Assembly: GCA_001314625.1 (NCBI GenBank)
Contig: LJSH01000001.1
Location: 558,001 to 622,000 of the forward strand
From: Oceanicaulis sp. HLUCCA04
GTDB taxonomy: Bacteria > Pseudomonadota > Alphaproteobacteria > Caulobacterales > Maricaulaceae
Direction: 5' to 3'
Length of the DNA stretch: 64,000 bases
Position 1 is the first letter of the stretch, and each line of letters opens with the position of its first letter. The notes beneath the pieces are model-generated. The model was not told where the DNA came from. It saw only the letters and a list, made by a program, of their open reading frames with translations, and searched no databases. Shown piece after piece: positions 1 through 64,000 of this stretch. Both the position numbers and the translations under genes were made by a program.

Positions 1-2
1 CC

Positions 3-509
3 TACAAGGCCGCCCTGCAATACGCCATGCTGCTGACGACAGGCGTGATCTTCGCCAACCTGATCTACGGCCCGCAGATTGCGATAGCCCACGCGAAAAG
101 CGACCTGCCCACCCTGCAGCGGCTGGCGCGTTCCTCCTCCCGGCTGGCGCTGGGGTTTTACGCGCTGGCCTTCGCGCCGCTGCTCACGGGGCCGTTCCTG
201 TTCGAACTGGCCTTTGGAGAGGCTGGCAGGCAAGCGTGGGGCCTGGCGCTGATCCTGTGTGCGGGCCGCTTTGTGAATGCCTGGTTCGGCTCGGTGACGA
301 ATATCGCCAATCTATCAGGCCGAACGACTTTGTTGGCCCTTATGCAGGGCGCAAGCGTTGTGATACTGCTCGCCCTCGGCCCGGTTCTGGGCGCACAACT
401 GGGCAGCACCGGCGTCGCAATCGCCTCGGCACTGGCAATAAGCAGCTGGGCCGCTGCCACATCCATCATGCTGCAGCAACGCCTGAAACTTAAAATGGGA
501 CCAATCTGA
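3..509 (+). CDS. Polysaccharide flippase (Wzx/MATE-like), C-terminal part
   Basis: The reading frame is already open at the window edge, so this is the 3' part of a longer gene; the first ATG (27) is internal. The visible part is hydrophobic, with about four membrane segments broken by short basic loops (for example the stretch HAKSDLPTLQRLARSSSR), and ends in a basic tail (QQRLKLKMG). This is the usual look of the last helices of a lipid-linked oligosaccharide flippase that turns repeat units across the inner membrane. The next gene, a glycosyltransferase, starts on the last base of the stop codon (TGATG). The family call rests on hydrophobicity and on the exopolysaccharide neighbours; no catalytic motif is visible. 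Confidence 0.6.
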   Translation, partial: YKAALQYAMLLTTGVIFANLIYGPQIAIAHAKSDLPTLQRLARSSSRLALGFYALAFAPLLTGPFLFELAFGEAGRQAWGLALILCAGRFVNAWFGSVTNIANLSGRTTLLALMQGASVVILLALGPVLGAQLGSTGVAIASALAISSWAAATSIMLQQRLKLKMGPI

Positions 510-1555
510 TGGGTGAGACCCGGCCTCGCGTATTATTGCAAATGAATCGGCTCGCCAGTTACCGCGTGCCGGTCTTCAACCTGCTCGCCGAGCAGGTGGA
601 TCTCGATGTCGCGTCATTCGCCGACCTGGGCCGTATAGAGAATGTCCGCTTCAACACAATCCGCGGACGTCTGCTGAAACTAGGACCGTTCATGTATAAC
701 CGGTTCCCTGTGAAACTGGCTGATTACGACGTGATCATCACCGGCTTCGACGGACGCAATCTGAACAGCTATTATTATGCCCTCGCATACCCCCGAAGAA
801 CTATTTTGTTTGCTCAAGGATACGGGGCGAGCCTATTTACTGCTATTGTTCGACGCGCGTTCCATAAACGCACAGCGGCTACGCTCGTCTACACCCAAGC
901 CAATGCCCAGCAGCTGATCAAGACTGGCGTACCAGGCGAAAAGGTATTCTTCACGGGCAACACCGTTGAGGTCGGCAACGCTCCAGAACGCCCGCGGCGA
1001 AGCTTTCTGAACATCGGAACGCCACGCCCGCTAAAGAGGATTGATGCCGTCTTGACGGCCGTCTCCATCATTCGCGACGAACTGCCCGACCACATCAGGA
1101 TCGTACTCGCCGGCCCAGGAGTTGAAGCCGCTTATCGGCCCGTTGCTCAAAAACTCGGCGTTGCAGATCTCGTGGAGTTTCAAGGCGAGATACGCGATGA
1201 GACTGCGATAGCCGAACTGTTCGCCGAAGCCATTGCCTTCGTCACAGGCCATGTTGGCTTGAGCGCACCCCAAGCGTTGGGCCACGGTGTTCCGGTGGTG
1301 GCGCGGTCAGACATCGTGCAGGCACCAGAATACGAGTGCGTTGTCGATCATTACACTGGCCGGACGTACCGCACGGTTGAGGAATTGGCGCGGATCCTGC
1401 TGGAATTCGCACAGCAGCCACAAGCGGCACGGGGCATGGGCCGAACCGGACTCGCACTGTATAAAACTTCGCTGACGGCAGAGGCCATGCGGGACCGCAT
1501 CTTGAACGCGATCAAATACGCAATGCGTGACCGGCCCGTGCAAAACAACAGATAG
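509..1555 (+). CDS. Glycosyltransferase (GT-B type, GT4-like)
   Basis: A 348-residue cytoplasmic protein with two Rossmann-like halves. The C-terminal half has the order usual for GT4/GT1 enzymes: a strand and basic loop (NIGTPRPLKRIDAVL, about 168-182), a segment IRIVLAGPGVEAAYRP around 195-212, and the acidic donor-binding region with LSAPQALGHGVPVVARSD around 250-270. It probably adds one sugar to the undecaprenyl-linked repeat unit. It overlaps the flippase stop by one base and lies 15 bp before the polymerase, so it belongs to the same transcript. Acceptor and donor cannot be told from the sequence. Confidence 0.75.
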   Translation: MGETRPRVLLQMNRLASYRVPVFNLLAEQVDLDVASFADLGRIENVRFNTIRGRLLKLGPFMYNRFPVKLADYDVIITGFDGRNLNSYYYALAYPRRTILFAQGYGASLFTAIVRRAFHKRTAATLVYTQANAQQLIKTGVPGEKVFFTGNTVEVGNAPERPRRSFLNIGTPRPLKRIDAVLTAVSIIRDELPDHIRIVLAGPGVEAAYRPVAQKLGVADLVEFQGEIRDETAIAELFAEAIAFVTGHVGLSAPQALGHGVPVVARSDIVQAPEYECVVDHYTGRTYRTVEELARILLEFAQQPQAARGMGRTGLALYKTSLTAEAMRDRILNAIKYAMRDRPVQNNR

Positions 1556-1570
1556 CGAGTAGGCGCCCTC

Positions 1571-2827
1571 ATGGCCGTATACACACTTCAAGGGCAGTTT
1601 GACCATCAGGATCGAACGAGTACCTCACTGATATTCAGCCTATTCGTTATGGCAGCCTGCGTGCTGGTCGCTACCGCTCCTATTTATTGGCTTCCGGGCC
1701 TGCCGCTTCCGGTACTTACAGCTGTGAAGAATGCGGCATTCTTCACAGCTGTGGCCCTAGCCGTTGTGGTTTCTGGTGCCCGCTTCCTACAGTTTGGTAT
1801 TGCTGCTCCGTTCATAATTGCGGCAGTACTGAATTTCAGCGCTTTCCAATTGAATGGTTCCGGCGAGTACGCTGTCTACCAAGCGTTCACCTTTCTAGCG
1901 CCAATGGCATGGGTGTTGGCGATCCGGTCATTGAGTCGGGACCAATCCGCAATCCTGCTAAGATACCTTCCCTTGCCATTGGGGCTCGTGATGGTAGCCG
2001 CAGCCTACGCTTTGCTTGCAAAGTTCGGCGCTGTCCCCGACTTTCGACCGCCCTTGGAAGGACTGCAGTTGCGGGAGTACCAGCTCTCGGGTCTAGCCCG
2101 CGCAAGCGTCTCCAATTCGGGATTTACTTTCGCTAGGACCGGGTGGGGAACCGGAACCGGCATGGCACTCGTTTTACTCGGCTCACTTCTGATCAGCCGT
2201 CACCGCAACTGGGCGGGCCTCGCCGTTCTCGCGCTAGCCGTAATTGCTCCGGCGGCAATGGGTGGCCGTGGAGCAGCAGTCGGTGCGATGGCGGCCTTCG
2301 CGCTGGCTGTACTGTATCTACGGCAACTCGGTCATCTTAGAATCCCGCTGATCCTGGGCATGGCTGTGGTTCCCGTTGTTTCAATCGACTACCTCGTATC
2401 CGCCGGCATACTGTCCGAACGCTTTTTCAATATTCGATCCAACACCGACTGGTTTTTCATGCTAGATGCGATGAGCACGGGCCGACTTAGCACGTGGATT
2501 CATGCGATCGAAAATTTCGCGGAAAGCCCTTTGATTGGCGTTGGCGTGGAGCAGAGCCGGTTGGCCATCTACACCGGACAGGTGGTTTCAGTTCATAACG
2601 CGTGGCTCGCCTTCCTGTCCGAGGGCGGTCTGATGGCGTTTCTGCCGGCAGCCTTTCTTTTCTTTTGGTGTTTGGGAATGGTATGGCGGATCCGTGAATT
2701 TCGCCCGCTGATCGCATTCGTTATCGTGATTTCCATGGTCGAGCCTGGCGTAATGTTCGGCTCATTTGGAAATCAGGTTTCAATATGGACGGCAGTTGGG
2801 CTCGCGATGCGGGCTTTCCGAAGATGA
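1571..2827 (+). CDS. O-antigen/exopolysaccharide polymerase (Wzy-like)
   Basis: A 418-residue integral membrane protein with roughly ten hydrophobic helices and one larger periplasmic loop (about 280-335). That loop holds a short motif-like stretch, MSTGRLSTWIHAIENFAESP, followed by GVGVEQSR and VSVHNAWLAFLSEGG. The pattern [S/T]GR-x-W-x-x-A followed later by H-N-x-[W/Y]-L matches the Wzy_C/O-antigen ligase superfamily, which joins repeat units or ligates polymer in the periplasm. It sits between two glycosyltransferase genes and overlaps the next by four bases (ATGA at 2824). Polymerase is preferred over ligase because of the locus. Confidence 0.72.
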   Translation: MAVYTLQGQFDHQDRTSTSLIFSLFVMAACVLVATAPIYWLPGLPLPVLTAVKNAAFFTAVALAVVVSGARFLQFGIAAPFIIAAVLNFSAFQLNGSGEYAVYQAFTFLAPMAWVLAIRSLSRDQSAILLRYLPLPLGLVMVAAAYALLAKFGAVPDFRPPLEGLQLREYQLSGLARASVSNSGFTFARTGWGTGTGMALVLLGSLLISRHRNWAGLAVLALAVIAPAAMGGRGAAVGAMAAFALAVLYLRQLGHLRIPLILGMAVVPVVSIDYLVSAGILSERFFNIRSNTDWFFMLDAMSTGRLSTWIHAIENFAESPLIGVGVEQSRLAIYTGQVVSVHNAWLAFLSEGGLMAFLPAAFLFFWCLGMVWRIREFRPLIAFVIVISMVEPGVMFGSFGNQVSIWTAVGLAMRAFRR

Positions 2828-4038
2828 CATGTGCCAAACTCCATGATGCAACGCACGCCACTGGCGGCAAAAAAACCAAGCCGACAATCCTAGTATTTTC
2901 TCGGTATTACCTGCCCGGCTACAAGGCCGGCGGACCAATTCAAAGCATTGCCAACCTGGTTGAAGCCCTCGGTGACGAGTTTGACTTCCGTATCGTGACA
3001 TCAGATCGGGACTCTACCGACACCGAGGCGTACCCAAACATCCCAACGCCGGGTAACTGGGCTCCGCTTGGCAAGGCCCAGGTTTCATACTTGCCCCCGG
3101 GCGCCAACGGTCTCGCCTGTATCGTAGATATTCTGCGCCACACACCGCACGATACGCTTTATCTGAACAGCTTCTTTGATCCGAAATTTACCACGCTCCC
3201 CCTTCTCGCGCGGCGTTTGGGACTTACCCCTAAAGCACGCTGCGTTTTAGCTCCTCGAGGCGAGTTTTCGGCCGGCGCAATGAGGCTGAAGTCCATCAAG
3301 AAATCTGGATTTATTATCGGCTCACGCCTCGCTGGTATTCACAAGCACCTGACTTGGCATGCGTCAACCGAGCTTGAACGCGCAGACATATTCAAAGCGT
3401 TGAATTCGACGAAGCTTGAAGCCCGCATTGCGATGAACCTTTCACACTCACAAGAAGTCGAGCTGCCGGAATTTGAAGCGCGCCAGATTAGCGATCCGAT
3501 CCGTATATGTTTCTTGTCCCGAATATCTCCGAAGAAAAATCTGGATTTTGCATTGTCAGTGCTGACCCGAACAGAATGCAAGGTCGTTTTCGACATCTTC
3601 GGCGAAATAAATGATCATTTATATTGGAATCACTGCAAAAAATTATTGTCATCTCTGCCAAATAATATTACCGCTTCGTACCATAGATCAGTCAAACACT
3701 CTGAAGTTATTTCTACAATTTCAAAATATGACTTGTTTTTTCTGCCGACACACGGCGAAAATTACGGACATGCCATTGTTGAAGCGTTCATTGCAGGCAC
3801 GCCTGTCCTGATTTCCGATTCTACTCCGTGGCGGAATCTCGAAGCTCTCGGCGTCGGCAAAGACATTTCCCTTGAGCGGCCGGATCTATTTGTAAATTTT
3901 ATTGAAAGCCTTGCTCGCCTCGATGCAGATGAGCAGGCAATGATGCGAAAAAGAGCGCTGACCTTCGGCAAAAAGATCGCATCTGATGCCTCGGCCATAG
4001 CCATGAACAGGGCGCTTTTCGGCGCTTCGCAACGATGA
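2824..4038 (+). CDS. Glycosyltransferase (GT4-like)
   Basis: Start chosen at 2824, where ATGA overlaps the polymerase stop; an in-frame ATG at 2785 would lie inside the polymerase gene. The product is about 404 residues. The N-terminus has a typical GT-B opening (ILVFSRYYLPGYKAGGPIQS) and the C-terminal half carries ICFLSRISPKKNLDFAL and PTHGENYGHAIVEAFIAGTPVL, the last being the conserved donor-binding E-x7-E region of GT4 enzymes. The stretch 3600-3750 is noticeably richer in A+T than its surroundings, a possible sign of recombination. The next gene starts in a four-base overlap (ATGA at 4035). Confidence 0.78.
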   Translation: MTCAKLHDATHATGGKKTKPTILVFSRYYLPGYKAGGPIQSIANLVEALGDEFDFRIVTSDRDSTDTEAYPNIPTPGNWAPLGKAQVSYLPPGANGLACIVDILRHTPHDTLYLNSFFDPKFTTLPLLARRLGLTPKARCVLAPRGEFSAGAMRLKSIKKSGFIIGSRLAGIHKHLTWHASTELERADIFKALNSTKLEARIAMNLSHSQEVELPEFEARQISDPIRICFLSRISPKKNLDFALSVLTRTECKVVFDIFGEINDHLYWNHCKKLLSSLPNNITASYHRSVKHSEVISTISKYDLFFLPTHGENYGHAIVEAFIAGTPVLISDSTPWRNLEALGVGKDISLERPDLFVNFIESLARLDADEQAMMRKRALTFGKKIASDASAIAMNRALFGASQR

Positions 4039-5219
4039 AGGAATATATCCGGCATACTGCCGCCGAACACATCAAGCGCATCGGGGCTTATTCTTCGCAA
4101 AAAGCGAAAATTGCATCAGCCCACTCAACCGCAGCGATCCGACTGGTTTCCATGGAGGAGACATATGGCCGTGACGGCCCGTTCGCTTCGTTGAAATTGC
4201 GCAATTGGCCGTGGCGCAATGCCAGCTCTTCAGGCACTAGCGGCGTTCCGCTGGTCTTTAAACAGCCGTTGTCAGCACTTCAACGCGAACAGGCATTTCT
4301 TGATTTTGCGTGGGAGAAGGCTGGTTTCCGGCACACCGCTAGGCTCGCAGTCATGCGCGGTACCCGATTATCGCAACCCACGCGCCTGATAGCCAATCGT
4401 CTGATGATCTCGATGTCAGGCTGGTCAGACATTGAAATTAAAGCCAAACACCAGGCGCTTGGTGAATTTCGTCCGGCCACCATCGCCTGCTATCCGTCAA
4501 TCCTCGAGCGATTCCTGCTGACCTGCTCACGCCTCGAATTGCCCCCTCTTCCGAAAGTCCCGCTGGTGCTCGCAGGATCGGAAGCCTGCTCGCCGCAGCA
4601 AATGGGCTTGTTCCGCGATACGCTAGGAGCCCGCACGGTCAGTTGGTATGGCCAGTCAGAGCAGGTAGCGCTCTCCTTCCTGCAAAGAGACGGGGCCCAT
4701 GAATTTGCACCCGGATATAGTGAATTGGCTTTCCTGCCGTGCGGAGAAATGTTTGAAATCTGTGGGCGCAGCTTGCTGAATCCGACTTTCGGCGGCCAAG
4801 GGTTTTATCGAACCGGGGATTTGTGCAAACGGCCTTTTCTGCGCTTCAGTCCTTTCTTTGGCACGGACGTCATAGCGACCGAAAAGCTGCTTGGCCGGGC
4901 TTCGGAACTTATCAGGTCGCACGAAGGTAAACTGTTTCCTCTGAACAATATCATTTTCGGGCTCCATGACGCCGACTGGCGCGGATTGGAACGCTATTGT
5001 GTTGTCCACACTCGCCCCGGCGAGTTTGTGTTTTTATACGTTCAAAGCGATGCAGATGCTGCATTCCGGGTTATCAGGGCGCTTTCCAACCGCATTCCTG
5101 ATGGCTTTACTTTTGAAGCTCGTCCGTGCCCGGAACTTTCAGGTGTTGAACCGGCCAAGTGGCGCTACCTCGTGCGCGACTGGAGTAAACTCCCCCCTAC
5201 CGCCAGGCCTCAAGGCTAG
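4035..5219 (+). CDS. PaaK/CapK-like adenylate-forming protein
   Basis: 394 residues. SSSGTSG at about 64-70 is the phosphate-binding P-loop of adenylate-forming enzymes, WYGQSEQ at 204-210 replaces the usual Y-G-x-[T/S]-E motif, and YRTGD at 258-262 is the ribose-binding motif. These place it with phenylacetate-CoA ligase and CapK proteins, which occur often in capsule loci and may activate a carboxylic acid for decoration of the polysaccharide. The C-terminal domain is short and lacks a clear adenylation lysine motif. It is the last gene of the first forward cluster and its 3' end overlaps the convergent DUF2793 gene by 23 bp. Confidence 0.65.
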   Translation: MKEYIRHTAAEHIKRIGAYSSQKAKIASAHSTAAIRLVSMEETYGRDGPFASLKLRNWPWRNASSSGTSGVPLVFKQPLSALQREQAFLDFAWEKAGFRHTARLAVMRGTRLSQPTRLIANRLMISMSGWSDIEIKAKHQALGEFRPATIACYPSILERFLLTCSRLELPPLPKVPLVLAGSEACSPQQMGLFRDTLGARTVSWYGQSEQVALSFLQRDGAHEFAPGYSELAFLPCGEMFEICGRSLLNPTFGGQGFYRTGDLCKRPFLRFSPFFGTDVIATEKLLGRASELIRSHEGKLFPLNNIIFGLHDADWRGLERYCVVHTRPGEFVFLYVQSDADAAFRVIRALSNRIPDGFTFEARPCPELSGVEPAKWRYLVRDWSKLPPTARPQG

Positions 5220-6546
5220 GGATCACGCCGTAATAGCGCTCTGGCGCCATGGGAATCAGGCCGGGTGTGGCCGTGAATGCCGCGAGCCAGAACACAGTGC
5301 CGGGCGTGGCGAAAATCTGGTGCAGAATGTTGTCATAGCCCACATAAGCGCGCGGATTGACGCGATAATGGCGCGTTATCTGGCGCCAGCCATCGGCGGA
5401 CAGTATCTGGGTTGGCGCGCCTTGGCGCGTCCCGTCCAGATACAGCGCGTTATAACTGCCGGGAATGCCACATCCCACGCTGCCAGACTTCACCAATACA
5501 TGGAAATTGAGCGTCAGCTCGGGTGGCAGCGGTAATTGCGGCGTAGCAAAGGGCAGATAGTGCGAAACGCCTCCGATCGTGCGCGCGGTGTTCGTGCCGC
5601 TGCCCGCCGTGATCTCCATGGCGAAAAACTCCACGCCATAGCGCCGGAAACCGGCATCGCGCCATTTGGAGACCAGGGCGTCGATATCGGGGTCCAATGC
5701 AGCGTCCGGCCCGCCATAGGTGCTGTTATTGTAGATGTATTTCGGGCCGCCCGCGATGCTCGCCCCGTTGGCGGGAAGGATATAGGCCGGCGCCTCGAAA
5801 GCGGAGACCGTAGCGCTTTGCGGTTCAGGGCTGCCTGCGAAGCGGCCCGCATCCTTGACCAGATTGAAACTATTGGCCACGGGCGCGGTGTGTGGCAGGG
5901 AGACGGCGCCGCTGGCCGCCTCGATAACCAGCGCCTCGTGCCAGTCGTCGCCATTGGCGCTGACCTTGATATGGAAATCATCATCACCCGACGTGCCGAA
6001 CTCCGCCCGGCCCGACCAGCCGGTCTGGTAGATCACCGAGGCGGTATCGCCCGGCGCGGCCTTGTTCAGCTTCAGCTGGATGCCGCCATTGCCGGGCGTG
6101 ACGTCGTCATGGCTGAGCAGGACAGCGTCCGATTTCACCGCCAGCCGGTTGGTCTCGTCCGCGCTTGCATTCACGCCCACCATTGCAGCCGGGTTGATTT
6201 CAGTGCCGCCAAACGGGCTCCAGGCCTCACCGTCAAAGACCAGCGCTTCGCCTTCATCAGCGATCCAGGCCATCCAGCCGGTCTGCGGCGCGAAGATCCG
6301 CCAGGCCCCGTCCTGAAACGCCGCGACATGGCCTTCAGGCACGCCGGTCCAGCCCGCGCTGGCGCCGCCGGCCACGATATGGCGCTCGCCGGCCTCAGGG
6401 TCTTCCGGGGGCGCCGATAGCTGGCGGCTGGCAACACTCAGCTGCACCAGCGCGTCCAGCATCAAAAGCGCATCATTGTGCGTGACGTGCTTTTGCGCCT
6501 GGGCGGGCATGATGAAAGGCAGGCTCAGATTGGAAGTGGTCTGCAT
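5197..6546 (-). CDS. DUF2793 protein, phage/GTA tail-fibre-like
   Basis: Start chosen at ATG 6546, giving about 449 residues that open MQTTSNLSLPFIMPAQAQKH, the usual beginning of DUF2793 proteins; the open frame extends to 6708 but its first 54 codons look non-coding. Residues up to about 100 are rich in tryptophan and glycine (GWTGVPEGHVAAFQDGAW), and the middle (QTGWSGRAEFGTSGDDDFHIKVS) resembles fibre proteins of prophages and gene transfer agents. The C-terminal 200 residues look like a receptor-binding beta structure. Such proteins normally mediate host attachment. Here it is a lone gene inside a polysaccharide locus, opposite in direction to its neighbours. Confidence 0.75.
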   Translation of the reverse strand: MQTTSNLSLPFIMPAQAQKHVTHNDALLMLDALVQLSVASRQLSAPPEDPEAGERHIVAGGASAGWTGVPEGHVAAFQDGAWRIFAPQTGWMAWIADEGEALVFDGEAWSPFGGTEINPAAMVGVNASADETNRLAVKSDAVLLSHDDVTPGNGGIQLKLNKAAPGDTASVIYQTGWSGRAEFGTSGDDDFHIKVSANGDDWHEALVIEAASGAVSLPHTAPVANSFNLVKDAGRFAGSPEPQSATVSAFEAPAYILPANGASIAGGPKYIYNNSTYGGPDAALDPDIDALVSKWRDAGFRRYGVEFFAMEITAGSGTNTARTIGGVSHYLPFATPQLPLPPELTLNFHVLVKSGSVGCGIPGSYNALYLDGTRQGAPTQILSADGWRQITRHYRVNPRAYVGYDNILHQIFATPGTVFWLAAFTATPGLIPMAPERYYGVIPSLEAWR

Positions 6547-6864
6547 GGATGGCGGCCCTGTCTGTGATCTGACAAGCGGCCATTCTCGCCGCAAACGCGT
6601 CCCGGCCGGATTGATTTGGCAGATTTCCCGGGCCTGCCGTCGATTTTCGCCCTCCGGACACTGGACAGGGGACGCATCTGTCCGCAAGAACGCCAACAAT
6701 AACCGCATTCACGCCAAGCCGCCCGGAAGTCAGAGGTCGCGTAGTACGAAAACCGGGTTCGCGTAGTACAAATCCGGCCCTTCGGTACTATGAATCCGTA
6801 GGGATGGTGCTATGGGTCTATCCTCTTGTTTTAAGCTGATATGTCACCAGTCAGGACACGCGCC
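6547..6864 (+). promoter_or_regulatory. Intergenic region with repeated TAGTAC-type sites upstream of the second polysaccharide cluster
   Basis: 318 bp without a gene. TCGCGTAGTAC occurs at 6737-6747 and again at 6759-6769, exactly 22 bp apart (two helical turns), and the inverse half-site GTACTA lies at 6785-6790, about one and a half turns further. Spacing by helical turns upstream of a gene cluster is what an operator array looks like. No sigma-70 boxes could be placed with confidence. The role is inferred only from position and repetition. Confidence 0.4.
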
Positions 6865-9000
6865 GTGAAGCAGCTTCTCCAGTCTCTCAAAACCGGCGCT
6901 ACCGAAGTGGCAGACGTGCCTGCACCGCGCGCGGGACAGGGTCAGGTACTGGTACAGACGTCGCGTACGCTGGTCTCGGCAGGCACCGAGCGGATGCTGG
7001 TCGAGTTCGGCAAGAGCAATTTGATCGACAAGGCGCGCCAGCAGCCTGACAAGGTGAAGATGGTGCTGGAAAAGGTCCGCACAGACGGCCTCGCCGCCAC
7101 GCTTGACGCCGTCCGGTCCAAGCTCGATCAACCCCTCGCGCTTGGCTACTGCAATGCAGGCACAGTGCTGGAGAGCCATGCTGCCGGCTTTGCCGCCGGA
7201 GACCGGGTGGTCTCTAACGGCCAGCACGCGGGCATTGTCGCCGTGCCGCAAAACCTGTGCGCGCGCATTCCCGACGGCGTCAGTGACGACAGTGCGGTCT
7301 TTACCGTTCTCGCCGCCATCGGCCTGCAGGGCATACGCCTTGCCTCGCCGACGCTGGGCGAATGCGTGGTGGTCACCGGGCTCGGCCTGATCGGGCTTCT
7401 CACCGTGCAGATGCTACGCGCCCAGGGCTGCCGTGTCATGGGCATCGACCTTGAGCCCGAACGCCTGGAGCTCGCCCGGCAGTTCGGCGCTGAGACCGTG
7501 AATCCCGGCGCGGGTGACGATGTGCTGGCCCGCGCGGCGTCCTTCTCGCGCGGGCGCGGCGTTGATGCGGTTCTAATCACCGCTTCCACAAAGAGCAATG
7601 AGCCCGTCTCGCAGGCGGCCCGCATGTGCCGCAAGCGCGGACGGATCGTACTGGTCGGCGTGACGGGTCTGGAACTCAGCCGGGCCGATTTCTACGAGAA
7701 GGAGCTCAGCTTCCAGGTCTCCTGCTCTTACGGTCCCGGACGCTATGACCCGGCCTATGAGCAAGGTGGCCAGGACTATCCGGTAGGGTTCGTGCGCTGG
7801 ACCGAGCAGCGCAATTTCGAGGCCGTGCTGGACATGATGGCAGCAGGCAGCATCGACACCAGCGCGCTCGTCTCCCATCGTTTTGACATTGATGACGGCG
7901 CGAATGCGATGAGCCTGCTGACCTCGGGTGAACCATCGCTGGGCATCTTGCTGGATTACCCGGCTCCGGCGGACAAGGCCGGAGCGTCCGTGGCACGCCG
8001 CGTGGCTCTGCCGGGCGCGGCATCGCGCGGCCAGCCCTCTGCGTCGGCGGGCCGGATTGGCGTGCTCGGGGCGGGCAATTATGCCAGCCGCGTGCTGATC
8101 CCGGCCTTCAAGGCGGCCGGTGCAGAGCTTCACACGCTGGCCAGCGCAGGCGGCGTCAGCGCCGTGCATTTCGGCCGCAAGTTCGGTTTTCGCAATGCGG
8201 TCACGGACGCGGACGAGATATTCGCCGACCCGCAGATCGACACGGTCGTGATCGCCACACGCCATGACGCTCACGCCCGGCAGGTCCTGGCCGCCTTGCG
8301 CGCAGGCAAGCATGTCTTCTGCGAGAAGCCGCTCTGCCTGACGCTGGACGAGCTGGCCGAGATCGAAGCCGAGGCCGCCGCCCGGCCCGGCCAGCACCTG
8401 ATGGTCGGTTTCAACCGCCGCTTTGCGCCCCAGATCGTGAAAATGAAGGCGCTGCTGGACACAGTTTCCGAGCCGAAAAGCTTTATCATCACAGTCAATG
8501 CGGGCGACATCCCCCCGGATCACTGGACTCAGGATCTTGATGTCGGTGGCGGGCGCATCATTGGCGAGGCATGCCATTTCATTGATCTGGCAAGGCATCT
8601 GGCCGGACACCCCATTGTGTCAGCCCGGGCGATCAGTGTGGGCGCACACCCCGGCCAGCCGGTGCGCAGTGACAAGACCAGCATCACGCTTGAATTTGCT
8701 GACGGATCTGTGGCCTCGATCCACTATCTGGCCAACGGCCATAAAAGCTTCCCCAAGGAGCGCATAGAGGCCTTCGCTGCCTGTCGCGTGCTGCAGCTGG
8801 ACAACTACCGGACCCTCAGGGGTTGGGGCTGGCCGGGCTTTTCGAAGATGGGCAGCACGAAACAGGACAAGGGTGTGAATGACGCTATCCAGCGATTTCT
8901 GCAGCAGGTGCGTGGCGGGACTGGCACACCAATTCCCGCAGCGGAGACTGTTGAAACCAGCCGTGTGACGATCGAACTCGCTGAGAGTCTGAGCGAATGA
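6865..9000 (+). CDS. Bi-domain oxidoreductase: zinc-type dehydrogenase fused to Gfo/Idh/MocA domain
   Basis: GTG 6865 is chosen as start because AGGA lies 8-9 bases upstream and the protein then opens VKQLLQSLKTG, as in relatives; ATG 6841 has no ribosome site. The product is about 711 residues. Residues 1-370 are a medium-chain dehydrogenase with the nucleotide-binding motif TGLGLIG near 171-177. From about 395 a second Rossmann domain begins (GVLGAGNYASRV, 399-410) with EKPL at 487-490, typical of Gfo/Idh/MocA sugar dehydrogenases. Such fusions sit in exopolysaccharide clusters and probably modify a nucleotide sugar. The methyltransferase gene follows with a four-base overlap. Confidence 0.85.
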   Translation: MKQLLQSLKTGATEVADVPAPRAGQGQVLVQTSRTLVSAGTERMLVEFGKSNLIDKARQQPDKVKMVLEKVRTDGLAATLDAVRSKLDQPLALGYCNAGTVLESHAAGFAAGDRVVSNGQHAGIVAVPQNLCARIPDGVSDDSAVFTVLAAIGLQGIRLASPTLGECVVVTGLGLIGLLTVQMLRAQGCRVMGIDLEPERLELARQFGAETVNPGAGDDVLARAASFSRGRGVDAVLITASTKSNEPVSQAARMCRKRGRIVLVGVTGLELSRADFYEKELSFQVSCSYGPGRYDPAYEQGGQDYPVGFVRWTEQRNFEAVLDMMAAGSIDTSALVSHRFDIDDGANAMSLLTSGEPSLGILLDYPAPADKAGASVARRVALPGAASRGQPSASAGRIGVLGAGNYASRVLIPAFKAAGAELHTLASAGGVSAVHFGRKFGFRNAVTDADEIFADPQIDTVVIATRHDAHARQVLAALRAGKHVFCEKPLCLTLDELAEIEAEAAARPGQHLMVGFNRRFAPQIVKMKALLDTVSEPKSFIITVNAGDIPPDHWTQDLDVGGGRIIGEACHFIDLARHLAGHPIVSARAISVGAHPGQPVRSDKTSITLEFADGSVASIHYLANGHKSFPKERIEAFAACRVLQLDNYRTLRGWGWPGFSKMGSTKQDKGVNDAIQRFLQQVRGGTGTPIPAAETVETSRVTIELAESLSE

Positions 9001-9710
9001 GCCTCGTGACTTGGATGGATCAGACTTTTTACCCCGGCTTCTCGCGGAACTGGGACGATCTACTGTTTCGTGAGCGCATATTGGCAGCCATGCCAGAGAA
9101 TGCTGAAATACTCGATGTAGGCGCCGGTGCCGGCATCGTTGAGATGATGAACTTTCGCGGTATCGCGAAGCGTGTATGCGGCGTTGATCTTGATCCGCGT
9201 GTAGAAACAAATCCGTATCTGGATGACGGCCGCCTCGCTGACGCCGGAACAATTCCTTACGACGACTCGCGCTTCGACCTTGTCTTTGCCGATAATGTCA
9301 TGGAGCACCTTGAACACCCAGAAGAGGTATTCAAGGAGATTTGCCGGGTCTTGAAGCCCGGCGGGCGATTGCTATTCAAGACCCCGAACCGCAACCACTA
9401 CATGCCATTGATTGCCCGGCTGACGCCGCACGGCTTTCATCAATGGGTGAATCGGAAGCGCGGTCGCTCGCAGGAGGACACCTTCCCGACGCGCTACAGG
9501 GCCAATTCCCGCGCGCAAATACGGCGCCTCGCCGACGCCACAGGATTTCGGGTAGAGAACATAGAACTGGTCGAAGGCCGTCCGGAATACCTGCGCATGT
9601 TCCCGGTGACTTATGCAGCCGGCACCCTTTATGAGCGTCTGGTCAATGCCACGCCGTGGTTTTCCGGACTACGCGTCTTGCTGGTTGCAACACTCATCAA
9701 GAGCGGGTGA
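8997..9710 (+). CDS. Class I SAM-dependent methyltransferase
   Basis: 237 residues. The SAM-binding core is clear: ILDVGAGAGIVEMM (motif I, about 39-52), the acidic end of strand 2 in GVDLDP (62-67), FDLVFADNVMEHLEHPEEV (motif II-III, about 88-106) and LKPGGRLLFKTPN (motif IV). The family is the Methyltransf_11/ubiE-like group. It starts within the stop codon of the bi-domain oxidoreductase (ATGA), so both are translated together, and it probably methylates a sugar or lipid-linked intermediate of the polysaccharide. The substrate is not readable from the sequence. Confidence 0.8.
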   Translation: MSLVTWMDQTFYPGFSRNWDDLLFRERILAAMPENAEILDVGAGAGIVEMMNFRGIAKRVCGVDLDPRVETNPYLDDGRLADAGTIPYDDSRFDLVFADNVMEHLEHPEEVFKEICRVLKPGGRLLFKTPNRNHYMPLIARLTPHGFHQWVNRKRGRSQEDTFPTRYRANSRAQIRRLADATGFRVENIELVEGRPEYLRMFPVTYAAGTLYERLVNATPWFSGLRVLLVATLIKSG

Positions 9711-9723
9711 AGCGCCAGCCATT

Positions 9724-11382
9724 ATGCCCCCTTCGTCTCTGCACACACTGACCCGCTATTTCGAGACGCTGCGGCACCTGAAGCCGGGTCAGCTCTGCAG
9801 CCGTGTCTGGTTCCGGTTGACGCGCCCCCAACCGGACCTGCGCCCGCCGCCACCTGGCAGGGCGCAGTCGGGGGTCTGGGCACCGCCTTCACGGCGCAAT
9901 GCCTCCATGACCGGCCCCGCCAGTTTCCGCTTCCTGTCAGAGCAGGCATCACTCAATGAGGCGGGTTGGGACGACCCGGCACACGACAAGCTGTGGCGAT
10001 ATAATCTGCACTATTTCGATGATCTGAACGCGGCTGACGCCAGCAAGCGCGCCGACTGGCACAGCGCGCTGATCCAGCGCTGGATCATCGAGAACGCACC
10101 CGGCCAAGGCACCGGCTGGGAGCCCTATCCCGCTTCGCTTCGCATCGTGAACTGGATCAAATGGCTGCTGGTAGGCAACACGCCGCTGCCGGGTATGGTG
10201 GACAGCCTTGCAACGCAGGCGCGCTGGCTGGCGGGGCGGCTGGAATATCATCTGCTAGGCAATCATTTGTTTGCCAACGCCAAGGCGCTCGTCTTCGCCG
10301 GGTTGTGGTTTGATGGACAGGAAGCCGATCAATGGCGCCAGAAAGGTTTTTCCATTCTCGCGCGGGAATTTGACGAGCAGGTACTGTCCGATGGCGGCCA
10401 GTTCGAGCTCAGCCCGATGTATCATGCGTTGGCCATCGAAGACGTTCTCGACCTTGTAAACATGGCAGCGGCCTTCTCTGACGCGCTGGCTCCCGGGCAG
10501 GCGTCGCAGGCTGATTACTGGCGGAACCGCGCCCCGCTTATGCTGCACTGGCTTCAGGCAATGTCGCATCCTGACGGACAGATCAGCTTTTTCAATGATG
10601 CCGCCTTCGGCATTGCACCTGACAATGACGAGCTGGGGGCCTATGCGCGGCGGCTAAATATTGCCCCCTCACCGGTCTCGTCCGGCCCGGTCTTCCTGGA
10701 AGCCAGCGGCTATGCCCGGCTGGAACTGGGCGATGCGGTAGCCATTGCCGATCTCGCTGCCATCGGCCCGGACTATCTGCCCGGCCACGCCCACGCCGAT
10801 ACGCTGAGCTTTGAGTTATCCCTGTCTGGACAGCGTGTAATCGTGAACGGTGGCACCTCCCTGTACGGCACCGGCCCTGAGCGCCAGCACCAGCGTGGCA
10901 CGCCGGCGCATTCCACCGTGAACATCGCTGGCGCAAACTCCTCTGATGTCTGGAGCGGGTTCAGGGTGGGACGGCGCGCGCGGATATCAGACCGTCATGT
11001 GGAGCTGGGCCAGGACCGCCAGACCGTCACCGCCAGCCATGACGGATACCGCTACCGGCCGGGCAGGCCGGTCCATACACGCACCCTCACTCTGGAGGCC
11101 CGGCGCCTGACCATTGAGGACGCGGTTTCTGCGCCCGCCGGCAACCCTGCAGAGGCTGTCTTCCACCTTCACCCAGACGTGAAAGTACAGCAGGACGGCG
11201 ACGCGCACGGCACGCTCACCCTGCCCGGCGGCAAGCACGTGCAATGGCAGGCTGCGGGTGGACGCCCGCGCATCGCCGCCGCCAGCTGGCACCCGGAATT
11301 TGGCGCCGCAATAGCCTCGCGCTGCCTTGTCATTCCGCTTGAGAATGGACGCGCGCGCCTGACCCTTCAGTGGGCGGACTAG
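9724..11382 (+). CDS. Heparinase II/III-family protein (polysaccharide lyase-like)
   Basis: Start chosen at ATG 9724 (MPPSSLHTLTRYFETLRHLK), 13 bp after the methyltransferase stop; the frame is open further upstream but overlaps that gene. About 552 residues: an N-terminal alpha/alpha barrel (WRYNLHYFDDLNAAD, GWEPYPASLRIVNWIKW) and a C-terminal beta-sandwich with GHAHADTLSFELSLSGQRVI and RGTPAHSTVNI, the signature of the Heparinase_II_III domain. His and Tyr residues in these segments are the catalytic candidates for beta-elimination of uronic acids. Such genes inside biosynthetic clusters may trim or release polymer. No clear signal peptide is visible. Confidence 0.85.
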   Translation: MPPSSLHTLTRYFETLRHLKPGQLCSRVWFRLTRPQPDLRPPPPGRAQSGVWAPPSRRNASMTGPASFRFLSEQASLNEAGWDDPAHDKLWRYNLHYFDDLNAADASKRADWHSALIQRWIIENAPGQGTGWEPYPASLRIVNWIKWLLVGNTPLPGMVDSLATQARWLAGRLEYHLLGNHLFANAKALVFAGLWFDGQEADQWRQKGFSILAREFDEQVLSDGGQFELSPMYHALAIEDVLDLVNMAAAFSDALAPGQASQADYWRNRAPLMLHWLQAMSHPDGQISFFNDAAFGIAPDNDELGAYARRLNIAPSPVSSGPVFLEASGYARLELGDAVAIADLAAIGPDYLPGHAHADTLSFELSLSGQRVIVNGGTSLYGTGPERQHQRGTPAHSTVNIAGANSSDVWSGFRVGRRARISDRHVELGQDRQTVTASHDGYRYRPGRPVHTRTLTLEARRLTIEDAVSAPAGNPAEAVFHLHPDVKVQQDGDAHGTLTLPGGKHVQWQAAGGRPRIAAASWHPEFGAAIASRCLVIPLENGRARLTLQWAD

Positions 11383-11388
11383 GGCGCC

Positions 11389-12621
11389 ATGCATATCCTG
11401 TTTCTCACCGACAATTTTCCGCCAGAGGTCAACGCACCAGCTAGCCGCACCTATGAGCACGCGCGCGAGTGGGTACGGCTGGGGGCGAAGGTGACCGTTA
11501 TCACCTGCGCGCCAAACTTCCCCAGGGGCAAGGTCTTTCCCGGCTATCGCAACAAATTGCACAGCACCGAGGAGATGGATGGCATCACCGTTATCCGCGT
11601 CTGGACCTATATCACTGCCAATGAAGGCCGTTACCGGCGCACGCTCGATTATGTGAGCTTCATGCTATCGGCCTTCATCGCGTCGTTCGGTGTCCGCAAG
11701 GTCGACATCATTATCGGCACGTCGCCGCAATTTTTCACCGCGATTTCCGCATTTCTGGTCAGCCTCTTCCGGCGCCGTCCCTGGATATTCGAGCTGCGCG
11801 ATCTCTGGCCAGCCTCAATCAAGGCCGTTGGTGCGGTCAGGGCGGGTCCGGTGCTCGCCACGCTCGAAGCGATAGAATTGTTTCTTTACCGCCGCGCCAC
11901 CCGTATCATTGCGCTTACCGAAGCATTCAAAGCAGAGCTTTGCGCGCGCGGCATCGAGCCGGAAAAGATAGCCATCATCACCAATGGCGCCGACCTGACA
12001 CACTTCCGTCCCTCTGCAAGGCCTGTATCTCTGGTGCGGGAACTGGGGCTGGAGGGCTGCTTTGTAGCAGGCTATGTCGGCACACACGGGCTGGCACACG
12101 GGCTGGAAACACTGCTGGAGGCAGCCAGCCTGTTGCAAGCACGAGACGACACTGCACATATCCGCATCCTGCTTTTGGGCGATGGCGCCAGAAAACCTGC
12201 CCTTCGCCAGCGCGCCAGCGAGCTTGGACTGGAAAACGTGGTTTTTGCCGATAGCGTGCCCAAAACAGACGTCCCGCAATACTGGGCGCTGCTGGATGTA
12301 TCCATCATCCATCTGAAACGTGACCCGCTCTTCACCGGCGTGATCCCATCAAAGCTGTTCGAATGTATGGCGATGGGCCTGCCGGTTCTGCACGGGGTGG
12401 AGGGCGAGTCGGCCGAAATCGTCCGCCGGGAGGGTGTCGGCGAGACCTTCACGCCGCAGGATGCCGCTGACCTTGCATCACGTCTCGCAGAGCTCGCCCG
12501 CTCTCCCGGAACGCTGGCGGCCTACCGCGAAAAATGCCTTCGCGCAGCGCCGCGATATGACCGCAAGACCCTGGCCAACGCGATGCTGGACATCATCACC
12601 GGGACCGTAACGGCCCATTAG
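11389..12621 (+). CDS. Glycosyltransferase family 4 (WbuB-like)
   Basis: 410 residues opening MHILFLTDNFPPEVNAPASR, the start typical of WbuB/fucosamine-transferase-like GT4 enzymes. A hydrophobic stretch near 85-125 suggests peripheral membrane attachment, ELRDLWPASIKA follows, and the donor-site region contains GVIPSKLFECMAMGLPVLHG and the E-x7-E pair. It lies 6 bp after the heparinase-like gene and upstream of the sugar transferase, so it probably acts early in assembly of the lipid-linked unit. Confidence 0.82.
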   Translation: MHILFLTDNFPPEVNAPASRTYEHAREWVRLGAKVTVITCAPNFPRGKVFPGYRNKLHSTEEMDGITVIRVWTYITANEGRYRRTLDYVSFMLSAFIASFGVRKVDIIIGTSPQFFTAISAFLVSLFRRRPWIFELRDLWPASIKAVGAVRAGPVLATLEAIELFLYRRATRIIALTEAFKAELCARGIEPEKIAIITNGADLTHFRPSARPVSLVRELGLEGCFVAGYVGTHGLAHGLETLLEAASLLQARDDTAHIRILLLGDGARKPALRQRASELGLENVVFADSVPKTDVPQYWALLDVSIIHLKRDPLFTGVIPSKLFECMAMGLPVLHGVEGESAEIVRREGVGETFTPQDAADLASRLAELARSPGTLAAYREKCLRAAPRYDRKTLANAMLDIITGTVTAH

Positions 12622-12942
12622 CCACCGCCCCTGAAACACGCCGCACGCTTAACAATCCGTTACGCAATTGCAACAAGGCGCCCGCAAAGCGCCGAAAGCC
12701 AGCGTGTTTTTTCCCACGACGGGCGATTCACATTGCGCTACCCCGCCAGCCAGTGTCACGGTCCCGGCGGGACGCAGGCAGGAACGATTACAGGTATGAG
12801 TATTCGCGGCACTCTTCTGGGGAGAGATGCAGACGGCCTGCAGGTACTCCGGCAGAACGTGCGCGCGCGCATGCCCGGTCAGCACGGGCCTGCACCGCGA
12901 GAAAAACCCGAACGTGCCCGTCGTGGCCACCAGACCGGAGGA
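12622..12942 (+). other. 321-bp stretch between glycosyltransferase and sugar transferase genes
   Basis: An open frame continuous with the sugar transferase extends through most of this stretch (from 12733) but its translation is Arg/Gly/Pro-rich without family resemblance. It may hold the mRNA leader of the transferase or, if an upstream ATG such as 12796 is used, an N-terminal extension of it. No terminator or clear promoter was found. Confidence 0.3.
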
Positions 12943-13503
12943 ATGGGCAAACGCCTCTTTGATCTGGTCATGGCCGGTTCGGCTCTGGTTTTCATGCTTC
13001 CGCTGCTACTCGCGGCGGCGCTGCTTGTAAGGCTGACTAGCCGGGGGCCGATCCTTTTCTGGTCGGCGCGCGATAACGGGAATGGCGGTACGTTTGCCAT
13101 GCCCAAATTCCGCACCATGCGGGCAGGATCGCCGCTCCAGCCGCGCGAACAGTTCGCCAATGCGCACTCCAGCATGACGCCGCCGGGCCAGTTCCTCCGG
13201 CGGACAAGCCTGGACGAGTTGCCCCAGCTGATCCCTGTATTGACCGGCAAGATGAGCCTGATCGGCCCGCGCCCGCTATTGCCTAGCGACCCCACAATAT
13301 TCGAGCGCCGACTGCTCGCCAACGGCAAGCTGTCCCGGCCGTGCCTGACCGGGCTGGCCCAGATCAGCGGGCGCAACAGCCTGACCCCTCGCAGAAAGGC
13401 ACGCTACGACCAGTTCTATACCGATCACTGGTCCTGGCGCCTCGACATGTGGATTCTCTGGCGGACCGTAAAGGTCGTCATCTCGCGCGCCGGGGTGCTC
13501 TAG
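12943..13503 (+). CDS. Sugar transferase (initiating phosphoglycosyl transferase, PglC/WcaJ catalytic type)
   Basis: From ATG 12943 the product is about 186 residues and opens MGKRLFDLVMAGSALVFMLP, the membrane-entering helix of bacterial sugar transferases (Pfam Bac_transf). Further motifs are FAMPKFRTMR, LRRTSLDELPQLIPVLTG with the catalytic Asp-Glu pair, and MSLIGPRPLLPSD. The enzyme attaches the first sugar-phosphate to undecaprenyl phosphate. A GGAGG sequence lies only one base before this ATG, which is too close, so a start further upstream (12796 or 12871) cannot be excluded. The gene closes the second forward cluster. Confidence 0.85.
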   Translation: MGKRLFDLVMAGSALVFMLPLLLAAALLVRLTSRGPILFWSARDNGNGGTFAMPKFRTMRAGSPLQPREQFANAHSSMTPPGQFLRRTSLDELPQLIPVLTGKMSLIGPRPLLPSDPTIFERRLLANGKLSRPCLTGLAQISGRNSLTPRRKARYDQFYTDHWSWRLDMWILWRTVKVVISRAGVL

Positions 13504-13521
13504 CGGGCTGCCGCCAGCCTC

Positions 13522-16062
13522 TTACTGTCCCTGGCGTACCGGCGGAACACGGGCGGCATCCAGGCTGTGCACTGTCACCACGCCAGTAGCCTCCCGCGAA
13601 TTCCCACCACCGGCGCGCTGTGTAGCTGCCGGGAATATCATGATCTGGACGCTGCCGCCTCCATTCGCCGGCGGAATGATTGCCTCAACGAACACCCGTG
13701 AATCCTCGCCTATCGAGGACCGAAGTGCGGCAAACGCCTCCCCGCGCGCCCGGACCGATCCAGTCAGCGGATCCACATAGATATTATATTGCTGGAGCAC
13801 ATCACCATCAGCGACCTCCACCCGTATCAGAGTTTCTGAGTGCTCTCTTCCCTGCTGAAGCTCGGCGCGCAGGGCCAGCCCTTCGCCCGCGGCCAGCAGA
13901 AGCGGCACACGGTCTGCGCCGGAACGAATACTCCTGACAAAATATTCGTCACGTGTATGGTCTCTGAGAATCCGGGCACGAGAGCCGGCTTCTCCCAGCA
14001 CTGCAGCCAGATCAACGGGCTGGAGCTCTTCCCAGACGATTACCGAGCCACGTGGTGTAAACCGCGCTAGCGGAGCAAAAATGACCTCCACCTGTGGATC
14101 ATCCACCAGGATCTCGCCGACGAGCATTGATCCATGCCCGCTGATATGGCCGTCGTCATAATAAACAAGCTGGCTTCCGATAAACGACGAACATCGCCCG
14201 TCACGGCAGACCGCGTCGTTGAAATCGAAATAGCTCGCACCCGCACGACGCGCCACTTGCGCAACTACCGTGTTGATGCTGTCAATTGACGCACGCGATA
14301 CACCAGACCGATTTCCGCAATCGAGAAACGGCAAACGCAATCTCTTCCACAAACAATTACGGTCGAAATTGCCAATTCTGGGCACCTGGCCCAGCACAAT
14401 CACCTCTACGTCGGACTGGGCAAGCGAACGAATGGTCTCTTCCAGTTGCTCGACCATCAGCGCTTCATTACGCCTGAAGTAACTGTCCCAGCTCGCCGAC
14501 ATGATAACGGCATCTTGTCGCGCCGCAGCCGACGCCATCATCCGCGCAGCATTGGCACATTCCTCTTCGCGGCCACTTCGTGAAAAAGCTGTGGTCCCGT
14601 TTGCGAACGGCGGACAGGCGCTATGAGCGGCATTGCGGAATGCAAAATCATAGCGCTGCGCGAAGACTCTCAAGGCAGGCACGTAGTGCGCCGCGTGGGA
14701 ATCTCCCCATAAAAGTATGCGCGGCTCGTTATTGCTGTTGATTGCGCAGGCACCATTGAGAAGGTCATTTGCCGTAAGGTTGGGACGCTGACAAACATAC
14801 GGCAGTCGCGATGCCGGTTCTGACGCCCCTTCATAGCTCTCAACGCTCGCCCGGTAATTGGCGTCATAATAACGCCAGGCATATCCGCCCGTCAGGACCA
14901 CCCCCGCTACGACAAGCCCGATCATCACCGACGGCACGGCAAAATGGACGGTGGCAAGCCGTACAAAGCTGGCCCGGCTATGGCGGACAGGCGTCTCGAT
15001 GACATAATAAGACGCGGCCGACAGCCCAAAGGTCAGCGCGATGGCAACAAGCTGATGAACCAGCAACAAATCGCCAAACATGTAACGGGAATAAGCCAGT
15101 ATCGGCCAATGCCAAAGATAGAGCGAGTACGAAAGCAGGCCGACCCAAACAACAGGACGCAATGCGAGCACTCTGCCAAGCGTGGTCGCGCCCGCTGCAC
15201 CGGCGACAATGATCGCAGCCGTTCCAGCCGTGGCGGGCAGCGCGGCGAACCCCGGGAACACACTTTCAGCGTTGAGCGCTACCAGACTCCACGCGATGGC
15301 GAAAACGCCTGTCCACGACAAAATCTCTCGCCCCAACCGGCCGAGCGCTCGCGCTGCGCCGCGCTCGGTCAGCGCATAGGCCAGCGCGCCAAGCAATAGT
15401 TCACCGGCCCGCGCTGGTAGCATGTAATAGGCAAACATCGGATGATCGCTCACCAGTGCCTGCGCCAGAGCGAAAGATGCCAATGCTGCCACGACGAGTG
15501 CGGCAACACCGATACGCCGGGTCAGCCAGGCGGCACCGGCAAGCCCTAGAATAGCGGGCCAGACCAGATAGAACTGCTCCTCTACGCCGAGCGACCAGAG
15601 GTGAAGCAGCGGCTCCAGAGCGGCACTGTCTGCGAAGTAGTCGGTATCGAGACCGAATGTGAAAAATACATTGGCGGCAAAGAATACGCTTGCCAGCGCC
15701 GATAGCGCCATGCGCTGATTGTCAGGCTCGTTAAGGATAAACTGGCCGGCAAGAAGCGTTGTTCCTATTACAGTGAAGAGGACCGGAAACAGCCGCTTGA
15801 TGCGCCGACGATAGAACTCCGCGTAGGTGAAACTTCCCGTCTGATGCGACTTGGCGATGACGCCGGTGATCAGAAATCCAGAAATGACAAAGAAAATATC
15901 AACGCCAATAAAGCCGCCAGGTACCCAGCTGGCATCGGCATGGAACAGGATGACTGACAGCACAGCAACTGCGCGCAACCCGTCAATATCGGCCCGATAG
16001 GCCAAATCAGGCGCATGTCCGCTAAATGACACGGTAACTTGAACTCCCCCGGAAGGGCTCAC
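13522..16062 (-). CDS. Membrane acyltransferase with C-terminal SGNH-like domain (OafA/YrhL type)
   Basis: About 846 residues if read from GTG 16062; GTG 16032 is also possible. The N-terminal part has about ten membrane helices and the acyltransferase-3 motifs: YRADIDGLRAVAVLSVILFH (catalytic His) and GFIGVDIFFVISGFLITGVI. From about residue 420 a soluble periplasmic domain follows with LLWGDSHAAHYVPALRVF (the GDSH nucleophile block of SGNH enzymes) and a later DDGHISGHG, fitting the D-x-x-H dyad. About 180 residues of unrecognised sequence follow the SGNH part. Such proteins O-acetylate surface polysaccharides. It is convergent with the sugar transferase gene. Confidence 0.85.
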   Translation of the reverse strand: MSPSGGVQVTVSFSGHAPDLAYRADIDGLRAVAVLSVILFHADASWVPGGFIGVDIFFVISGFLITGVIAKSHQTGSFTYAEFYRRRIKRLFPVLFTVIGTTLLAGQFILNEPDNQRMALSALASVFFAANVFFTFGLDTDYFADSAALEPLLHLWSLGVEEQFYLVWPAILGLAGAAWLTRRIGVAALVVAALASFALAQALVSDHPMFAYYMLPARAGELLLGALAYALTERGAARALGRLGREILSWTGVFAIAWSLVALNAESVFPGFAALPATAGTAAIIVAGAAGATTLGRVLALRPVVWVGLLSYSLYLWHWPILAYSRYMFGDLLLVHQLVAIALTFGLSAASYYVIETPVRHSRASFVRLATVHFAVPSVMIGLVVAGVVLTGGYAWRYYDANYRASVESYEGASEPASRLPYVCQRPNLTANDLLNGACAINSNNEPRILLWGDSHAAHYVPALRVFAQRYDFAFRNAAHSACPPFANGTTAFSRSGREEECANAARMMASAAARQDAVIMSASWDSYFRRNEALMVEQLEETIRSLAQSDVEVIVLGQVPRIGNFDRNCLWKRLRLPFLDCGNRSGVSRASIDSINTVVAQVARRAGASYFDFNDAVCRDGRCSSFIGSQLVYYDDGHISGHGSMLVGEILVDDPQVEVIFAPLARFTPRGSVIVWEELQPVDLAAVLGEAGSRARILRDHTRDEYFVRSIRSGADRVPLLLAAGEGLALRAELQQGREHSETLIRVEVADGDVLQQYNIYVDPLTGSVRARGEAFAALRSSIGEDSRVFVEAIIPPANGGGSVQIMIFPAATQRAGGGNSREATGVVTVHSLDAARVPPVRQGQ

Positions 16063-16195
16063 GCAGAGCCAAGGCCGGTCTAGCCGGCACCCGCATAACT
16101 ATCAACGAACAAGCAGAAGCCGGGCTGCAATGCGATCAGACAAAGCCAGCGCTTTAAGGGCTCGGAAAATCGTCGAGCTTGAACCCGCGAGATGC

Positions 16196-16271
16196 TGGTG
16201 GGTGGTGACGGGGTCGAACCGCCGACCTACTCGGTGTAAACGAGTTGCTCTACCAGCTGAGCTAACCACCC
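16196..16271 (-). tRNA. tRNA-Val (anticodon TAC)
   Basis: Read on the minus strand this folds as a full cloverleaf: acceptor arms GGGTGGT and ACCACCC, D-arm with AGCTGGTAGA, anticodon stem ACTCG/CGAGT enclosing TTTACAC (anticodon TAC) and T-loop TTCGACC. Discriminator A and the CCA end (16196-16198) are encoded. 76 nt. Confidence 0.96.
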
Positions 16272-16347
16272 TTCCAGAAGCGGCTGTTTAGCGCCAGCCG
16301 CCTGTTCGGGCAATCGCCTTGCTGTCATCGGGTCAGGCCAGCAAGCG

Positions 16348-17526
16348 CTATTTTCCGCCATCACGCGCTGCAGGCTCCAGACGGTCAGATCCGTAAGACC
16401 CGAACGAATGGACCGACAGCGCGTGCCGGCGCAGATTTTCCAAAGCTCGCGCGACATTGGGGTGATCTTCGTGTCCGTCCAGATCAAGGAAGAACATTTG
16501 CTGCCAGGGCTTTCCGGCAATCGGACGGCTTTCCAGCTTGGTCAGGCTGACGCCCTCCTGACGGAATCCATCAAGCGCACTGACCAGCGAACCGGCTTCA
16601 TCGGAGGTGACGATCACCAGTGATGTCTTGCACGGAAGCAAGGGAGAGGCCGGCTCCGGATCGACGGCCAGCGCCACAAACCGCGTGTAGTTCTCCGGAT
16701 GATCCGACGCGCTGGCATCAATGACGTTAAGGCCGAACAGGCGGGCGGCATCGCGGCCCGCCACTGCGGCAATATCCGGCTTTCCCGTCAACGCCTCGTT
16801 CAACGCTTCGGTCGACGAGCTGACGGCGCGGGTTTTCAGTTCCGGGTGCCGGGCAAAGAAGCGCTGTGACTGACGCAAGGCCTGCGGGTGACCCAGCACG
16901 GTGCGAACCGTGCCCAGATCATGCGCCTTGCCGACGATACAGTGCTCGACCTTGTAGTGATGCTCTCCGGCAATTTTCAGCCTGGTGTCACGCAGCAGGT
17001 CGTACACTTCCACGATACCGCCGGTAGTGGTGTTCTCGATCGGCGCAAAGCCGTAATCGGCCCCGCCCTTCTCCACTGCCTCGAAAATACCGGCAAAGTC
17101 ACGCTGGATGACGGGCATTACGGCCGAATAGCGGCCGGCAAAATGGGCGTCAGCGGCAAACTGGCTATAACTGCCCGGCCCGCCCAGATACGCCACGCTC
17201 GCCTCGTTCAGCGTGGCGGTGCGAACCCGGGCATCCAGCCCGGCCCTCTGGCGGCGCAGGGAATCGTCAATAACCAGCTGAAACAGCTTTTCGACAAACG
17301 CCTCGTCCAGCCCCTGCTCGCGGCCAACCGAAACCGCCCTTTCCAGCACGGCGCGTTCCCGCTCGACATCGCGCACCAGCGCTCCGTCACCAGCTTTCAG
17401 CGCGCCCAGCGCTTCGGCGAGGCGGCGGCGCTCCACCAGCAAGCGGACAAGGTCTGCATCAGTCTGGTCGATGGCTGAGCGAAGGCTGGCACGTTCCTCT
17501 GCACGGCTGTCGGTCGGTGTGGTCAT
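16348..17526 (-). CDS. pheA: Bifunctional chorismate mutase / prephenate dehydratase (P-protein)
   Basis: 392 residues. Residues about 12-100 are an AroQ-type chorismate mutase helix bundle. From about 110 the prephenate dehydratase domain begins with VAYLGGPGSYSQFAA and contains FAPIENTTTGGIVEVYD, where the TTG triad matches the catalytic threonine region. The C-terminal ACT domain carries ESRP (in TKLESRPIAGK), the phenylalanine-binding motif used for feedback inhibition. The enzyme converts chorismate through prephenate to phenylpyruvate in the cytoplasm. The mRNA leader upstream contains a phenylalanine-rich peptide and mutually exclusive hairpins, so transcription is probably also attenuated. 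Confidence 0.95.
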   Translation of the reverse strand: MTTPTDSRAEERASLRSAIDQTDADLVRLLVERRRLAEALGALKAGDGALVRDVERERAVLERAVSVGREQGLDEAFVEKLFQLVIDDSLRRQRAGLDARVRTATLNEASVAYLGGPGSYSQFAADAHFAGRYSAVMPVIQRDFAGIFEAVEKGGADYGFAPIENTTTGGIVEVYDLLRDTRLKIAGEHHYKVEHCIVGKAHDLGTVRTVLGHPQALRQSQRFFARHPELKTRAVSSSTEALNEALTGKPDIAAVAGRDAARLFGLNVIDASASDHPENYTRFVALAVDPEPASPLLPCKTSLVIVTSDEAGSLVSALDGFRQEGVSLTKLESRPIAGKPWQQMFFLDLDGHEDHPNVARALENLRRHALSVHSFGSYGSDRLEPAARDGGK

Positions 17527-17553
17527 GACACCCTGTCCTGCTTCTCAAGCTAC

Positions 17554-17587
17554 AAAAAAGGCCCCGTCCGTGTGGTTGGAGGGGGCC
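17554..17587 (-). terminator. Rho-independent terminator of the pheA leader
   Basis: Six-base-pair GGCCCC/GGGGCC stem, extended by TCC/GGA after one mismatch, directly followed by six T residues on the minus strand (17559-17554). It lies 28 bp before the pheA start and after the leader peptide. Confidence 0.85.
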
Positions 17588-17635
17588 GTGAAATCCGTCT
17601 GGCTGAACTGTTTCGCGCAGATTTCACCCGCCCCC
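17554..17635 (-). promoter_or_regulatory. Transcription attenuator of pheA (antiterminator overlapping terminator)
   Basis: On the minus strand the arm GGGGGCGGGTGAAATC (17635-17620) can pair with GATTTCACGGCCCCC (17595-17581), leaving a small internal asymmetry. The same GGCCCC (17587-17582) is the 5' arm of the terminator that pairs with GGGGCC (17565-17560) before six T. The two folds exclude each other. The antiterminator's first arm overlaps the last codons and stop of the leader peptide, so a ribosome reaching the stop would block it, while a ribosome stalled on upstream Phe codons would leave it free. Confidence 0.8.
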
Positions 17636-17686
17636 GGCAAAGAGGCTGAAATAATAGCGGGTGGCGAAAATGCTGCGATTGCTCAT
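17624..17686 (-). CDS. pheA leader peptide (20 residues, Phe/Tyr-rich)
   Basis: The minus strand encodes MSNRSIFATRYYFSLFAGGG followed by TGA. Three Phe and two Tyr lie within ten codons (7-16), which is far above chance and is the hallmark of an attenuator leader for an aromatic biosynthesis gene. The final Gly codons and the stop form the first arm of the antiterminator. It lies 98 bp upstream of pheA. Its role as phenylalanine sensor is inferred from this arrangement. Confidence 0.82.
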   Translation of the reverse strand: MSNRSIFATRYYFSLFAGGG

Positions 17687-17799
17687 ACAGGCACTGTGGG
17701 GTTGAAACTCGCTCCGGTCAACGCCGCACGGCAATAGTCTTGGCAATATCATCGGTCCGTGAAACGCTGACCGTTCGCCAGACGAAGGAATGACCATCG

Positions 17800-18444
17800 A
17801 TGAAGCGCCTCGCCCTTGGACTTCTCACCCTGTCGCTTGCCGCCTGTTCGCCACCCGGCCCGAACGACGATCCCACAACGGCACCCGGCAATGCCGTGGA
17901 TGCACAGATCATTACCTCGCTGGGCACCATAACGCTGGAACTCTACCCCGAAGCTGCGCCCGTGAGTGTGGCCAATTTCGTGGCCCATGCCCAAGCTGGC
18001 CATCTTGATGGCGGGTCATTCTACCGGGCCGTCCGCCCGGACAATGACCGGCCCGGCATCGAGCCGATGCACCTCATTCAGGGCGGGTACGGGTTTGATG
18101 GTTTGCCCGATGCAGCCGGTATCGAACACGAACCCACCGGAGATACCGGCCTCTCCCATGTGCGCGGCGCCATCTCGATGGCGCGCAACGAGCCCGGCAC
18201 GGCAACCACCGAGTTCTTCATCATGGTGAATGACTATCCAGACCTCGATTCTGGACCCGACCGGCGCAACCCCGATGAGGCTGGCTACGCCGTGTTTGGC
18301 CAAGTGACGGGCGGAATGGATGTTGTCGAAGCTATCGCGGCACAGGACACTACTATCGACACCGCACCAGAGGACTTTCAGTATCCGCAATTCATTGTGG
18401 AGCCGGTGCGCATCGAGAGCGTCCGAATCCTGGACGGGGAGTAG
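17800..18444 (+). CDS. Secreted cyclophilin-type peptidyl-prolyl isomerase, probable lipoprotein
   Basis: 214 residues. The N-terminus MKRLALGLLTLSLAACSPPG is a lipoprotein signal peptide with lipobox L-A-A-C (Cys16). The cyclophilin core begins near residue 30 (IITSLGTITLELYPEAAPVS), with GGSFYRAVRP carrying the catalytic F-x-R, GAISMARNEPGTATTEFFIMV and YAVFGQVTGGMDVVEAI. The enzyme would isomerise prolyl bonds of proteins in the periplasm. It is divergent from the pheA leader and ends before a clear terminator hairpin. Confidence 0.92.
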   Translation: MKRLALGLLTLSLAACSPPGPNDDPTTAPGNAVDAQIITSLGTITLELYPEAAPVSVANFVAHAQAGHLDGGSFYRAVRPDNDRPGIEPMHLIQGGYGFDGLPDAAGIEHEPTGDTGLSHVRGAISMARNEPGTATTEFFIMVNDYPDLDSGPDRRNPDEAGYAVFGQVTGGMDVVEAIAAQDTTIDTAPEDFQYPQFIVEPVRIESVRILDGE

Positions 18445-18459
18445 GCTTTCGCCTAGAGG

Positions 18460-18493
18460 CCCCGGATCGGCTGCGCCGTCCGGGGTTTCAGTT
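18460..18493 (+). terminator. Terminator after the cyclophilin gene
   Basis: CCCCGGA (18460-18466) and TCCGGGG (18479-18485) form a perfect seven-pair stem, followed by TTT-CAG-TTT on the plus strand. Confidence 0.75.
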
Positions 18494-18507
18494 TCTACTG
18501 AATGAGA

Positions 18508-18549
18508 AAGATGAAATCCCGGAAGCGGCGAAACCGCTGCTATCCGGGA
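18508..18549 (-). terminator. Terminator after lon
   Basis: On the minus strand TCCCGGA (18549-18543) pairs with TCCGGGA (18523-18517), with an inner AGCGG/CCGCT stem, followed by a T-rich stretch. It lies 17 bp beyond the lon stop and faces the terminator of the convergent cyclophilin gene. Confidence 0.7.
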
Positions 18550-18565
18550 CCTCAATCATCACACC

Positions 18566-20962
18566 CTAATGGGCCCGTGCCTCGCCCGGCTCGCCTGACG
18601 ACGGCATGGCAGCAAGCGCTGCTTCATCCGCTTCGGTCCATTCCACCGGTTCCACCGGACGGGCGAGCGCCAGCGACAGCACTTCGTCGACCGTATCGAC
18701 CGGAATGATGGTCAGGCCCGCTTTGACATTGTCCGGCACCTCGGTGAGATCCTTCTTGTTCTCCATCGGGATCAGAACGGTCTTCACCCCGCCGCGAAGC
18801 GCAGCCAGAAGCTTTTCTTTCAGTCCGCCAATCGGCAGCACGCGCCCGCGCAGCGTGACCTCGCCCGTCATGGCGACATCCTTGCGGACCGGATTACCGG
18901 TCAGCGCCGAAACAATGGCGGTGACCATTGCGATACCCGCAGACGGACCATCCTTGGGCGTGGCGCCCTCAGGCACGTGAACGTGAATGTCGGTGCGGCG
19001 GAAGATTGTCGGCTTGATGCCTACTGACGGCGCGCGCGATTGCACGAACGAGTTTGCAGCCGAAATCGACTCTTTCATCACATCGCGCAGATTGCCGGTG
19101 ACCTTCATCTGGCCACGGCCCGGCATGGTCACCGCCTCGATGGTCAGCAGATCACCGCCCACTTCGGTCCAGGCCAGCCCGGTAACGAGGCCGACCCGGT
19201 CGGCTTCCTCGGTTTCGCCGAAGCGGTATTTTTTCACGCCCAGGAAGCTTTCCAGGCTGTCTGGCGTGATGACGACATTGTCCGTCTCGCCTTTTTCCAG
19301 CTTCACCACGCTCTTGCGGGCCAGACGCGACATTTCGCGTTCCAGATTACGCACACCGGATTCGCGGGTGTAATAGCGGATCACATCGCGCAGCGCGTCA
19401 TCGGTCAGCGACCACTCGCCCTCTTTGAGCGCGTGGTTTTTCAGCTGGCGCGGAATGAGGTGGCGCCGGGCAATCTCCAGCTTCTCGTCCTCGGTATAGC
19501 CGGCGATCCGGATAACCTCCATCCGGTCGAGAAGCGGCTGGGGCATATTCAGCGTGTTCGCCGTGGTGATAAACATCACGTCGGAGAGGTCATAATCCAC
19601 TTCAAGATAGTGATCGTTGAACGTCGCATTCTGTTCAGGATCGAGCACCTCCAGCAAGGCGGAGGACGGATCACCGCGATAATCAGCGCCCAGCTTGTCG
19701 ATCTCGTCCAGCAGGAAGAGCGGATTGGAATGCTTGGCCTTTTTCATCGACTGGATGATCCGGCCCGGCATCGATCCGATATAGGTGCGCCGGTGACCAC
19801 GGATCTCGGCTTCGTCACGCACACCGCCCAGCGACACACGCACGAAATCGCGGCCCGTCGCCTCGGCAATGGACCGGCCAAGTGACGTCTTGCCGACACC
19901 CGGCGGGCCAACGAGGCACAGGATCGGACCGCGCATCTTCTTCGTGCGCGACTGCACAGCCAGATGTTCGACAATGCGCTCCTTGACCTTCTCAAGGCCG
20001 TAATGGTCGTCGTCGAGCGTGCTTTGTGCCTTGTCGAGATTGATCCGCGAGCGCTTGCGCTTGTTCCACGGAATCGACAGGAGCCAGTCGAGATAATTGC
20101 GCACGACAGTGGATTCTGCCGACATCGGGCTCATCTGGCGCAGCTTCTTGAACTCGGCATCAGCCTTGGTGCGCGCTTCCTTGGACAGCTTGGTGTTGGC
20201 AATGCGCTCTTCAAGCTCGGCCAACTCTTCGCGGCCATCATCGCCCTCGCCCAGCTCGCGCTGAATAGCCTTCATCTGCTCGTTAAGGTAATATTCGCGC
20301 TGGGTTTTCTCCATCTGGCGCTTCACACGCGAGCGGATTTTCTTCTCCACCTGCAGAACAGAAATCTCGCCTTCCATCAGGCCGAGCACCGTCTCCAGCC
20401 GCGCCGTGACATTGGCGTTCGACAGCAATTCCTGCTTCTCGGTCAGCTTGACGGCCAGGTGCGCAGAAATCGTATCGGCCATCTTGGCCGGGTCAGAGAT
20501 TTCGCCCACTACCGACAATGCCTCTGGCGGCACCTTCTTGTTCAGCTTGGCGTACTCATCGAATTTCTCGGCCGCCGCGCGCATCAGCGCCTCGACTTCC
20601 GATTGCGGACCGACCGCCTCATCGACGATTTCGGCCTCTGCTTCAAAATAGGCCTGATTGTCCGTGAAGGCCTTGATGGTCACGCGCTGCGCGCCCTCGA
20701 CCAGCACCTTCACCGTGCCGTCTGGCAGTTTGAGAAGCTGCAGCACGGAAGCCAGCACGCCCGTCTCGTAAATACCTTCCGGCTTGGGGTCATCATCGCC
20801 AGCGCTTTTCTGGGTAGCCAGCAATATCTGCTTGCCGCCGCGCATCACTTCTTCCAGCGCCCGCACGGACTTCTCGCGGCCAACAAAAAGCGGCACGATC
20901 ATGTGGGGAAACACAACGATATCGCGCAGCGGCAGCAGCGGAAGCGTTTTCAACTCGGTCAT
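18566..20962 (-). CDS. lon: ATP-dependent protease Lon
   Basis: Start at ATG 20962 ([20 protein letters not shown]), preceded by GGAG at normal distance; the frame is open for 20 more codons without a ribosome site. 798 residues, the usual length. Order: N-terminal substrate-binding domain, coiled coil around 190-290, AAA+ module with Walker [10 protein letters not shown] (about 352-360) and FLLDEIDK, then the protease domain with GPSAGIAM holding catalytic Ser about 674 and GGLKEKLLA holding Lys about 717. It degrades damaged and regulatory proteins in the cytoplasm. Confidence 0.98.
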
Positions 20963-21255
20963 CAATCTGTCTCCGTAGGCCGAGACGGGCTTTATAGCCC
21001 ATCTGACAGCCGGAACCCTCAAACAGGGTCCACGAAAGGGTTTAACGGCGCGCTATGCACACAGCCTCGCGCGCTTTGCGTCGCACAACAAGTGGAAGCT
21101 GAAGGCCGCAGGTTCAAGGCGGGCTGCTGCCAGAGGCACGCGGCCAGCGGTCAGTACTGCTCACCTACGCGGCGAAACTCGAACTCACAGCTGGACTGAT
21201 CCGGCCGGGGTGGAAAATCGGGCGGCAAGACCAGCTGCGATCAGCCTGGCAGAGC
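20963..21255 (-). promoter_or_regulatory. Intergenic region upstream of lon
   Basis: 293 bp separate lon from the lipoprotein-like gene upstream. It must contain the lon promoter unless transcription reads through from clpX. I could not place a convincing sigma-32 or sigma-70 promoter by eye. No other structure was seen. Confidence 0.3.
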
Positions 21256-22104
21256 TCATTGCGGTCCTGCCCCCTGACGTCTGAAGACCAGCGTGCAACC
21301 GGCCTCGTCTGCCGAAATGCCCGGTGAAGGCGCGCCGCTTTCGCGCGTCCCGAAATGGAAACCCGACACGGCAAGGTGCCGGTCGCCTTCCAGCACAAGC
21401 TGGCCGTTCGCGCTGATATCAGCCGGGACCTGATTGCCACCGGTCGCCTCGAAACCGAAATCGCCACTGTCGGGCGACCATTCATAACGCCCCCAATAAT
21501 CCCAATAGCGCTCGAACGGCGTCCACGTTACCGAGAGACCGTTATTGGCTTCGAATCGTATTTCGAGCGGCGCATCAACCTGGGTTGCGTCGCAGCCCCG
21601 CACCGCGTCGAATGACCAGGTGCCGATAAGCTGACGGGTAATCTCGTCAATGATGAGAATCCGCAATGTTTGCGAACCGGCCTCACCCTCGGCCCCGCGT
21701 ATGGTTCCGGTCAGCAGGATTTCAGAACCCGGCCGGGCGGCTTCTGGTATCTCGATAACCGAGCCGTCTTGCGTTATCCGGGCGGCATCATCGGGGCGGA
21801 CCTGCCAGTCCATGCATGGCAGGGGAATAGGCCGGATCGTGTAAGGCGGGTCAAAATTCCCCACGCTGATTGGAATGCTGACCCCGGCAGGCACCGCGAT
21901 CCGTGCGGTTGGCAGGATGGACGCGACGTTAGGATCCATGGCGTGAAAGACCGGAGGGGCATCACTTTGGGCGTAACGGGAGCAATCGACGGCTGGCGTT
22001 TCCACGCCCGCTTCCATCACAGCTTGCCCCGGACCCGTTGACGCACAGGCCCCAGCCGCCATCCCCGTCAGCAACACACAGGCTGACGCGCAGCCCCTGA
22101 TCAT
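21256..22104 (-). CDS. Putative lipoprotein of unknown function
   Basis: From ATG 22104 the product is 282 residues and opens MIRGCASACVLLTGMAAGAC; Cys20 fits an imperfect lipobox (A-G-A-C), so export and lipidation are likely but not certain. The C-terminal 110 residues (LIGTWSFDAVRGCDATQ to CTLVFRRQ) have two cysteines and a beta-rich look reminiscent of META/HslJ-like domains; I cannot assign a family firmly. It is transcribed in the same direction between clpX and lon, two genes that are often adjacent, so it is an insertion in a conserved neighbourhood. Confidence 0.65.
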   Translation of the reverse strand: MIRGCASACVLLTGMAAGACASTGPGQAVMEAGVETPAVDCSRYAQSDAPPVFHAMDPNVASILPTARIAVPAGVSIPISVGNFDPPYTIRPIPLPCMDWQVRPDDAARITQDGSVIEIPEAARPGSEILLTGTIRGAEGEAGSQTLRILIIDEITRQLIGTWSFDAVRGCDATQVDAPLEIRFEANNGLSVTWTPFERYWDYWGRYEWSPDSGDFGFEATGGNQVPADISANGQLVLEGDRHLAVSGFHFGTRESGAPSPGISADEAGCTLVFRRQGAGPQ

Positions 22105-22150
22105 CGGTTTCACACGGCACCTCCCGCATAGATGAGAGTACTTGATACGA

Positions 22151-22179
22151 AAAACGCCCCGGCGGTAAGCCGGGGCGTT
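22151..22179 (-). terminator. Terminator after clpX
   Basis: AACGCCCCGGC (22153-22163) pairs perfectly with GCCGGGGCGTT (22169-22179); on the minus strand the stem is followed by a short T-run. Strong eleven-pair stem with a five-base loop, 29 bp after the clpX stop. Confidence 0.9.
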
Positions 22180-22207
22180 CAACATTTCAAAAAAAATGCG
22201 CTGAGCG

Positions 22208-23485
22208 TTACGCGCCCTGACGCGGAGCTTCCTCCAGCTTGGAGCGGGCCTTGGAGTATATGTAGAGAGGCTTGGCGTCGCCATTGACCACTTCGGCGTT
22301 GACCACGACCTCTTCCACGCCTTCGAGGCTGGGCAGGTCGAACATGGTATCGAGCAGAATGCCCTCCATGATCGAGCGCAGGCCGCGCGCGCCGGTCTTG
22401 CGCAGAATGGCCTTCTGCGCGATGGCGACGAGCGCATCCTCGGTAAAGGACAGGCCCACACCTTCCATCTCGAACAGGCGCTGATACTGCTTGACGAGCG
22501 CGTTTTTCGGCTCGGTCAGGATCTGCATGAGGGCTGTTTCGTCGAGATCTTCCAGCGTCGCGATGACAGGCAGACGGCCGACGAATTCCGGGATCAGGCC
22601 GAAGCGCTGCAAATCGTCAGGTTCCACCTCGCGCAGGACATCGCCCTGGCGGCGCGCATCGGGATCACGCACGTCGGCGCCAAAGCCGACAGCCGACCCT
22701 TTGCCACGCAGGGAGATGATTTTCTCGAGCCCCGCAAAGGCACCGCCGACGATGAACAGTATGTTCGTGGTGTCCACCTGCAGGAATTCCTGCTGGGGAT
22801 GCTTGCGGCCGCCCTGCGGCGGAACCGAGGCCACCGTGCCTTCCATGATTTTCAGCAGGGCCTGCTGCACGCCCTCGCCCGACACGTCGCGCGTGATCGA
22901 GGGGTTGTCGGACTTGCGGCTGATCTTGTCGATCTCATCGATATAGACGATGCCGCGCTGGGCACGCTCGACATTGTAGTCAGCGGCCTGCAGCAGCTTC
23001 AGCACGATGTTTTCAACATCCTCGCCCACATAACCCGCTTCGGTCAGCGTGGTGGCATCAGCCATTGTGAACGGCACATCCAGGATGCGTGCCAGCGTCT
23101 GGGCCAGCAGCGTCTTGCCGCAACCCGTCGGGCCGATCAGCAGAATATTCGACTTGGACAGCTCGACATCGGCGTTCTGCGCCGCGTGATTGAGCCGCTT
23201 GTAGTGATTGTGGACCGCGACCGACAGCACGCGTTTCGCGTAGGCCTGCCCGATCACATAATCCTCGAGCACCTGGTAGATTTCCTGCGGGCTCGGCACA
23301 CCCTCGCGGGACTTCACCAGCGAAGTCTTGTTCTCTTCACGGATAATATCCATGCACAGCTCGACGCATTCATCGCAAATGAACACGGTGGGACCGGCAA
23401 TCAGCTTGCGCACCTCATGCTGGCTCTTGCCGCAGAAGGAGCAATAAAGGGTGCTCTTCCCGTCGCCTGTGGTCGCCTTGGTCAT
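22208..23485 (-). CDS. clpX: ATP-dependent Clp protease ATP-binding subunit ClpX
   Basis: 425 residues, full length. The N-terminal zinc-binding domain shows CSFCGK and CDECVELC (four Cys), followed by Walker A GPTGCGKT, Walker [10 protein letters not shown], sensor regions and the [14 protein letters not shown] motif. ClpX unfolds tagged substrates and feeds them to ClpP. In alphaproteobacteria ClpXP degrades the cell-cycle regulator CtrA (established for Caulobacter). clpP lies 235 bp upstream in the same direction. Confidence 0.98.
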
Positions 23486-23720
23486 GCTCGCTCCAATCGG
23501 CAGCGCTAGCTCGTCATCTACCAGAGATCACCCTGCCGTCTGCGCTCCGTGCCACCAGAATCATCCGATGGATAACCCTGCAAGATCAGGGCCGGAGCTT
23601 GACGAAAGGTTTCCCTTACCACTCATTCGACCACCAGCGCGCCTGTCAATCAAGCGCGAGGTGCTGCCCGCAGCCTAAGCTCCGGTTTCAAAACAACAGA
23701 TGAACAAGGGCAGAATTTTG

Positions 23721-24341
23721 TCAGCCTTCGGATTCAGTCCGGCGCTCATAGACCTTGTCGATAATACCGAAATCGGCCGCTTCCTGCGCGCTCATATAGG
23801 AATCGCGATCCAGCGTTTTCTCGACTACCGCCGGGTCCTGGCCGGTATGGCGCTCGTAAATGTCGTAGAGTCGGCGCTTCATCTTCACCAGATCCTCGCC
23901 GTGACGCTCGATGTCAGCGGTCGTACCGCGGAAGCCGCCATAGGGCTGGTGCATCATAATGCGCGCGTTCGGCGTCGCAAAACGCATGCCCTTCTCGCCA
24001 CCCGCAAGCAGCAGAGAGCCCATGGACGCGGCCATGCCGATGCAGGCCGTCGCGACCGGCGAGGAGATGTATTGCATCGTGTCGTAGATCGCGAGACCGG
24101 CCGTCACCACGCCGCCCGGCGAATTGATATACATCGCGATCTCTTTTTTCGGGTTCTCCGACTCAAGGAAGAGAAGCTGGGCGACCATCAGGCTCGCCAT
24201 GTGGTCCTCGATCGGGCCGGTCACGAAGATGATGCGCTCCTTGAGCAGGCGCGAATAGATATCGAACGCGCGCTCGCCCCGGCTGGTTTGTTCCACGACC
24301 ATGGGAACAAGGTTCATCATCACGTCCTGAGGGTCTTTCAT
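23721..24341 (-). CDS. clpP: ATP-dependent Clp protease proteolytic subunit ClpP
   Basis: Start at ATG 24341 ([20 protein letters not shown]), with GGAG five bases upstream; an upstream extension to 24446 lacks a ribosome site. 206 residues. The catalytic triad is visible: Ser106 in [11 protein letters not shown], His131 in MMHQPYGG and Asp180 in LDRDSYM. ClpP forms the barrel-shaped peptidase that works with ClpX and ClpA; clpX lies downstream and clpA at the right edge of the window. Confidence 0.97.
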
Positions 24342-24516
24342 CACCGGCTCCGTTCGGAATATGCACATATCATGGCGGAACGGCCCGGACGGGCAGCGCC
24401 TCGACGTGCAAGCTGGAAGGCTTTGGCTAATTTGGCAAGCGCACACCGGGCCTGCAAGCAGACCCGGTGCACATCATGCTATGAAAGGCAGTTCAAGACA
24501 GGCGCGGCGATGCGCG

Positions 24517-26046
24517 CTAGCCCTTCTTGGCAGCGGCTTTCTTGGCCGGCGCCTTCTTGGCAGCAGGCTTGCTGTCTTCAGACTTTTTGGCAGCGGGCTT
24601 TTTGGCCGTAGGCTTGTCATCGCTTTTCGCCGCCGCTTCCTTGCCAGCGGTCTTCTTAGCTGCCGCTTTCTTGGCCGGAGCCTTTTTGGCCGGCTTTTTC
24701 GCCGGCGCTTCATCGTCTTCGGCAAACAGCGTGTCGCGATCGACCGTGACCTCTTTCACGTCTGCCAGCTCGATAACGTAGTCGACGACCTTCTCTTCAT
24801 AGATCGGCGCGCGCAGGGCCTGAACCGCACCCGGATTATTCTGGAAATATTCCACGACCTGGCGTTCCTGGCCGGGATATTTCGTCGCTTCCTGATTGAC
24901 CGCACGGGCAAGCTCTTCCTGCGTCACGTCAATCTTGGCGTTCCGGCCGATTTCGGCCAGCACCAGACCCAGACGCACCCGGCGCTCGGCGATGGAGCGG
25001 TAGTCCGCTTTCAGCTCGTCGTCGGATTTGTCCTTGTCCTCGTCTTCCAGCTCTCCGGCTTCCTTCGCTGCAAGAACTTCACGCCAGATATTCTCGAATT
25101 CCGCTTCGACCATGCGGCCGGGCAGATCGATATCGCCGTGGGCCGCATCAAGCTGGTCGAGAAGCTGACGCTTCATTTTCATGCGCGAAGCCTGATTGTG
25201 CTCCTGCTCGAAACGCTTGGTGAGCGCATCCTTGAGCGCTTCCAGATCAGACAGGCCGAGACGCTCGGCCAGACTATCGTCGATCTTGCTCTCTTGCGGG
25301 GCCTGAATGGCCTTCACCTTGGTCTCGAAGACAGCGTCCTTGCCGGCCAGATGCTCTGCGCCGTAGTCAGCCGGGAAGGTCACCTTGATCTCGACATCGT
25401 CACCGGCTTTCACACCGACAAGCTGCTCTTCAAAGCCGGGGATGAAAGCACCATCACCCAGTGCAACGCGCGAATCGGTGGCCGAACCGCCGGGGAAAAC
25501 CTCGCCGGCGATCTTGCCAACAAAATCCACCACCACGACATCGCCCTTGGCCGCCTTGGCCGACTTCGCCTTGTCTTCGTAGGAACGGCTATCCTTGGCC
25601 AGACGCTCAAGCGCCTCGTCAATCTGCGTATCCTCGATCTTGGCAACCGGGCGCTCCAGCTTCAGCTTTTTCGGATCGCTGGCCTCGAACTCGGGCATCA
25701 CTTCGACATTGATCTCGAAGCTGAAATCCTTGCCGTTCTTCAGAACGTCTTCGGCATCGGACTTGACTTCCACGTTCGGCTGGCTGGCCGGGCGCAGCTT
25801 GCGCTCATCCAGCGTGGACTGCGTGGCTTCAGGCACGATTTCCTGAAGGATATCGCTCATGATCGACGCACCGAACATCTTGCGGATGTGGGCGGCGGGC
25901 ACCTTGCCGGGGCGGAAGCCCTTCAGGCGGACCTGAGGACGAATCTCCTCGATCTTGGCAGAGAGGCGCGATTGCAGGTCGGATGCAGGCACGACCACTT
26001 CGAACGTGCGCGAGAGTCCTTGGGAAGATTTTTCAACAACGTTCAT
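24517..26046 (-). CDS. tig: Trigger factor with Lys/Ala-rich C-terminal tail
   Basis: 509 residues. The ribosome-binding N-terminal domain holds the signature GFRPGKVPAAHIRKMFG (about 44-60), then the FKBP-type isomerase domain (about 160-245) and the chaperone C-domain. A normal trigger factor ends near 440-450. Here about 65 further residues are made almost only of Lys, Ala and Pro (units such as KKAPAKKAAAKK), like histone-H1-type tails. The protein binds nascent chains at the ribosome exit. tig-clpP-clpX-lon is a common bacterial order. The tail is the unusual part and is in frame to the stop. Confidence 0.95.
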   Translation of the reverse strand: MNVVEKSSQGLSRTFEVVVPASDLQSRLSAKIEEIRPQVRLKGFRPGKVPAAHIRKMFGASIMSDILQEIVPEATQSTLDERKLRPASQPNVEVKSDAEDVLKNGKDFSFEINVEVMPEFEASDPKKLKLERPVAKIEDTQIDEALERLAKDSRSYEDKAKSAKAAKGDVVVVDFVGKIAGEVFPGGSATDSRVALGDGAFIPGFEEQLVGVKAGDDVEIKVTFPADYGAEHLAGKDAVFETKVKAIQAPQESKIDDSLAERLGLSDLEALKDALTKRFEQEHNQASRMKMKRQLLDQLDAAHGDIDLPGRMVEAEFENIWREVLAAKEAGELEDEDKDKSDDELKADYRSIAERRVRLGLVLAEIGRNAKIDVTQEELARAVNQEATKYPGQERQVVEYFQNNPGAVQALRAPIYEEKVVDYVIELADVKEVTVDRDTLFAEDDEAPAKKPAKKAPAKKAAAKKTAGKEAAAKSDDKPTAKKPAAKKSEDSKPAAKKAPAKKAAAKKG

Positions 26047-26202
26047 CGTGGCAAGGCCTTGTCATGAATATATCGGCACCGGGCCCGCTCGCGCCAAACA
26101 CCCGGGAAAGGCGCATGTCAGGGGCTGCCGGTAGTGAGGGCGCGTTATGTCACGCGGTTTCCATGGACGCAACGGGCCTATGGCGGTTGATGTGAAACGC
26201 GC

Positions 26203-28035
26203 TCACGCGGGCGTGGAACCCGGATTGTAGAACCCGGCCTGCGCGGCGAACAGACGGGCATACGCCCCGTCTGCTTCCAGAAGTTCGCCATGAGTGCCCT
26301 GCTCGGCAATCGCACCCTTTTGCAGAACGATGATGCGCTGCGCCGCGCGCAGATTGGAAAGCCGGTGGCTGATCAGGATCACGGTCTTGCCTGCGGCGCC
26401 AACAGTATCAATGAGCTGGGCTTCCGCTTCCGGGTCGAGCGCCGATGTCGGCTCGTCGAGTATCAGGGTATCCGCATCAGTGCGCAGCATGGCGCGCGCC
26501 AGCGCCAGGCGCTGCCATTGCCCGCCTGAAAGCTCCACACCCTCAAGCTGCTGTCGTGACAATTCGGTATCCAGCCCGCCTGGCAGATCGTCCACCACCT
26601 CGCGCGCCAAGCCTGCATCAATCGCGGCTTCCACGGACGCATCATCAACAGGGCGCAGCCCCTGCCCCATCGCCACATTGTCGCGGGCGGTAAAGGCATA
26701 GCGCTGGAAGGGCTGGAACAGGAGCGCGGTCCGCGCTGCCAGCACGTCCGGCGCCCATTCCTCAAGAGGCGCTCCGTCCAGCAGCACCCGGCCAGAGACT
26801 GGCGCGTACAGGCCGGCAAGGAGTTTCACCAGCGTTGACTTGCCCGAACCGTTGGCCCCGACAATGCCAAGGCGCAGGCCCGGCGGAATGTGCAGGCTGA
26901 CCTGATGCAGGGCATCGCGCGCTGCACCCGGATAGCGGTAGCTCACCGATTCAAAGCGGTATCCGTCGCCCGGAACCGGTCCTTGTGTCAGCGTGCCGCC
27001 CGCAGCCGCCACAGGCCTGTCGAGCAGCGAAAACAGGTTCGACGCGTAGAGAATGTCTTCATACGCACCGCTGAACGCCGCCAGCAGCGAGGTAAACGTG
27101 TTCTGGCCCTGCTTCAGGGCAGCGATAAGCAGTGTCATCTGACCCAGCGATATGACGCCGGAAACCGCCTGCAACACTGCGTAGAGCTTGCCTGCAATGA
27201 AAATCAGGCTGGCCAGCCCCGTCAACGCGGCCCCGCCCCAGCTGCGCCGCCCTTGCAGGGCGCGGTCTTCGGCGAAAAGCGAGCGGTAGAGCGAGCGCTG
27301 CCGTCCGGCTATGGCGTCACTCGCTCCGGCGTGCAGGCGTTCCGGCGCGGAGCCGGGGGACACCAGCAGGCCTTCAAGATAGCTGCGCCGGCGCATTTCG
27401 GGTGTCCGGCCCGTATAGTAGCGAAACCCGGCGCCGGAAAATTTCAACTCGCCCAGAAAAAGCGGCAGTCCGCCAACGGCCACCAGAAGGATGAGCCACG
27501 GCGAATAGGCTGCCAGCAGTATAGCGAAACTGACCAGCGTGATCGCATTCTGGGCTGCATCGAACACGCGCTGGACCATGGAGAATGGCCGGGCGACAGC
27601 ATTCTGACGCGCCAGCGTGATTTGCTGTTGAATGTCTGCGCGCTCCAGCGTTTCGAGATCCAGACTGGAGGTTTTTGAAAAAATGCGCCCGCCAATGGCA
27701 TAACCCAGCTCAGCGCGCAGCATATTGAAATAAAAGCCCATGATCCGCCGCAGCGCGATCAGCGCGCCAATGACGGCCGCTTCGCCAGCTGCATAACCAA
27801 GGGCAAGATTGCGGTCCGTGGCCAAGCCGGTCTCGATAGCCAGCAGCACCGCATCTATCATCAGCTTGGCAAGGTAAACCGCCAGCGCCGGAGCCAGGGC
27901 GGCAGCCAGCGTCAGGATCGCCAGACCCGAGATCAGGCGCGGAGCGGCGCGCCAGGCCAGGCCAAGGGTGCGCAAGGCGAGCCCCGCCGCTTCGCGTGCG
28001 GGCGGGGTGCGGACACTGGCAGGATCCTCGGCCAT
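26203..28035 (-). CDS. ABC transporter, fused permease and ATPase (exporter type)
   Basis: 610 residues. About 340 N-terminal residues form a six-helix exporter domain. The ATPase domain has Walker A GANGSGKST, Q-loop LLFQPFQ, signature LSGGQWQR, Walker B LILDEPTSAL and the switch His in ILISHR. It works as a dimer in the inner membrane to export or flip a substrate. The start codon follows directly after the stop of the glycosyltransferase/sulfotransferase fusion, so it is the last gene of a three-gene operon with two sulfotransferase-type proteins; the substrate may be a sulfated glycan or lipid (inference). Confidence 0.9.
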   Translation of the reverse strand: MAEDPASVRTPPAREAAGLALRTLGLAWRAAPRLISGLAILTLAAALAPALAVYLAKLMIDAVLLAIETGLATDRNLALGYAAGEAAVIGALIALRRIMGFYFNMLRAELGYAIGGRIFSKTSSLDLETLERADIQQQITLARQNAVARPFSMVQRVFDAAQNAITLVSFAILLAAYSPWLILLVAVGGLPLFLGELKFSGAGFRYYTGRTPEMRRRSYLEGLLVSPGSAPERLHAGASDAIAGRQRSLYRSLFAEDRALQGRRSWGGAALTGLASLIFIAGKLYAVLQAVSGVISLGQMTLLIAALKQGQNTFTSLLAAFSGAYEDILYASNLFSLLDRPVAAAGGTLTQGPVPGDGYRFESVSYRYPGAARDALHQVSLHIPPGLRLGIVGANGSGKSTLVKLLAGLYAPVSGRVLLDGAPLEEWAPDVLAARTALLFQPFQRYAFTARDNVAMGQGLRPVDDASVEAAIDAGLAREVVDDLPGGLDTELSRQQLEGVELSGGQWQRLALARAMLRTDADTLILDEPTSALDPEAEAQLIDTVGAAGKTVILISHRLSNLRAAQRIIVLQKGAIAEQGTHGELLEADGAYARLFAAQAGFYNPGSTPA

Positions 28036-29463
28036 TTACTGCGCCGCCACCGCTCCGGCGCGCGCTTCTTCCACCTGTTGGGTCAACAACGCGCCCTTGT
28101 GCGGGAACGGCTCGGCCGGAACAGGCACGTCCAGGAAGGGTGCCAGCTTGGCAAAGCCTTCGCCCGAGCACACATCAATGACAAGCAAATCCTCGGGCCG
28201 GTCCTTGAAATAGTCCTTCACCTCGGCGACGTGCCGGTCATACACCCAGGAAAAGCGCTCAGGCACATAGGTGTAGCACCCGTAAACGGCCGCCCTCAAA
28301 AGCTGGCGCATCAGGAAATGAACTTCCTGATCAGGGTCTTCCGCCTCGCCAAAGGCCGGGCGGTTGAACCAGTGATTGCGGCAGGAATTCAGCCAGCTTG
28401 CCTTGTCCCGCACGGTCAGCACGAACTTTGATCCGGGATATTGCTTGTCAAACTGCTGGTAGTAGGGCGCGCAGGTAATGTCGGTCAGCCCGTCATGGTA
28501 TTTCAGCAAGGTCAGGTCATACTGCCCGTTGGCCAGCTCCGTGTACGTGTCCTCGTCGATCGGATAATGGCTGCAATCCCAGCCGAGCATTTGCAGGGCG
28601 TGCGTCAGCGAGCGTGTACCCGTGCGCGAAAGGCCAAGTCCGAACACTTTCGGGCGGTCGCCCGCTGACCCGTAAACCTCGCGATGATCGTTTTTCTCAA
28701 GCCAGGCCTCCAGATCAGCCATGGTGAAATTGGACTTTTCGGTCATGCCCATTTCAGCCAGAGCAGCATCAGCGTGGCTGGGAAGCGCGGCGATGAAGCT
28801 ATGGACTTCGGCGGCGCTGGCCGTTCGCGCAACGTGGCGGCGGGCATAGTCAACGGCTGCAATGGCCACCTTGAAATCGGCATCCGCCTCGTCATCGCGG
28901 TTCCAGCGCGACATCGCCGAGCTCAGGCGTTTGAACTGGACCTTGGTGCGGCTGCGCAGCTCGCGCAGCGCGTATTTCTGGAAAATATGGCGGTGATACT
29001 GAAAATGGTCGTGCAGAATGTCGAAATTGCGGAACTGCTTGGACAGGCGCATCGGCTTCATCGCCAGATTGCGCAGGCGCGATTCCGGGCGCAGGGCATA
29101 TTTGATATCATCGGCGGGAGGCGTGACCCTCGCCATCGCCCGCACCAGATCAATACGGGTGATATGCACGCCGCAATGGATGCGCCCGCGGAAGCGGTCT
29201 GACACATACGCGTCCACATAGGCCGCGTCACATTCCTCAATGAAGCTGCGCATATCCTCCAGGATCAGGCAGTCAGCATCAAGATAGACCACGTAGTCGC
29301 AGTCATGGTCGATCTTGAGCATTTCTTCCACGCAGCGCGTGAAGGGGCGAACATCGTCCATGATGTAGATGTTGTCCGGCCGGATATGCCGCTTGGCCAG
29401 CTCGAGGGAAATATCCGCCGTGCGCTCGTCAATGCGGCGGAAAACAAGATCAATCTTAGTCAC
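28036..29463 (-). CDS. Two-domain protein: glycosyltransferase-like N-terminus and sulfotransferase C-terminus
   Basis: 475 residues, GTG start at 29463 immediately after the stop of the preceding gene. The N-terminal part resembles a GT-A fold: YVVYLDADCLILEDM contains a D-A-D at 62-64, like the metal-binding DxD. The C-terminal part from about 272 carries VFGLGLSRTGTRSLTHAL, the 5'-phosphosulfate loop of sulfotransferases, and KFVLTVRDKASWLNSCRNHW, the 3'-phosphate motif. The protein may transfer a sugar and then sulfate it, using PAPS. Domain assignments are from motif shape; the fusion is uncommon. Confidence 0.7.
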   Translation of the reverse strand: MTKIDLVFRRIDERTADISLELAKRHIRPDNIYIMDDVRPFTRCVEEMLKIDHDCDYVVYLDADCLILEDMRSFIEECDAAYVDAYVSDRFRGRIHCGVHITRIDLVRAMARVTPPADDIKYALRPESRLRNLAMKPMRLSKQFRNFDILHDHFQYHRHIFQKYALRELRSRTKVQFKRLSSAMSRWNRDDEADADFKVAIAAVDYARRHVARTASAAEVHSFIAALPSHADAALAEMGMTEKSNFTMADLEAWLEKNDHREVYGSAGDRPKVFGLGLSRTGTRSLTHALQMLGWDCSHYPIDEDTYTELANGQYDLTLLKYHDGLTDITCAPYYQQFDKQYPGSKFVLTVRDKASWLNSCRNHWFNRPAFGEAEDPDQEVHFLMRQLLRAAVYGCYTYVPERFSWVYDRHVAEVKDYFKDRPEDLLVIDVCSGEGFAKLAPFLDVPVPAEPFPHKGALLTQQVEEARAGAVAAQ

Positions 29464-30294
29464 TTATATTCCCCACTTCATGGGCTGGTTCACAGTGCCG
29501 GCCATCTGTTCGAACAGGGCGGCATGATCGGGCGCAAATTCGTCTTTCCATCTCAGGTCAAGGCGAATTTCGTCCGGATGATTGCGGTAATAGGCGGCCG
29601 AGCGTTCACCGGGCTGAATAGCTGCCGCGCCGGGCTGGCCGCGCGCGGCCAGAAACTGTGTGCCGTTATTACCGCCAAGCGGATGATGGTCGCGGGCGGA
29701 GAAAGCCAGCATGGCGGGATCAAACCGCGCACCGATGAAGGCGGCCAGCTTGCGCGCAATGTCTTCGGGGCGCGTGGCCAGTTCTTCATAGGCCAGATGC
29801 AATACAGGGCCGGGGAAGTTTTCCGCCAGTGCGCGGGCCGCGCCGATCTGCTCCATCCATTCGGTGATCTGGACGGCAAGATCGCGGTCGGGGTATTTGC
29901 GCAGGCGCGAATTGACCACCGCGCGTCCATCGCGCATCAGGACGATCAGCCGGGCCTCGTGCCCGCCTGTGCGCAGCTCATCGGCGCGCGCTGTTATCCA
30001 GTCCGGCTTTTTCGAAGAGTCGACAATGATATGTGCGCCACAATGGGCGGCGACCTGCTCATACAGCCCGCGCGTCATGTCCCAGCGAAAGCCGTTCCAG
30101 AATGCGCAATCATCGCCGCAAATCTTGCAGGCCCGCTTTTTCAACGGCTTGGACGTGTCGCCCAGATAGCGGACTTTGGCCCCTTCGCCAATATAGACAG
30201 CCCCCTCAAGCCCCGAGAGGATCATGCCGAGCAGGGTAGAGCCAGAATGGCCTGCTCCGCCAATCATCACCCCGGTCAGGGCAGCGCTTTCCAT
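29464..30294 (-). CDS. Sulfotransferase family protein
   Basis: 276 residues. MIGGAGHSGSTLLGMILSGL (about 10-29) is the PAPS-binding loop, and LIVLMRDGRAVVNSRLRKYP has the R-D-x-R-x-x-x-x-S 3'-phosphate motif. A Cys cluster, CKICGDDC near 56-63, could bind metal or form disulfides. It is the first gene of the operon with the fusion protein and the ABC exporter. The acceptor is unknown. The mobile element begins somewhere in the 150-290 bp upstream of this gene. Confidence 0.85.
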   Translation of the reverse strand: MESAALTGVMIGGAGHSGSTLLGMILSGLEGAVYIGEGAKVRYLGDTSKPLKKRACKICGDDCAFWNGFRWDMTRGLYEQVAAHCGAHIIVDSSKKPDWITARADELRTGGHEARLIVLMRDGRAVVNSRLRKYPDRDLAVQITEWMEQIGAARALAENFPGPVLHLAYEELATRPEDIARKLAAFIGARFDPAMLAFSARDHHPLGGNNGTQFLAARGQPGAAAIQPGERSAAYYRNHPDEIRLDLRWKDEFAPDHAALFEQMAGTVNQPMKWGI

Positions 30295-30439
30295 GTTTGA
30301 ACGTCCCCCGCGACCGGCCCGCCTAACTGGCCGCCAGCGCAGCGCGTATCAGCCTTGTTTGCATGCTTTCTTGCAAGTGGATTTTTGCAGTTGCGTGCGT
30401 CGCTCTGGTGATGCTCCCCGCATCCACGTGTCGCGCCTG

Positions 30440-30580
30440 GCATAGGGTCGGACGCCCGTTCGGGCTTGCGTCGGCCAGAGGCCGCCGAAAAGGGCGACCG
30501 CCCGCCTGCGACTGCCTGTGCCCGCGCAGGCGGGTATTCGCGGAATATCGCAACGCGGATGCGTTGCGGAAACTAAAACT
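30440..30580 (+). other. Hairpin-rich region, candidate oriT of the mobile element
   Basis: Within about 70 bp three inverted repeats follow each other: CCCGCCTGCG/CGCAGGCGGG (30501-30510 and 30525-30534), TATTC/GAATA (30535-30547) and CGCAACGC/GCGTTGCG (30550-30569). A weaker GACGC/GCGTC pair precedes them near 30450-30470. This cluster lies directly upstream of the mobilization genes, where MOBP-type plasmids keep their transfer origin. The nick site was not identified. Confidence 0.5.
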
Positions 30581-30581
30581 G

Positions 30582-30752
30582 GTGCGCCTCAGCGTCGCCC
30601 AGTCAAATCAACTGTTTGCGGAGCTTTCTAATTGGAATCATATCCTTAAGGACATTTCGACCGATCAGCTCGATCAGATAGATGATCCGGCAAACGACCC
30701 GGCGGATGCCGATGCGGCGTTGAAGGACGCGCTTGGGGGTGGTCATGACTGA
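30582..30752 (+). CDS. Small open frame overlapping the MobC-like gene
   Basis: A 56-codon frame from GTG 30582 (VRLSVAQSNQLFAELSNWNH) to a stop that overlaps the next gene's ATG by eight bases, suggesting coupled translation. The frame continues upstream to ATG 30363, but that part runs through the oriT hairpins and reads as non-coding. The product is acidic at its end (DDPANDPADADAALKDA). No family is recognised; it may be an accessory mobilization protein or chance. Confidence 0.35.
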   Translation: MRLSVAQSNQLFAELSNWNHILKDISTDQLDQIDDPANDPADADAALKDALGGGHD

Positions 30753-31206
30753 TCGTCCGGAAAAGCGCCTCGCACCATTCTCGCTGCGTCTCTCCTTTCA
30801 AGAGCGCGCTGAGCTCGAACAACTGGCCGCTGGCGAGAGCCTGTCTTCCTTCATCAAGCGCCATGTCTTTACCGAGGAAGGCCAGCGAAATGCTGCACCG
30901 CCCACCAAGCGTGGCAAGGCTCCGGTGAAGGATCATATCCTGCTCGGCCAGGTACTGGCCGCATTGGGACGTTCTCGGCTCTCACAGAACCTCAATCAGC
31001 TCGCAAAAGCGGCAAACACCGGCAATTTGCCGCTGCCATACGATATCGAGCGCGATCTGAAGCAGGCATGTGACGATATCAACGTCATGCGCTGGCTGTT
31101 GATGCGCGCCCTTGGCATGCACACAGAGGATGACACCAACCGGCGCGAGTCCGCTTCGCAGAATTTTGTGCGCGCCTCGCTCGATACGCGGGGGCTGACG
31201 CCATGA
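30745..31206 (+). CDS. MobC-like mobilization accessory protein
   Basis: 153 residues from ATG 30745 (MTDRPEKRLAPFSLRLSFQE). The N-terminus looks like a ribbon-helix-helix DNA-binding segment (FSLRLSFQERAELEQLAAGESLSSFIKRHVF) and the middle, with RLSQNLNQLAKAANTGNLPL, is the characteristic stretch of MobC proteins that help the relaxase at oriT. It overlaps the relaxase start by four bases (ATGA at 31203). Function is inferred from these features and from position. Confidence 0.75.
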   Translation: MTDRPEKRLAPFSLRLSFQERAELEQLAAGESLSSFIKRHVFTEEGQRNAAPPTKRGKAPVKDHILLGQVLAALGRSRLSQNLNQLAKAANTGNLPLPYDIERDLKQACDDINVMRWLLMRALGMHTEDDTNRRESASQNFVRASLDTRGLTP

Positions 31207-32525
31207 TCCTGAAAGGCTCTCAGCGCGGTGGGGCTATCCAGCTAGCAAGCCACCTTCTCAAAGCTGAGAACGAGCATGTCGAGATTCACGAAATGCGCGG
31301 CTTCATCTCCGATGATCTGCACGGCGCATTCAATGAAGCCCACGCCATCGCCAAGGGTACAAAATGCCAGCAATTCCTGTTCTCGCTGAGCCTCAACCCG
31401 CCTCCTTTAGAGCCGGTCTCGACAGCGGCCTTTGAGCGCGCGGCTGATGCTGCCGAAGAGCGTCTGGGGCTGAAAGGCCAGCCTCGCGCGATTGTCTTCC
31501 ATGAAAAGGAAGGCCGCCGTCATGCTCATGTGGTCTGGTCTCGGATCGATGCTGAGTCCATGACGGCGATCAACCTGCCGCACTACAAGCGCAAGCTCAC
31601 TGAGCTTTCCAAAGAGATACATCTCGAACATGGCTGGGACTTACCCGACGGCCTGCGCGATCCGCATCTGCGTGATCCGCTCAGTTTCAATCAGGATGAA
31701 TGGCAACAAGCCATGCGCGGCGGGCGTGATCCCAGAGAGATCAAACAGGTTTTCCAAAAGGCCTGGGAGCAATCGGATTCTGCCAAAGCCTTCGGCGCTG
31801 CGCTCATGGATCATGGCTTCATTATCGCGCGCGGTGATCGGCGCGGCCATGTCGCCATCGACTACACCGGCGAGACCTACGCCATCGCAAAATATGCAGG
31901 CGTGCGCACCAAGGAGGTGCGCGAACGTCTAGGCGATCCGGCTGAACTGGCCGGGGTGGAAGAGACAAAAGTTGCTCTGCGCGACAGGCTATCGCCTCGG
32001 CTGAATGAGCTGGCTGACGAGATGAAGGATCGGCAGGCCGAAGAGCGCCAGCCACTCGTCGATGAAGCCAAGCGCCTCGCGGCGCACCATCGCAGCGAAC
32101 GGGATCGCTTGAACGAGGTGCAAGAGAAACGCTGGCTGGAAGACAATGCTGCGCGGCAAGAGCGGCTGCGCACCGGCTTGAAAGGCCTTTGGGACCGTCT
32201 CTCTGGCAAGGCGCAACAGGTCAAAGAGGCCAATGCGTTCGAGGCATGGGAAGCGGCCAAGCGCGATCAGGCACAGCGTGATCAGCTCATCCTCGATCAA
32301 ATGCTGGAGCGCCGCACGGTTCAGCAACGCCTCGATAGCATGCGCCAGGATCAGCTTCTGGAACGCATCCGGCTCGACCGGACAATTGGACAGGTGCTGG
32401 GTATGAATGGCCGGAGTGCCATGAGTCAGGAAGAGCGAAACCGCGAACGCATGAAGGCGTATCTCGAACAGCCATCCCCCTCACCCAAGCCGAAATCACC
32501 GCATGACCGGGATCGCGAGCGATAG
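31203..32525 (+). CDS. Relaxase, MobA/VirD2 (MOBP-like) family
   Basis: 440 residues. The histidine motif RRHAHVVWSRID (His107 and His109) near the Glu-rich loop FHEKEGRRH is the metal-binding motif III of MOBP relaxases, preceded by QQFLFSLSLNPPP around 55-67. The C-terminal 200 residues are strongly charged and helical (many Glu, Arg and Gln), probably a coiled coil. The protein would nick oriT and pilot the strand to a type IV secretion channel. No channel genes are encoded on this element except the coupling protein, so it must borrow one. Confidence 0.85.
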   Translation: MILKGSQRGGAIQLASHLLKAENEHVEIHEMRGFISDDLHGAFNEAHAIAKGTKCQQFLFSLSLNPPPLEPVSTAAFERAADAAEERLGLKGQPRAIVFHEKEGRRHAHVVWSRIDAESMTAINLPHYKRKLTELSKEIHLEHGWDLPDGLRDPHLRDPLSFNQDEWQQAMRGGRDPREIKQVFQKAWEQSDSAKAFGAALMDHGFIIARGDRRGHVAIDYTGETYAIAKYAGVRTKEVRERLGDPAELAGVEETKVALRDRLSPRLNELADEMKDRQAEERQPLVDEAKRLAAHHRSERDRLNEVQEKRWLEDNAARQERLRTGLKGLWDRLSGKAQQVKEANAFEAWEAAKRDQAQRDQLILDQMLERRTVQQRLDSMRQDQLLERIRLDRTIGQVLGMNGRSAMSQEERNRERMKAYLEQPSPSPKPKSPHDRDRER

Positions 32526-32605
32526 CCCGAAAAGGCATCGCGTGATAAAAGCCCAGCATGGCAGCGGTCGTCTGGAGGCCGCGTTTTCAGCGGGAGACGC
32601 TGGTC

Positions 32606-32854
32606 ATGAGCAAGCCGCCGCCCTCGAAAGAGGAACTTGACCGCCTCAATGCCGAGATTAAACGGCTTCAGATGCCGCAAACGCCTCACATGGCTCCCGT
32701 ACCGGGCGGCTCTATGCGCCAGCAAGCCACCGAGGTTCAAATCGCTGTCAGACGTCAGATCATTGAAGAGAAAACAGAGCGTCGTGACGAAATCGCGGAT
32801 CGCCTTGGCGCGGCCAAGGGCTTAGCCAAGGACAATTTTGATCGCGAAAGGTGA
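32606..32854 (+). CDS. Small charged protein of unknown function
   Basis: 82 residues from ATG 32606 (MSKPPPSKEELDRLNAEIKR). It is highly charged and mostly helical, with a coiled-coil-like start. It follows the relaxase gene in the same direction and is probably part of the mobilization transcript. No family is recognised. Confidence 0.5.
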   Translation: MSKPPPSKEELDRLNAEIKRLQMPQTPHMAPVPGGSMRQQATEVQIAVRRQIIEEKTERRDEIADRLGAAKGLAKDNFDRER

Positions 32855-32888
32855 TGAAAATTCAATATCATGATGCTATACTAAGCGC

Positions 32889-33230
32889 ATGCATGATGAT
32901 GAAACTTTTGACTTTTTTCTTCGCGATTCAAAACGGCAGATTATCAAGGGTCGCATAGATTTTGAGCCTTATGCGCGCCTGTATTATCTCCTGTTCCACA
33001 AGCCTGAACTGGAAGCAGCAATTGCAGACAGACTTGTTGCATCAGCTCGCATCACGGATTCCGAAATTGATGACGATGTCATCCACGATGTGACGCAGCT
33101 GATCGCTTATGAGCACGACATTGAAATCCCATTGCTGCCAAGGGGATCAATGGAACAGGAACAATGGGAAGTGGCCTGGAATAAAATGCGAGAATATGAC
33201 TGGAAAAAGCAGCAAGGCGGGCGGGCTTAA
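32889..33230 (+). CDS. Hypothetical acidic protein
   Basis: 113 residues opening MHDDETFDFFLRDSKRQIIK; acidic overall, no signal peptide, no membrane segment. The upstream 40 bp are A+T rich and may hold a promoter or a weak ribosome site. It ends convergently with the membrane protein gene on the other strand (four-base overlap). No family is recognised. Confidence 0.5.
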   Translation: MHDDETFDFFLRDSKRQIIKGRIDFEPYARLYYLLFHKPELEAAIADRLVASARITDSEIDDDVIHDVTQLIAYEHDIEIPLLPRGSMEQEQWEVAWNKMREYDWKKQQGGRA

Positions 33231-34102
33231 ACGGAAGCAAAATATGCAATTCCAAAAGCACTAGCTAAAACAATTAGAATATCCAAACCGGACATAAAAA
33301 ATGGGGAACCTTGGCGCGCACTCTGCGGTACTGTAATTCTTTCATAAACCCCAAAGGCAACACAAAATAAAGAAAAAACAACAACAATGTATATCATAAG
33401 CTCATCAAAGCTACGGATATAAAATGGTGGAACCTCGTAAACATAGCTAAATGACTGTGTATTTATAAACATTGCATCGATGATTCCGTAAGCCAGAAAT
33501 AGCCATATCAATGAGAATACGTAGGACGAAATAATTGAATAAATATAGTAAATATTGTCAGTGTATCTCTTTCTAAAATTTCCTAAAAGCGGATTAATGG
33601 CGTAATAAAGGCCAAAGAATATTGATGCTCCGAATCCAATGGCTAATAAGGCATCATCGCTATTGCTTTCAGTTGGAAATAAACCCGACAATACGGAAGT
33701 GGCGAATGCAGTAGCGGAGGCAAATAATATAAACGGAATCCTCCAAAATTTTCGCCAATTCTTTACTGCTTCCCGTGCAAACCTAAACAACACAATCCAA
33801 GTTAGAACAAAAACGGACCCCCAGTGCGGAGATATATTAGTAAAGTTTAAATCAATAGCGCGAAAAATATTATACATTAAAGGAAAAATAGAGAATTCTA
33901 CTAATGATATAATTATATCTAATTCAAATATGCTGCGAAGCCGGTCCATCCACATTTGAAATATGTCATTATATTCAACGAGATTTATTTCTGTTGCCAG
34001 CCGCAACATTGCGGCTAGGCCAATTGTTGTTCCCAAAATGCGAACGATTATGCGGCGCATGTCCCTAGTGCCCCCAAAATCCCAGCACACAACATGCAAC
34101 AT
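33227..34102 (-). CDS. Low-GC integral membrane protein of unknown function
   Basis: Up to 291 residues; ATG 34060 (MRRIIVRILGTTIGLAAMLR) is a likely start because codons before it look untidy. About seven hydrophobic helices, no enzyme motif. Base composition is far more A+T rich than everything around it, and codons such as ATA and AAT are frequent, so it was acquired separately from the rest of the element. It lies between hypothetical genes and the coupling-protein gene. A role in defence or exclusion is possible but not shown. Confidence 0.55.
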   Translation of the reverse strand: MLHVVCWDFGGTRDMRRIIVRILGTTIGLAAMLRLATEINLVEYNDIFQMWMDRLRSIFELDIIISLVEFSIFPLMYNIFRAIDLNFTNISPHWGSVFVLTWIVLFRFAREAVKNWRKFWRIPFILFASATAFATSVLSGLFPTESNSDDALLAIGFGASIFFGLYYAINPLLGNFRKRYTDNIYYIYSIISSYVFSLIWLFLAYGIIDAMFINTQSFSYVYEVPPFYIRSFDELMIYIVVVFSLFCVAFGVYERITVPQSARQGSPFFMSGLDILIVLASAFGIAYFASV

Positions 34103-34150
34103 AATCGGCAGTCGATGAAGCTCTAATCGGCCTGTCAGCTCAAACCCACC

Positions 34151-35908
34151 TCAACCACCCAACATCCGAGACCGATAAGGCTCGGCCTCATAAGCCATTT
34201 GCTTCTTCATCTTGAAGGGGCGCATGGATTGCGAGAACCCCACAATCAGATCCCTGAATTCAGGCCCGGCCAGTGCCTGGGGCTCGACCACGCGCTGACG
34301 CGATCCGTCAAGCGGGCTGTCAAACATGCCAAGGGATTTGGCCAGATGCTCTGCCGTACCGTCGTGAAGGGCGGGATTCATGTAGCATTGCACCCGGCAA
34401 TTGCCGATCATGCCATCGGCATTGGGATAGATGTTCCTGAGCTGACCTAGGCTTTGGGCGAACATCCATAGCTTGATCCCGTATTGCCGTCCGACCTCCA
34501 GCGCCTCTTCGATGGGCGGCATGTTGCCCAGGCGCGGCACCTCATCGAGCATGAACAAAACCGGCGGCGCTTTGCCGTTGGGCACCTCCTGCATCAGACC
34601 GCGTAGATGCTGCGCGACGATCACGCGCAAGAGGGAACGATAAGGATCAATCTCTCCCGGCCGCAATGTGATGTAGAGGGTTGGCGGATGATCATGACGC
34701 TGGAAGTCGGAGACGTCCCAGTCATTGCCGGTGATCACGCGCTCGACGCGCGGCCCTTCCCAGGCGGAGAGTGCTGATTGTGCGGTCTGGAGAACGCTAT
34801 CGAGCGTCTTCTCCGTCATGCCCTCTATGGAATGGCCGGTGCGCATCATCGCCCGGATCGGCGATGATTTCAGGATCGCGAGGAACTCTTCCCACTCCAC
34901 CCGGTAGAGATAATCGAGCACCGCTCCCATGCTGCGTGTTTCAGGTGGGTTGATCGCACAGACAGCCGCCACTGAGGCGGTGATCAGGTCTTGTGCCTTT
35001 GTCTCCCAAAACGGATCGGTGGCCTTCTTGTTCGGCACCAGAAGCATGGAAGCGAGAAAGCGCGAATCCTCCCACAGGAAGTCATCGGTATTGCGGATGG
35101 TCTTCAGCGGATTGAAGGCGTGGCTCTGATCGGGATCGAGCGGGGCGAAGCGATAGACCGGAAAGCCGCTCTCGGCGCGCCAGCGCGCGGTCGCCTCGAA
35201 TATCTCACCCTTCACGTCGAGAACGACAGCGGCACCTGGCCATTCAAGAAGATTGGGAAGCACCTGGCTTTGGGTCTTGCCCGTGCCCGGTGAGGCGATG
35301 GTGATCAGCGAGCCTTCTCCGGAAAACCTTACCGGCGTGCCGCTTCCCTCATGGATGCCCAAAAGCAGGCCGGGCTTACCTGGGTCAAAGTCATCGGTGA
35401 GGTCGTTGACATTGGCCCAGGCGCTGCCGCCGCGAAGCCGTGCGATTGCGCGCCGGCTGAGCTGCGTGTCGGGATATTTTTGGACGAAGCGATCAATGAA
35501 GCCGATGAAGGTGTTGATCTGGTTGTCAGCGGAGATGCCGTAGAAGGCAAAAACCCGGTCGATGGCCGTCTTCTGATCACGCACGCCCTCACCGCTGCCA
35601 CCTTCAAAGAGGTAGTGGATATGCATGATGTCGGCCTTGCCATCCCCCCAGATGAGGGTTCCGTACAAACCCTCCCGATAGTCGAGGACCTCTCCGGCCA
35701 CGAAATACTCGAAGAGCCTGAGCATCTCGCGATCACGCGGCGGCATGGCTGCCAGCTCGCGGTAGATTTGCGCGTTGACCTTGGCCAGCGAGCCATTGAC
35801 CATGCGCTTGAAATCGATGTCGAAGCTATACCCGCCGGTCTTTGCATCGAACTGCGCATCAATGCGGTCCAGCCGCGCGGCGATGTTGCTCGATTTTGAA
35901 GTCGCCAT
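34151..35908 (-). CDS. Type IV coupling protein (TraG/VirD4 family)
   Basis: 585 residues from ATG 35908 (MATSKSSNIAARLDRIDAQF); an upstream ATG at 35941 is possible. Walker A SPGTGKTQ lies at about 206-213 and Walker B in VLFMLDEVPRLG, followed by the region EVGRQYGIKLWMFAQSLGQL typical of T4SS DNA-pump ATPases. The usual N-terminal membrane helices are absent: the first 190 residues are soluble and helical. It would link the relaxase-DNA complex to a secretion channel. Orientation is opposite to the relaxase gene. Confidence 0.85.
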   Translation of the reverse strand: MATSKSSNIAARLDRIDAQFDAKTGGYSFDIDFKRMVNGSLAKVNAQIYRELAAMPPRDREMLRLFEYFVAGEVLDYREGLYGTLIWGDGKADIMHIHYLFEGGSGEGVRDQKTAIDRVFAFYGISADNQINTFIGFIDRFVQKYPDTQLSRRAIARLRGGSAWANVNDLTDDFDPGKPGLLLGIHEGSGTPVRFSGEGSLITIASPGTGKTQSQVLPNLLEWPGAAVVLDVKGEIFEATARWRAESGFPVYRFAPLDPDQSHAFNPLKTIRNTDDFLWEDSRFLASMLLVPNKKATDPFWETKAQDLITASVAAVCAINPPETRSMGAVLDYLYRVEWEEFLAILKSSPIRAMMRTGHSIEGMTEKTLDSVLQTAQSALSAWEGPRVERVITGNDWDVSDFQRHDHPPTLYITLRPGEIDPYRSLLRVIVAQHLRGLMQEVPNGKAPPVLFMLDEVPRLGNMPPIEEALEVGRQYGIKLWMFAQSLGQLRNIYPNADGMIGNCRVQCYMNPALHDGTAEHLAKSLGMFDSPLDGSRQRVVEPQALAGPEFRDLIVGFSQSMRPFKMKKQMAYEAEPYRSRMLGG

Positions 35909-36001
35909 CTCCGCAAGCCTCCCCCATGATACGCCTGTCACAAGCCTGCGCTAACTTTTACAAGCTGGAGGCAGCAAGCGCGATCAATTAAGGAGGGCGG
36001 G

Positions 36002-36436
36002 ATGTATAAGCATGAAGGTAAATGGAAAATCGAGCTTCAAAAGTCCGGCCTGCGCCGTGCCGATGGCAGCGCGGGAGGTGGCCGCATCATCCTGCTGCGC
36101 GCAAAGAACGTTTCCAAGGAAGACACCTTCCCTTTGACCTTCACCGCGAAGGTGAAATCGGACGGTATCATCACGGATCGCCTGAAGATGCAATTTGGCG
36201 TGCTTCATCCCGGCGAGACGGAAGAATTGCAGCTCCTGAAAGGCACCGGCACAAAGGCCAATATCCACGCCAAGGAGCATGTCGTCTCGATCTATTTCGA
36301 TACGGCAGCGGTGGAATTTACCGCTTCGCCCATGGGCTGCGGCTTCAAGGGTGAAATCCCGAACCGTTCAGACATGTTCACCAAAGACAATCTCGGCGGC
36401 AATGACGGCGATATGCCTGTCTATAGCGAAGACTGA
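36002..36436 (+). CDS. Hypothetical protein, beta-rich
   Basis: 144 residues preceded by a strong ribosome site (AAGGAGGG just before the ATG). Opens MYKHEGKWKIELQKSGLRRA; alternating hydrophobic pattern suggests a beta-sandwich (FTAKVKSDGIITDRLKMQFG, VVSIYFDTAAVEFTASPMG). No signal peptide, no known motif. It is a single forward gene next to the coupling protein gene and belongs to the element backbone. Confidence 0.6.
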   Translation: MYKHEGKWKIELQKSGLRRADGSAGGGRIILLRAKNVSKEDTFPLTFTAKVKSDGIITDRLKMQFGVLHPGETEELQLLKGTGTKANIHAKEHVVSIYFDTAAVEFTASPMGCGFKGEIPNRSDMFTKDNLGGNDGDMPVYSED

Positions 36437-36704
36437 GCGGTAGCACCGCCTAAAGCGGGCAGCCATATCGGCTGCGCATAGCTCAATGGAAGTCAGCTAT
36501 CTGGCCAAGCCTCGGCCTGGCCAGCGCCCTTCCGTCCTTCATTCAAAGATTTGGCCATAGGCCTCCCATCAGATTGCAAGCTGGGAGCAGCTCCTAGGCT
36601 GCGCGCGGCCCAAGGTGCGTGGATGCAATCGTGAGCGTCCCATGGCGCGGGCACTCCTTGAAAAGGTCGGAGATGGTTCTGGCCTGAAGCCCAAGGAGGC
36701 CATG
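36437..36704. other. Non-coding stretch with several short hairpins
   Basis: About 268 bp. AGCC-ATATC-GGCT near 36460-36475 and a GGCC-rich inverted repeat near 36502-36521 can form stems. They could be a terminator for the upstream gene or an untranslated leader of the downstream one. Nothing stronger was seen. Confidence 0.3.
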
Positions 36705-36911
36705 ATGATACCTGACTTCAAACCCTATGAGCTATGCGCCTTGAGCGATGATGAGCTGAACGCCTTATTCGCCTATATCCGCAACAAGCTGCCAGAAACT
36801 CAAATGGCCAGCCCTGAGAGCCGCAAAGCCCTCGATCTGCTCGAAGCCATCCGAATTGAATTCAAGCGCCGCATCGCCAATAAATTTGGCGGGATGAACC
36901 CAGCCCCCTAG
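36705..36911 (+). CDS. Small hypothetical protein
   Basis: About 68 residues from ATG 36705 (MIPDFKPYELCALSDDELNA) or one codon earlier; AGGAGG lies at 36694-36699, which fits 36705 best. Helical, ends NKFGGMNPAP. Convergent with ardA, whose stop overlaps its last bases. No family is recognised. Confidence 0.55.
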   Translation: MIPDFKPYELCALSDDELNALFAYIRNKLPETQMASPESRKALDLLEAIRIEFKRRIANKFGGMNPAP

Positions 36912-37411
36912 AGGGGCTGGGCGATCCAGCTGCGTCCCATGATCTCGATCTCGGTGATATCACCTCCAAGCACCATGTCACGGGCAAAGGCCTCGGTATC
37001 GAAATAGTACCGGAGGTTCTCAGGCATTCCGTTCAAGAGGCCGGTATCCTCGATATAGCTCTCGGCATATTCGACCGGCGTGCCCTCGAAGAGATAAACC
37101 TCCTCCAAGCGGTCGATGATCTCATTGGGCGGGGTGCCCTGATGCTCGGCCAGGTAAATGGCTTTGACGGCATCATCGTCGTCAAGGTCTTCGAAGTGGT
37201 CGAACCAGAGCTTCAGATTGGCCTGATTGACCCCGATTGCTGCAAAAAGCGCGTGGTTTTCACCGTCGATGAATTGGATTTCATATTCCTCGACCGGATC
37301 ACCGTACTCGTTCCGGTGAGACGCAGCCTTGTCGAGATACTCCTCAAGGCTCTTGAAATAGAAGCCTTCAGCTGAAATGTCGTAGGGTGTGGCGTGATAG
37401 ATGTTGGTCAT
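36908..37411 (-). CDS. ardA: Antirestriction protein, ArdA family
   Basis: 167 residues from ATG 37411, preceded by AGGAGG. The protein is strongly acidic (runs such as FEDLDDDDAVKAIYLAEHQG) and carries the ArdA-type middle region with IIDRLEEVYLFEGTPVEYAE. ArdA mimics B-form DNA and blocks type I restriction enzymes when a mobile element enters a new host. Here the same element also encodes a type I system (hsdMSR), so timing of expression would matter. The 317-bp gap to the divergent Fic gene presumably carries both promoters. Confidence 0.85.
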   Translation of the reverse strand: MTNIYHATPYDISAEGFYFKSLEEYLDKAASHRNEYGDPVEEYEIQFIDGENHALFAAIGVNQANLKLWFDHFEDLDDDDAVKAIYLAEHQGTPPNEIIDRLEEVYLFEGTPVEYAESYIEDTGLLNGMPENLRYYFDTEAFARDMVLGGDITEIEIMGRSWIAQPL

Positions 37412-37728
37412 GGCGTTCCTCCTTTGCTTTGAACGCGCGGAGGAAAAGCGGCTGCTGATCACTGGCTGGTACAATTGCCTTCACGGGGCCGAAGGCCGTG
37501 GCGCGGAAGGTCTGTTGTGCCGGGCACGGCAGCCGCTAATGGTGCGGATATCTCAAAGCGGGTGGAACCAGCTTGCCTATTTCAACACTCGCCATCTTCA
37601 TGGCTATTCGGTCTGAGGCAGTTGCGCGAAGCCATCCCATAGAGGCAATGAAGCGGATTAAAAAGCGGACATCTAACCGCTTGAAATTCAAATGGTATGT
37701 TTATCAATTATCTGATATATATAGAAAT
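37412..37728. promoter_or_regulatory. Divergent intergenic region between ardA and the Fic gene
   Basis: 317 bp without a convincing gene. GCCGTG near 37495 and CACGGC near 37525 form an inverted repeat, and a shorter CAC-GGCC/GGCC-GTG pair precedes it. The last 60 bp before the Fic start are A+T rich with a TATATATA run that could serve as a -10 region. Confidence 0.35.
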
Positions 37729-38964
37729 ATGAGCGATTCAAAAGCGGACATAGAAGCGGACATGAAAGCGGCAGAGGATCGGGGTGAGGCTCCCGCCTCG
37801 ATGGAGCCGCTCCTCATCGGGGAGTCCAATCCAAAGCGCGGTGAGCTGGCGGATTTGGCTGTCGATCTGGCGGCGCGATCAGCCGGACTAAAGCGCAGCC
37901 TGCCGGACGGTATCCGCTTGGCGCTTGCTGATCTCGTACGCGCCATGAACTGCTATTACAGCAATCTGATTGAAGGGCACGACACGCACCCGGTCGATAT
38001 CGAGCGGGCGATGAACGACGATTACAGCCAGGACCCCAAAAAGCGCGATCTGCAATATGAGGCGCGTGCGCATATCACAGTCCAAAAGTGGATTGATGAC
38101 GGCCATCTTGATGGCCGGGCAGCGACGAGCAATGGGCTTCTGGAATTGCATCGTCGCTTTTGCGAATTGCTGCCGGAAGACCTGTTGTGGGTAGAAAATC
38201 CCGACACCGGCGAACGCCTTCGCGTCGTTCCAGGAGCCTTGCGCCACCGCGATGTTCAGGTTGGCCGGCACATAGCGATCAGTCCGGGAGCGCTTCCACG
38301 CTTTCTTGGCCGATTTGAGCAGGTTTATGCGAACCCCAGGCTGGGAAGGGTCGATGCGATCCTCGCAGCAGCATGCGGACATCATCGGCTTTTATGGATG
38401 CACCCGTTTCTTGACGGCAATGGACGGGTTGCGCGGCTCATGTCCTACAGCCTGCTTCGTGAGGCTCTCGATACCGGCGGAGTGTGGTCGATTGCGCGTG
38501 GCCTTGCACGGCGTGAAGCAGACTATAAGGCCCAGCTTGCCAGTGCGGACAGTGAACGACGAGGCGATCTGGATGGCCGGGGCAATCTGAGCGAAGCAGC
38601 GCTCGCAGATTTTGCCCGTTTCTTTTTGGAAGTCTGTCTCGATCAGGTCGCCTTCATGGAAGAGCTTATCCAGCCTGATCGCCTGAGAGACCGGATTCTC
38701 ATCTGGACGGAAGAGGAGATGCGCGGTGATCGCCTTCCTCCGAGGTCGGATACAATTTTGCAAGCCGTTCTATATCGCGGCCAGCTTCCACGTGGTGACG
38801 CTGCCGAGATACTCGGGACAACCGACCGTCAGGCGCGCCGCATTACATCGGCTCTACTGGATCGCGGCGTGCTCGTCTCGGAAGGTATTCGTGCGCCGCT
38901 CAAGCTGGCATTTCCAGCCGCACTCGCACCAAGGTGGATGCCAGGGCTGTTTCCAGACAAATAA
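37729..38964 (+). CDS. Fic-domain protein (AMPylator-type) with N-terminal inhibitory motif
   Basis: From ATG 37729 the product is 411 residues. The catalytic motif HPFLDGNGRVAR begins near residue 225, with His as base and the anion-binding GNGR loop. Upstream, SNLIEG near 78-83 matches the inhibitory [S/T]-x-x-x-E-[G/N] motif of class II Fic proteins, whose Glu blocks ATP until relieved. The C-terminal 90 residues contain a winged-helix-like region (LPRGDAAEILGTTDRQARRI), suggesting DNA or partner binding. It probably transfers AMP to a target protein; the target is unknown. No separate antitoxin gene is adjacent. Confidence 0.88.
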   Translation: MSDSKADIEADMKAAEDRGEAPASMEPLLIGESNPKRGELADLAVDLAARSAGLKRSLPDGIRLALADLVRAMNCYYSNLIEGHDTHPVDIERAMNDDYSQDPKKRDLQYEARAHITVQKWIDDGHLDGRAATSNGLLELHRRFCELLPEDLLWVENPDTGERLRVVPGALRHRDVQVGRHIAISPGALPRFLGRFEQVYANPRLGRVDAILAAACGHHRLLWMHPFLDGNGRVARLMSYSLLREALDTGGVWSIARGLARREADYKAQLASADSERRGDLDGRGNLSEAALADFARFFLEVCLDQVAFMEELIQPDRLRDRILIWTEEEMRGDRLPPRSDTILQAVLYRGQLPRGDAAEILGTTDRQARRITSALLDRGVLVSEGIRAPLKLAFPAALAPRWMPGLFPDK

Positions 38965-39005
38965 CGACCGAGCATTTGAGCGACCGCGCCGCGTCAGCGC
39001 AGCTC

Positions 39006-39140
39006 TTATAAATCATCAAACAACGAGGGCTGTTCGAACTGGGTCTGGATCTTTAGCCAGTGAGGCGCAAAGGCCTCACGCTTGATCCAGGCCAGAACGT
39101 AGGCCACCGGCCCGCCAGCTTCTTCGATGATGGTGGGATG
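39006..39140 (-). pseudogene. Truncated copy of the 44446-44781 gene (3' end only)
   Basis: On the minus strand this encodes about 43 C-terminal codons (IIEEAGGPVAYVLAWIKREA onwards) ending SLFDDL and TAA. It matches the 3' part of the intact gene near 44.5 kb over 125 bp with about eight differences. The 5' part of the gene is missing; the next bases belong to the defence cassette. It marks the left edge of an insertion or recombination event. Confidence 0.85.
39016..39140. repeat. Direct repeat, left copy, flanking the 5.3-kb cassette
   Basis: 125 bp matching 44456-44580 in the same orientation at an offset of 5440 bp, with 55 identical bases from 39079 to 39133. Sequences diverge beyond 39140. 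Confidence 0.9.
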
Positions 39141-39191
39141 GAGAAAATCTACCGGAGACGTTACGAACGATTTTACGCAAGAGCCAGGCTT

Positions 39192-39893
39192 CTAGCACGC
39201 CAAATTCTTGACGTGCAAATTTGCAGAAAAAAGATCTTCGCTTGAATTATCGACCGATAGGTTGCCGTCATACAGCAACTTCATCGTAGCCAGAAACTCG
39301 CTTTGTCCACCGTAGCTGGGGTGACGCACTTTGAAGACCTGATCGTCGCTGAAGGCAGTAGACAGCACATTAAAGGCGTCGTTGCCAATCGCAATTATCC
39401 GGCGAGGTTTGATGTAGTCAACGATTCGTAAGAGTATATCCGCGCCTGCTTTGCGTTCTCGCGCATTATGGGCTCGGTTCGAAAACGGATCACCCTCGTC
39501 GAAAGGATGGAGTGGAAAAACGTTCCAAAGGAATACCGGCGACTCCACGCGAAGGAGGACATCCCATATCGCGGCCGCCGTTCTTTCGGCCACAGGCTCA
39601 CCGCTCGTGGGACTTGTAGGCTCAAGGTTCCAACGACGGAGGTGGTGATGGAAATGAACATCATCGGTTAGCGCCAGCCCTGTCCGACGGCCACCACGAT
39701 AGCCAAGATCACGACCAACCCATATGGCATCAAGCTCTGCTGTTGCAGCACGCTCCAACATCTCTTCAAGATAGTAGCGCCGCAATTCTGGGGCATCGTC
39801 AGCGTCGTAGATCGGGCAACGGTCGAAATATGGATTAAATGTGTTTTCGAATTCCATCCCCTTGATGGCATTCAGGATGACTTTCGAACTCAT
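39192..39893 (-). CDS. Uracil-DNA-glycosylase superfamily protein
   Basis: 233 residues. Segments matching the superfamily are IWVGRDLGYRGGRRTGLALT (57-76, the phosphate/water-activating loop position), LWNVFPLHPF (122-131), IIAIGNDAF (166-174) and HPSYGG (191-196, the minor-groove H-P-S loop). The exact family is unclear: the acidic residue usual after G-x-x-P in motif 1 is not seen in its normal setting. It would remove a base from DNA or recognise modified bases. It is the last of four coupled genes; its start overlaps the MazG-like gene by four bases. Confidence 0.72.
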   Translation of the reverse strand: MSSKVILNAIKGMEFENTFNPYFDRCPIYDADDAPELRRYYLEEMLERAATAELDAIWVGRDLGYRGGRRTGLALTDDVHFHHHLRRWNLEPTSPTSGEPVAERTAAAIWDVLLRVESPVFLWNVFPLHPFDEGDPFSNRAHNARERKAGADILLRIVDYIKPRRIIAIGNDAFNVLSTAFSDDQVFKVRHPSYGGQSEFLATMKLLYDGNLSVDNSSEDLFSANLHVKNLAC

Positions 39894-41041
39894 ACGCCTT
39901 TTCCTTCCGGCGGCTTGTAACGCAACGTCCGTTTTTCTCTATTTCCGATGACGATGCCACCCTCGTTCTTTCGCATTTGGCGGAACACATCATACCCTTG
40001 GAGAATAGCGTTCTCCCATAGATGAAGTGGGCACTGTTCGACTTCGTAGCCACGTACAAAGTTCTGAACAGATTTGAGCAGATCAAACGAGACGCCTTTC
40101 TGTTCTTCGAAGAAATCCAAGGATTTGGCATACGAAAAAATGTAAGCCGACAGGCCTTCATCGATGACAATCGCACGACCGCTATCCTGCGCCTCATCAA
40201 CATCTTTCTTGCTCTTCCGCTTATGTTTGATCAGGGCGCGGAATGTAGGAGACCAGTGAAGGACAGCGGCATTAGCGAAGTGAAACACGTCATGAAAACG
40301 GTAGCCGTCCGGATCGCCAATATTGTCGGATAAGGGGTCGCCGATGAATACGCCATGCCAGCGCAGATAGCTTCGACCGTCCGCACGCTGAGTGATCTCG
40401 ATTTCAAACTCGCGGGGAAGCTGTTCTTCCTCGGCAAAGTCGGCATCGAAGTCGGGCAGTTCATCAGGAGAAGGTTTAATAAACCGACCGCGTGTTTTCG
40501 CGATATTCCCGTTCAGCACGGCGGCGAAGGAAACCTCCGAGGCCTGCACTGCCTCGATATAAACGCGAGTGAAATCTACCAATAACTGCTTGGCGTTAGC
40601 CGAGTCCATGTCCAGATTGAGGAGACGCGCCGAACGTTCGCCGAGGCGCAACAAGATTGAATCGAGAGGTGCTAAATCAGCCGCGCTCACAACCTTGGAA
40701 ACCGGCCCGCTAGGGTCGCCGTTCGCAGCCAAGCTGATCGTATAGCCTCGACCGTCAAGGGCCTCTGAAAATAGCTCAGAAAGGCTGGTTTGCAGCCGCC
40801 TACATAAGGCGGTTACATACCAGAGTGTGTCGCCTAATTCTTCTTCAACGTCTCGCATATAGCCTGCAAATGCGCTTTTCTCCCGATGCAGCTTCTTGGA
40901 CGTACTCATAACGCTGCCCACCTCACCGAACAGTCCGAGGAGGATCGGCGTTAGTTCGGCATCAGGAAAGCGGTCAGTTTGGGCCACTGCAAGTTCATAT
41001 TCCGAAAGCAGGACATTGGTGCTGGGCGACGATCTTTTCAT
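39890..41041 (-). CDS. MazG-like nucleotide pyrophosphohydrolase with extra C-terminal domain
   Basis: 383 residues. The N-terminal 90 residues are helical and carry GLFGEVGSV (37-45) and EEELGDTLWYV (66-76), which fit the E-x-x-E and E-x-x-D metal-binding helices of the MazG/all-alpha NTP pyrophosphatase superfamily. The C-terminal part (about 220-383) holds RFHDVFHFANAAVLHW and VIDEGLSAYIFSYAKSL, with conserved-looking His, Asp and Glu; I do not recognise a named domain. A role in hydrolysing (modified) NTPs is inferred. It overlaps both neighbours by four bases. Confidence 0.7.
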   Translation of the reverse strand: MKRSSPSTNVLLSEYELAVAQTDRFPDAELTPILLGLFGEVGSVMSTSKKLHREKSAFAGYMRDVEEELGDTLWYVTALCRRLQTSLSELFSEALDGRGYTISLAANGDPSGPVSKVVSAADLAPLDSILLRLGERSARLLNLDMDSANAKQLLVDFTRVYIEAVQASEVSFAAVLNGNIAKTRGRFIKPSPDELPDFDADFAEEEQLPREFEIEITQRADGRSYLRWHGVFIGDPLSDNIGDPDGYRFHDVFHFANAAVLHWSPTFRALIKHKRKSKKDVDEAQDSGRAIVIDEGLSAYIFSYAKSLDFFEEQKGVSFDLLKSVQNFVRGYEVEQCPLHLWENAILQGYDVFRQMRKNEGGIVIGNREKRTLRYKPPEGKGV

Positions 41042-41661
41042 TTCCGCTTCCTCGCTGCCTCAACCATATCGAATGGCCGCCCCTGGTACCCCTTCACGCC
41101 AAGTCCCTCCAGCCAAGTTTCGAAATTCGCGATACTGGCCGGTTCCTCGACTTTCTTTCGCCCTCTGCCGGACAGCACAAGACCCGCATCCCTTAAGACA
41201 TCCGGAATCTTTGGGCCTTCTGCTCCGAAATAGACGAAGTCGTCGCTGATCAAAACACGATCGACGGAGGTGTCCCGGCTTATATGCTTCTGAACCGCCG
41301 TTCCGTCTTCTCCGCTGTGGTAGGAATTGAGCTGTCGCCATCCACCGCCTTCCAGCGGGCAATAGATGTTGTCACCGCAGGCCATCCGATAGCTGCCATG
41401 CAGGTTTGGTTTCTTTTTTTCGAAGCGGGGATCGTTCCAGTATTCGACAAATGTTAGGGCTTCACGCACACGCATGGCGTGAACAAGAAAGCCGCCGCGC
41501 CGCACGCCCTGCCTATTACTCCCTGTACCGACGATCCAGTCACCAAGAGACGCACGCTTTCTAATATCTGGCTTACACGTTGCAAGAGTACAAAACCCGT
41601 TGAAGGGGTTGGGTGCAAATCCGCTATCATAGGCTACAATATAACTGTGAATGACTGGCAT
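41038..41661 (-). CDS. Nmad2-like (nucleotide-modification-associated) protein
   Basis: From ATG 41661 about 207 residues, opening MPVIHSYIVAYDSGFAPNPF; an in-frame ATG at 41742 would overlap the upstream TIR gene by 71 bp. The N-terminal segment continues GFCTLATCKPDIRKRASLGD and WIVGTGS, the look of the Nmad2 family, described from DNA-modification gene clusters (family knowledge, from memory). No catalytic mechanism is established. It is the second gene of a TIR / Nmad2 / MazG / UDG operon, 11 bp after the TIR stop. Confidence 0.6.
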   Translation of the reverse strand: MPVIHSYIVAYDSGFAPNPFNGFCTLATCKPDIRKRASLGDWIVGTGSNRQGVRRGGFLVHAMRVREALTFVEYWNDPRFEKKKPNLHGSYRMACGDNIYCPLEGGGWRQLNSYHSGEDGTAVQKHISRDTSVDRVLISDDFVYFGAEGPKIPDVLRDAGLVLSGRGRKKVEEPASIANFETWLEGLGVKGYQGRPFDMVEAARKRK

Positions 41662-41671
41662 GCTCGATTCG

Positions 41672-42148
41672 TTATCCACAAGGGTGTCGGCTAATTGACC
41701 GAGGGGCACAGGGTTTACCGTCTGGTGTCTCGAACTGCTCATAATTTCCGTTTATTGCATCAATTATCTTCTCTGCATTCCACCCGACAAGGGCGTGTCC
41801 GTATTCGTCCAACGCTTCCGGCACTTCGCAGCCATTTGCGCCTCGCTCCCAGACCCCAACGATGGTCTTATCCTGTTTGTGGGCGCGCTCTATCTCCCAA
41901 TTCACCCATTCACTGTTCTTAGTTTCCGGAGAGATGTAAACGATCATTGTGCTTGCCCAGTCGATGCGCGGGGCAAGTATCTCAGACTTGATATATTCGG
42001 GCGATTTCGCGTTATTCGGCCTGTCGGAATTAATGGAACTGTCGCGAACCTCCATCCCCTTGCTTTTAAGCAGGTTCTTGAGGTCGGTGAGACCGCCGTC
42101 ATCTTTGTGGACATGGCTGATGAATACGTTTTTTGTCTTGTTACTCAT
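41672..42148 (-). CDS. TIR-domain protein, ThsB-like (DUF1863 type)
   Basis: 158 residues, ribosome site AAAGGA before ATG 42148. NVFISHVHKDDGGLTDLKNL is the TIR beta-A/alpha-A start, DSSINSDRPNNAKSPEYIKS the loop typical of the ThsB/MTH538 subgroup, and SEWVNWEIERA carries Glu85, the likely NADase catalytic residue. In Thoeris systems such TIR proteins sense phage and make an NAD-derived signal (established). No ThsA (SIR2-SLOG) gene is present here, but a SLOG gene lies on the divergent arm. It leads the four-gene minus-strand operon. Confidence 0.82.
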   Translation of the reverse strand: MSNKTKNVFISHVHKDDGGLTDLKNLLKSKGMEVRDSSINSDRPNNAKSPEYIKSEILAPRIDWASTMIVYISPETKNSEWVNWEIERAHKQDKTIVGVWERGANGCEVPEALDEYGHALVGWNAEKIIDAINGNYEQFETPDGKPCAPRSISRHPCG

Positions 42149-42175
42149 CGATGATATCCTTTCATTCTGGAAACC

Positions 42176-42206
42176 TGTAGTGTATTAATTTTTAGAGTAC
42201 ACTACA
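42176..42206. promoter_or_regulatory. Inverted repeat in the shared promoter region of the two TIR operons
   Basis: TGTAGTGTA (42176-42184) and TACACTACA (42198-42206) are perfect inverse copies separated by 13 A+T-rich bases. The element lies in the middle of the 106-bp region between the divergent TIR genes, so a dimeric regulator bound here could control both operons. No regulator gene is adjacent. Confidence 0.65.
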
Positions 42207-42254
42207 TGTGCGCACAAGGCGAGCCTAGATTGCTCAAGGTGCGAAAGGAGTTAG

Positions 42255-43502
42255 ATGCTACCGCCGATCCTAGAAATCTTCGTCATCTGGCACCCCGAGG
42301 ATGGCAGTGGCGCGAATCTGGCGAAGACCATTTTCAGCCACTTCATGCACGGCCCGACCTTCTCGGGCGTGATCGGCGGCGGCATTCAGGTCTCATTGCG
42401 CAGCACGGGGTGGGAAGGCAATGGAAGTGCCCCAAGGCCAGTCTATGTGGAAGGCAATCCAGCCCCGAACGGTATTCGCCCCGCAAACTTCGTGGCTGTC
42501 GTCCCGCTGCTTGGAACCGAACTGGCTGCGAGCGTTCAGGATAAGGAATCACCCTGGCATCGCTTTATCGCCGCAATGCGGGATGCGCAGGCAGGCATGC
42601 CGAACCGGTTCGGAATTTTTCCATACCAGCTCTCGAAAAATGCAACCAAAGGCACAGAGCTAGGCCAGCTCTTGGGCGGTTATCAGTTCATTGCTGCAGG
42701 CCAGCCGGACGCCGACGGTGAAGATGTCGCCAGCATGCTCTGCCGCGACCTCACGCAGGGAATCGCTCAGCTTATTTCCCCCGATGAGATGGACAGACTG
42801 ACAGCCTTCATTAGCCATACAAAGCGCCACAGCTATAGCGAAGGCGAGGATGTCGATGAACTGGTTGCTCTGGTGCGCCAGGTGATCGGGAGCACGCGGC
42901 TGAATGACTTCTTCGATGCCAACGATCTCCAGCCGGGTACGGATTGGGACGCAGAAATCAGGGAAAAGTCGGGCACCAGCGCGATGCTGGCCGTTCGCAC
43001 CGACCTCTATTCAAGCCGCGAGTGGTGTCAGCGGGAAGTAGTGATCGCTAAGACGCACGGTATGCCGGTGATTATGATGGATGCCATCGGTCACGGTGAA
43101 GAGCGCGGCTCGTTCCTCATGGATCACGTGCCACGAGTGGCCGTTCGCAAATCAGAAGGCCGCTGGCAAAAGAGGGGCGTGTACCGCGCCCTAAATCTCC
43201 TCGTCGATGAGTGCCTGAAACGGGCGCTATGGATGCGCCAGAAAGAATTGGCGCAAGACCGCCCGGAATTGGATGTAGCATGGTGGGCACCGCATGCGCC
43301 GGAACCGCTAACGCTGTCTCACTGGATCAATGCCTATGTGCAGGATGAACCCGAAGGTGAAGGGGATATCCGAATCCTTCATCCTGATCCCCCGCTCGGC
43401 CCGGAGGAGCTGGAGGTTCTGCTCAATTATGCACGCAGTACACGGTTGGGGCGAGGTATTGATATCATGACCCCGCGCCAGCTCGCGACGAGAGGCGGAT
43501 GA
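42255..43502 (+). CDS. Double TIR-like protein (degenerate N-terminal, intact C-terminal TIR)
   Basis: 415 residues with a clear ribosome site (AAAGGAG) before ATG 42255. Residues about 183-300 form a TIR domain: LTAFISHTKRHSYSEGEDV, FFDANDLQPGTDWDAEI and SREWCQREVVIAKTHGMPVI, with Glu261 as candidate catalytic residue. The N-terminal 110 residues (EIFVIWHPEDGSGANLAKTI, NFVAVVPLLGTELAASV) have the same strand-helix order but lack the Glu and may be a degenerate TIR or sensor domain. The protein is coupled by a four-base overlap to the SLOG gene. Confidence 0.78.
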   Translation: MLPPILEIFVIWHPEDGSGANLAKTIFSHFMHGPTFSGVIGGGIQVSLRSTGWEGNGSAPRPVYVEGNPAPNGIRPANFVAVVPLLGTELAASVQDKESPWHRFIAAMRDAQAGMPNRFGIFPYQLSKNATKGTELGQLLGGYQFIAAGQPDADGEDVASMLCRDLTQGIAQLISPDEMDRLTAFISHTKRHSYSEGEDVDELVALVRQVIGSTRLNDFFDANDLQPGTDWDAEIREKSGTSAMLAVRTDLYSSREWCQREVVIAKTHGMPVIMMDAIGHGEERGSFLMDHVPRVAVRKSEGRWQKRGVYRALNLLVDECLKRALWMRQKELAQDRPELDVAWWAPHAPEPLTLSHWINAYVQDEPEGEGDIRILHPDPPLGPEELEVLLNYARSTRLGRGIDIMTPRQLATRGG

Positions 43503-44362
43503 TCATGAGCAAAGACGAAGGCCGCGCCAAATTGCTCCCGCCGGACGCTCTCAAGGGTAAACGCCTTGGGATTTCTGTATCGGACAGTCCGGACCTGGAT
43601 CGCCTAGGTCTGCTCGACACTCATTTCCGCATGACGCTCGGAGAGCTTGCGCGCACTGTCGTTATCGCGGGCGGCTCGCTCTACTACGGCGGACATCTAC
43701 AGCCTGATGGGATCACGAGCTTTCTCATTGAGGAACTGCATCGCTACGGGAGGCGCGACCGTCCACTCAAAGTCTGTCTTGCATGGACCATCCATCGTTC
43801 CATGAGCGCCGAACAGATCGCCGAACAGAAAGAATTCCTCGGCCTGTTCGGGGAAATCTATTTCCTGTCTTCTGACGGACAGCGCCTCAAAGGTCCCGTC
43901 AATGAGCCGCCACAACAATCATTCGCTCCAGAAGAACGTGCCGCCGCACTTTCGGGTTTGAGGGCGTACATGACAAACAATACCGATGCGCGGATTGTTA
44001 TTGGCGGTAAACGGGCAGGCTTCCAAGGTGCTATGCCGGGTGTCGTCGAAGAGGTCCTATTCTCACTCGAGCGCCGTCAACCGCTCTACCTCGCTGGGGG
44101 ATTTGGCGGCGCAGTATTAGATATTATTCGAGCGCTCCACCCAGCTTTAGCCGAATGGTTTCCGCTTGTTCAAGGTGGCCCCGATCCTGATGAGCGGATG
44201 TTAGTCGGGCTCAAGCAGATTGCTGAGACTGTAGACGCTAAAAATTGGGACGGGTACGAGAATGGTTTGACCGATGCCGAAAACAAGCTGCTCGCCGCTT
44301 CTTATAGACCAAGTGAAATTGCTGCACTTGTAGGAAGAGGGATAGGCAATCTAACCGACTGA
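43499..44362 (+). CDS. SLOG-domain protein partnered with TIR
   Basis: 287 residues. KGKRLGISVSDSPDLDRLG opens a Rossmann-like fold, IAGGSLYYGGHLQPDGITSF (57-76) is the glycine-rich nucleotide-binding loop of the SLOG/LOG-DprA superfamily, and YLAGGFGGAVLDII near 196 forms a second glycine-rich turn. SLOG domains in Thoeris bind NAD-derived signals (established for ThsA). Here no effector domain is fused; the last 40 residues are helical. The gene ends before an A+T-rich stretch that borders the right direct repeat. Confidence 0.75.
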   Translation: MIMSKDEGRAKLLPPDALKGKRLGISVSDSPDLDRLGLLDTHFRMTLGELARTVVIAGGSLYYGGHLQPDGITSFLIEELHRYGRRDRPLKVCLAWTIHRSMSAEQIAEQKEFLGLFGEIYFLSSDGQRLKGPVNEPPQQSFAPEERAAALSGLRAYMTNNTDARIVIGGKRAGFQGAMPGVVEEVLFSLERRQPLYLAGGFGGAVLDIIRALHPALAEWFPLVQGGPDPDERMLVGLKQIAETVDAKNWDGYENGLTDAENKLLAASYRPSEIAALVGRGIGNLTD

Positions 44363-44445
44363 ACTAGATTGGTCGATTCGGCAATTTTTACACCATCAAA
44401 GAGCAATATTATTATTTATTCAAACCTATTCAATTCAAATTAATA

Positions 44446-44781
44446 TTAAATAATGTCAAACAATGAGGGCTGTTCGAACTGGGTCTGGATCTTCAGCCAG
44501 TGGGGCGCATAGGCCTCGCGCTTGATCCAGGCCAGAACGTAGGCCACCGGCCCGCCAGCTTCTTCGATGATGGACGGGTGAATGAAGTGCGAGCGATAAC
44601 CGGTCTCGGTGATCGGGAGAGCGGCACGTTCCGGCGCTATCGTCTGGATATTCAGATGAGCGACCTGATACTGGACATCGGGATCGTCTTGCCGACGGTT
44701 CAGCCAGTCGGGCTCATAGCGCACCTCGATACGGCGACCTTCCCATTCGACGATATGGGTCTCGAAGTGACGGGGGCTCAT
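44446..44781 (-). CDS. Hypothetical mobile-element backbone protein
   Basis: 111 residues opening MSPRHFETHIVEWEGRRIEV; a small alpha/beta protein with conserved-looking WEGRRIEVRYEPDWLN. Its 3' 125 bp are duplicated at 39.0-39.1 kb on the other side of the defence cassette. The last residues differ between copies (SLFDII here, SLFDDL at the left), so the junction is inside this gene. It is the third of three genes with four-base overlaps. No function is known. Confidence 0.65.
   Translation of the reverse strand: MSPRHFETHIVEWEGRRIEVRYEPDWLNRRQDDPDVQYQVAHLNIQTIAPERAALPITETGYRSHFIHPSIIEEAGGPVAYVLAWIKREAYAPHWLKIQTQFEQPSLFDII
44456..44580. repeat. Direct repeat, right copy, flanking the 5.3-kb cassette
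   Basis: Matches 39016-39140 at about 94 per cent identity in the same orientation. It is the 3' part of the intact 44446-44781 gene. The A+T-rich bases 44370-44455 just outside it belong to the cassette edge. Confidence 0.9.
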
Positions 44782-45002
44782 GCGAGCCTCCCGTCGTGAT
44801 CGGCGAGTTGCATCTCGTCAGTGATGCTCACGAAGAGCGGGCGGATGATGACCTCGCCGTCGGTTTCTTCGACGATTGCGATGGCGGAAGCTGGTTCTCC
44901 GTTCACAAAGCAGGAGACAAGGGCGAAGTTTGCGAAGGCTCCGGAAAGCAGCGCGTTGAACGCGCTGCGATGCTCGAAGCGGACATTGGTCGAGCGGCTC
45001 AT
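44778..45002 (-). CDS. Small hypothetical protein
   Basis: 74 residues (MSRSTNVRFEHRSAFNALLS), overlapping both neighbours by four bases, which supports translation as part of a three-gene unit (45238 down to 44446). No family is recognised; no membrane segment. Confidence 0.55.
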   Translation of the reverse strand: MSRSTNVRFEHRSAFNALLSGAFANFALVSCFVNGEPASAIAIVEETDGEVIIRPLFVSITDEMQLADHDGRLA

Positions 45003-45238
45003 GAGCGGCCTCCTCTCACAGAGGATTTCGCCGGAGCGGAAGCGGATGCTTCCTTGGGCTCGATCAGGCGCATCACGATGCGGCCGGTGACAGGCAGTGC
45101 GTCAAGCTGAAGCGTGAAGCCTTTGCCGTCCTTGTTGGACCAGGCTGCGCCGATTTCTGTCCAGCGGGCAGTGTCGCCATCGCCTGAGACGGTGAAGAGC
45201 CTGTGCGTAGGCCTTGAAGAGTTGGATTGATCAGACAT
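44999..45238 (-). CDS. Small hypothetical protein, first of a three-gene unit
   Basis: 79 residues from ATG 45238 (MSDQSNSSRPTHRLFTVSGD), with the ribosome site AAGGAG upstream. It resembles small plasmid proteins with a beta-rich core (WTEIGAAWSNKDGKGFTLQL) and a disordered charged end. Such genes are frequent on alphaproteobacterial plasmids and integrative elements; the role is unknown. Confidence 0.6.
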   Translation of the reverse strand: MSDQSNSSRPTHRLFTVSGDGDTARWTEIGAAWSNKDGKGFTLQLDALPVTGRIVMRLIEPKEASASAPAKSSVRGGRS

Positions 45239-45674
45239 GTTTCTTCTCCTTTTTGAGATTTGCCAGCGGACCATCCGCCGGCCTCATGGGGAGAAAAGCG
45301 ACCGGGACTATCGGTCGGGGATCAAACGCCTATAGCCCGCGCATGCGGGGGCGGAGCTGCACAGAGCAAGCGGAGTGAGGAACGAGCGAAGCGATGCGGC
45401 GGAAGCGAGCCGCGTTGAAGGCCGACGGGACTGGTCGATAACCCCATGAACTGAGGCACGGCGAGATGGGGTGCGCGGGGCAATCACGGGCAGAAGAGCG
45501 TGTACGAGTGTTCAATATCGAGAAGCAACACGATCACCCTATTACGAAAAAGGCGAGCGCCTCACATTGCTCACAGGGCGAAATATCCCCGACCCGAAAA
45601 ACCTCCTGTGACACCCGCTAGTAATGTGGGCCACACTTAGCAGGCGGGATTATGCGCGCCGCCCAGAGCCTCCG
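45239..45674. other. 436-bp non-coding stretch
   Basis: No supported gene. It presumably carries the promoter of the three-gene unit on its left and the 3' end of the hsd operon transcript on its right. Short G+C-rich inverted repeats are present (for example around 45343-45350, CCGCGCATGCGGG), but no terminator with a T-run was seen. Confidence 0.3.
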
Positions 45675-47834
45675 TTAATCGTCCTGTTCGCGCTTCGGTC
45701 GGAATGCTTCAATGAACTTATCTCGGTCATTCAAGCGAATTAGGACTGGATCGTCACATGACGATGCCTTGCCAAAAAATACGGCGTGCCGTTCTTTTAA
45801 CGTAGGTAAGATACGTGCGTACTCGGAACCAATGTAGTTCCCAAGAAAGTCCTTCCCGGTGTCATCAAAAGTTCTCATAGCAAATATAGTGTTGCACTGA
45901 TTCAAGATGGTCTTTGTTACGTTCGCAGTGCGTTGCGTAACAAGCAAGCAACCAAGACCAAATTTGCGACCCTGCAAGATTGCACGAGCGCTTGCTGCGG
46001 TGGCGTTTTTGTCTCCATCATTGGCGACTGAATTCCATTCCGGTACAAGGCTGTGAGCTTCCTCATACACCAAACAGGTGCGGGCTGTATCGGTCATCCC
46101 CAGTTCTTGACTCGCCTTAAGAGCGGCACTAGAAAAAAGTGCAGTAATTTCACAAGGTGTTAAATCTCGGAACCCGGCAGGATCATTTTCCTTAAATTTG
46201 TTTGTAGTTTGCTGGCTAACACGAAACTCCGCAGGGTTGAAAATTAGGATAGTTTGCCTGGTTTCTGGATTGAGGAATTCGGAAACTGCCTTGATCACCG
46301 CCGCATTGAATGTGCCTACAGAGCCGCCCTCGTCCTTACCGATAACAGCCGGACGGCCTTGCGCGGCAGAGGACAACGCCTGATTGACAGCATTTTGATA
46401 GTCCTGATCTACGAAATCATTAAGCTCAGTTGCGTACTGATCGGTGAGGTCAAGGCATATCACTTTAATACCTTGGGAGATCATACGTTCGACCAGTTCG
46501 ATGGAGAGGTAGCTCTTTCCTATCCCGAGAATTCCCAGAATGGCGGTATTGTGGGTGACGGCATCTGATACATCCATGGAAACTTGGTAATCTGTTCCCG
46601 GAAAATGCCCAATGGCATCCACATTATGAATAAATTCATCGGTCGTTTTGAGAAAAACTGGTGCATTGATACGTGGTAGCCATTCGGTAGGCTGAAACTT
46701 CCTCGCCGCGTCGTCCCACGTTCCGATTTTTCGAGCTTTCGCCCGGACGTAGCCATACTTGTTCTTTTGCTGCACGGCATCTTCTCGCGTAACGCCGCTG
46801 ATAATCTGGTAGATTACGTCTTCGCCTCGCAGCTTGACGTCGACCAGCCGGCCTTCTGCAAGGCCTTGGTCATTGATCACCTCAATCTCGATAAATTCCA
46901 GATCGGAATCGCTGTCCACGATCCCGCAAAGCGAGCTAATCCGTTCAAGAACCTTGACCTCACGCTCTTCATCTTCGTCTACAAGTAGAAGGCTGGCGGC
47001 CGCGCTCCCTACAGCGGCTTCGTCAGCACGGGACTTGAGAGCCGGAGGGATCGGCAAACTTAGCGCGCGCAATAGAATGCCATCGTCGCGACCAACGTAA
47101 TTCAAGGCAACACCAAGTGTGGTCGGCCCCTGATCATCTGACAGCGCCATCAATGTACCTGCCTTGTAGCGTACCTCATCATTCTGTCTGATCAGTACGA
47201 GGCCTGGCGACTGATGAGCTGCGACGGCGCCAATTATCGTTGTATCCCGCCTATCTGATCGATCAATTGTCCAAGAAGCGAAAGAGACAACTGCTTCGAT
47301 GGGATTGAGCGCCACAATTAGCGTCCAGGAAGCAAGAATACTTATTAACTCTGTGGCTGAGTCTCGGTGGAAAACCCATGCCAAAATCAAAATCACAAAA
47401 GTGAAGACTGTCTTCGGGGCTCCGAACGCCTTTACGCCCTTTTCGAGAGCCTGTATCCATTTGCGATTCTCAATCCCGCGCGGCTCACGCAAGATAATGA
47501 CTGAAATAGAGGCAAAAAAACAAAGCGCGGACAATGCCAACATTGACCAAATGAGTATCAGGTCAGAAAAAATATCAGGGTTGGCGGCTAGGGCAGCAAC
47601 CAAAGTTCCACCGGCAACAAAAGAATTGGTCGCTGCGTCTGCAGGCGGAACGAAATGAGGGTTTAGAAGGCGACTACCCAGTATTAGGCTCGCTGCGCCA
47701 TTTGCAAACCAAAGCAGTTTCTCATTTATTGGGAACCCATCGCCGATTACGAAAAACTGTATAAGAGCGAGCGTCGTGAGATAAGCGATTGCGGAGATTG
47801 TTCGCGTTCTTTTGCTAGCGCTTGTTGTTTCCAT
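45675..47834 (-). CDS. HerA/FtsK-like ATPase with N-terminal membrane domain, linked to hsd genes
   Basis: 719 residues. Residues 1-180 contain about five hydrophobic helices. A beta-rich HAS-barrel-like region follows (about 200-260), then the HerA-type ATPase: Walker A GILGIGKS (434-441), Walker B CLVYEEAHSL, and LLVTQRTANVTKTILNQCNT with the sensor and arginine region. HerA proteins are hexameric DNA translocases. The start codon shares one base with the hsdR stop, so it is the fourth gene of the restriction operon. A membrane-tethered pump or helicase acting with restriction is inferred. Confidence 0.78.
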   Translation of the reverse strand: METTSASKRTRTISAIAYLTTLALIQFFVIGDGFPINEKLLWFANGAASLILGSRLLNPHFVPPADAATNSFVAGGTLVAALAANPDIFSDLILIWSMLALSALCFFASISVIILREPRGIENRKWIQALEKGVKAFGAPKTVFTFVILILAWVFHRDSATELISILASWTLIVALNPIEAVVSFASWTIDRSDRRDTTIIGAVAAHQSPGLVLIRQNDEVRYKAGTLMALSDDQGPTTLGVALNYVGRDDGILLRALSLPIPPALKSRADEAAVGSAAASLLLVDEDEEREVKVLERISSLCGIVDSDSDLEFIEIEVINDQGLAEGRLVDVKLRGEDVIYQIISGVTREDAVQQKNKYGYVRAKARKIGTWDDAARKFQPTEWLPRINAPVFLKTTDEFIHNVDAIGHFPGTDYQVSMDVSDAVTHNTAILGILGIGKSYLSIELVERMISQGIKVICLDLTDQYATELNDFVDQDYQNAVNQALSSAAQGRPAVIGKDEGGSVGTFNAAVIKAVSEFLNPETRQTILIFNPAEFRVSQQTTNKFKENDPAGFRDLTPCEITALFSSAALKASQELGMTDTARTCLVYEEAHSLVPEWNSVANDGDKNATAASARAILQGRKFGLGCLLVTQRTANVTKTILNQCNTIFAMRTFDDTGKDFLGNYIGSEYARILPTLKERHAVFFGKASSCDDPVLIRLNDRDKFIEAFRPKREQDD

Positions 47835-50800
47835 TAGCCCGCTCCTCTCGTAATCAATTGCATCGTGGAGGGACGCTCAAAAAACTGAAACAAGTGCTCG
47901 GTTTTGTGTGCCAGGTCGCCTTCATCATAAGCATCAACAGGAAGACCAGTCCGATCATCATATAGGAAGTCGTAGATGCTCTGCTTGAACCGATCGCGAG
48001 TAGAGGTCTTTGAGAATATGTCCTGAACGCCCCGCATTTGCGTTTCGAGCTCTCGCAGAAGCGAGACGGCCACTCTCTTGATCTTCTTGATGTCAGCCTT
48101 GGAGAGATCAGGCTTTAGCAAGATATCAAAGACGGCTAGCTGCTGCTCGTTCTCCAGACCTTCCTTGACGTAGCGATATTCTTCCTCGGTCATCTCGGCG
48201 GTCAGACGCATCAAAGCCTCGAAAGTCGCCTCGATCGTGTTTTTGTCTTTCTCCTTGTTGTAGTCGCGCACGATCTCATCGAAACGTTCTTGGAAGTCCA
48301 TTCGAAGTGGGTTCGCCGCCAGCATCTTTTGTAGCCGAGTCTCAATAACGGACTTCATGTCCTGGACATCTGATCGCTTTGTTTCGCTCTTGGCGAATTC
48401 CTTGCGCAGCAGCTCAAAATTGATCTTCGAGATATCGAATATCTTGTCGTCGGACTCCGCGTCTTCCTTGACGTCGACGGCCTCGCTGACGATCGCATTG
48501 AGCGTCTGGATGATCGCAGACGTGTCTGCCTGATCCCGATCCTCTTGGAGAGTCTTGTAAAGGAAATTGATCGCCTCGCTGTCTGCTCGGTGGGCTTTCA
48601 CACCTTCGAATGTCAAACAGGCTTTAAACTTCCGAAACACTGAGCGCGCCGAAATCTCGAACCGCTTGCGCGTCTCGTCATCGAAATTAACCGCTTCTTT
48701 CGCGTCGAGAATAGCCTTGTTGCGGGCAAAGCCAATTTCATTGATCAAGCGATTAAGGTCAAAATCCCGCTCACTCAGTTGCTCACGCACAAGCGCGATG
48801 GACTCCGCCAGCTCGACCAACAACTCTTCTTCGGGGTGGAGCGGATCGGTCTCTGGAGCATCTTCGCCATCCATCGCACCTTCGCCTTTATGACCCGCGA
48901 AGGTGGAGAGCGCTTTACGAAGGTTCTTCAGGATACCGCAATAATCAACGATCAGCCCGTTATTCTTGCCCTCTTTCACGCGATTGGCTCGGGCGATAGC
49001 CTGCATCAGCGTGTGAGCCTGCAAAGGTTTATCGAGATAAAGAGTGGATAGCGACGGCACGTCAAAGCCGGTGAGCCACATGGCGCAAACGATCGCGACG
49101 CGGAACGGGTGGTCTTCCCGCTTGAAGGCGCTGTCCACATCAAGCCGCTTGCCGTCTTGGAGAAGGAAGCCATCTTTCATCAGCTTTCGGTGGGGTAGGA
49201 TGTCCAGGTTCCACTTGCGGAATTTATCAACCTCGCCCTGTTCATCGCTGACCACGACGGCGATCTCGGTCTCCTTCATCCACGCGATCTGGCGTTCTCG
49301 TAACGCCAGATCCTGGTCGTCACGCGCATTCACCAAATCGGATTCGAGAAACGTGATGCGTTCGGCCCACGCTTCTTCGATGTAATCGTGCATGCGAACG
49401 GCGGTGATCTTGTCGATGCTGACGAACATCGCCTTGCCGGTTTCCCAATTCGTCGAATAATGGGCGGCGAAGTCCTCCGCGATGTGTCGCAACCGCTTCT
49501 CGGCAGTGACGACGTGATACTCTCGCTTCAGCTCATTTTCGAGCTTCGCGGCAACGTCGGCATCTGAGACCTCGGCCTCTTCGATGGCTTTGGCGAGTTT
49601 CTCATTCAGCCCTTCAGCGGTCAGACCGAGCTTGTCGCCACGCGCGTCGTAATAAAGCGGCAAGGTCGCATTATCTTCGATCGCGCGCTGGAAGTCGTAG
49701 GTGGAAATATATCCGCCGAACACACGCTGCGTGATCTCATCGCCGGTGAAAAGCGGCGTGCCGGTGAATCCGATATAGCTCGCATTCGGCAAGGCATCTC
49801 GCATGTTCATGGCGAGCGTGCCGTACTGGGTCCGGTGCGCCTCGTCCGTCATCACGATGATGTTGTCGCGCGTCGAGTATTCCTCGCCTTCGCCAATCTC
49901 GTTGTTGAATTTCTGAACGAGCGAGAACACGAACGCCTTCTGCTGGCTGAGAAGCGCCTTCAGCTCCTCGCCGCTGTCGGCGCGACACGGGTCTTTCTCA
50001 TTGTTGGCCAGGCCGACGCCCGCGAAGGTCTTGTAAATTTGATTGTCGAGATCGGTCCGGTCGGTCAGCACAAGGAAGGTGAAATCGCCGCCAAGCTTGC
50101 GGCGTACCTTCTGTGCGAACAGCGCCATCGAATAGGACTTGCCGGAGCCCTGAGTGTGCCAAAACACACCGAGCTTCCCGTCGCGCTTCTTCCGATCGAT
50201 CACGGATTGGAGCGCTCGGTTTACACCGAGATATTGATGGTTCCGCGCGACGATCTTGATCAGCTTGCCCGAGCTGTCATCGAACAGAATGAAATTCTCA
50301 AACAGGTCGAGGAAATTGGCGCGGTCGCACACGCCCTTGATGAGCGTCTCCATCTGGACAACACCCTTGTCGCCCTCTGCCAGGCGCTTCCAATCACTGA
50401 AATGGTCATACTTCGCCGAAAGCGAGCCGATCTTCGCCTCAACGCCATTGGCCAGAACCACGAAGGCGTTGAAGTGAAAAAGCTGCGGGATCGTATCGAG
50501 ATAGTCTTTGAAATTATCGTCATAGGCTCGGCGCAACGATTTGTCGGGCCGCTTCAGCTCGACAAACATCAGCGGCAGGCCGTTCACAAAGCCAATGATA
50601 TCCGGGCGGCGGCGATGACCGTTTGGGCCGCTGATCCACATTTCCCTCACACAGAGGAAATGATTGTTGCTCGGGTTCTCGTAATCGAAAACCTTCAAAC
50701 GGCGCTTCTTGATCTCGCCGTTCTTCTTATAGCTCGCGAGCACCCCGTCACGGATCAGCTCGTATTTTTCCTGATTGGTCTGAACGGCGGATTGAAAACC

Positions 50801-51049
50801 AAGCGTGTCGGTGATCTGGCGCAGCGCGTAGGTATAGGCTTCATCGGGCAGTCCGGGGTTCAGGCGAACGAGCGCGTCGCCGAGATACCGGGTGAGAATC
50901 ACTTCATGATCGGATTGACGTCCAAGCGTACCTTCGGAGCCGAAAGTCTCGACGTTGAAAGCGAGAACGCTTTCATCCCACCCCAGATCATTCACGAGGT
51001 AGTCGGAGAGCGTTTCCTGTGCCAAGCGATCTTCGGTAAAGTCATTCAT
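47834..51049 (-). CDS. hsdR: Type I restriction endonuclease subunit R (HsdR)
   Basis: 1071 residues. The N-terminal nuclease region is followed by SF2 helicase motifs: Walker A in FWHTQGSGKSYSM, DEAH in IVMTDEAHRTQYG, and VAIVCAMWLTGFDVPSLSTL plus QAIARANRVKEGKNNGLIVD (motifs V and VI). The PD-(D/E)-x-K part fits LMFVELKRPDKS near 180. It translocates and cuts unmodified DNA when complexed with HsdM and HsdS. It overlaps hsdS by four bases and the HerA gene by one. Confidence 0.96.
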   Translation of the reverse strand: MNDFTEDRLAQETLSDYLVNDLGWDESVLAFNVETFGSEGTLGRQSDHEVILTRYLGDALVRLNPGLPDEAYTYALRQITDTLGFQSAVQTNQEKYELIRDGVLASYKKNGEIKKRRLKVFDYENPSNNHFLCVREMWISGPNGHRRRPDIIGFVNGLPLMFVELKRPDKSLRRAYDDNFKDYLDTIPQLFHFNAFVVLANGVEAKIGSLSAKYDHFSDWKRLAEGDKGVVQMETLIKGVCDRANFLDLFENFILFDDSSGKLIKIVARNHQYLGVNRALQSVIDRKKRDGKLGVFWHTQGSGKSYSMALFAQKVRRKLGGDFTFLVLTDRTDLDNQIYKTFAGVGLANNEKDPCRADSGEELKALLSQQKAFVFSLVQKFNNEIGEGEEYSTRDNIIVMTDEAHRTQYGTLAMNMRDALPNASYIGFTGTPLFTGDEITQRVFGGYISTYDFQRAIEDNATLPLYYDARGDKLGLTAEGLNEKLAKAIEEAEVSDADVAAKLENELKREYHVVTAEKRLRHIAEDFAAHYSTNWETGKAMFVSIDKITAVRMHDYIEEAWAERITFLESDLVNARDDQDLALRERQIAWMKETEIAVVVSDEQGEVDKFRKWNLDILPHRKLMKDGFLLQDGKRLDVDSAFKREDHPFRVAIVCAMWLTGFDVPSLSTLYLDKPLQAHTLMQAIARANRVKEGKNNGLIVDYCGILKNLRKALSTFAGHKGEGAMDGEDAPETDPLHPEEELLVELAESIALVREQLSERDFDLNRLINEIGFARNKAILDAKEAVNFDDETRKRFEISARSVFRKFKACLTFEGVKAHRADSEAINFLYKTLQEDRDQADTSAIIQTLNAIVSEAVDVKEDAESDDKIFDISKINFELLRKEFAKSETKRSDVQDMKSVIETRLQKMLAANPLRMDFQERFDEIVRDYNKEKDKNTIEATFEALMRLTAEMTEEEYRYVKEGLENEQQLAVFDILLKPDLSKADIKKIKRVAVSLLRELETQMRGVQDIFSKTSTRDRFKQSIYDFLYDDRTGLPVDAYDEGDLAHKTEHLFQFFERPSTMQLITRGAG

Positions 51050-52134
51050 GCCGGCACCTCCAATCGGCCGTCCATGAGGCGTGGAAGAAGCAGGTCTCGT
51101 GCCTTCGCTAACTCAAGTGATTGCTGACGCAGAACTCGTATCTGATCAAAGCCATTTTTTGCAAAGTCAGTAAATTGGTTTGCCAACTCCGCATCGGGAA
51201 TAATTACCTCTTGGTCTTTCAAAAACTTGAAGTGCCTAGCGTAGAAGTAGTTCGACAAATCGATATTCACCAAGCTCCAATAGAAAAGCTCTTGGCTGAG
51301 TCTCTGGTGGTTGGACTTGCAGAGCTGTGTCCCGTCCGCACCACGAGCGAACGGAAAGTTCACAAACTTCAGCGCTCTCGTGTGGTCGCCAAAAACAATC
51401 AGAGGCAACTCTTCGGTGTAAATTGCTTCTGTATTCTCCGTATATCCGCCGACGAAATCTTGTCCCTGATCAATGCATGGATAAGTGCCAACGTCCTGAT
51501 ACTCATCTTTCCTAACCTTGGGTTTAAGCTTTTGACGAGAAAGCAACTCACCTACTTTTTTCACTTCCCACCCATCAGGGATGCCATCAACGATTTTGAC
51601 GTGCTCGTAGCCGGGAAAGCGGAAACGGACGAACCACTCGCGATACAGAAGCCGCGCCGCTTCCTCCAGCAACGCAATCCGCCGCCGGTTGTTTTCGATC
51701 AAGTCGTCGTAGGCGGAGAGAACTGAGGCGATGTGGTTCTGCTGCTTCACTGAAAAATTGGGCACTCTAAGTGACGCGATGTGATTTCGGTTTAGCGTAG
51801 GAACACCAGCTCCAGCATTAAAATTCGAAAAATCAATGCTTTTCAACAAATAATAAATAAATCTAGGGTTATTTCCCTTGAAATCTTTGACCCAAAGGGT
51901 CGTATTCAATGGCCAAAAATCTCGAGAGATATATTGCCCGCCTCCAATACTACCGCTTCGTCCTATCACCACACCAGGGCCCGCAACCTTGGACTCGTTG
52001 TGGAATCCGACAAAACCTGAAGATGCCACTATGGGCACTTCTCCTATCTTTCGGGACTGTGCCGGAAGGTCAAACCCCCTTTGCAAGGTAATAAGGTTTT
52101 CAAGTTTTTTAGATTCCACTCTTTCTTTATTCAT
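51046..52134 (-). CDS. hsdS: Type I restriction specificity subunit S (HsdS)
   Basis: 362 residues with two target recognition domains (about 5-120 and 185-300), each followed by a helical spacer; the first spacer reads QQNHIASVLSAYDDLIENNR and the second DQIRVLRQQSLELAKARDLL. PTLNRNHIASLRVPNFSVKQ is a typical TRD end. It decides the DNA sequence methylated and cut. The gene is more A+T rich than hsdM and hsdR, as expected of exchangeable specificity genes. It overlaps hsdM by four bases. Confidence 0.94.
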   Translation of the reverse strand: MNKERVESKKLENLITLQRGFDLPAQSRKIGEVPIVASSGFVGFHNESKVAGPGVVIGRSGSIGGGQYISRDFWPLNTTLWVKDFKGNNPRFIYYLLKSIDFSNFNAGAGVPTLNRNHIASLRVPNFSVKQQNHIASVLSAYDDLIENNRRRIALLEEAARLLYREWFVRFRFPGYEHVKIVDGIPDGWEVKKVGELLSRQKLKPKVRKDEYQDVGTYPCIDQGQDFVGGYTENTEAIYTEELPLIVFGDHTRALKFVNFPFARGADGTQLCKSNHQRLSQELFYWSLVNIDLSNYFYARHFKFLKDQEVIIPDAELANQFTDFAKNGFDQIRVLRQQSLELAKARDLLLPRLMDGRLEVPA

Positions 52135-54137
52135 ATGATCAGCTCTTCAAAATTCTTCTTGATCGCGACTGTCAATTCCATCGCCTCGGCATTCAGCCCG
52201 TCAATTTCGATATGAATATCCCGAAGCACTTCAACAAAATCGAAGTCCTCGTCTTCTTCTTCCGGCGCAACGCCGACGTAACGCCCTGGGGTCAGGCTCC
52301 AGTCATTCGCTTTTAGCTCCTCGCGACTGACGAGCTTCACCAAGCCCTCAACATCACAAAACTCTGCATCCGGGAAGCGCGTTTGCAGCCATTCGGCCTG
52401 AGTGTGGAAATAGCGGGCGTCTTTCAGATGCTCGGCGACCGCTTTTCTCGCTTCATCCAGCGCGATCAGGCGTTTCTTTCCTTCGGCTGGCTTGGACCCG
52501 TTTGCGACATCCGCGTCATGAACACGGGTCGCGAGCTTGTAGAGGTAGTCCATCTCCTTGATCACTGCCTTGGCCCGCTCGGCAACTGGTGCGAGCGCCA
52601 CTGACGCGGCTTTCATCCCGTCATTGTCGCGTGCCGCGTCTTGCCATTCGTTTTCAATGGTGGCCTTGGCGGCGGATTGGAGCGCTTGAATGTCGCCCAC
52701 GACTGTCTTCGCGAGCTTCGTCAGCTCATCATCTTTGTGCGCATCAACAACGGCCTTGAGCGCGGTGTTGAACGTACTGAAGTCGTACGCCTGCATCTGT
52801 GCGAAGGCGGTGTCGAGATAGTTCTCGACAAGCTTCAGGAAGCGATCTGTATGGCCACGATAGAGCCAGACGATCGCGGTGATGTTTTGCTGCTGCTCCG
52901 GCGTGAAATCGTAAATCTTCCGCGTGACTTTGCGGAAAATGTTCCGCGCATCGATCATCAGGACCTTGTCTTTAAGATGATCCGGCTTGCCCTTGTCGAA
53001 GAACCAAAGCTCGCACGGCACAGAGCGTGTGTAAAAAAAGTTGCCACGAATGGCGACCATCACATCGACATCGCCTGTCTTGATCATGGCCTCACGGACC
53101 TTGGCCTCGCCACCATCAGCAGACGATGCTTGCGAAGACATGACGATCCCGGCGCGGCCGGTGTCTGACAGATATGAATAGAAGAACGACATCCAGACAT
53201 AGTTGCCGTTCGAAACCTTGCCCGCCTTGTTCACGCCAGGCAGGCCGAACTCTAGGCGCGGATCATTCTTGATTTTTTCGGCGTCGATCTCATCCACATT
53301 GAAGGGCGGGTTAGCCATCACGAAGTCGGCCTGGCCGATCATTTCGTGTGGATCTTCGTAGTAGGAAATCGCCTTGCTGATATCACCCTCCAGCCCATGA
53401 ACCGCGAGGTTCATTTTGGCGAGACGGATCGTCGTCGGGTTTTTCTCCATCCCGTAGAAGGTGACGCGGTCGCTGGGGTTAGCTTTCATCTTCTCAATGA
53501 AATGAGCGGACTGGACGAACATGCCGCCCGAGCCGCAGGCCGGATCGATGATCTTGCCGTGATCTGGCTCGATCACATTCACGATGGTCTGGACGATCGA
53601 GATGGGCGTGAAAAATTCACCGCCATCGTGGGCTTTCTGATCCGCGAACTGCGTTAGAAAATACTCGTAGATGCGCCCGAACACGTCACCATCGGCTTTC
53701 TGAAGCGCCGGGTCGTTGAACGTCCGCAAGAGCTGGCCGAGATCATCGTCGCCAAGCTCTTGGTATTCGGATTTGGGGAGTGCACCGTCGAGGCTGTCGT
53801 AATCAGCTTCGATGCTTTCCATCGCCGCGATAATCGCACCAGCACGATCGCCTCCGTCGGGGATGGAAACAAGATAATCGAACTGGGCTTCGGGCTTCAG
53901 GAAGATTGATCCGCGTTGCGAGAAGTCCTCCTTGGTCAGCTCGCGGGTTTTTCCACCACGCGATGGGAGCGTGGCTACGATTTCTTCCTTTACTCGAAGA
54001 AACCGGCTGTAGGCATGGCGCAGAAAAATCAGCCCCATGACAGGGAGAAAATACTCATTGCTCGCAAAATTAGAGTTTGCGCGGAGATGGTCAGCTACCG
54101 ACCAAAGCCTTTTCTCGATCTCTCCTACGTGCTGCAT
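52131..54137 (-). CDS. hsdM: Type I restriction N6-adenine methyltransferase subunit M (HsdM)
   Basis: About 668 residues from ATG 54137; a GTG directly before it is also in frame. The N-terminal helical domain is followed by the methylase core: IIDPACGSGGMF (motif I) and DFVMANPPFN (motif IV, N-P-P-F). The C-terminal 170 residues are long and helical. It methylates adenine in the site set by HsdS and protects host DNA. First gene of the hsdM-hsdS-hsdR-herA operon. Confidence 0.96.
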   Translation of the reverse strand: MQHVGEIEKRLWSVADHLRANSNFASNEYFLPVMGLIFLRHAYSRFLRVKEEIVATLPSRGGKTRELTKEDFSQRGSIFLKPEAQFDYLVSIPDGGDRAGAIIAAMESIEADYDSLDGALPKSEYQELGDDDLGQLLRTFNDPALQKADGDVFGRIYEYFLTQFADQKAHDGGEFFTPISIVQTIVNVIEPDHGKIIDPACGSGGMFVQSAHFIEKMKANPSDRVTFYGMEKNPTTIRLAKMNLAVHGLEGDISKAISYYEDPHEMIGQADFVMANPPFNVDEIDAEKIKNDPRLEFGLPGVNKAGKVSNGNYVWMSFFYSYLSDTGRAGIVMSSQASSADGGEAKVREAMIKTGDVDVMVAIRGNFFYTRSVPCELWFFDKGKPDHLKDKVLMIDARNIFRKVTRKIYDFTPEQQQNITAIVWLYRGHTDRFLKLVENYLDTAFAQMQAYDFSTFNTALKAVVDAHKDDELTKLAKTVVGDIQALQSAAKATIENEWQDAARDNDGMKAASVALAPVAERAKAVIKEMDYLYKLATRVHDADVANGSKPAEGKKRLIALDEARKAVAEHLKDARYFHTQAEWLQTRFPDAEFCDVEGLVKLVSREELKANDWSLTPGRYVGVAPEEEDEDFDFVEVLRDIHIEIDGLNAEAMELTVAIKKNFEELII

Positions 54138-54722
54138 CACCGCGTGCTCTCTTTGCCTGTCATACCTGTTGGAACCTATGTATTAGGTTTGGTTATCAAT
54201 AGAAAAGCCTATCGCCTAAGGCGCTGATTGTGAAGAAGTATTTTAATGCAAGGGCTAACGACATGGTGATGCTACGCATCCCACCGAGGCATGGTTGGTC
54301 GAGGTTTCCAAAGGGCGCTGAAGGCTCTTTGGTCGATGGGATGGCTCCAAGGAAGGGCAGCGCGAAAGCTCCCGTCCTGGTCTCGATGAAATCGTCCCAC
54401 TGACGGTGTCCCGCTGATGGCGTCCACAGACAGTGTCTCCATGACATGGCCATGGGGGTATCGGGGGAGCTTGGAGGCTCCTCTGATCTGTGATCGAACG
54501 GCTGCACGTTTGGACATGGGGAGGTGTCGGAGGGGAGAGGTCATTCTCCGCCTCTGATGAGGGATCAATCGGCGATACGATTGGATGGTGCTGGGCAGGC
54601 TCGAAGCCTCAACAGCGCCATGAGCGGGGGTATCCAACAGGGGGCGCAGCAGCCCCTTTGGCAAGAGGTGTGGTACTACCACACACATCTTGCACTCAGA
54701 ATAAGCGGCTAAAACGGTGGTA
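54138..54722. promoter_or_regulatory. Non-coding region upstream of hsdM with two dyads
   Basis: 585 bp without a supported gene. AACCTA/TAGGTT (54173-54189) and the palindrome CGCCTAAGGCG (54213-54223) lie 36-86 bp before hsdM and may be operators of the restriction operon. Further away a GTGTGGTA/TACCACAC palindrome lies at 54668-54684. Translation in all frames between 54230 and 54660 gives nothing recognisable. Confidence 0.45.
54668..54684. repeat. Palindrome GTGTGGTA-C-TACCACAC, copy 1 of a three-copy motif
   Basis: Perfect eight-base arms around one central base. The core GGTACTACC recurs at 54719-54727 (over the 3' end of the ankyrin gene) and as CTGGTA-C-TACCAG at 55912-55924 (upstream of the next gene). 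Possible operator or site of an element-encoded DNA-binding protein. Confidence 0.55.
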
Positions 54723-55274
54723 CTACCGCTCCCGTTCGCCCAGATCGCGGCTACGAGACATAGGCTCCGGGTTCTTCGCCAGCGGCTCCATGTTCCGGGC
54801 ATAGCTCGGCGTGGTGTCAGCTTTGCCGATAGCGGCTTGTTTGGCCTCAGACGCCGCAATCTTCTCAGGCTCGACCGGGCCGCCCTTTTCATCGCGAAAG
54901 AGCTGCGGATAGGTCAGCCGCTCTGCCTTGTCGGCGATGCCGTGTTGGCCGGCGTCCCGCAAGACATCAAGCGGTAGGCGTCCGGCGTTATCCCGCGCCC
55001 ATGGGGCACTGCTAGGCTCGCGGGTCATCACCTCGAATAGCAGACCGGAGCTGTCATATGCCGCCCAATGAAGGGGCGTCATACCGCTCTCATCGCGGCG
55101 CTCTAAAATGGCCGGGTCTTGCTGCACGGCGGCATGCAGACCTGCGGCATTGCCGGTTTGAATGAGGTCGAAAACACCGTGTTCATGCTCAAAAGCCCTC
55201 GCACCAAGCGCGCGGCGTTCGTCTTCAGACAAGGCCGCGACGTAGCTTTCAAGCTCTTGGAAGCGGGTGCTCAT
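54723..55274 (-). CDS. Ankyrin-repeat protein
   Basis: 183 residues. Two to three ankyrin-type repeats lie between about 35 and 110, the clearest being DESGMTPLHWAAYDSSGLLF; a DNAGRLPLDVLRDAG unit follows. The C-terminal 65 residues are charged and probably disordered (RNMEPLAKNPEPMSRSRDLG). No signal peptide. It overlaps the upstream gene by four bases, so the two are co-translated. A protein-binding role is likely; the partner is unknown. Confidence 0.72.
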   Translation of the reverse strand: MSTRFQELESYVAALSEDERRALGARAFEHEHGVFDLIQTGNAAGLHAAVQQDPAILERRDESGMTPLHWAAYDSSGLLFEVMTREPSSAPWARDNAGRLPLDVLRDAGQHGIADKAERLTYPQLFRDEKGGPVEPEKIAASEAKQAAIGKADTTPSYARNMEPLAKNPEPMSRSRDLGERER

Positions 55275-55867
55275 GCCTCTGCCTCGATCTCAATGGTCGA
55301 AAGCTCCAGCGATACGATATCGCGAAGGATCGCGATCAGCCGCTCGCCCTGGCGAACGGCGATGCCCTGACGCTTGCGCTCGATATCGACGCCGAATGGC
55401 TCTGCCGCTTGGCGCGTCTCTCGTGTTTGCGCGAATGCGTAGGGCCTACCTTCGATGGCTTCCACGTCCAGCCGGAGGCGCTCCACCACATAGCAGCCGG
55501 AGCTGGGCGTCTCACCTATCGCGCCAAAGCGAATGACGGCCTGGCCTAGAATATCGGCATCGGTGAGGGTCGGGCTAATCTCCTGCGGGCCGTATTTCTT
55601 GGTCAGATAGATATGCAGGCATGCCCAGAACTCATATCGGGGCGTCGAAGCCGATTTGAGCATTTTATCCATTGTCTGGTGCGAGAGCTTGGCCAGCCAG
55701 TCTTCAGCGACGCCGGTTGGCGCGATAAAGCGCGCCACGAGCTTCATATAGGTGGGAAGCTTCACGCCAGCCGCTTTCCAATCCTCCAGCATCAGCCGCC
55801 GGATACGGTGCTGTGCGTCTGGCGGATAGTGGCTCAAAAGGCCAAAGCTGGCAGGGTCGAAGCTCAT
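55271..55867 (-). CDS. Hypothetical protein upstream of the ankyrin gene
   Basis: 198 residues from ATG 55867 (MSFDPASFGLLSHYPPDAQH); the frame is open to 55969 but overlaps the dyad. The first 120 residues are helical with a possible DNA-binding helix-turn-helix (TPRYEFWACLHIYLTKKYG is not diagnostic); the C-terminal half is beta-rich. Related-looking proteins occur on alphaproteobacterial plasmids, but I recognise no named family. It may bind the palindrome 45 bp upstream (inference). Confidence 0.55.
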   Translation of the reverse strand: MSFDPASFGLLSHYPPDAQHRIRRLMLEDWKAAGVKLPTYMKLVARFIAPTGVAEDWLAKLSHQTMDKMLKSASTPRYEFWACLHIYLTKKYGPQEISPTLTDADILGQAVIRFGAIGETPSSGCYVVERLRLDVEAIEGRPYAFAQTRETRQAAEPFGVDIERKRQGIAVRQGERLIAILRDIVSLELSTIEIEAEA

Positions 55868-56194
55868 AACCGGTCGATTTCTTTGTAATATTCCGGAATC
55901 TTCTCTTGCGCCTGGTACTACCAGACCGGGGGTTGATGGCAGTCTTGCACGCATGTTCCACGCCGCCAATGGCGATCACAGTGCGGGATTGACCATGCAA
56001 AACCATGAAAACACGCGAAAAATCAATGGTTTCGACGCCTGGAAAATTTCCAAGCTATTTCAGGGGGTTGTGAGGGCGGAAGCCCGCAAACCCTTGTTGT
56101 TGCTTGCATTGCACAACATCGAATATTTGACCGCGCCGGGATCAGTCGTGTTACAATGTAATTATAACACACTGAATTATTTCGAGAATTTTAT
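55868..56194. promoter_or_regulatory. Divergent intergenic region between plasmid-type genes and the recombinase operon
   Basis: 327 bp. It contains the palindrome CTGGTA-C-TACCAG at 55912-55924 and, 25 bp before the next gene, a 23-bp dyad at 56148-56170 with arms GTGTTA-C-AAT and ATT-A-TAACAC. The last 60 bp are A+T rich. Both dyads are placed where repressors would act on the two divergent transcripts. Confidence 0.5.
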
Positions 56195-56446
56195 ATGAAA
56201 AGGCATGATCTTGATAAATACATGCCTCTCGTAGCGTCGTTCGATATTTCGGATGAGCATAAGAGAGAGCTGCTGAAGTCGGTCTGGCGTATTGCGCAGA
56301 ACTTCGTTGACCGCGCCCATAATCTCGATTCTGTTCAGATTTCTGTTCAAAAGCGCGAAGCGGACTCTAGCGGAAACGCTACAGATTCCTTATACTTAGC
56401 GCCAAAGCAAAAAAGAAAGAACGACCTCAAAGGAGGGCCGAAATAA
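56195..56446 (+). CDS. Small basic protein preceding the recombinase
   Basis: 83 residues opening MKRHDLDKYMPLVASFDISD, with a helical middle (HKRELLKSVWRIAQNFVDRA) and a basic, disordered end. Its stop overlaps the recombinase ATG by one base (TAATG), so the two are coupled. The pattern of a small gene directly before a serine recombinase occurs in other integrative elements; a directionality or accessory role is a guess. Confidence 0.6.
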   Translation: MKRHDLDKYMPLVASFDISDEHKRELLKSVWRIAQNFVDRAHNLDSVQISVQKREADSSGNATDSLYLAPKQKRKNDLKGGPK

Positions 56447-58056
56447 TGAGCGAGAAAGCTGTCATCTATTGCCGGGTATCCGATACCAAGCAGCGCGTTG
56501 AAGGTCACGGGCTGGATAGCCAGGAAGTGCGCTGCATCGAATATGCAGGGCGCTGTGACTATGAGATCGTGAAGGTCTTTAAGGATGACGCTTCAGGCGG
56601 CATCGCTGATCGCCCACGCTTTTTGGAGATGCTCAGCTATCTCGAAGCGCGTAAAAGCGACGCCCATGTCGTGATCGTGGATGATATCAACCGGATTTCC
56701 CGCTCTCTCGAAGTCCATTTGATGTTCCGCGAGCGGCTAAAGGCCATTGGCGCGAGGTTCGAGTCCCCGACGCAAAAATTCGGCGAAGGCGCAGACGACC
56801 GCATGGTCGAGATGATGCTGGTCAATGTTGCGGAATACCAACGCCTCAAGAATGCGGAGCAAACCAAAAACCGCATGTGGGGGCGGATGAAGAACGGATA
56901 CTGGGTCTTTCAGGCTCCGCGCGGTTACAAATACGAAAAGGTCGGCGCGCACGGCAAATTGCTGGTGCGTGATGAGCCGGTGGCTTCCATCCTACAGGAA
57001 GCTCTCGAAGGCTTTGCCTCCGGACGCCTTCAAACCATGTCGGAGATGAAGCGCTTCCTTGAAACCTTCCCCGAATATCCCCGCGACACGAAAGAGGGCG
57101 AAGTGCGGATTCAGCGCATTCGCGATCTGCTCACGCGTGTCGTCTATGCCGGATATGTCGAGCATGAGGCCTGGGCAATTCCCAAGACGCCCGGCCATCA
57201 TGAGCCGCTGATCTCGCTGGAGACGTATCAGAAGATACAGGATCGCATTAACGGCAAGAGCCCGAAGGTGCCTTCAAAGATCAATCTGAACACGCTGGTG
57301 CCGCTGCGCGGCTTCGTGAAATGCGGCGATTGTGATCGCCCGCTCACCGGCAGCCGCTCCAAAGGCCGCTCGAAATACTACGTCTATTATGACTGCCACA
57401 ACAAAGTGTGCCCGTCCTATCGCAAGGGAATCAAGAAGGAGCAGATCGAAGGTGACTTCGAAGAGCTGCTCTCGACCATGCGGCCAAGCAAGTACCTGTT
57501 CCGGCTGCTCCATGCCATGCTGAAAGACCTGTGGGATGCCCAGGCCGAACGCGGCGTGGCAATGGTGGATGCGGTCAAGAAAGAGCTTCTGGAGATCGAG
57601 CGGGATATCGAGCGCCTCGTCGACCGCACCCTCGATACGACCAATGGGACGCTGGCCAAACGTTATGAGCAACGCATTGGCGATCTGGAGGCCAGAAAGC
57701 TCGTTCTGGCTGAACAGCAAGGCAAAGTAGGCCAGCCGCAGACGACCTTCGAGCGGACTTTTCGAACCGCTATGCGCTTCCTGTCTAACCCATTGATTCT
57801 ATGGAATTCTGACCGCCTTGAGGACAAGCGAGCGGTGCTGAAATTGACGTTTGCAGACCAAATCGCCTATCACCGAAATCAGGGCTTTCGAACCGCCGAT
57901 TTATCGTTGCCTTTCAAGGCTTTAGGTTCCGTTTACGGAGGAGAAAAAGAGATGGTGCGGGTGAGAGGACTCGAACCTCCACGGATTGCTCCACTGGAAC
58001 CTAAATCCAGCGCGTCTACCAGTTCCGCCACACCCGCGATTAACCGCCTTCTATGA
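56446..58056 (+). CDS. Large serine recombinase (integrase of the element)
   Basis: 536 residues. The N-terminal resolvase domain shows VIYCRVSDTKQRVEGHGLDS with catalytic Ser12 and later INRISRS; the Recombinase domain follows, then a zinc ribbon with FVKCGDCDRPLTG and YDCHNKVC (about 287-325) and a long coiled coil (about 370-430). A strong ribosome site (AAGGAGG) precedes the ATG. The last 34 codons are the antisense strand of tRNA-Leu (MVRVRGLEPPRIAPLEPKSS), so the true C-terminus depends on the integration site. It catalyses integration and excision. Confidence 0.93.
   Translation: MSEKAVIYCRVSDTKQRVEGHGLDSQEVRCIEYAGRCDYEIVKVFKDDASGGIADRPRFLEMLSYLEARKSDAHVVIVDDINRISRSLEVHLMFRERLKAIGARFESPTQKFGEGADDRMVEMMLVNVAEYQRLKNAEQTKNRMWGRMKNGYWVFQAPRGYKYEKVGAHGKLLVRDEPVASILQEALEGFASGRLQTMSEMKRFLETFPEYPRDTKEGEVRIQRIRDLLTRVVYAGYVEHEAWAIPKTPGHHEPLISLETYQKIQDRINGKSPKVPSKINLNTLVPLRGFVKCGDCDRPLTGSRSKGRSKYYVYYDCHNKVCPSYRKGIKKEQIEGDFEELLSTMRPSKYLFRLLHAMLKDLWDAQAERGVAMVDAVKKELLEIERDIERLVDRTLDTTNGTLAKRYEQRIGDLEARKLVLAEQQGKVGQPQTTFERTFRTAMRFLSNPLILWNSDRLEDKRAVLKLTFADQIAYHRNQGFRTADLSLPFKALGSVYGGEKEMVRVRGLEPPRIAPLEPKSSASTSSATPAINRLL
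57953..58037 (-). tRNA. tRNA-Leu (anticodon TAG), integration site of the element
   Basis: Minus-strand cloverleaf with acceptor arms GCGGGTG/CACCCGC, a long variable arm as in class II tRNAs, anticodon loop containing TTTAGGT (TAG, for CUA codons), T-loop TTCGAGT and encoded CCA (57955-57953). 85 nt. The recombinase reading frame runs through it on the other strand. The gene is intact, so integration kept a functional 3' end. Confidence 0.96.
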
Positions 58057-58160
58057 CGCAGGCGCACGATTGACCAGTGCCGTTATCCGCTGGGCCGCGG
58101 CAACGCCGGCTTGGACCAGTTTATACTTGCCATTGCCGACACATCGGAAAGGATCAGGCG

Positions 58161-58367
58161 ATGGGCCATTCGATAAAATCGCGCGAGATCATCAAGCGCC
58201 TCAAACGCGATGGCTGGCGGCTGGCGCGTGTGACCGGCGATCATCATACTTTCGTGAAGGAGGGCGTAGAGCACCTTGTCACCGTGCCTCATCCCAAGCG
58301 CGACCTGCCCATTGGCACGTTGAGGGCCATATTCCGGACAGCTGGATGGAGCTGGCCGCCGCGTTGA
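58161..58367 (+). CDS. hicA: HicA-family toxin
   Basis: 68 residues from ATG 58161 (MGHSIKSREIIKRLKRDGWR), with GGAAAGGA upstream. GDHHTFVKEG carries the catalytic His of the HicA double-stranded-RNA-binding-like fold, and VTVPHPKRDLPIGTLRAIFR is the conserved end. HicA cleaves mRNA when free. The antitoxin gene follows 51 bp later. The pair lies just outside the tRNA-Leu, on the chromosome side. Confidence 0.9.
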   Translation: MGHSIKSREIIKRLKRDGWRLARVTGDHHTFVKEGVEHLVTVPHPKRDLPIGTLRAIFRTAGWSWPPR

Positions 58368-58418
58368 CCGGATGGCCATTAATTGTGTATAAGTTGTGTA
58401 CCAATCTGGAGCCCCACC

Positions 58419-58832
58419 ATGTCTGCACCCTTCATCGCCATAGTTCACCGCGACGCGGAGGATGTGTTTGGCGCCTTCTTTCCCGATGTGCCGGGCTGCT
58501 ATGCCAGCGGCTCCACGCTGGACACGCTGCTTCATGACGCCGCGCACGCCCTGCGCGCCCATCTGGATGCCTTGGAGGACTTCGGGAAGCCGCTTCCGGC
58601 AGCGCGCTCCTTGCAGGCGGTGATGGAAGACCCTGCGCTGGACGACGACCGGGCGGACGCCTTCGTGATTGTGCCGGTATCTCCGCTCGCGCGCGCTGGA
58701 AAACCCAAACGCATCAATATCAATGTCGACGAGTTCGCCCTTGAGCGGATCGACAGGGCCGCCCGCAAAGCGGGTCTTTCCCGCTCGCGCTTCCTTGTGG
58801 AAAGCGCGCTGCAAGCCACATCAGAGCGCTGA
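58419..58832 (+). CDS. hicB: HicB-family antitoxin with ribbon-helix-helix domain
   Basis: 137 residues from ATG 58419 (MSAPFIAIVHRDAEDVFGAF). The N-terminal partial RNase-H-like fold holds FFPDVPGCYASGSTLDTLLH; the C-terminal RHH DNA-binding part is KPKRININVDEFALERIDRA. It neutralises HicA and probably represses the operon. The 51-bp gap contains the repeated TTGTGTA (58383-58389 and 58394-58400), a possible operator or promoter. Confidence 0.9.
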   Translation: MSAPFIAIVHRDAEDVFGAFFPDVPGCYASGSTLDTLLHDAAHALRAHLDALEDFGKPLPAARSLQAVMEDPALDDDRADAFVIVPVSPLARAGKPKRININVDEFALERIDRAARKAGLSRSRFLVESALQATSER

Positions 58833-58861
58833 CCATCTCGTGAGTAACGCCCCCTGCCCCC

Positions 58862-59440
58862 ATGGATTGGGATGCGCGCTTTCGCGCCGATGATGCGCCG
58901 TGGGAGAGGAAGGGCCTGCACCCGGCCTTTGCCCACTGGCACGGGCTTGGATTGCTTGAAGCGGGCAAATTGATCTATGTGCCCGGCTGCGGGCGCGGTG
59001 AGGAGCCGCTGGCGCTGGCAAAGGCGGGGCTGAACGTCACGGCCATAGACCTCTCGCCCACGGCGATTGACTGGCAGCGCGCACGGCTCCTCGACGCGGG
59101 TCTGACGGCGCATCTGGACGCCGGAGACGCCCTCGCCTTCCGGCCTGACACGCCGTTCGATCTCTACTGGGAGCAGACTTTCCTCTGCGCGATTCCGCCC
59201 AAGCTGCGAGAGGCTTATGAGGCTGCGGCCTATGCGCAGCTTCGCCCCGGGGGCGTGCTGCTCGCACTGTTCATGCAGAAAGAGGAGAGGGGCGGCCCGC
59301 CCTATGGGTGCGCGCTTCCCGCCATGCGCGAACTCTTCCCGGACGCCCGCTGGCGCTGGCCTGAGGTTGAGCCCACGGCCTTCCCGCATCCGGGCCTGAA
59401 CGCCAAGGCGGAGCTGGGCGTGGCGCTGGTGCGGCGGTAG
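58862..59440 (+). CDS. SAM methyltransferase, thiopurine S-methyltransferase (TPMT) family
   Basis: 192 residues. MDWDARFRADDAPWERKGLH is the family's N-terminus, IYVPGCGRGEEPLALAKAG the SAM motif I, VTAIDLSPTAIDWQRARL motif II, and FDLYWEQTFLCAIPP motif IV. TPMT-family enzymes methylate thiols, halides or metalloids using SAM. Nothing nearby indicates the substrate. It is convergent with the nitroreductase gene, with no gap. Confidence 0.87.
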   Translation: MDWDARFRADDAPWERKGLHPAFAHWHGLGLLEAGKLIYVPGCGRGEEPLALAKAGLNVTAIDLSPTAIDWQRARLLDAGLTAHLDAGDALAFRPDTPFDLYWEQTFLCAIPPKLREAYEAAAYAQLRPGGVLLALFMQKEERGGPPYGCALPAMRELFPDARWRWPEVEPTAFPHPGLNAKAELGVALVRR

Positions 59441-60115
59441 CTACCCAACAAACCCGCAGATCTGGTCGAGCGGCTTCTTGTCGAGGGCGTGCAGCGGCAC
59501 GGTGGCACCCTCTGCAGGATAGCCGGTGACGATCAGCATGACCGGCTTTTCGTTCTCCGGGCGCCCGCACAGCTCGGTGAGGAAACCCATAGGGTTGGGG
59601 GTGTGGGTGAGCGTCGCAAGACCTGCCTGGTGCAGGCTCGCCAGCAGGAGTCCGCAGGCAATGCCGACGCTTTCAGAGACATAATAGTTCTTACGATGAT
59701 CGCCCGGCTTCGGCCCGCCGCGGCGCTGCGCGAAGACCGCGATCAGCCAGGGCGCGGTTTCCAGAAACGGCTTGTCGGAATCAGTGCCGAGCGGGGCCAG
59801 AGCCTCCAGCCACTCCGTGCCAGCCTTGCCTTCATAGAAGGCACGTTCCTCCGCCTCGGCCGCCTCGCGAAGGGGTTTGCGCAAAGGCCCACACCCGATC
59901 ACGGAGAAAAACCAGGGCTGATGATTGGCGCCACTGGGCGCGGTGCCGGCAGTCAGGATGGCATGCTCGATGATCTCGCGCGGCACCTGGCGGTCCGAGA
60001 AGTCACGCACCGTACGCCGCGTCTTCATCGCCTCGTAAAAGGCCAGCGCCCGCGCGCGCATCTCGCTTTCAGGCAGTTCGGAGAACTCAAGCGGGACGGT
60101 GGGGTGTCCGGCCAC
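59441..60115 (-). CDS. Nitroreductase-family flavoprotein
   Basis: 224 residues. KTRRTVRDFSDRQVPREIIE (about 31-50) is the FMN phosphate-binding R-R-S/T-x-R-x-F region, APSGANHQPWFFSVIG the second FMN segment, and GIACGLLLASLHQAGLATLT the helix of the dimer core. It reduces nitro- or quinone-type substrates with NAD(P)H; iodotyrosine-deiodinase-like members look similar. Its start overlaps the stop of tdh by one base, so it is probably transcribed with tdh. Confidence 0.87.
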   Translation of the reverse strand: MAGHPTVPLEFSELPESEMRARALAFYEAMKTRRTVRDFSDRQVPREIIEHAILTAGTAPSGANHQPWFFSVIGCGPLRKPLREAAEAEERAFYEGKAGTEWLEALAPLGTDSDKPFLETAPWLIAVFAQRRGGPKPGDHRKNYYVSESVGIACGLLLASLHQAGLATLTHTPNPMGFLTELCGRPENEKPVMLIVTGYPAEGATVPLHALDKKPLDQICGFVG

Positions 60116-61152
60116 TACGCCACATCCCGCCAGTCAAGGATCACCTTGCCGGACTTGCCAGAGCGCATGGCGTCAAACCCGGTCTGGAATTCTTTCGCCG
60201 GCAGGCGGTGAGTGATGAGTTTCGACACATCGAGCCCGGATTGGAGCATGGCCAGCATTTTGTGCCAGGTCTCGAACATCTCGCGGCCATAAATGCCCTT
60301 GAACGTTATGGCGCGCATGATCAGCGAGCCCATATCCAGGCTGAACGGCTTGGCGGGCAGGCCCAGCATGGCGATTTTTCCGCCCATCACCATGTGGTCG
60401 ACCATCTGCTTGAAGGCGGGTTCCGCCCCGCTCATCTCCAGCCCGACATCAAAGCCTTCGGTCATTTTCAGCTCCGCCATCACATCGCGCAGATCCTCTT
60501 TCATCGTGTTGACCGGGCGCACGCTGGGCGCCACACGCGTGGCGAGCTCCAGCCGGTCCGGGTTGATGTCGGTGATGACGATATGGCGTGCGCCGCAATG
60601 GCGCGCCACGGCCGCCGCCATGATGCCAATGGGCCCGGCGCCGGTGATCAGCACGTCCTCACCCACCAGATCAAAGGCGGTTGCCGTATGGACCGCATTG
60701 CCCAGCGGATCGAGGAAGGCGGCAATCTCCATCGGCACGTTGTCGGGCAGCGGCACGACGTTGAAGGCGGGAATGCGCAGGTATTCTGCAAACGCGCCAG
60801 GCATGTTCACGCCCACGCCTTTCGTCTCCGGGTCGAGATGGAAGCGCCCGGCCCGCACGGCCCGCGATTTCTCGCCTACCACATGGCCCTCGCCAGAGAC
60901 GCGCATGCCGGGCTTGACCCGCGTCACATCGCTGCCGACTGCCTCAATGACGCCGCCGAACTCGTGGCCGACCACCATCGGCACGGGCACGTTCTTCTGC
61001 GCCCAGTCATCATAATTGTAGATGTGGATATCGGTGCCGCAGATCGCCGTCATGTGGACGCGGATCAGCACGTCGTCCGCGCCGATCTGCGGCTTGTCGA
61101 CATCCTGCATCCAGAGGCCTTCACGCGGCTCGGCCTTCACTAGCGCTTTCAT
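60115..61152 (-). CDS. tdh: L-threonine 3-dehydrogenase
   Basis: 345 residues, full length. [13 protein letters not shown] with catalytic-zinc Cys and VVGHEFGG are in place, as are [20 protein letters not shown] for NAD and [16 protein letters not shown]-like sequence ([14 protein letters not shown]). The loop that normally carries four structural-zinc cysteines reads [20 protein letters not shown] and has none. The enzyme oxidises threonine to 2-amino-3-ketobutyrate, the substrate of Kbl, encoded upstream. Two unknown genes lie between. Confidence 0.93.
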
Positions 61153-61265
61153 CGGGATTTCCTCCGGGGCAGGTGTGTTTTCGTTGCCGGAGTATCTAGC
61201 GCATCACGCAGGTCTGGCGAAGGGGAGGTTTGCAGAGGGAGTGAACACTCTTGCCAGCCGGGGAC

Positions 61266-61724
61266 TCAAAGATCGGGCAGGGGCGGCGCGTTATATTCCG
61301 ACACGCTATTCTTACAATTAGGACAAATAAAACGCCCTTCAGACAACCTATTCATCGGAACAAGCTTATCTTCCACCGAATTGCAACGGTCGCAAATACG
61401 GACCTCTGTGGGACATCCGTCGCTATCAAGCTCACGCAGCAAGCCGTTTATTCGTCTGACCGACTGTTTCCCAGCCAGCGCCGCCTCAAGATCAGAAATC
61501 GCTTGGTCACGAATGTGAATCTCCTCCCGAGCTTGTAGGAGCGCTTCCCTCAGCTCCAACACCCTCTCAGAGACGTCTAGAAGCTCCTTCTTCAACTCTA
61601 CTTGGTCCAACTGGCGCTCTAGATCACGGAGCCCTTTAAGTTTACCGGTAAGTTCGGAAGACGTTTTTAGGCCTGCACTTAGCCATTCACCTAGATCACC
61701 GCCCATTGGATCACCTTGCTTCAT
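61266..61724 (-). CDS. Coiled-coil protein with C-terminal zinc ribbon
   Basis: 152 residues from ATG 61724; ATG 61706 (MGGDLGEWLSAGLKTSSELT) has a better-placed AAGG. Residues about 30-95 form a coiled coil (LERQLDQVELKKELLDVSER), then ICDRC and FICPNCK give a four-Cys zinc ribbon. G+C content is clearly lower than in tdh and kbl. It lies between these two metabolic genes with the next gene upstream, and looks horizontally acquired. No family name is assigned. Confidence 0.6.
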   Translation of the reverse strand: MKQGDPMGGDLGEWLSAGLKTSSELTGKLKGLRDLERQLDQVELKKELLDVSERVLELREALLQAREEIHIRDQAISDLEAALAGKQSVRRINGLLRELDSDGCPTEVRICDRCNSVEDKLVPMNRLSEGRFICPNCKNSVSEYNAPPLPDL

Positions 61725-61754
61725 CGTTAGCTTCTAGAATGCACTACGTATTGA

Positions 61755-62150
61755 TTAACACCAAAATGATTCGTTCAAATTCACTTTGGCAGAAAACACA
61801 CACTCAACAATCCCATCGTCTGGTATAGTGAAACCTCGAGATCTTAAGGCGTCGGCATCTTTGTCGTTAAGGCGAAATTTCGAGCCATGACTTGCGGAAC
61901 CGTCGACATTAACGACGCCGATCTGGTTGCCCTTCCGCCCGAGAACGTGCGCATGCTTTTTCCCGACTCCGTGAGATGGAGCATCTATTCTTAGATTGTT
62001 TTGGAATCTACCAGATATCCAGTTGTTAGATTCATCTAAACGGAAAACTTCCGCACCCTCTCTAATGAAAACTTCGTCCAGCTCAACTGAAACGGCACCA
62101 CTTCCCATTATATCTCGGATCTTCATAATCAGGGTCCTCATATCAACCAT
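61755..62150 (-). CDS. Hypothetical protein coupled to kbl
   Basis: 131 residues from ATG 62150, which overlaps the kbl stop (TGATG). Low G+C. The region KKHAHVLGRKGNQIGVVNVD followed by GSASHGSKFRLNDKDADALR resembles the C-terminal fold of some polymorphic-toxin or RNA-interacting proteins, but I do not recognise a family. With the coiled-coil/zinc-ribbon gene 30 bp downstream it forms a small pair inserted between kbl and tdh. Confidence 0.55.
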   Translation of the reverse strand: MVDMRTLIMKIRDIMGSGAVSVELDEVFIREGAEVFRLDESNNWISGRFQNNLRIDAPSHGVGKKHAHVLGRKGNQIGVVNVDGSASHGSKFRLNDKDADALRSRGFTIPDDGIVECVFSAKVNLNESFWC

Positions 62151-63352
62151 CAAACCACCCCCAGTTTTTTCCCTACCTTGGTGAAGGCCTCCACCGCGCG
62201 GTCGATCTGGTCCGGCGTGTGAGCCGCGCTCATCTGCGTGCGGATGCGCGCCTTTCCCTTCGGGACGACCGGGTAGAAGAAGCCGATCACGTAGACGCCC
62301 TCCTCCATCAGCGCGGTGGCCATGTCCTGGCTCAGCTTGGCATCGCCCAGCATGACCGGGATGATCGGGTGCTCGCCGGGCAGAAGCTCGAAGCCCGCCT
62401 CGCTCATGCCCTTGCGGAAGCGTTTGGCGTTGTCGAACAGCCGGGCTCGCAAGTCATCGCCGTTCGCGACCATGTCCAACGCCTTCAGGCTTGCGCCCGC
62501 AATCGCCGGGGCCAGCGAGTTGGAGAACAGATAGGGCCGCGAGCGCTGGCGCAGAATGTCGATCACGCTCTGGCTGGCGCAGGTGAACCCGCCCATCGCC
62601 CCGCCTAGCGCCTTGCCCAGCGTGCCGGTGACGATGTCGACCCGGCCCAGCACGCCGCAATGCTCCACACTGCCCCGGCCCTTTGCCCCCATGAAACCAT
62701 GGGCGTGGCAATCATCGACCATGGTGATGGCGTCATACTTCTCGGCCAGATCGCAGATTTCTTTCAGCTTGGCGATATAGCCATCCATGGAGAACACGCC
62801 GTCCGTGGCGATCAGGATGTGGCGGGCACCGGCCGCGCGCGCTTCCTTCAGCTTGGCCTCCAGATCATCCATGTCCGAATTGGCATAGCGATAGCGCTTC
62901 GCCTTGCACAGGCGGATACCATCAATGATGGAGGCGTGATTGAGCGCATCTGAGATGATGGCGTCATTTTCATCCAGCAACGGCTCGAAGAGGCCGCCAT
63001 TGGCGTCAAACGCCGCCGCATAGAGGATCGCGTCCTCGTGCCCGGTATAGGCGGCCAGCGCGGTTTCCAGCTCGCGATGAACGCTTTGCGTGCCGCAGAT
63101 GAAGCGCACGGACGCCACGCCATAGCCATACCGGTCCAGCGCGGTCTTGGCGGCGTTGATCAGTTCGGGCAGGTTGGCGAGGCCGAGATAATTATTGGCG
63201 CAGAAATTGATGACATGGCTGTCGCCGCCCTTGGCCGCGACATCAATCTCGGAGAATTGCTGCGAGGTGATGACCCGCTCGCGCTTGTAGAGCCCGTCGG
63301 CCTCGATCTCCTGCAAGGTGCTGGCAAGATGGTCGTAAAAGCTGTTGGCCAT
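62150..63352 (-). CDS. kbl: Glycine C-acetyltransferase (2-amino-3-ketobutyrate CoA ligase)
   Basis: 400 residues from ATG 63352 ([20 protein letters not shown]); the frame is open further upstream through a terminator, so that part is not coding. [52 protein letters not shown] (PLP-binding Asp/His) and [16 protein letters not shown] (Schiff-base Lys) are all present. It splits 2-amino-3-ketobutyrate with CoA to glycine and acetyl-CoA, the step after Tdh. Confidence 0.96.
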
Positions 63353-63427
63353 GGCGCGGGTCTCCGGTTCTGCTTGCTGGTGAACGGGATAGGCCAAGCG
63401 CCCTGGCAGGGCAATGCGGCCAAACGC

Positions 63428-63455
63428 AAAACGCCCCGCTGCGAGAGCGGGGCGT
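63428..63455 (-). terminator. Terminator after clpA
   Basis: ACGCCCCGCT (63431-63440) pairs perfectly with AGCGGGGCGT (63446-63455) around a five-base loop; on the minus strand a T-run follows. It separates clpA from kbl. Confidence 0.9.
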
Positions 63456-63482
63456 TTGCCGGAAATTGCTTGCGGGGCGGTG

Positions 63483-64000
63483 CTACCGCACCGGCTCGGG
63501 CTTGCGCTTCGCGCCAGACCGGCCCTTGCCTTGCGGCTTGATACGGTCGCCGGGGATGATCTCGAAATCGAGACGATCCGCGTCGGCCGGGTCCACATCG
63601 ACCTTGACGATCCCGCCCTTGCGCAGCTGGCCGAACAGAATCTCGTCTGCCAGCGGCTTCTTGATGTGCTCCTGGATCACGCGCCCCAGCGGACGCGCGC
63701 CAAACTTCTCATCATAGCCACGTGCCGCCAGCCAGGCCTTGGCCGGCTCGGTCAGCTCGAAGGTCACCCCGCGGTCGGTGAGCTGGGCTTCCAGCTCGAG
63801 CACGAATTTCTCGACCACGCGGGCAACCACGTCCTGTTTCAGGCCGGCAAAGCCGATCATCGCGTCCAGACGGTTGCGGAATTCCGGCGTGAACAGGCGC
63901 TCGATGGCGGCGGTGTCCTCGCCCTCTCGCTTGCCGCGCCCAAAGCCGATGGCTTCCTTGGCGGCATCCGATGCGCCGGCATTGGTGGTCATGATCAGCA
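63483..64000 (-). CDS. clpA: ATP-dependent Clp protease ATP-binding subunit ClpA, C-terminal part
   Basis: The frame is open at the right window edge; about 172 C-terminal residues are visible. [20 protein letters not shown] is the sensor-1 region of the second AAA+ module, [15 protein letters not shown] the arginine-finger region, and [20 protein letters not shown] the sensor-2 motif. The last residues are basic ([12 protein letters not shown]). ClpA works with ClpP. ATG 63992 is internal, not the start. Confidence 0.93.

Follow-up and report, generated by a model that had tools for sequence, protein, structure and literature searches.

The bifunctional pheA gene of Oceanicaulis sp. HLUCCA04 is very probably regulated by ribosome-mediated transcription attenuation, with a short Phe-rich leader reading frame responding to charged tRNA-Phe and possibly to charged tRNA-Tyr as well. 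The switch is of the classical ribosome-mediated type, in a probably leaderless variant and in a new lineage. Its parts (Table 1) lie on the minus strand of the window, the 64,000-nucleotide stretch of DNA analysed here.

Table 1. The pheA leader region, in positions of the window
Feature	Positions	Strand	Details and basis
pheA, 392 aa	16348..17526	-	chorismate mutase (CM_2), prephenate dehydratase (PDT) and ACT domains
U-tract, six T	17554..17559	-	sequence read
Intrinsic terminator hairpin	17560..17587	-	-17.1 kcal/mol; found in 46/46 leaders; covariation
Antiterminator 3' strand	17581..17607	-	final six bases inside terminator 5' arm; folding
Possible segment 1 partner	17603..17620	-	also within antiterminator
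Antiterminator 5' strand	17612..17635	-	codons Gly18-Gly20, stop and bases after; outer stem 17635-17630 (Gly18-Gly19) with 17586-17581; inner stem 17627-17612 (final base of Gly20, the stop and bases after it) with 17607-17588; fold without terminator 3' arm, arm-swap, synonymous null
Leader reading frame MSNRSIFATRYYFSLFAGGG and stop	17624..17686	-	ATG at 17686, end of stop at 17624; 20 codons; Phe codons 7, 13 and 16, Tyr codons 11 and 12; no Shine-Dalgarno; sequence read
Possible segment 1 (leader start)	17670..17686	-	can pair with 17620-17603 past the stop; duplex -12.5 kcal/mol
-10-like box CACAGT	17693..17698	-	spacer 17; end 6 nt before AUG
-35 box TTGACC	17716..17721	-	first base 35 nt 5' of leader AUG

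An earlier note on this DNA, made from the sequence alone, had described a 20-codon leader with three Phe and two Tyr codons, an antiterminator arm over its last codons and stop, and a terminator with six T. All of these parts are present at the positions given in the note, with the Gly tail and stop of the leader paired in the predicted antiterminator fold, and the domains of the downstream gene bear out its identification as pheA. In folding, the region as a whole reaches a z of only -1.64 (12 of 200 shuffles are as good). A strict mechanical scan returned no promoter-like and no terminator-like sites, and Rfam searches at the gathering cut-off and at an E-value of 10 had no relevant match at the leader. 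Taken as a single sequence, the window makes a weak, only suggestive case for an attenuator; it is conservation that lifts the case above chance. A divergent gene for a cyclophilin-type peptidyl-prolyl isomerase (17800-18444, plus strand) lies between lon and the pheA leader of the window, and at the loci L020 and L023 the end of lon appears, by eye, directly 5' of the leader.

Bifunctional PheA, called where a match at E <= 1e-60 covered the two enzyme domains, is found in 51 of 137 Maricaulaceae genomes and in 8 of 19 genera. A leader precedes pheA at 46 of these 51 loci, in 8 genera, when TTGAC is required 34-38 nt upstream together with at least three Phe plus Tyr codons (an earlier filter gave 42/51). 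A short reading frame rich in the product amino acid thus lies directly before the biosynthetic gene, and an intrinsic terminator lies between leader and gene in all 46 cases; because of these two counts the attenuator stands beyond chance. Among the named relatives that were compared (Glycocaulis, Marinicauda and Woodsholea, 6 loci), the leaders read MSTRSIFATRYYFGLFTRGG in Glycocaulis albus, MITRNAFYLGFYFTPPRGG in Marinicauda pacifica and MNMRGFFFFGFYFGYPIGGS in Woodsholea maritima. Phe makes up 14.6% of residues over the 46 leaders. Four leaders in genus g5 (G259, G260, G262 and G263; loci L073, L072, L070 and L075) have a single Phe codon beside two Tyr codons, so that the amino acid sensed may have drifted there. 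No complete leader was recognized at five of the 51 loci (G026, G012, G028, G225 and G224). At G224 the end of a contig cuts the locus; the other four, in g8 (G012, G028 and G225) and g5 (G026), have bifunctional pheA without a recognizable leader and may represent losses.

In the terminator alignment of all 45 sequences, the paired cells and covariation score lie above those of 300 of 300 shuffles; 13 of the 300 shuffles reach the number of double-change pairs, and 64 reach that of extra pair types. For the antiterminator, RNAalifold found no consensus structure in a gapped alignment of 45 sequences (G226 left out), and an alignment-free arm-swap test was adopted after this result. Antiterminator arms from one and the same leader pair more strongly than arms exchanged between genera (P = 1.2e-4, 40,320 genus permutations), and the inner strands by themselves give P = 0.0038 between genera. 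For 19 selected representatives that are not independent of one another, none of 20,000 permutations was as good. Restricted to the terminator arm alone, the test is marginal between genera (P = 0.058) and gives P = 0.018, 0.031 and 0.0002 within g1, g10 and g5, respectively. The earlier note had named conservation in close relatives as a check, and the layout proves not to be absent there: it recurs in eight genera, and its arms co-vary.

The antiterminator also leaves a mark on codon choice. With the peptide held fixed and codon usage taken from pheA and lon of the window, the real codons give a lower antiterminator energy than the synonymous null in 20 of 20 representatives (mean z -2.24). 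Captured bases exceed the mean of this null in 16 of the 20, not in all. Against shuffles, the real antiterminator is more stable in 19 of 20 representatives (mean z -2.58). These results suggest that the Gly-rich peptide tail is RNA structure written in codons. Together, the folding, arm-swap and synonymous tests point to an antiterminator that would be mutually exclusive with the terminator and controlled by ribosome position.

Folding with a ribosome placed on the leader is consistent with such control. A ribosome set at the most favourable Phe codon is predicted to allow capture of 5 nt or more of the terminator 5' arm in 46/46 leaders (mean 8.39), and one set at the final Phe codon 4 nt or more in 45/46. 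When the ribosome is set at the stop codon, mean capture is 1.39 nt, with some capture in 20/46, and the terminator is kept in all 46. The terminator is also in the minimum-energy fold of the untranslated RNA in 45/46. The earlier note had proposed that stalling at Phe codons frees the antiterminator. In the window's leader, folding agrees with this for Phe7 and Phe13, where, as at Tyr11 and Tyr12, a stall is predicted to capture 6-7 nt of the terminator arm; at Phe16 the outer antiterminator strand would still lie under the ribosome, and only 4 nt are captured. The minimum-energy fold of this leader is without the terminator only for stalls at Tyr11, Tyr12 and Phe13. Over all leaders, only 14/46 have a Phe stall for which the minimum-energy fold no longer contains the terminator, and the switch is therefore taken to be kinetic.

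In the mechanism proposed, transcription would begin with the first base (A) of the leader AUG, and a ribosome would load straight onto the 5' end. When Phe is scarce, the ribosome would stall at Phe13 or earlier and leave the GGGGGCGGGUGA tail free; the free tail would pair with the emerging 5' arm of the terminator, and RNA polymerase would continue into pheA. When Phe is plentiful, the ribosome would reach the stop and cover the tail, and the terminator would form. It would form too when no ribosome loads, aided in most relatives by pairing of the leader start (segment 1) with the segment that follows the stop (segment 2).

This 1:2 helix is present in the untranslated minimum-energy fold of 33/46 leaders. 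It lies mainly over nt 5-16, and 19 of the 46 best duplexes include a start-codon base. In swap tests between genera it gives P = 0.00097 for nt 1-24 and 0.016 for nt 1-15, compared with 0.97 and 0.25 for two control region pairs. Within genera, 0 of 5000 permutations were as good in g10, and the test gave no support in g5 (P = 0.49 and 0.09) or in g1, Glycocaulis (P = 0.92 and 0.59). The helix is missing from the minimum-energy fold of the window's leader and of three other Glycocaulis leaders, which weakens the case for this pairing in the window.

Promoter spacing and the absence of a Shine-Dalgarno sequence, which the earlier note did not mention, make it probable that the leader mRNA is leaderless. 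The distance from TTGAC to the ATG is 35, 36 and 37 nt in 21, 13 and 12 of the 46 leaders, where a range of 34-38 nt was built into the rule. When reading frames were instead chosen at the 51 loci by Phe plus Tyr density alone, with the start moved back by as much as 9 nt where an in-frame ATG was available, 45/46 lay 35-37 nt from TTGAC and one lay at 30 nt. In a search that allowed five offsets, 45/46 had a hexamer carrying A at its second and T at its sixth position, with a spacer of 17 or 18 and its end 6 or 7 nt before the ATG. Median anti-Shine-Dalgarno pairing over the 46 leaders is +0.70 kcal/mol, and SD-like four-mers occur in 3/46. For Caulobacter, 375 leaderless mRNAs are reported in PMC4117421.

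One might suppose instead that the leader follows a conventional 5' UTR and that its promoter lies further upstream. In favour of such an arrangement, the 45 -10-like hexamers begin with C rather than T, and the strict scan returned no promoter-like site. It is nonetheless improbable given the constant 35-37 nt between TTGAC and ATG in 46/46 leaders, none of which has strong anti-Shine-Dalgarno pairing (-4.5 kcal/mol or better). Far less probable still is the absence of any switch, with the hairpin acting as a constitutive terminator and the peptide having a function of its own, as action in trans has been described for the S. meliloti leader peptide peTrpL (PMC7298713). At least half of the terminator pairs are kept at every Phe stall in 32/46 minimum-energy folds, as a constitutive terminator would have it. 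Against this stand the loose conservation of the peptide, alongside preserved Phe richness, tail codons and arm pairing, and the lack of any such leader at 34 one-domain PDT loci.

A question of a different kind is whether the leader senses Tyr besides Phe, and thereby the general aromatic supply. Tyr codons occur in 45/46 leaders and make up 9.8% of residues, the four g5 leaders with one Phe codon have two Tyr codons, and two of the three stalls at which the window's leader loses its terminator in the minimum-energy fold are at Tyr. Dual sensing is nevertheless rather unlikely, as a search for a metabolic reason gave none: of 17 sampled genomes that encode bifunctional PheA, 16 contain one or more additional chorismate mutase matches, and the sole sampled genome without one (G025) has a leader lacking Tyr codons. 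The idea that the Tyr codons reflect PheA as the only chorismate mutase is unsupported in view of the extra matches in those 16 genomes.

Among the loci examined in the order, the leader occurs only before bifunctional pheA. Of the 34 loci in the same order that encode a one-domain prephenate dehydratase, none carries the chorismate mutase part (4/4 bifunctional controls were positive) and none combines a Phe leader with a terminator; two show a reading frame that contains Phe but lacks a terminator. A leader with terminator was found at 0 of 18 trpE, ilvB and pheS loci in six genomes, three of these loci having reading frames without a terminator, and a search for leaders of these genes by promoter spacing gave nothing convincing. 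Bifunctional PheA itself was found in 1 of 385 genomes of a class-wide sample (E <= 1e-55), the window's own, and in 11 of 398 genomes of a phylum-wide sample (E <= 1e-75).

Attenuation of pheA is given for gammaproteobacteria in passages of PMC5343134, and no alphaproteobacterial Phe attenuator appears in the excerpts consulted of PMC2864571, PMC2704228 and PMC2965389. The literature search, which covered neither the main survey (Vitreschak 2004) nor the 2022 review by Evguenieva-Hackenberg, either of which could bear on novelty, found no report for alphaproteobacteria including Maricaulaceae. The present results thus add to the range of Phe attenuation a family of alphaproteobacteria without an earlier report in that search; the type of switch is itself known. 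The conserved and probably leaderless leader raises a testable question, namely how ribosome loading is matched to the timing of RNA polymerase without a ribosome-binding site.

The enterobacterial pheA (pheL) attenuator (RF01859, Phe_leader) precedes the same gene and likewise has a Phe-rich leader followed by an antiterminator and then a terminator. RF01859 has no match in the window, and under strict filters none of 136 family genomes reaches its gathering cut-off of 55 bits. One of eight sub-threshold matches falls on a pheA leader (G141:C33:100032-100159, 34.6 bits) and the other seven lie elsewhere; the match in G141 hints at shared ancestry with the enterobacterial element. Five loci are presumably of enterobacterial type, being so called from their FFFAFFFTFP leaders. 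By eye, such loci and g10 Maricaulaceae have similar GGGAGGCGG and GGCCTCCC strands. The five differ from the Maricaulaceae leaders in having TTGAC 55-57 nt upstream rather than 35-37 nt, and anti-Shine-Dalgarno pairing of -3.3 to -5.1 kcal/mol compared with the median given above. Their leader stop lies just before a GGGAGGC strand, whereas the antiterminator 5' strand in the window includes the Gly tail and stop.

The promoter spacing of the Maricaulaceae leaders recurs in f227, a distant family of the same phylum that we take to be Shewanellaceae. PheA matches are present in 111 of its 116 genomes and are 35-39% identical to PheA of the window. Of 30 f227 loci examined (of 111), 27 have TTGAC 35-37 nt before the ATG together with a TAnnnT box; strong anti-Shine-Dalgarno pairing occurs in 3 of these 27. 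The leaderless-looking leaders are among L131-L133 and L173-L197, and L128, L172 and L182 lack them. In 17/27 the leader stop appears, by eye and from sequence only, at or just before a GGAGGCGG strand. Regulation by a pheA leader is listed for Shewanella in passages of PMC2659441. We suggest, tentatively, that leaderless Phe attenuators could be a recurrent design shared by Maricaulaceae and this distant family, and that bifunctional pheA may have passed from one class to another along with its leader. Where a 1:2 helix forms, the switch would read timely ribosome loading as well as tRNA-Phe charging, because that helix covers the ribosome loading site. Within the alphaproteobacteria, the comparable system is the S. 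meliloti trpL attenuator (rnTrpL, peTrpL), whose leader mRNA likewise starts with its AUG according to passages of PMC10117765, and which serves Trp and trpE where the present element would serve Phe and pheA.
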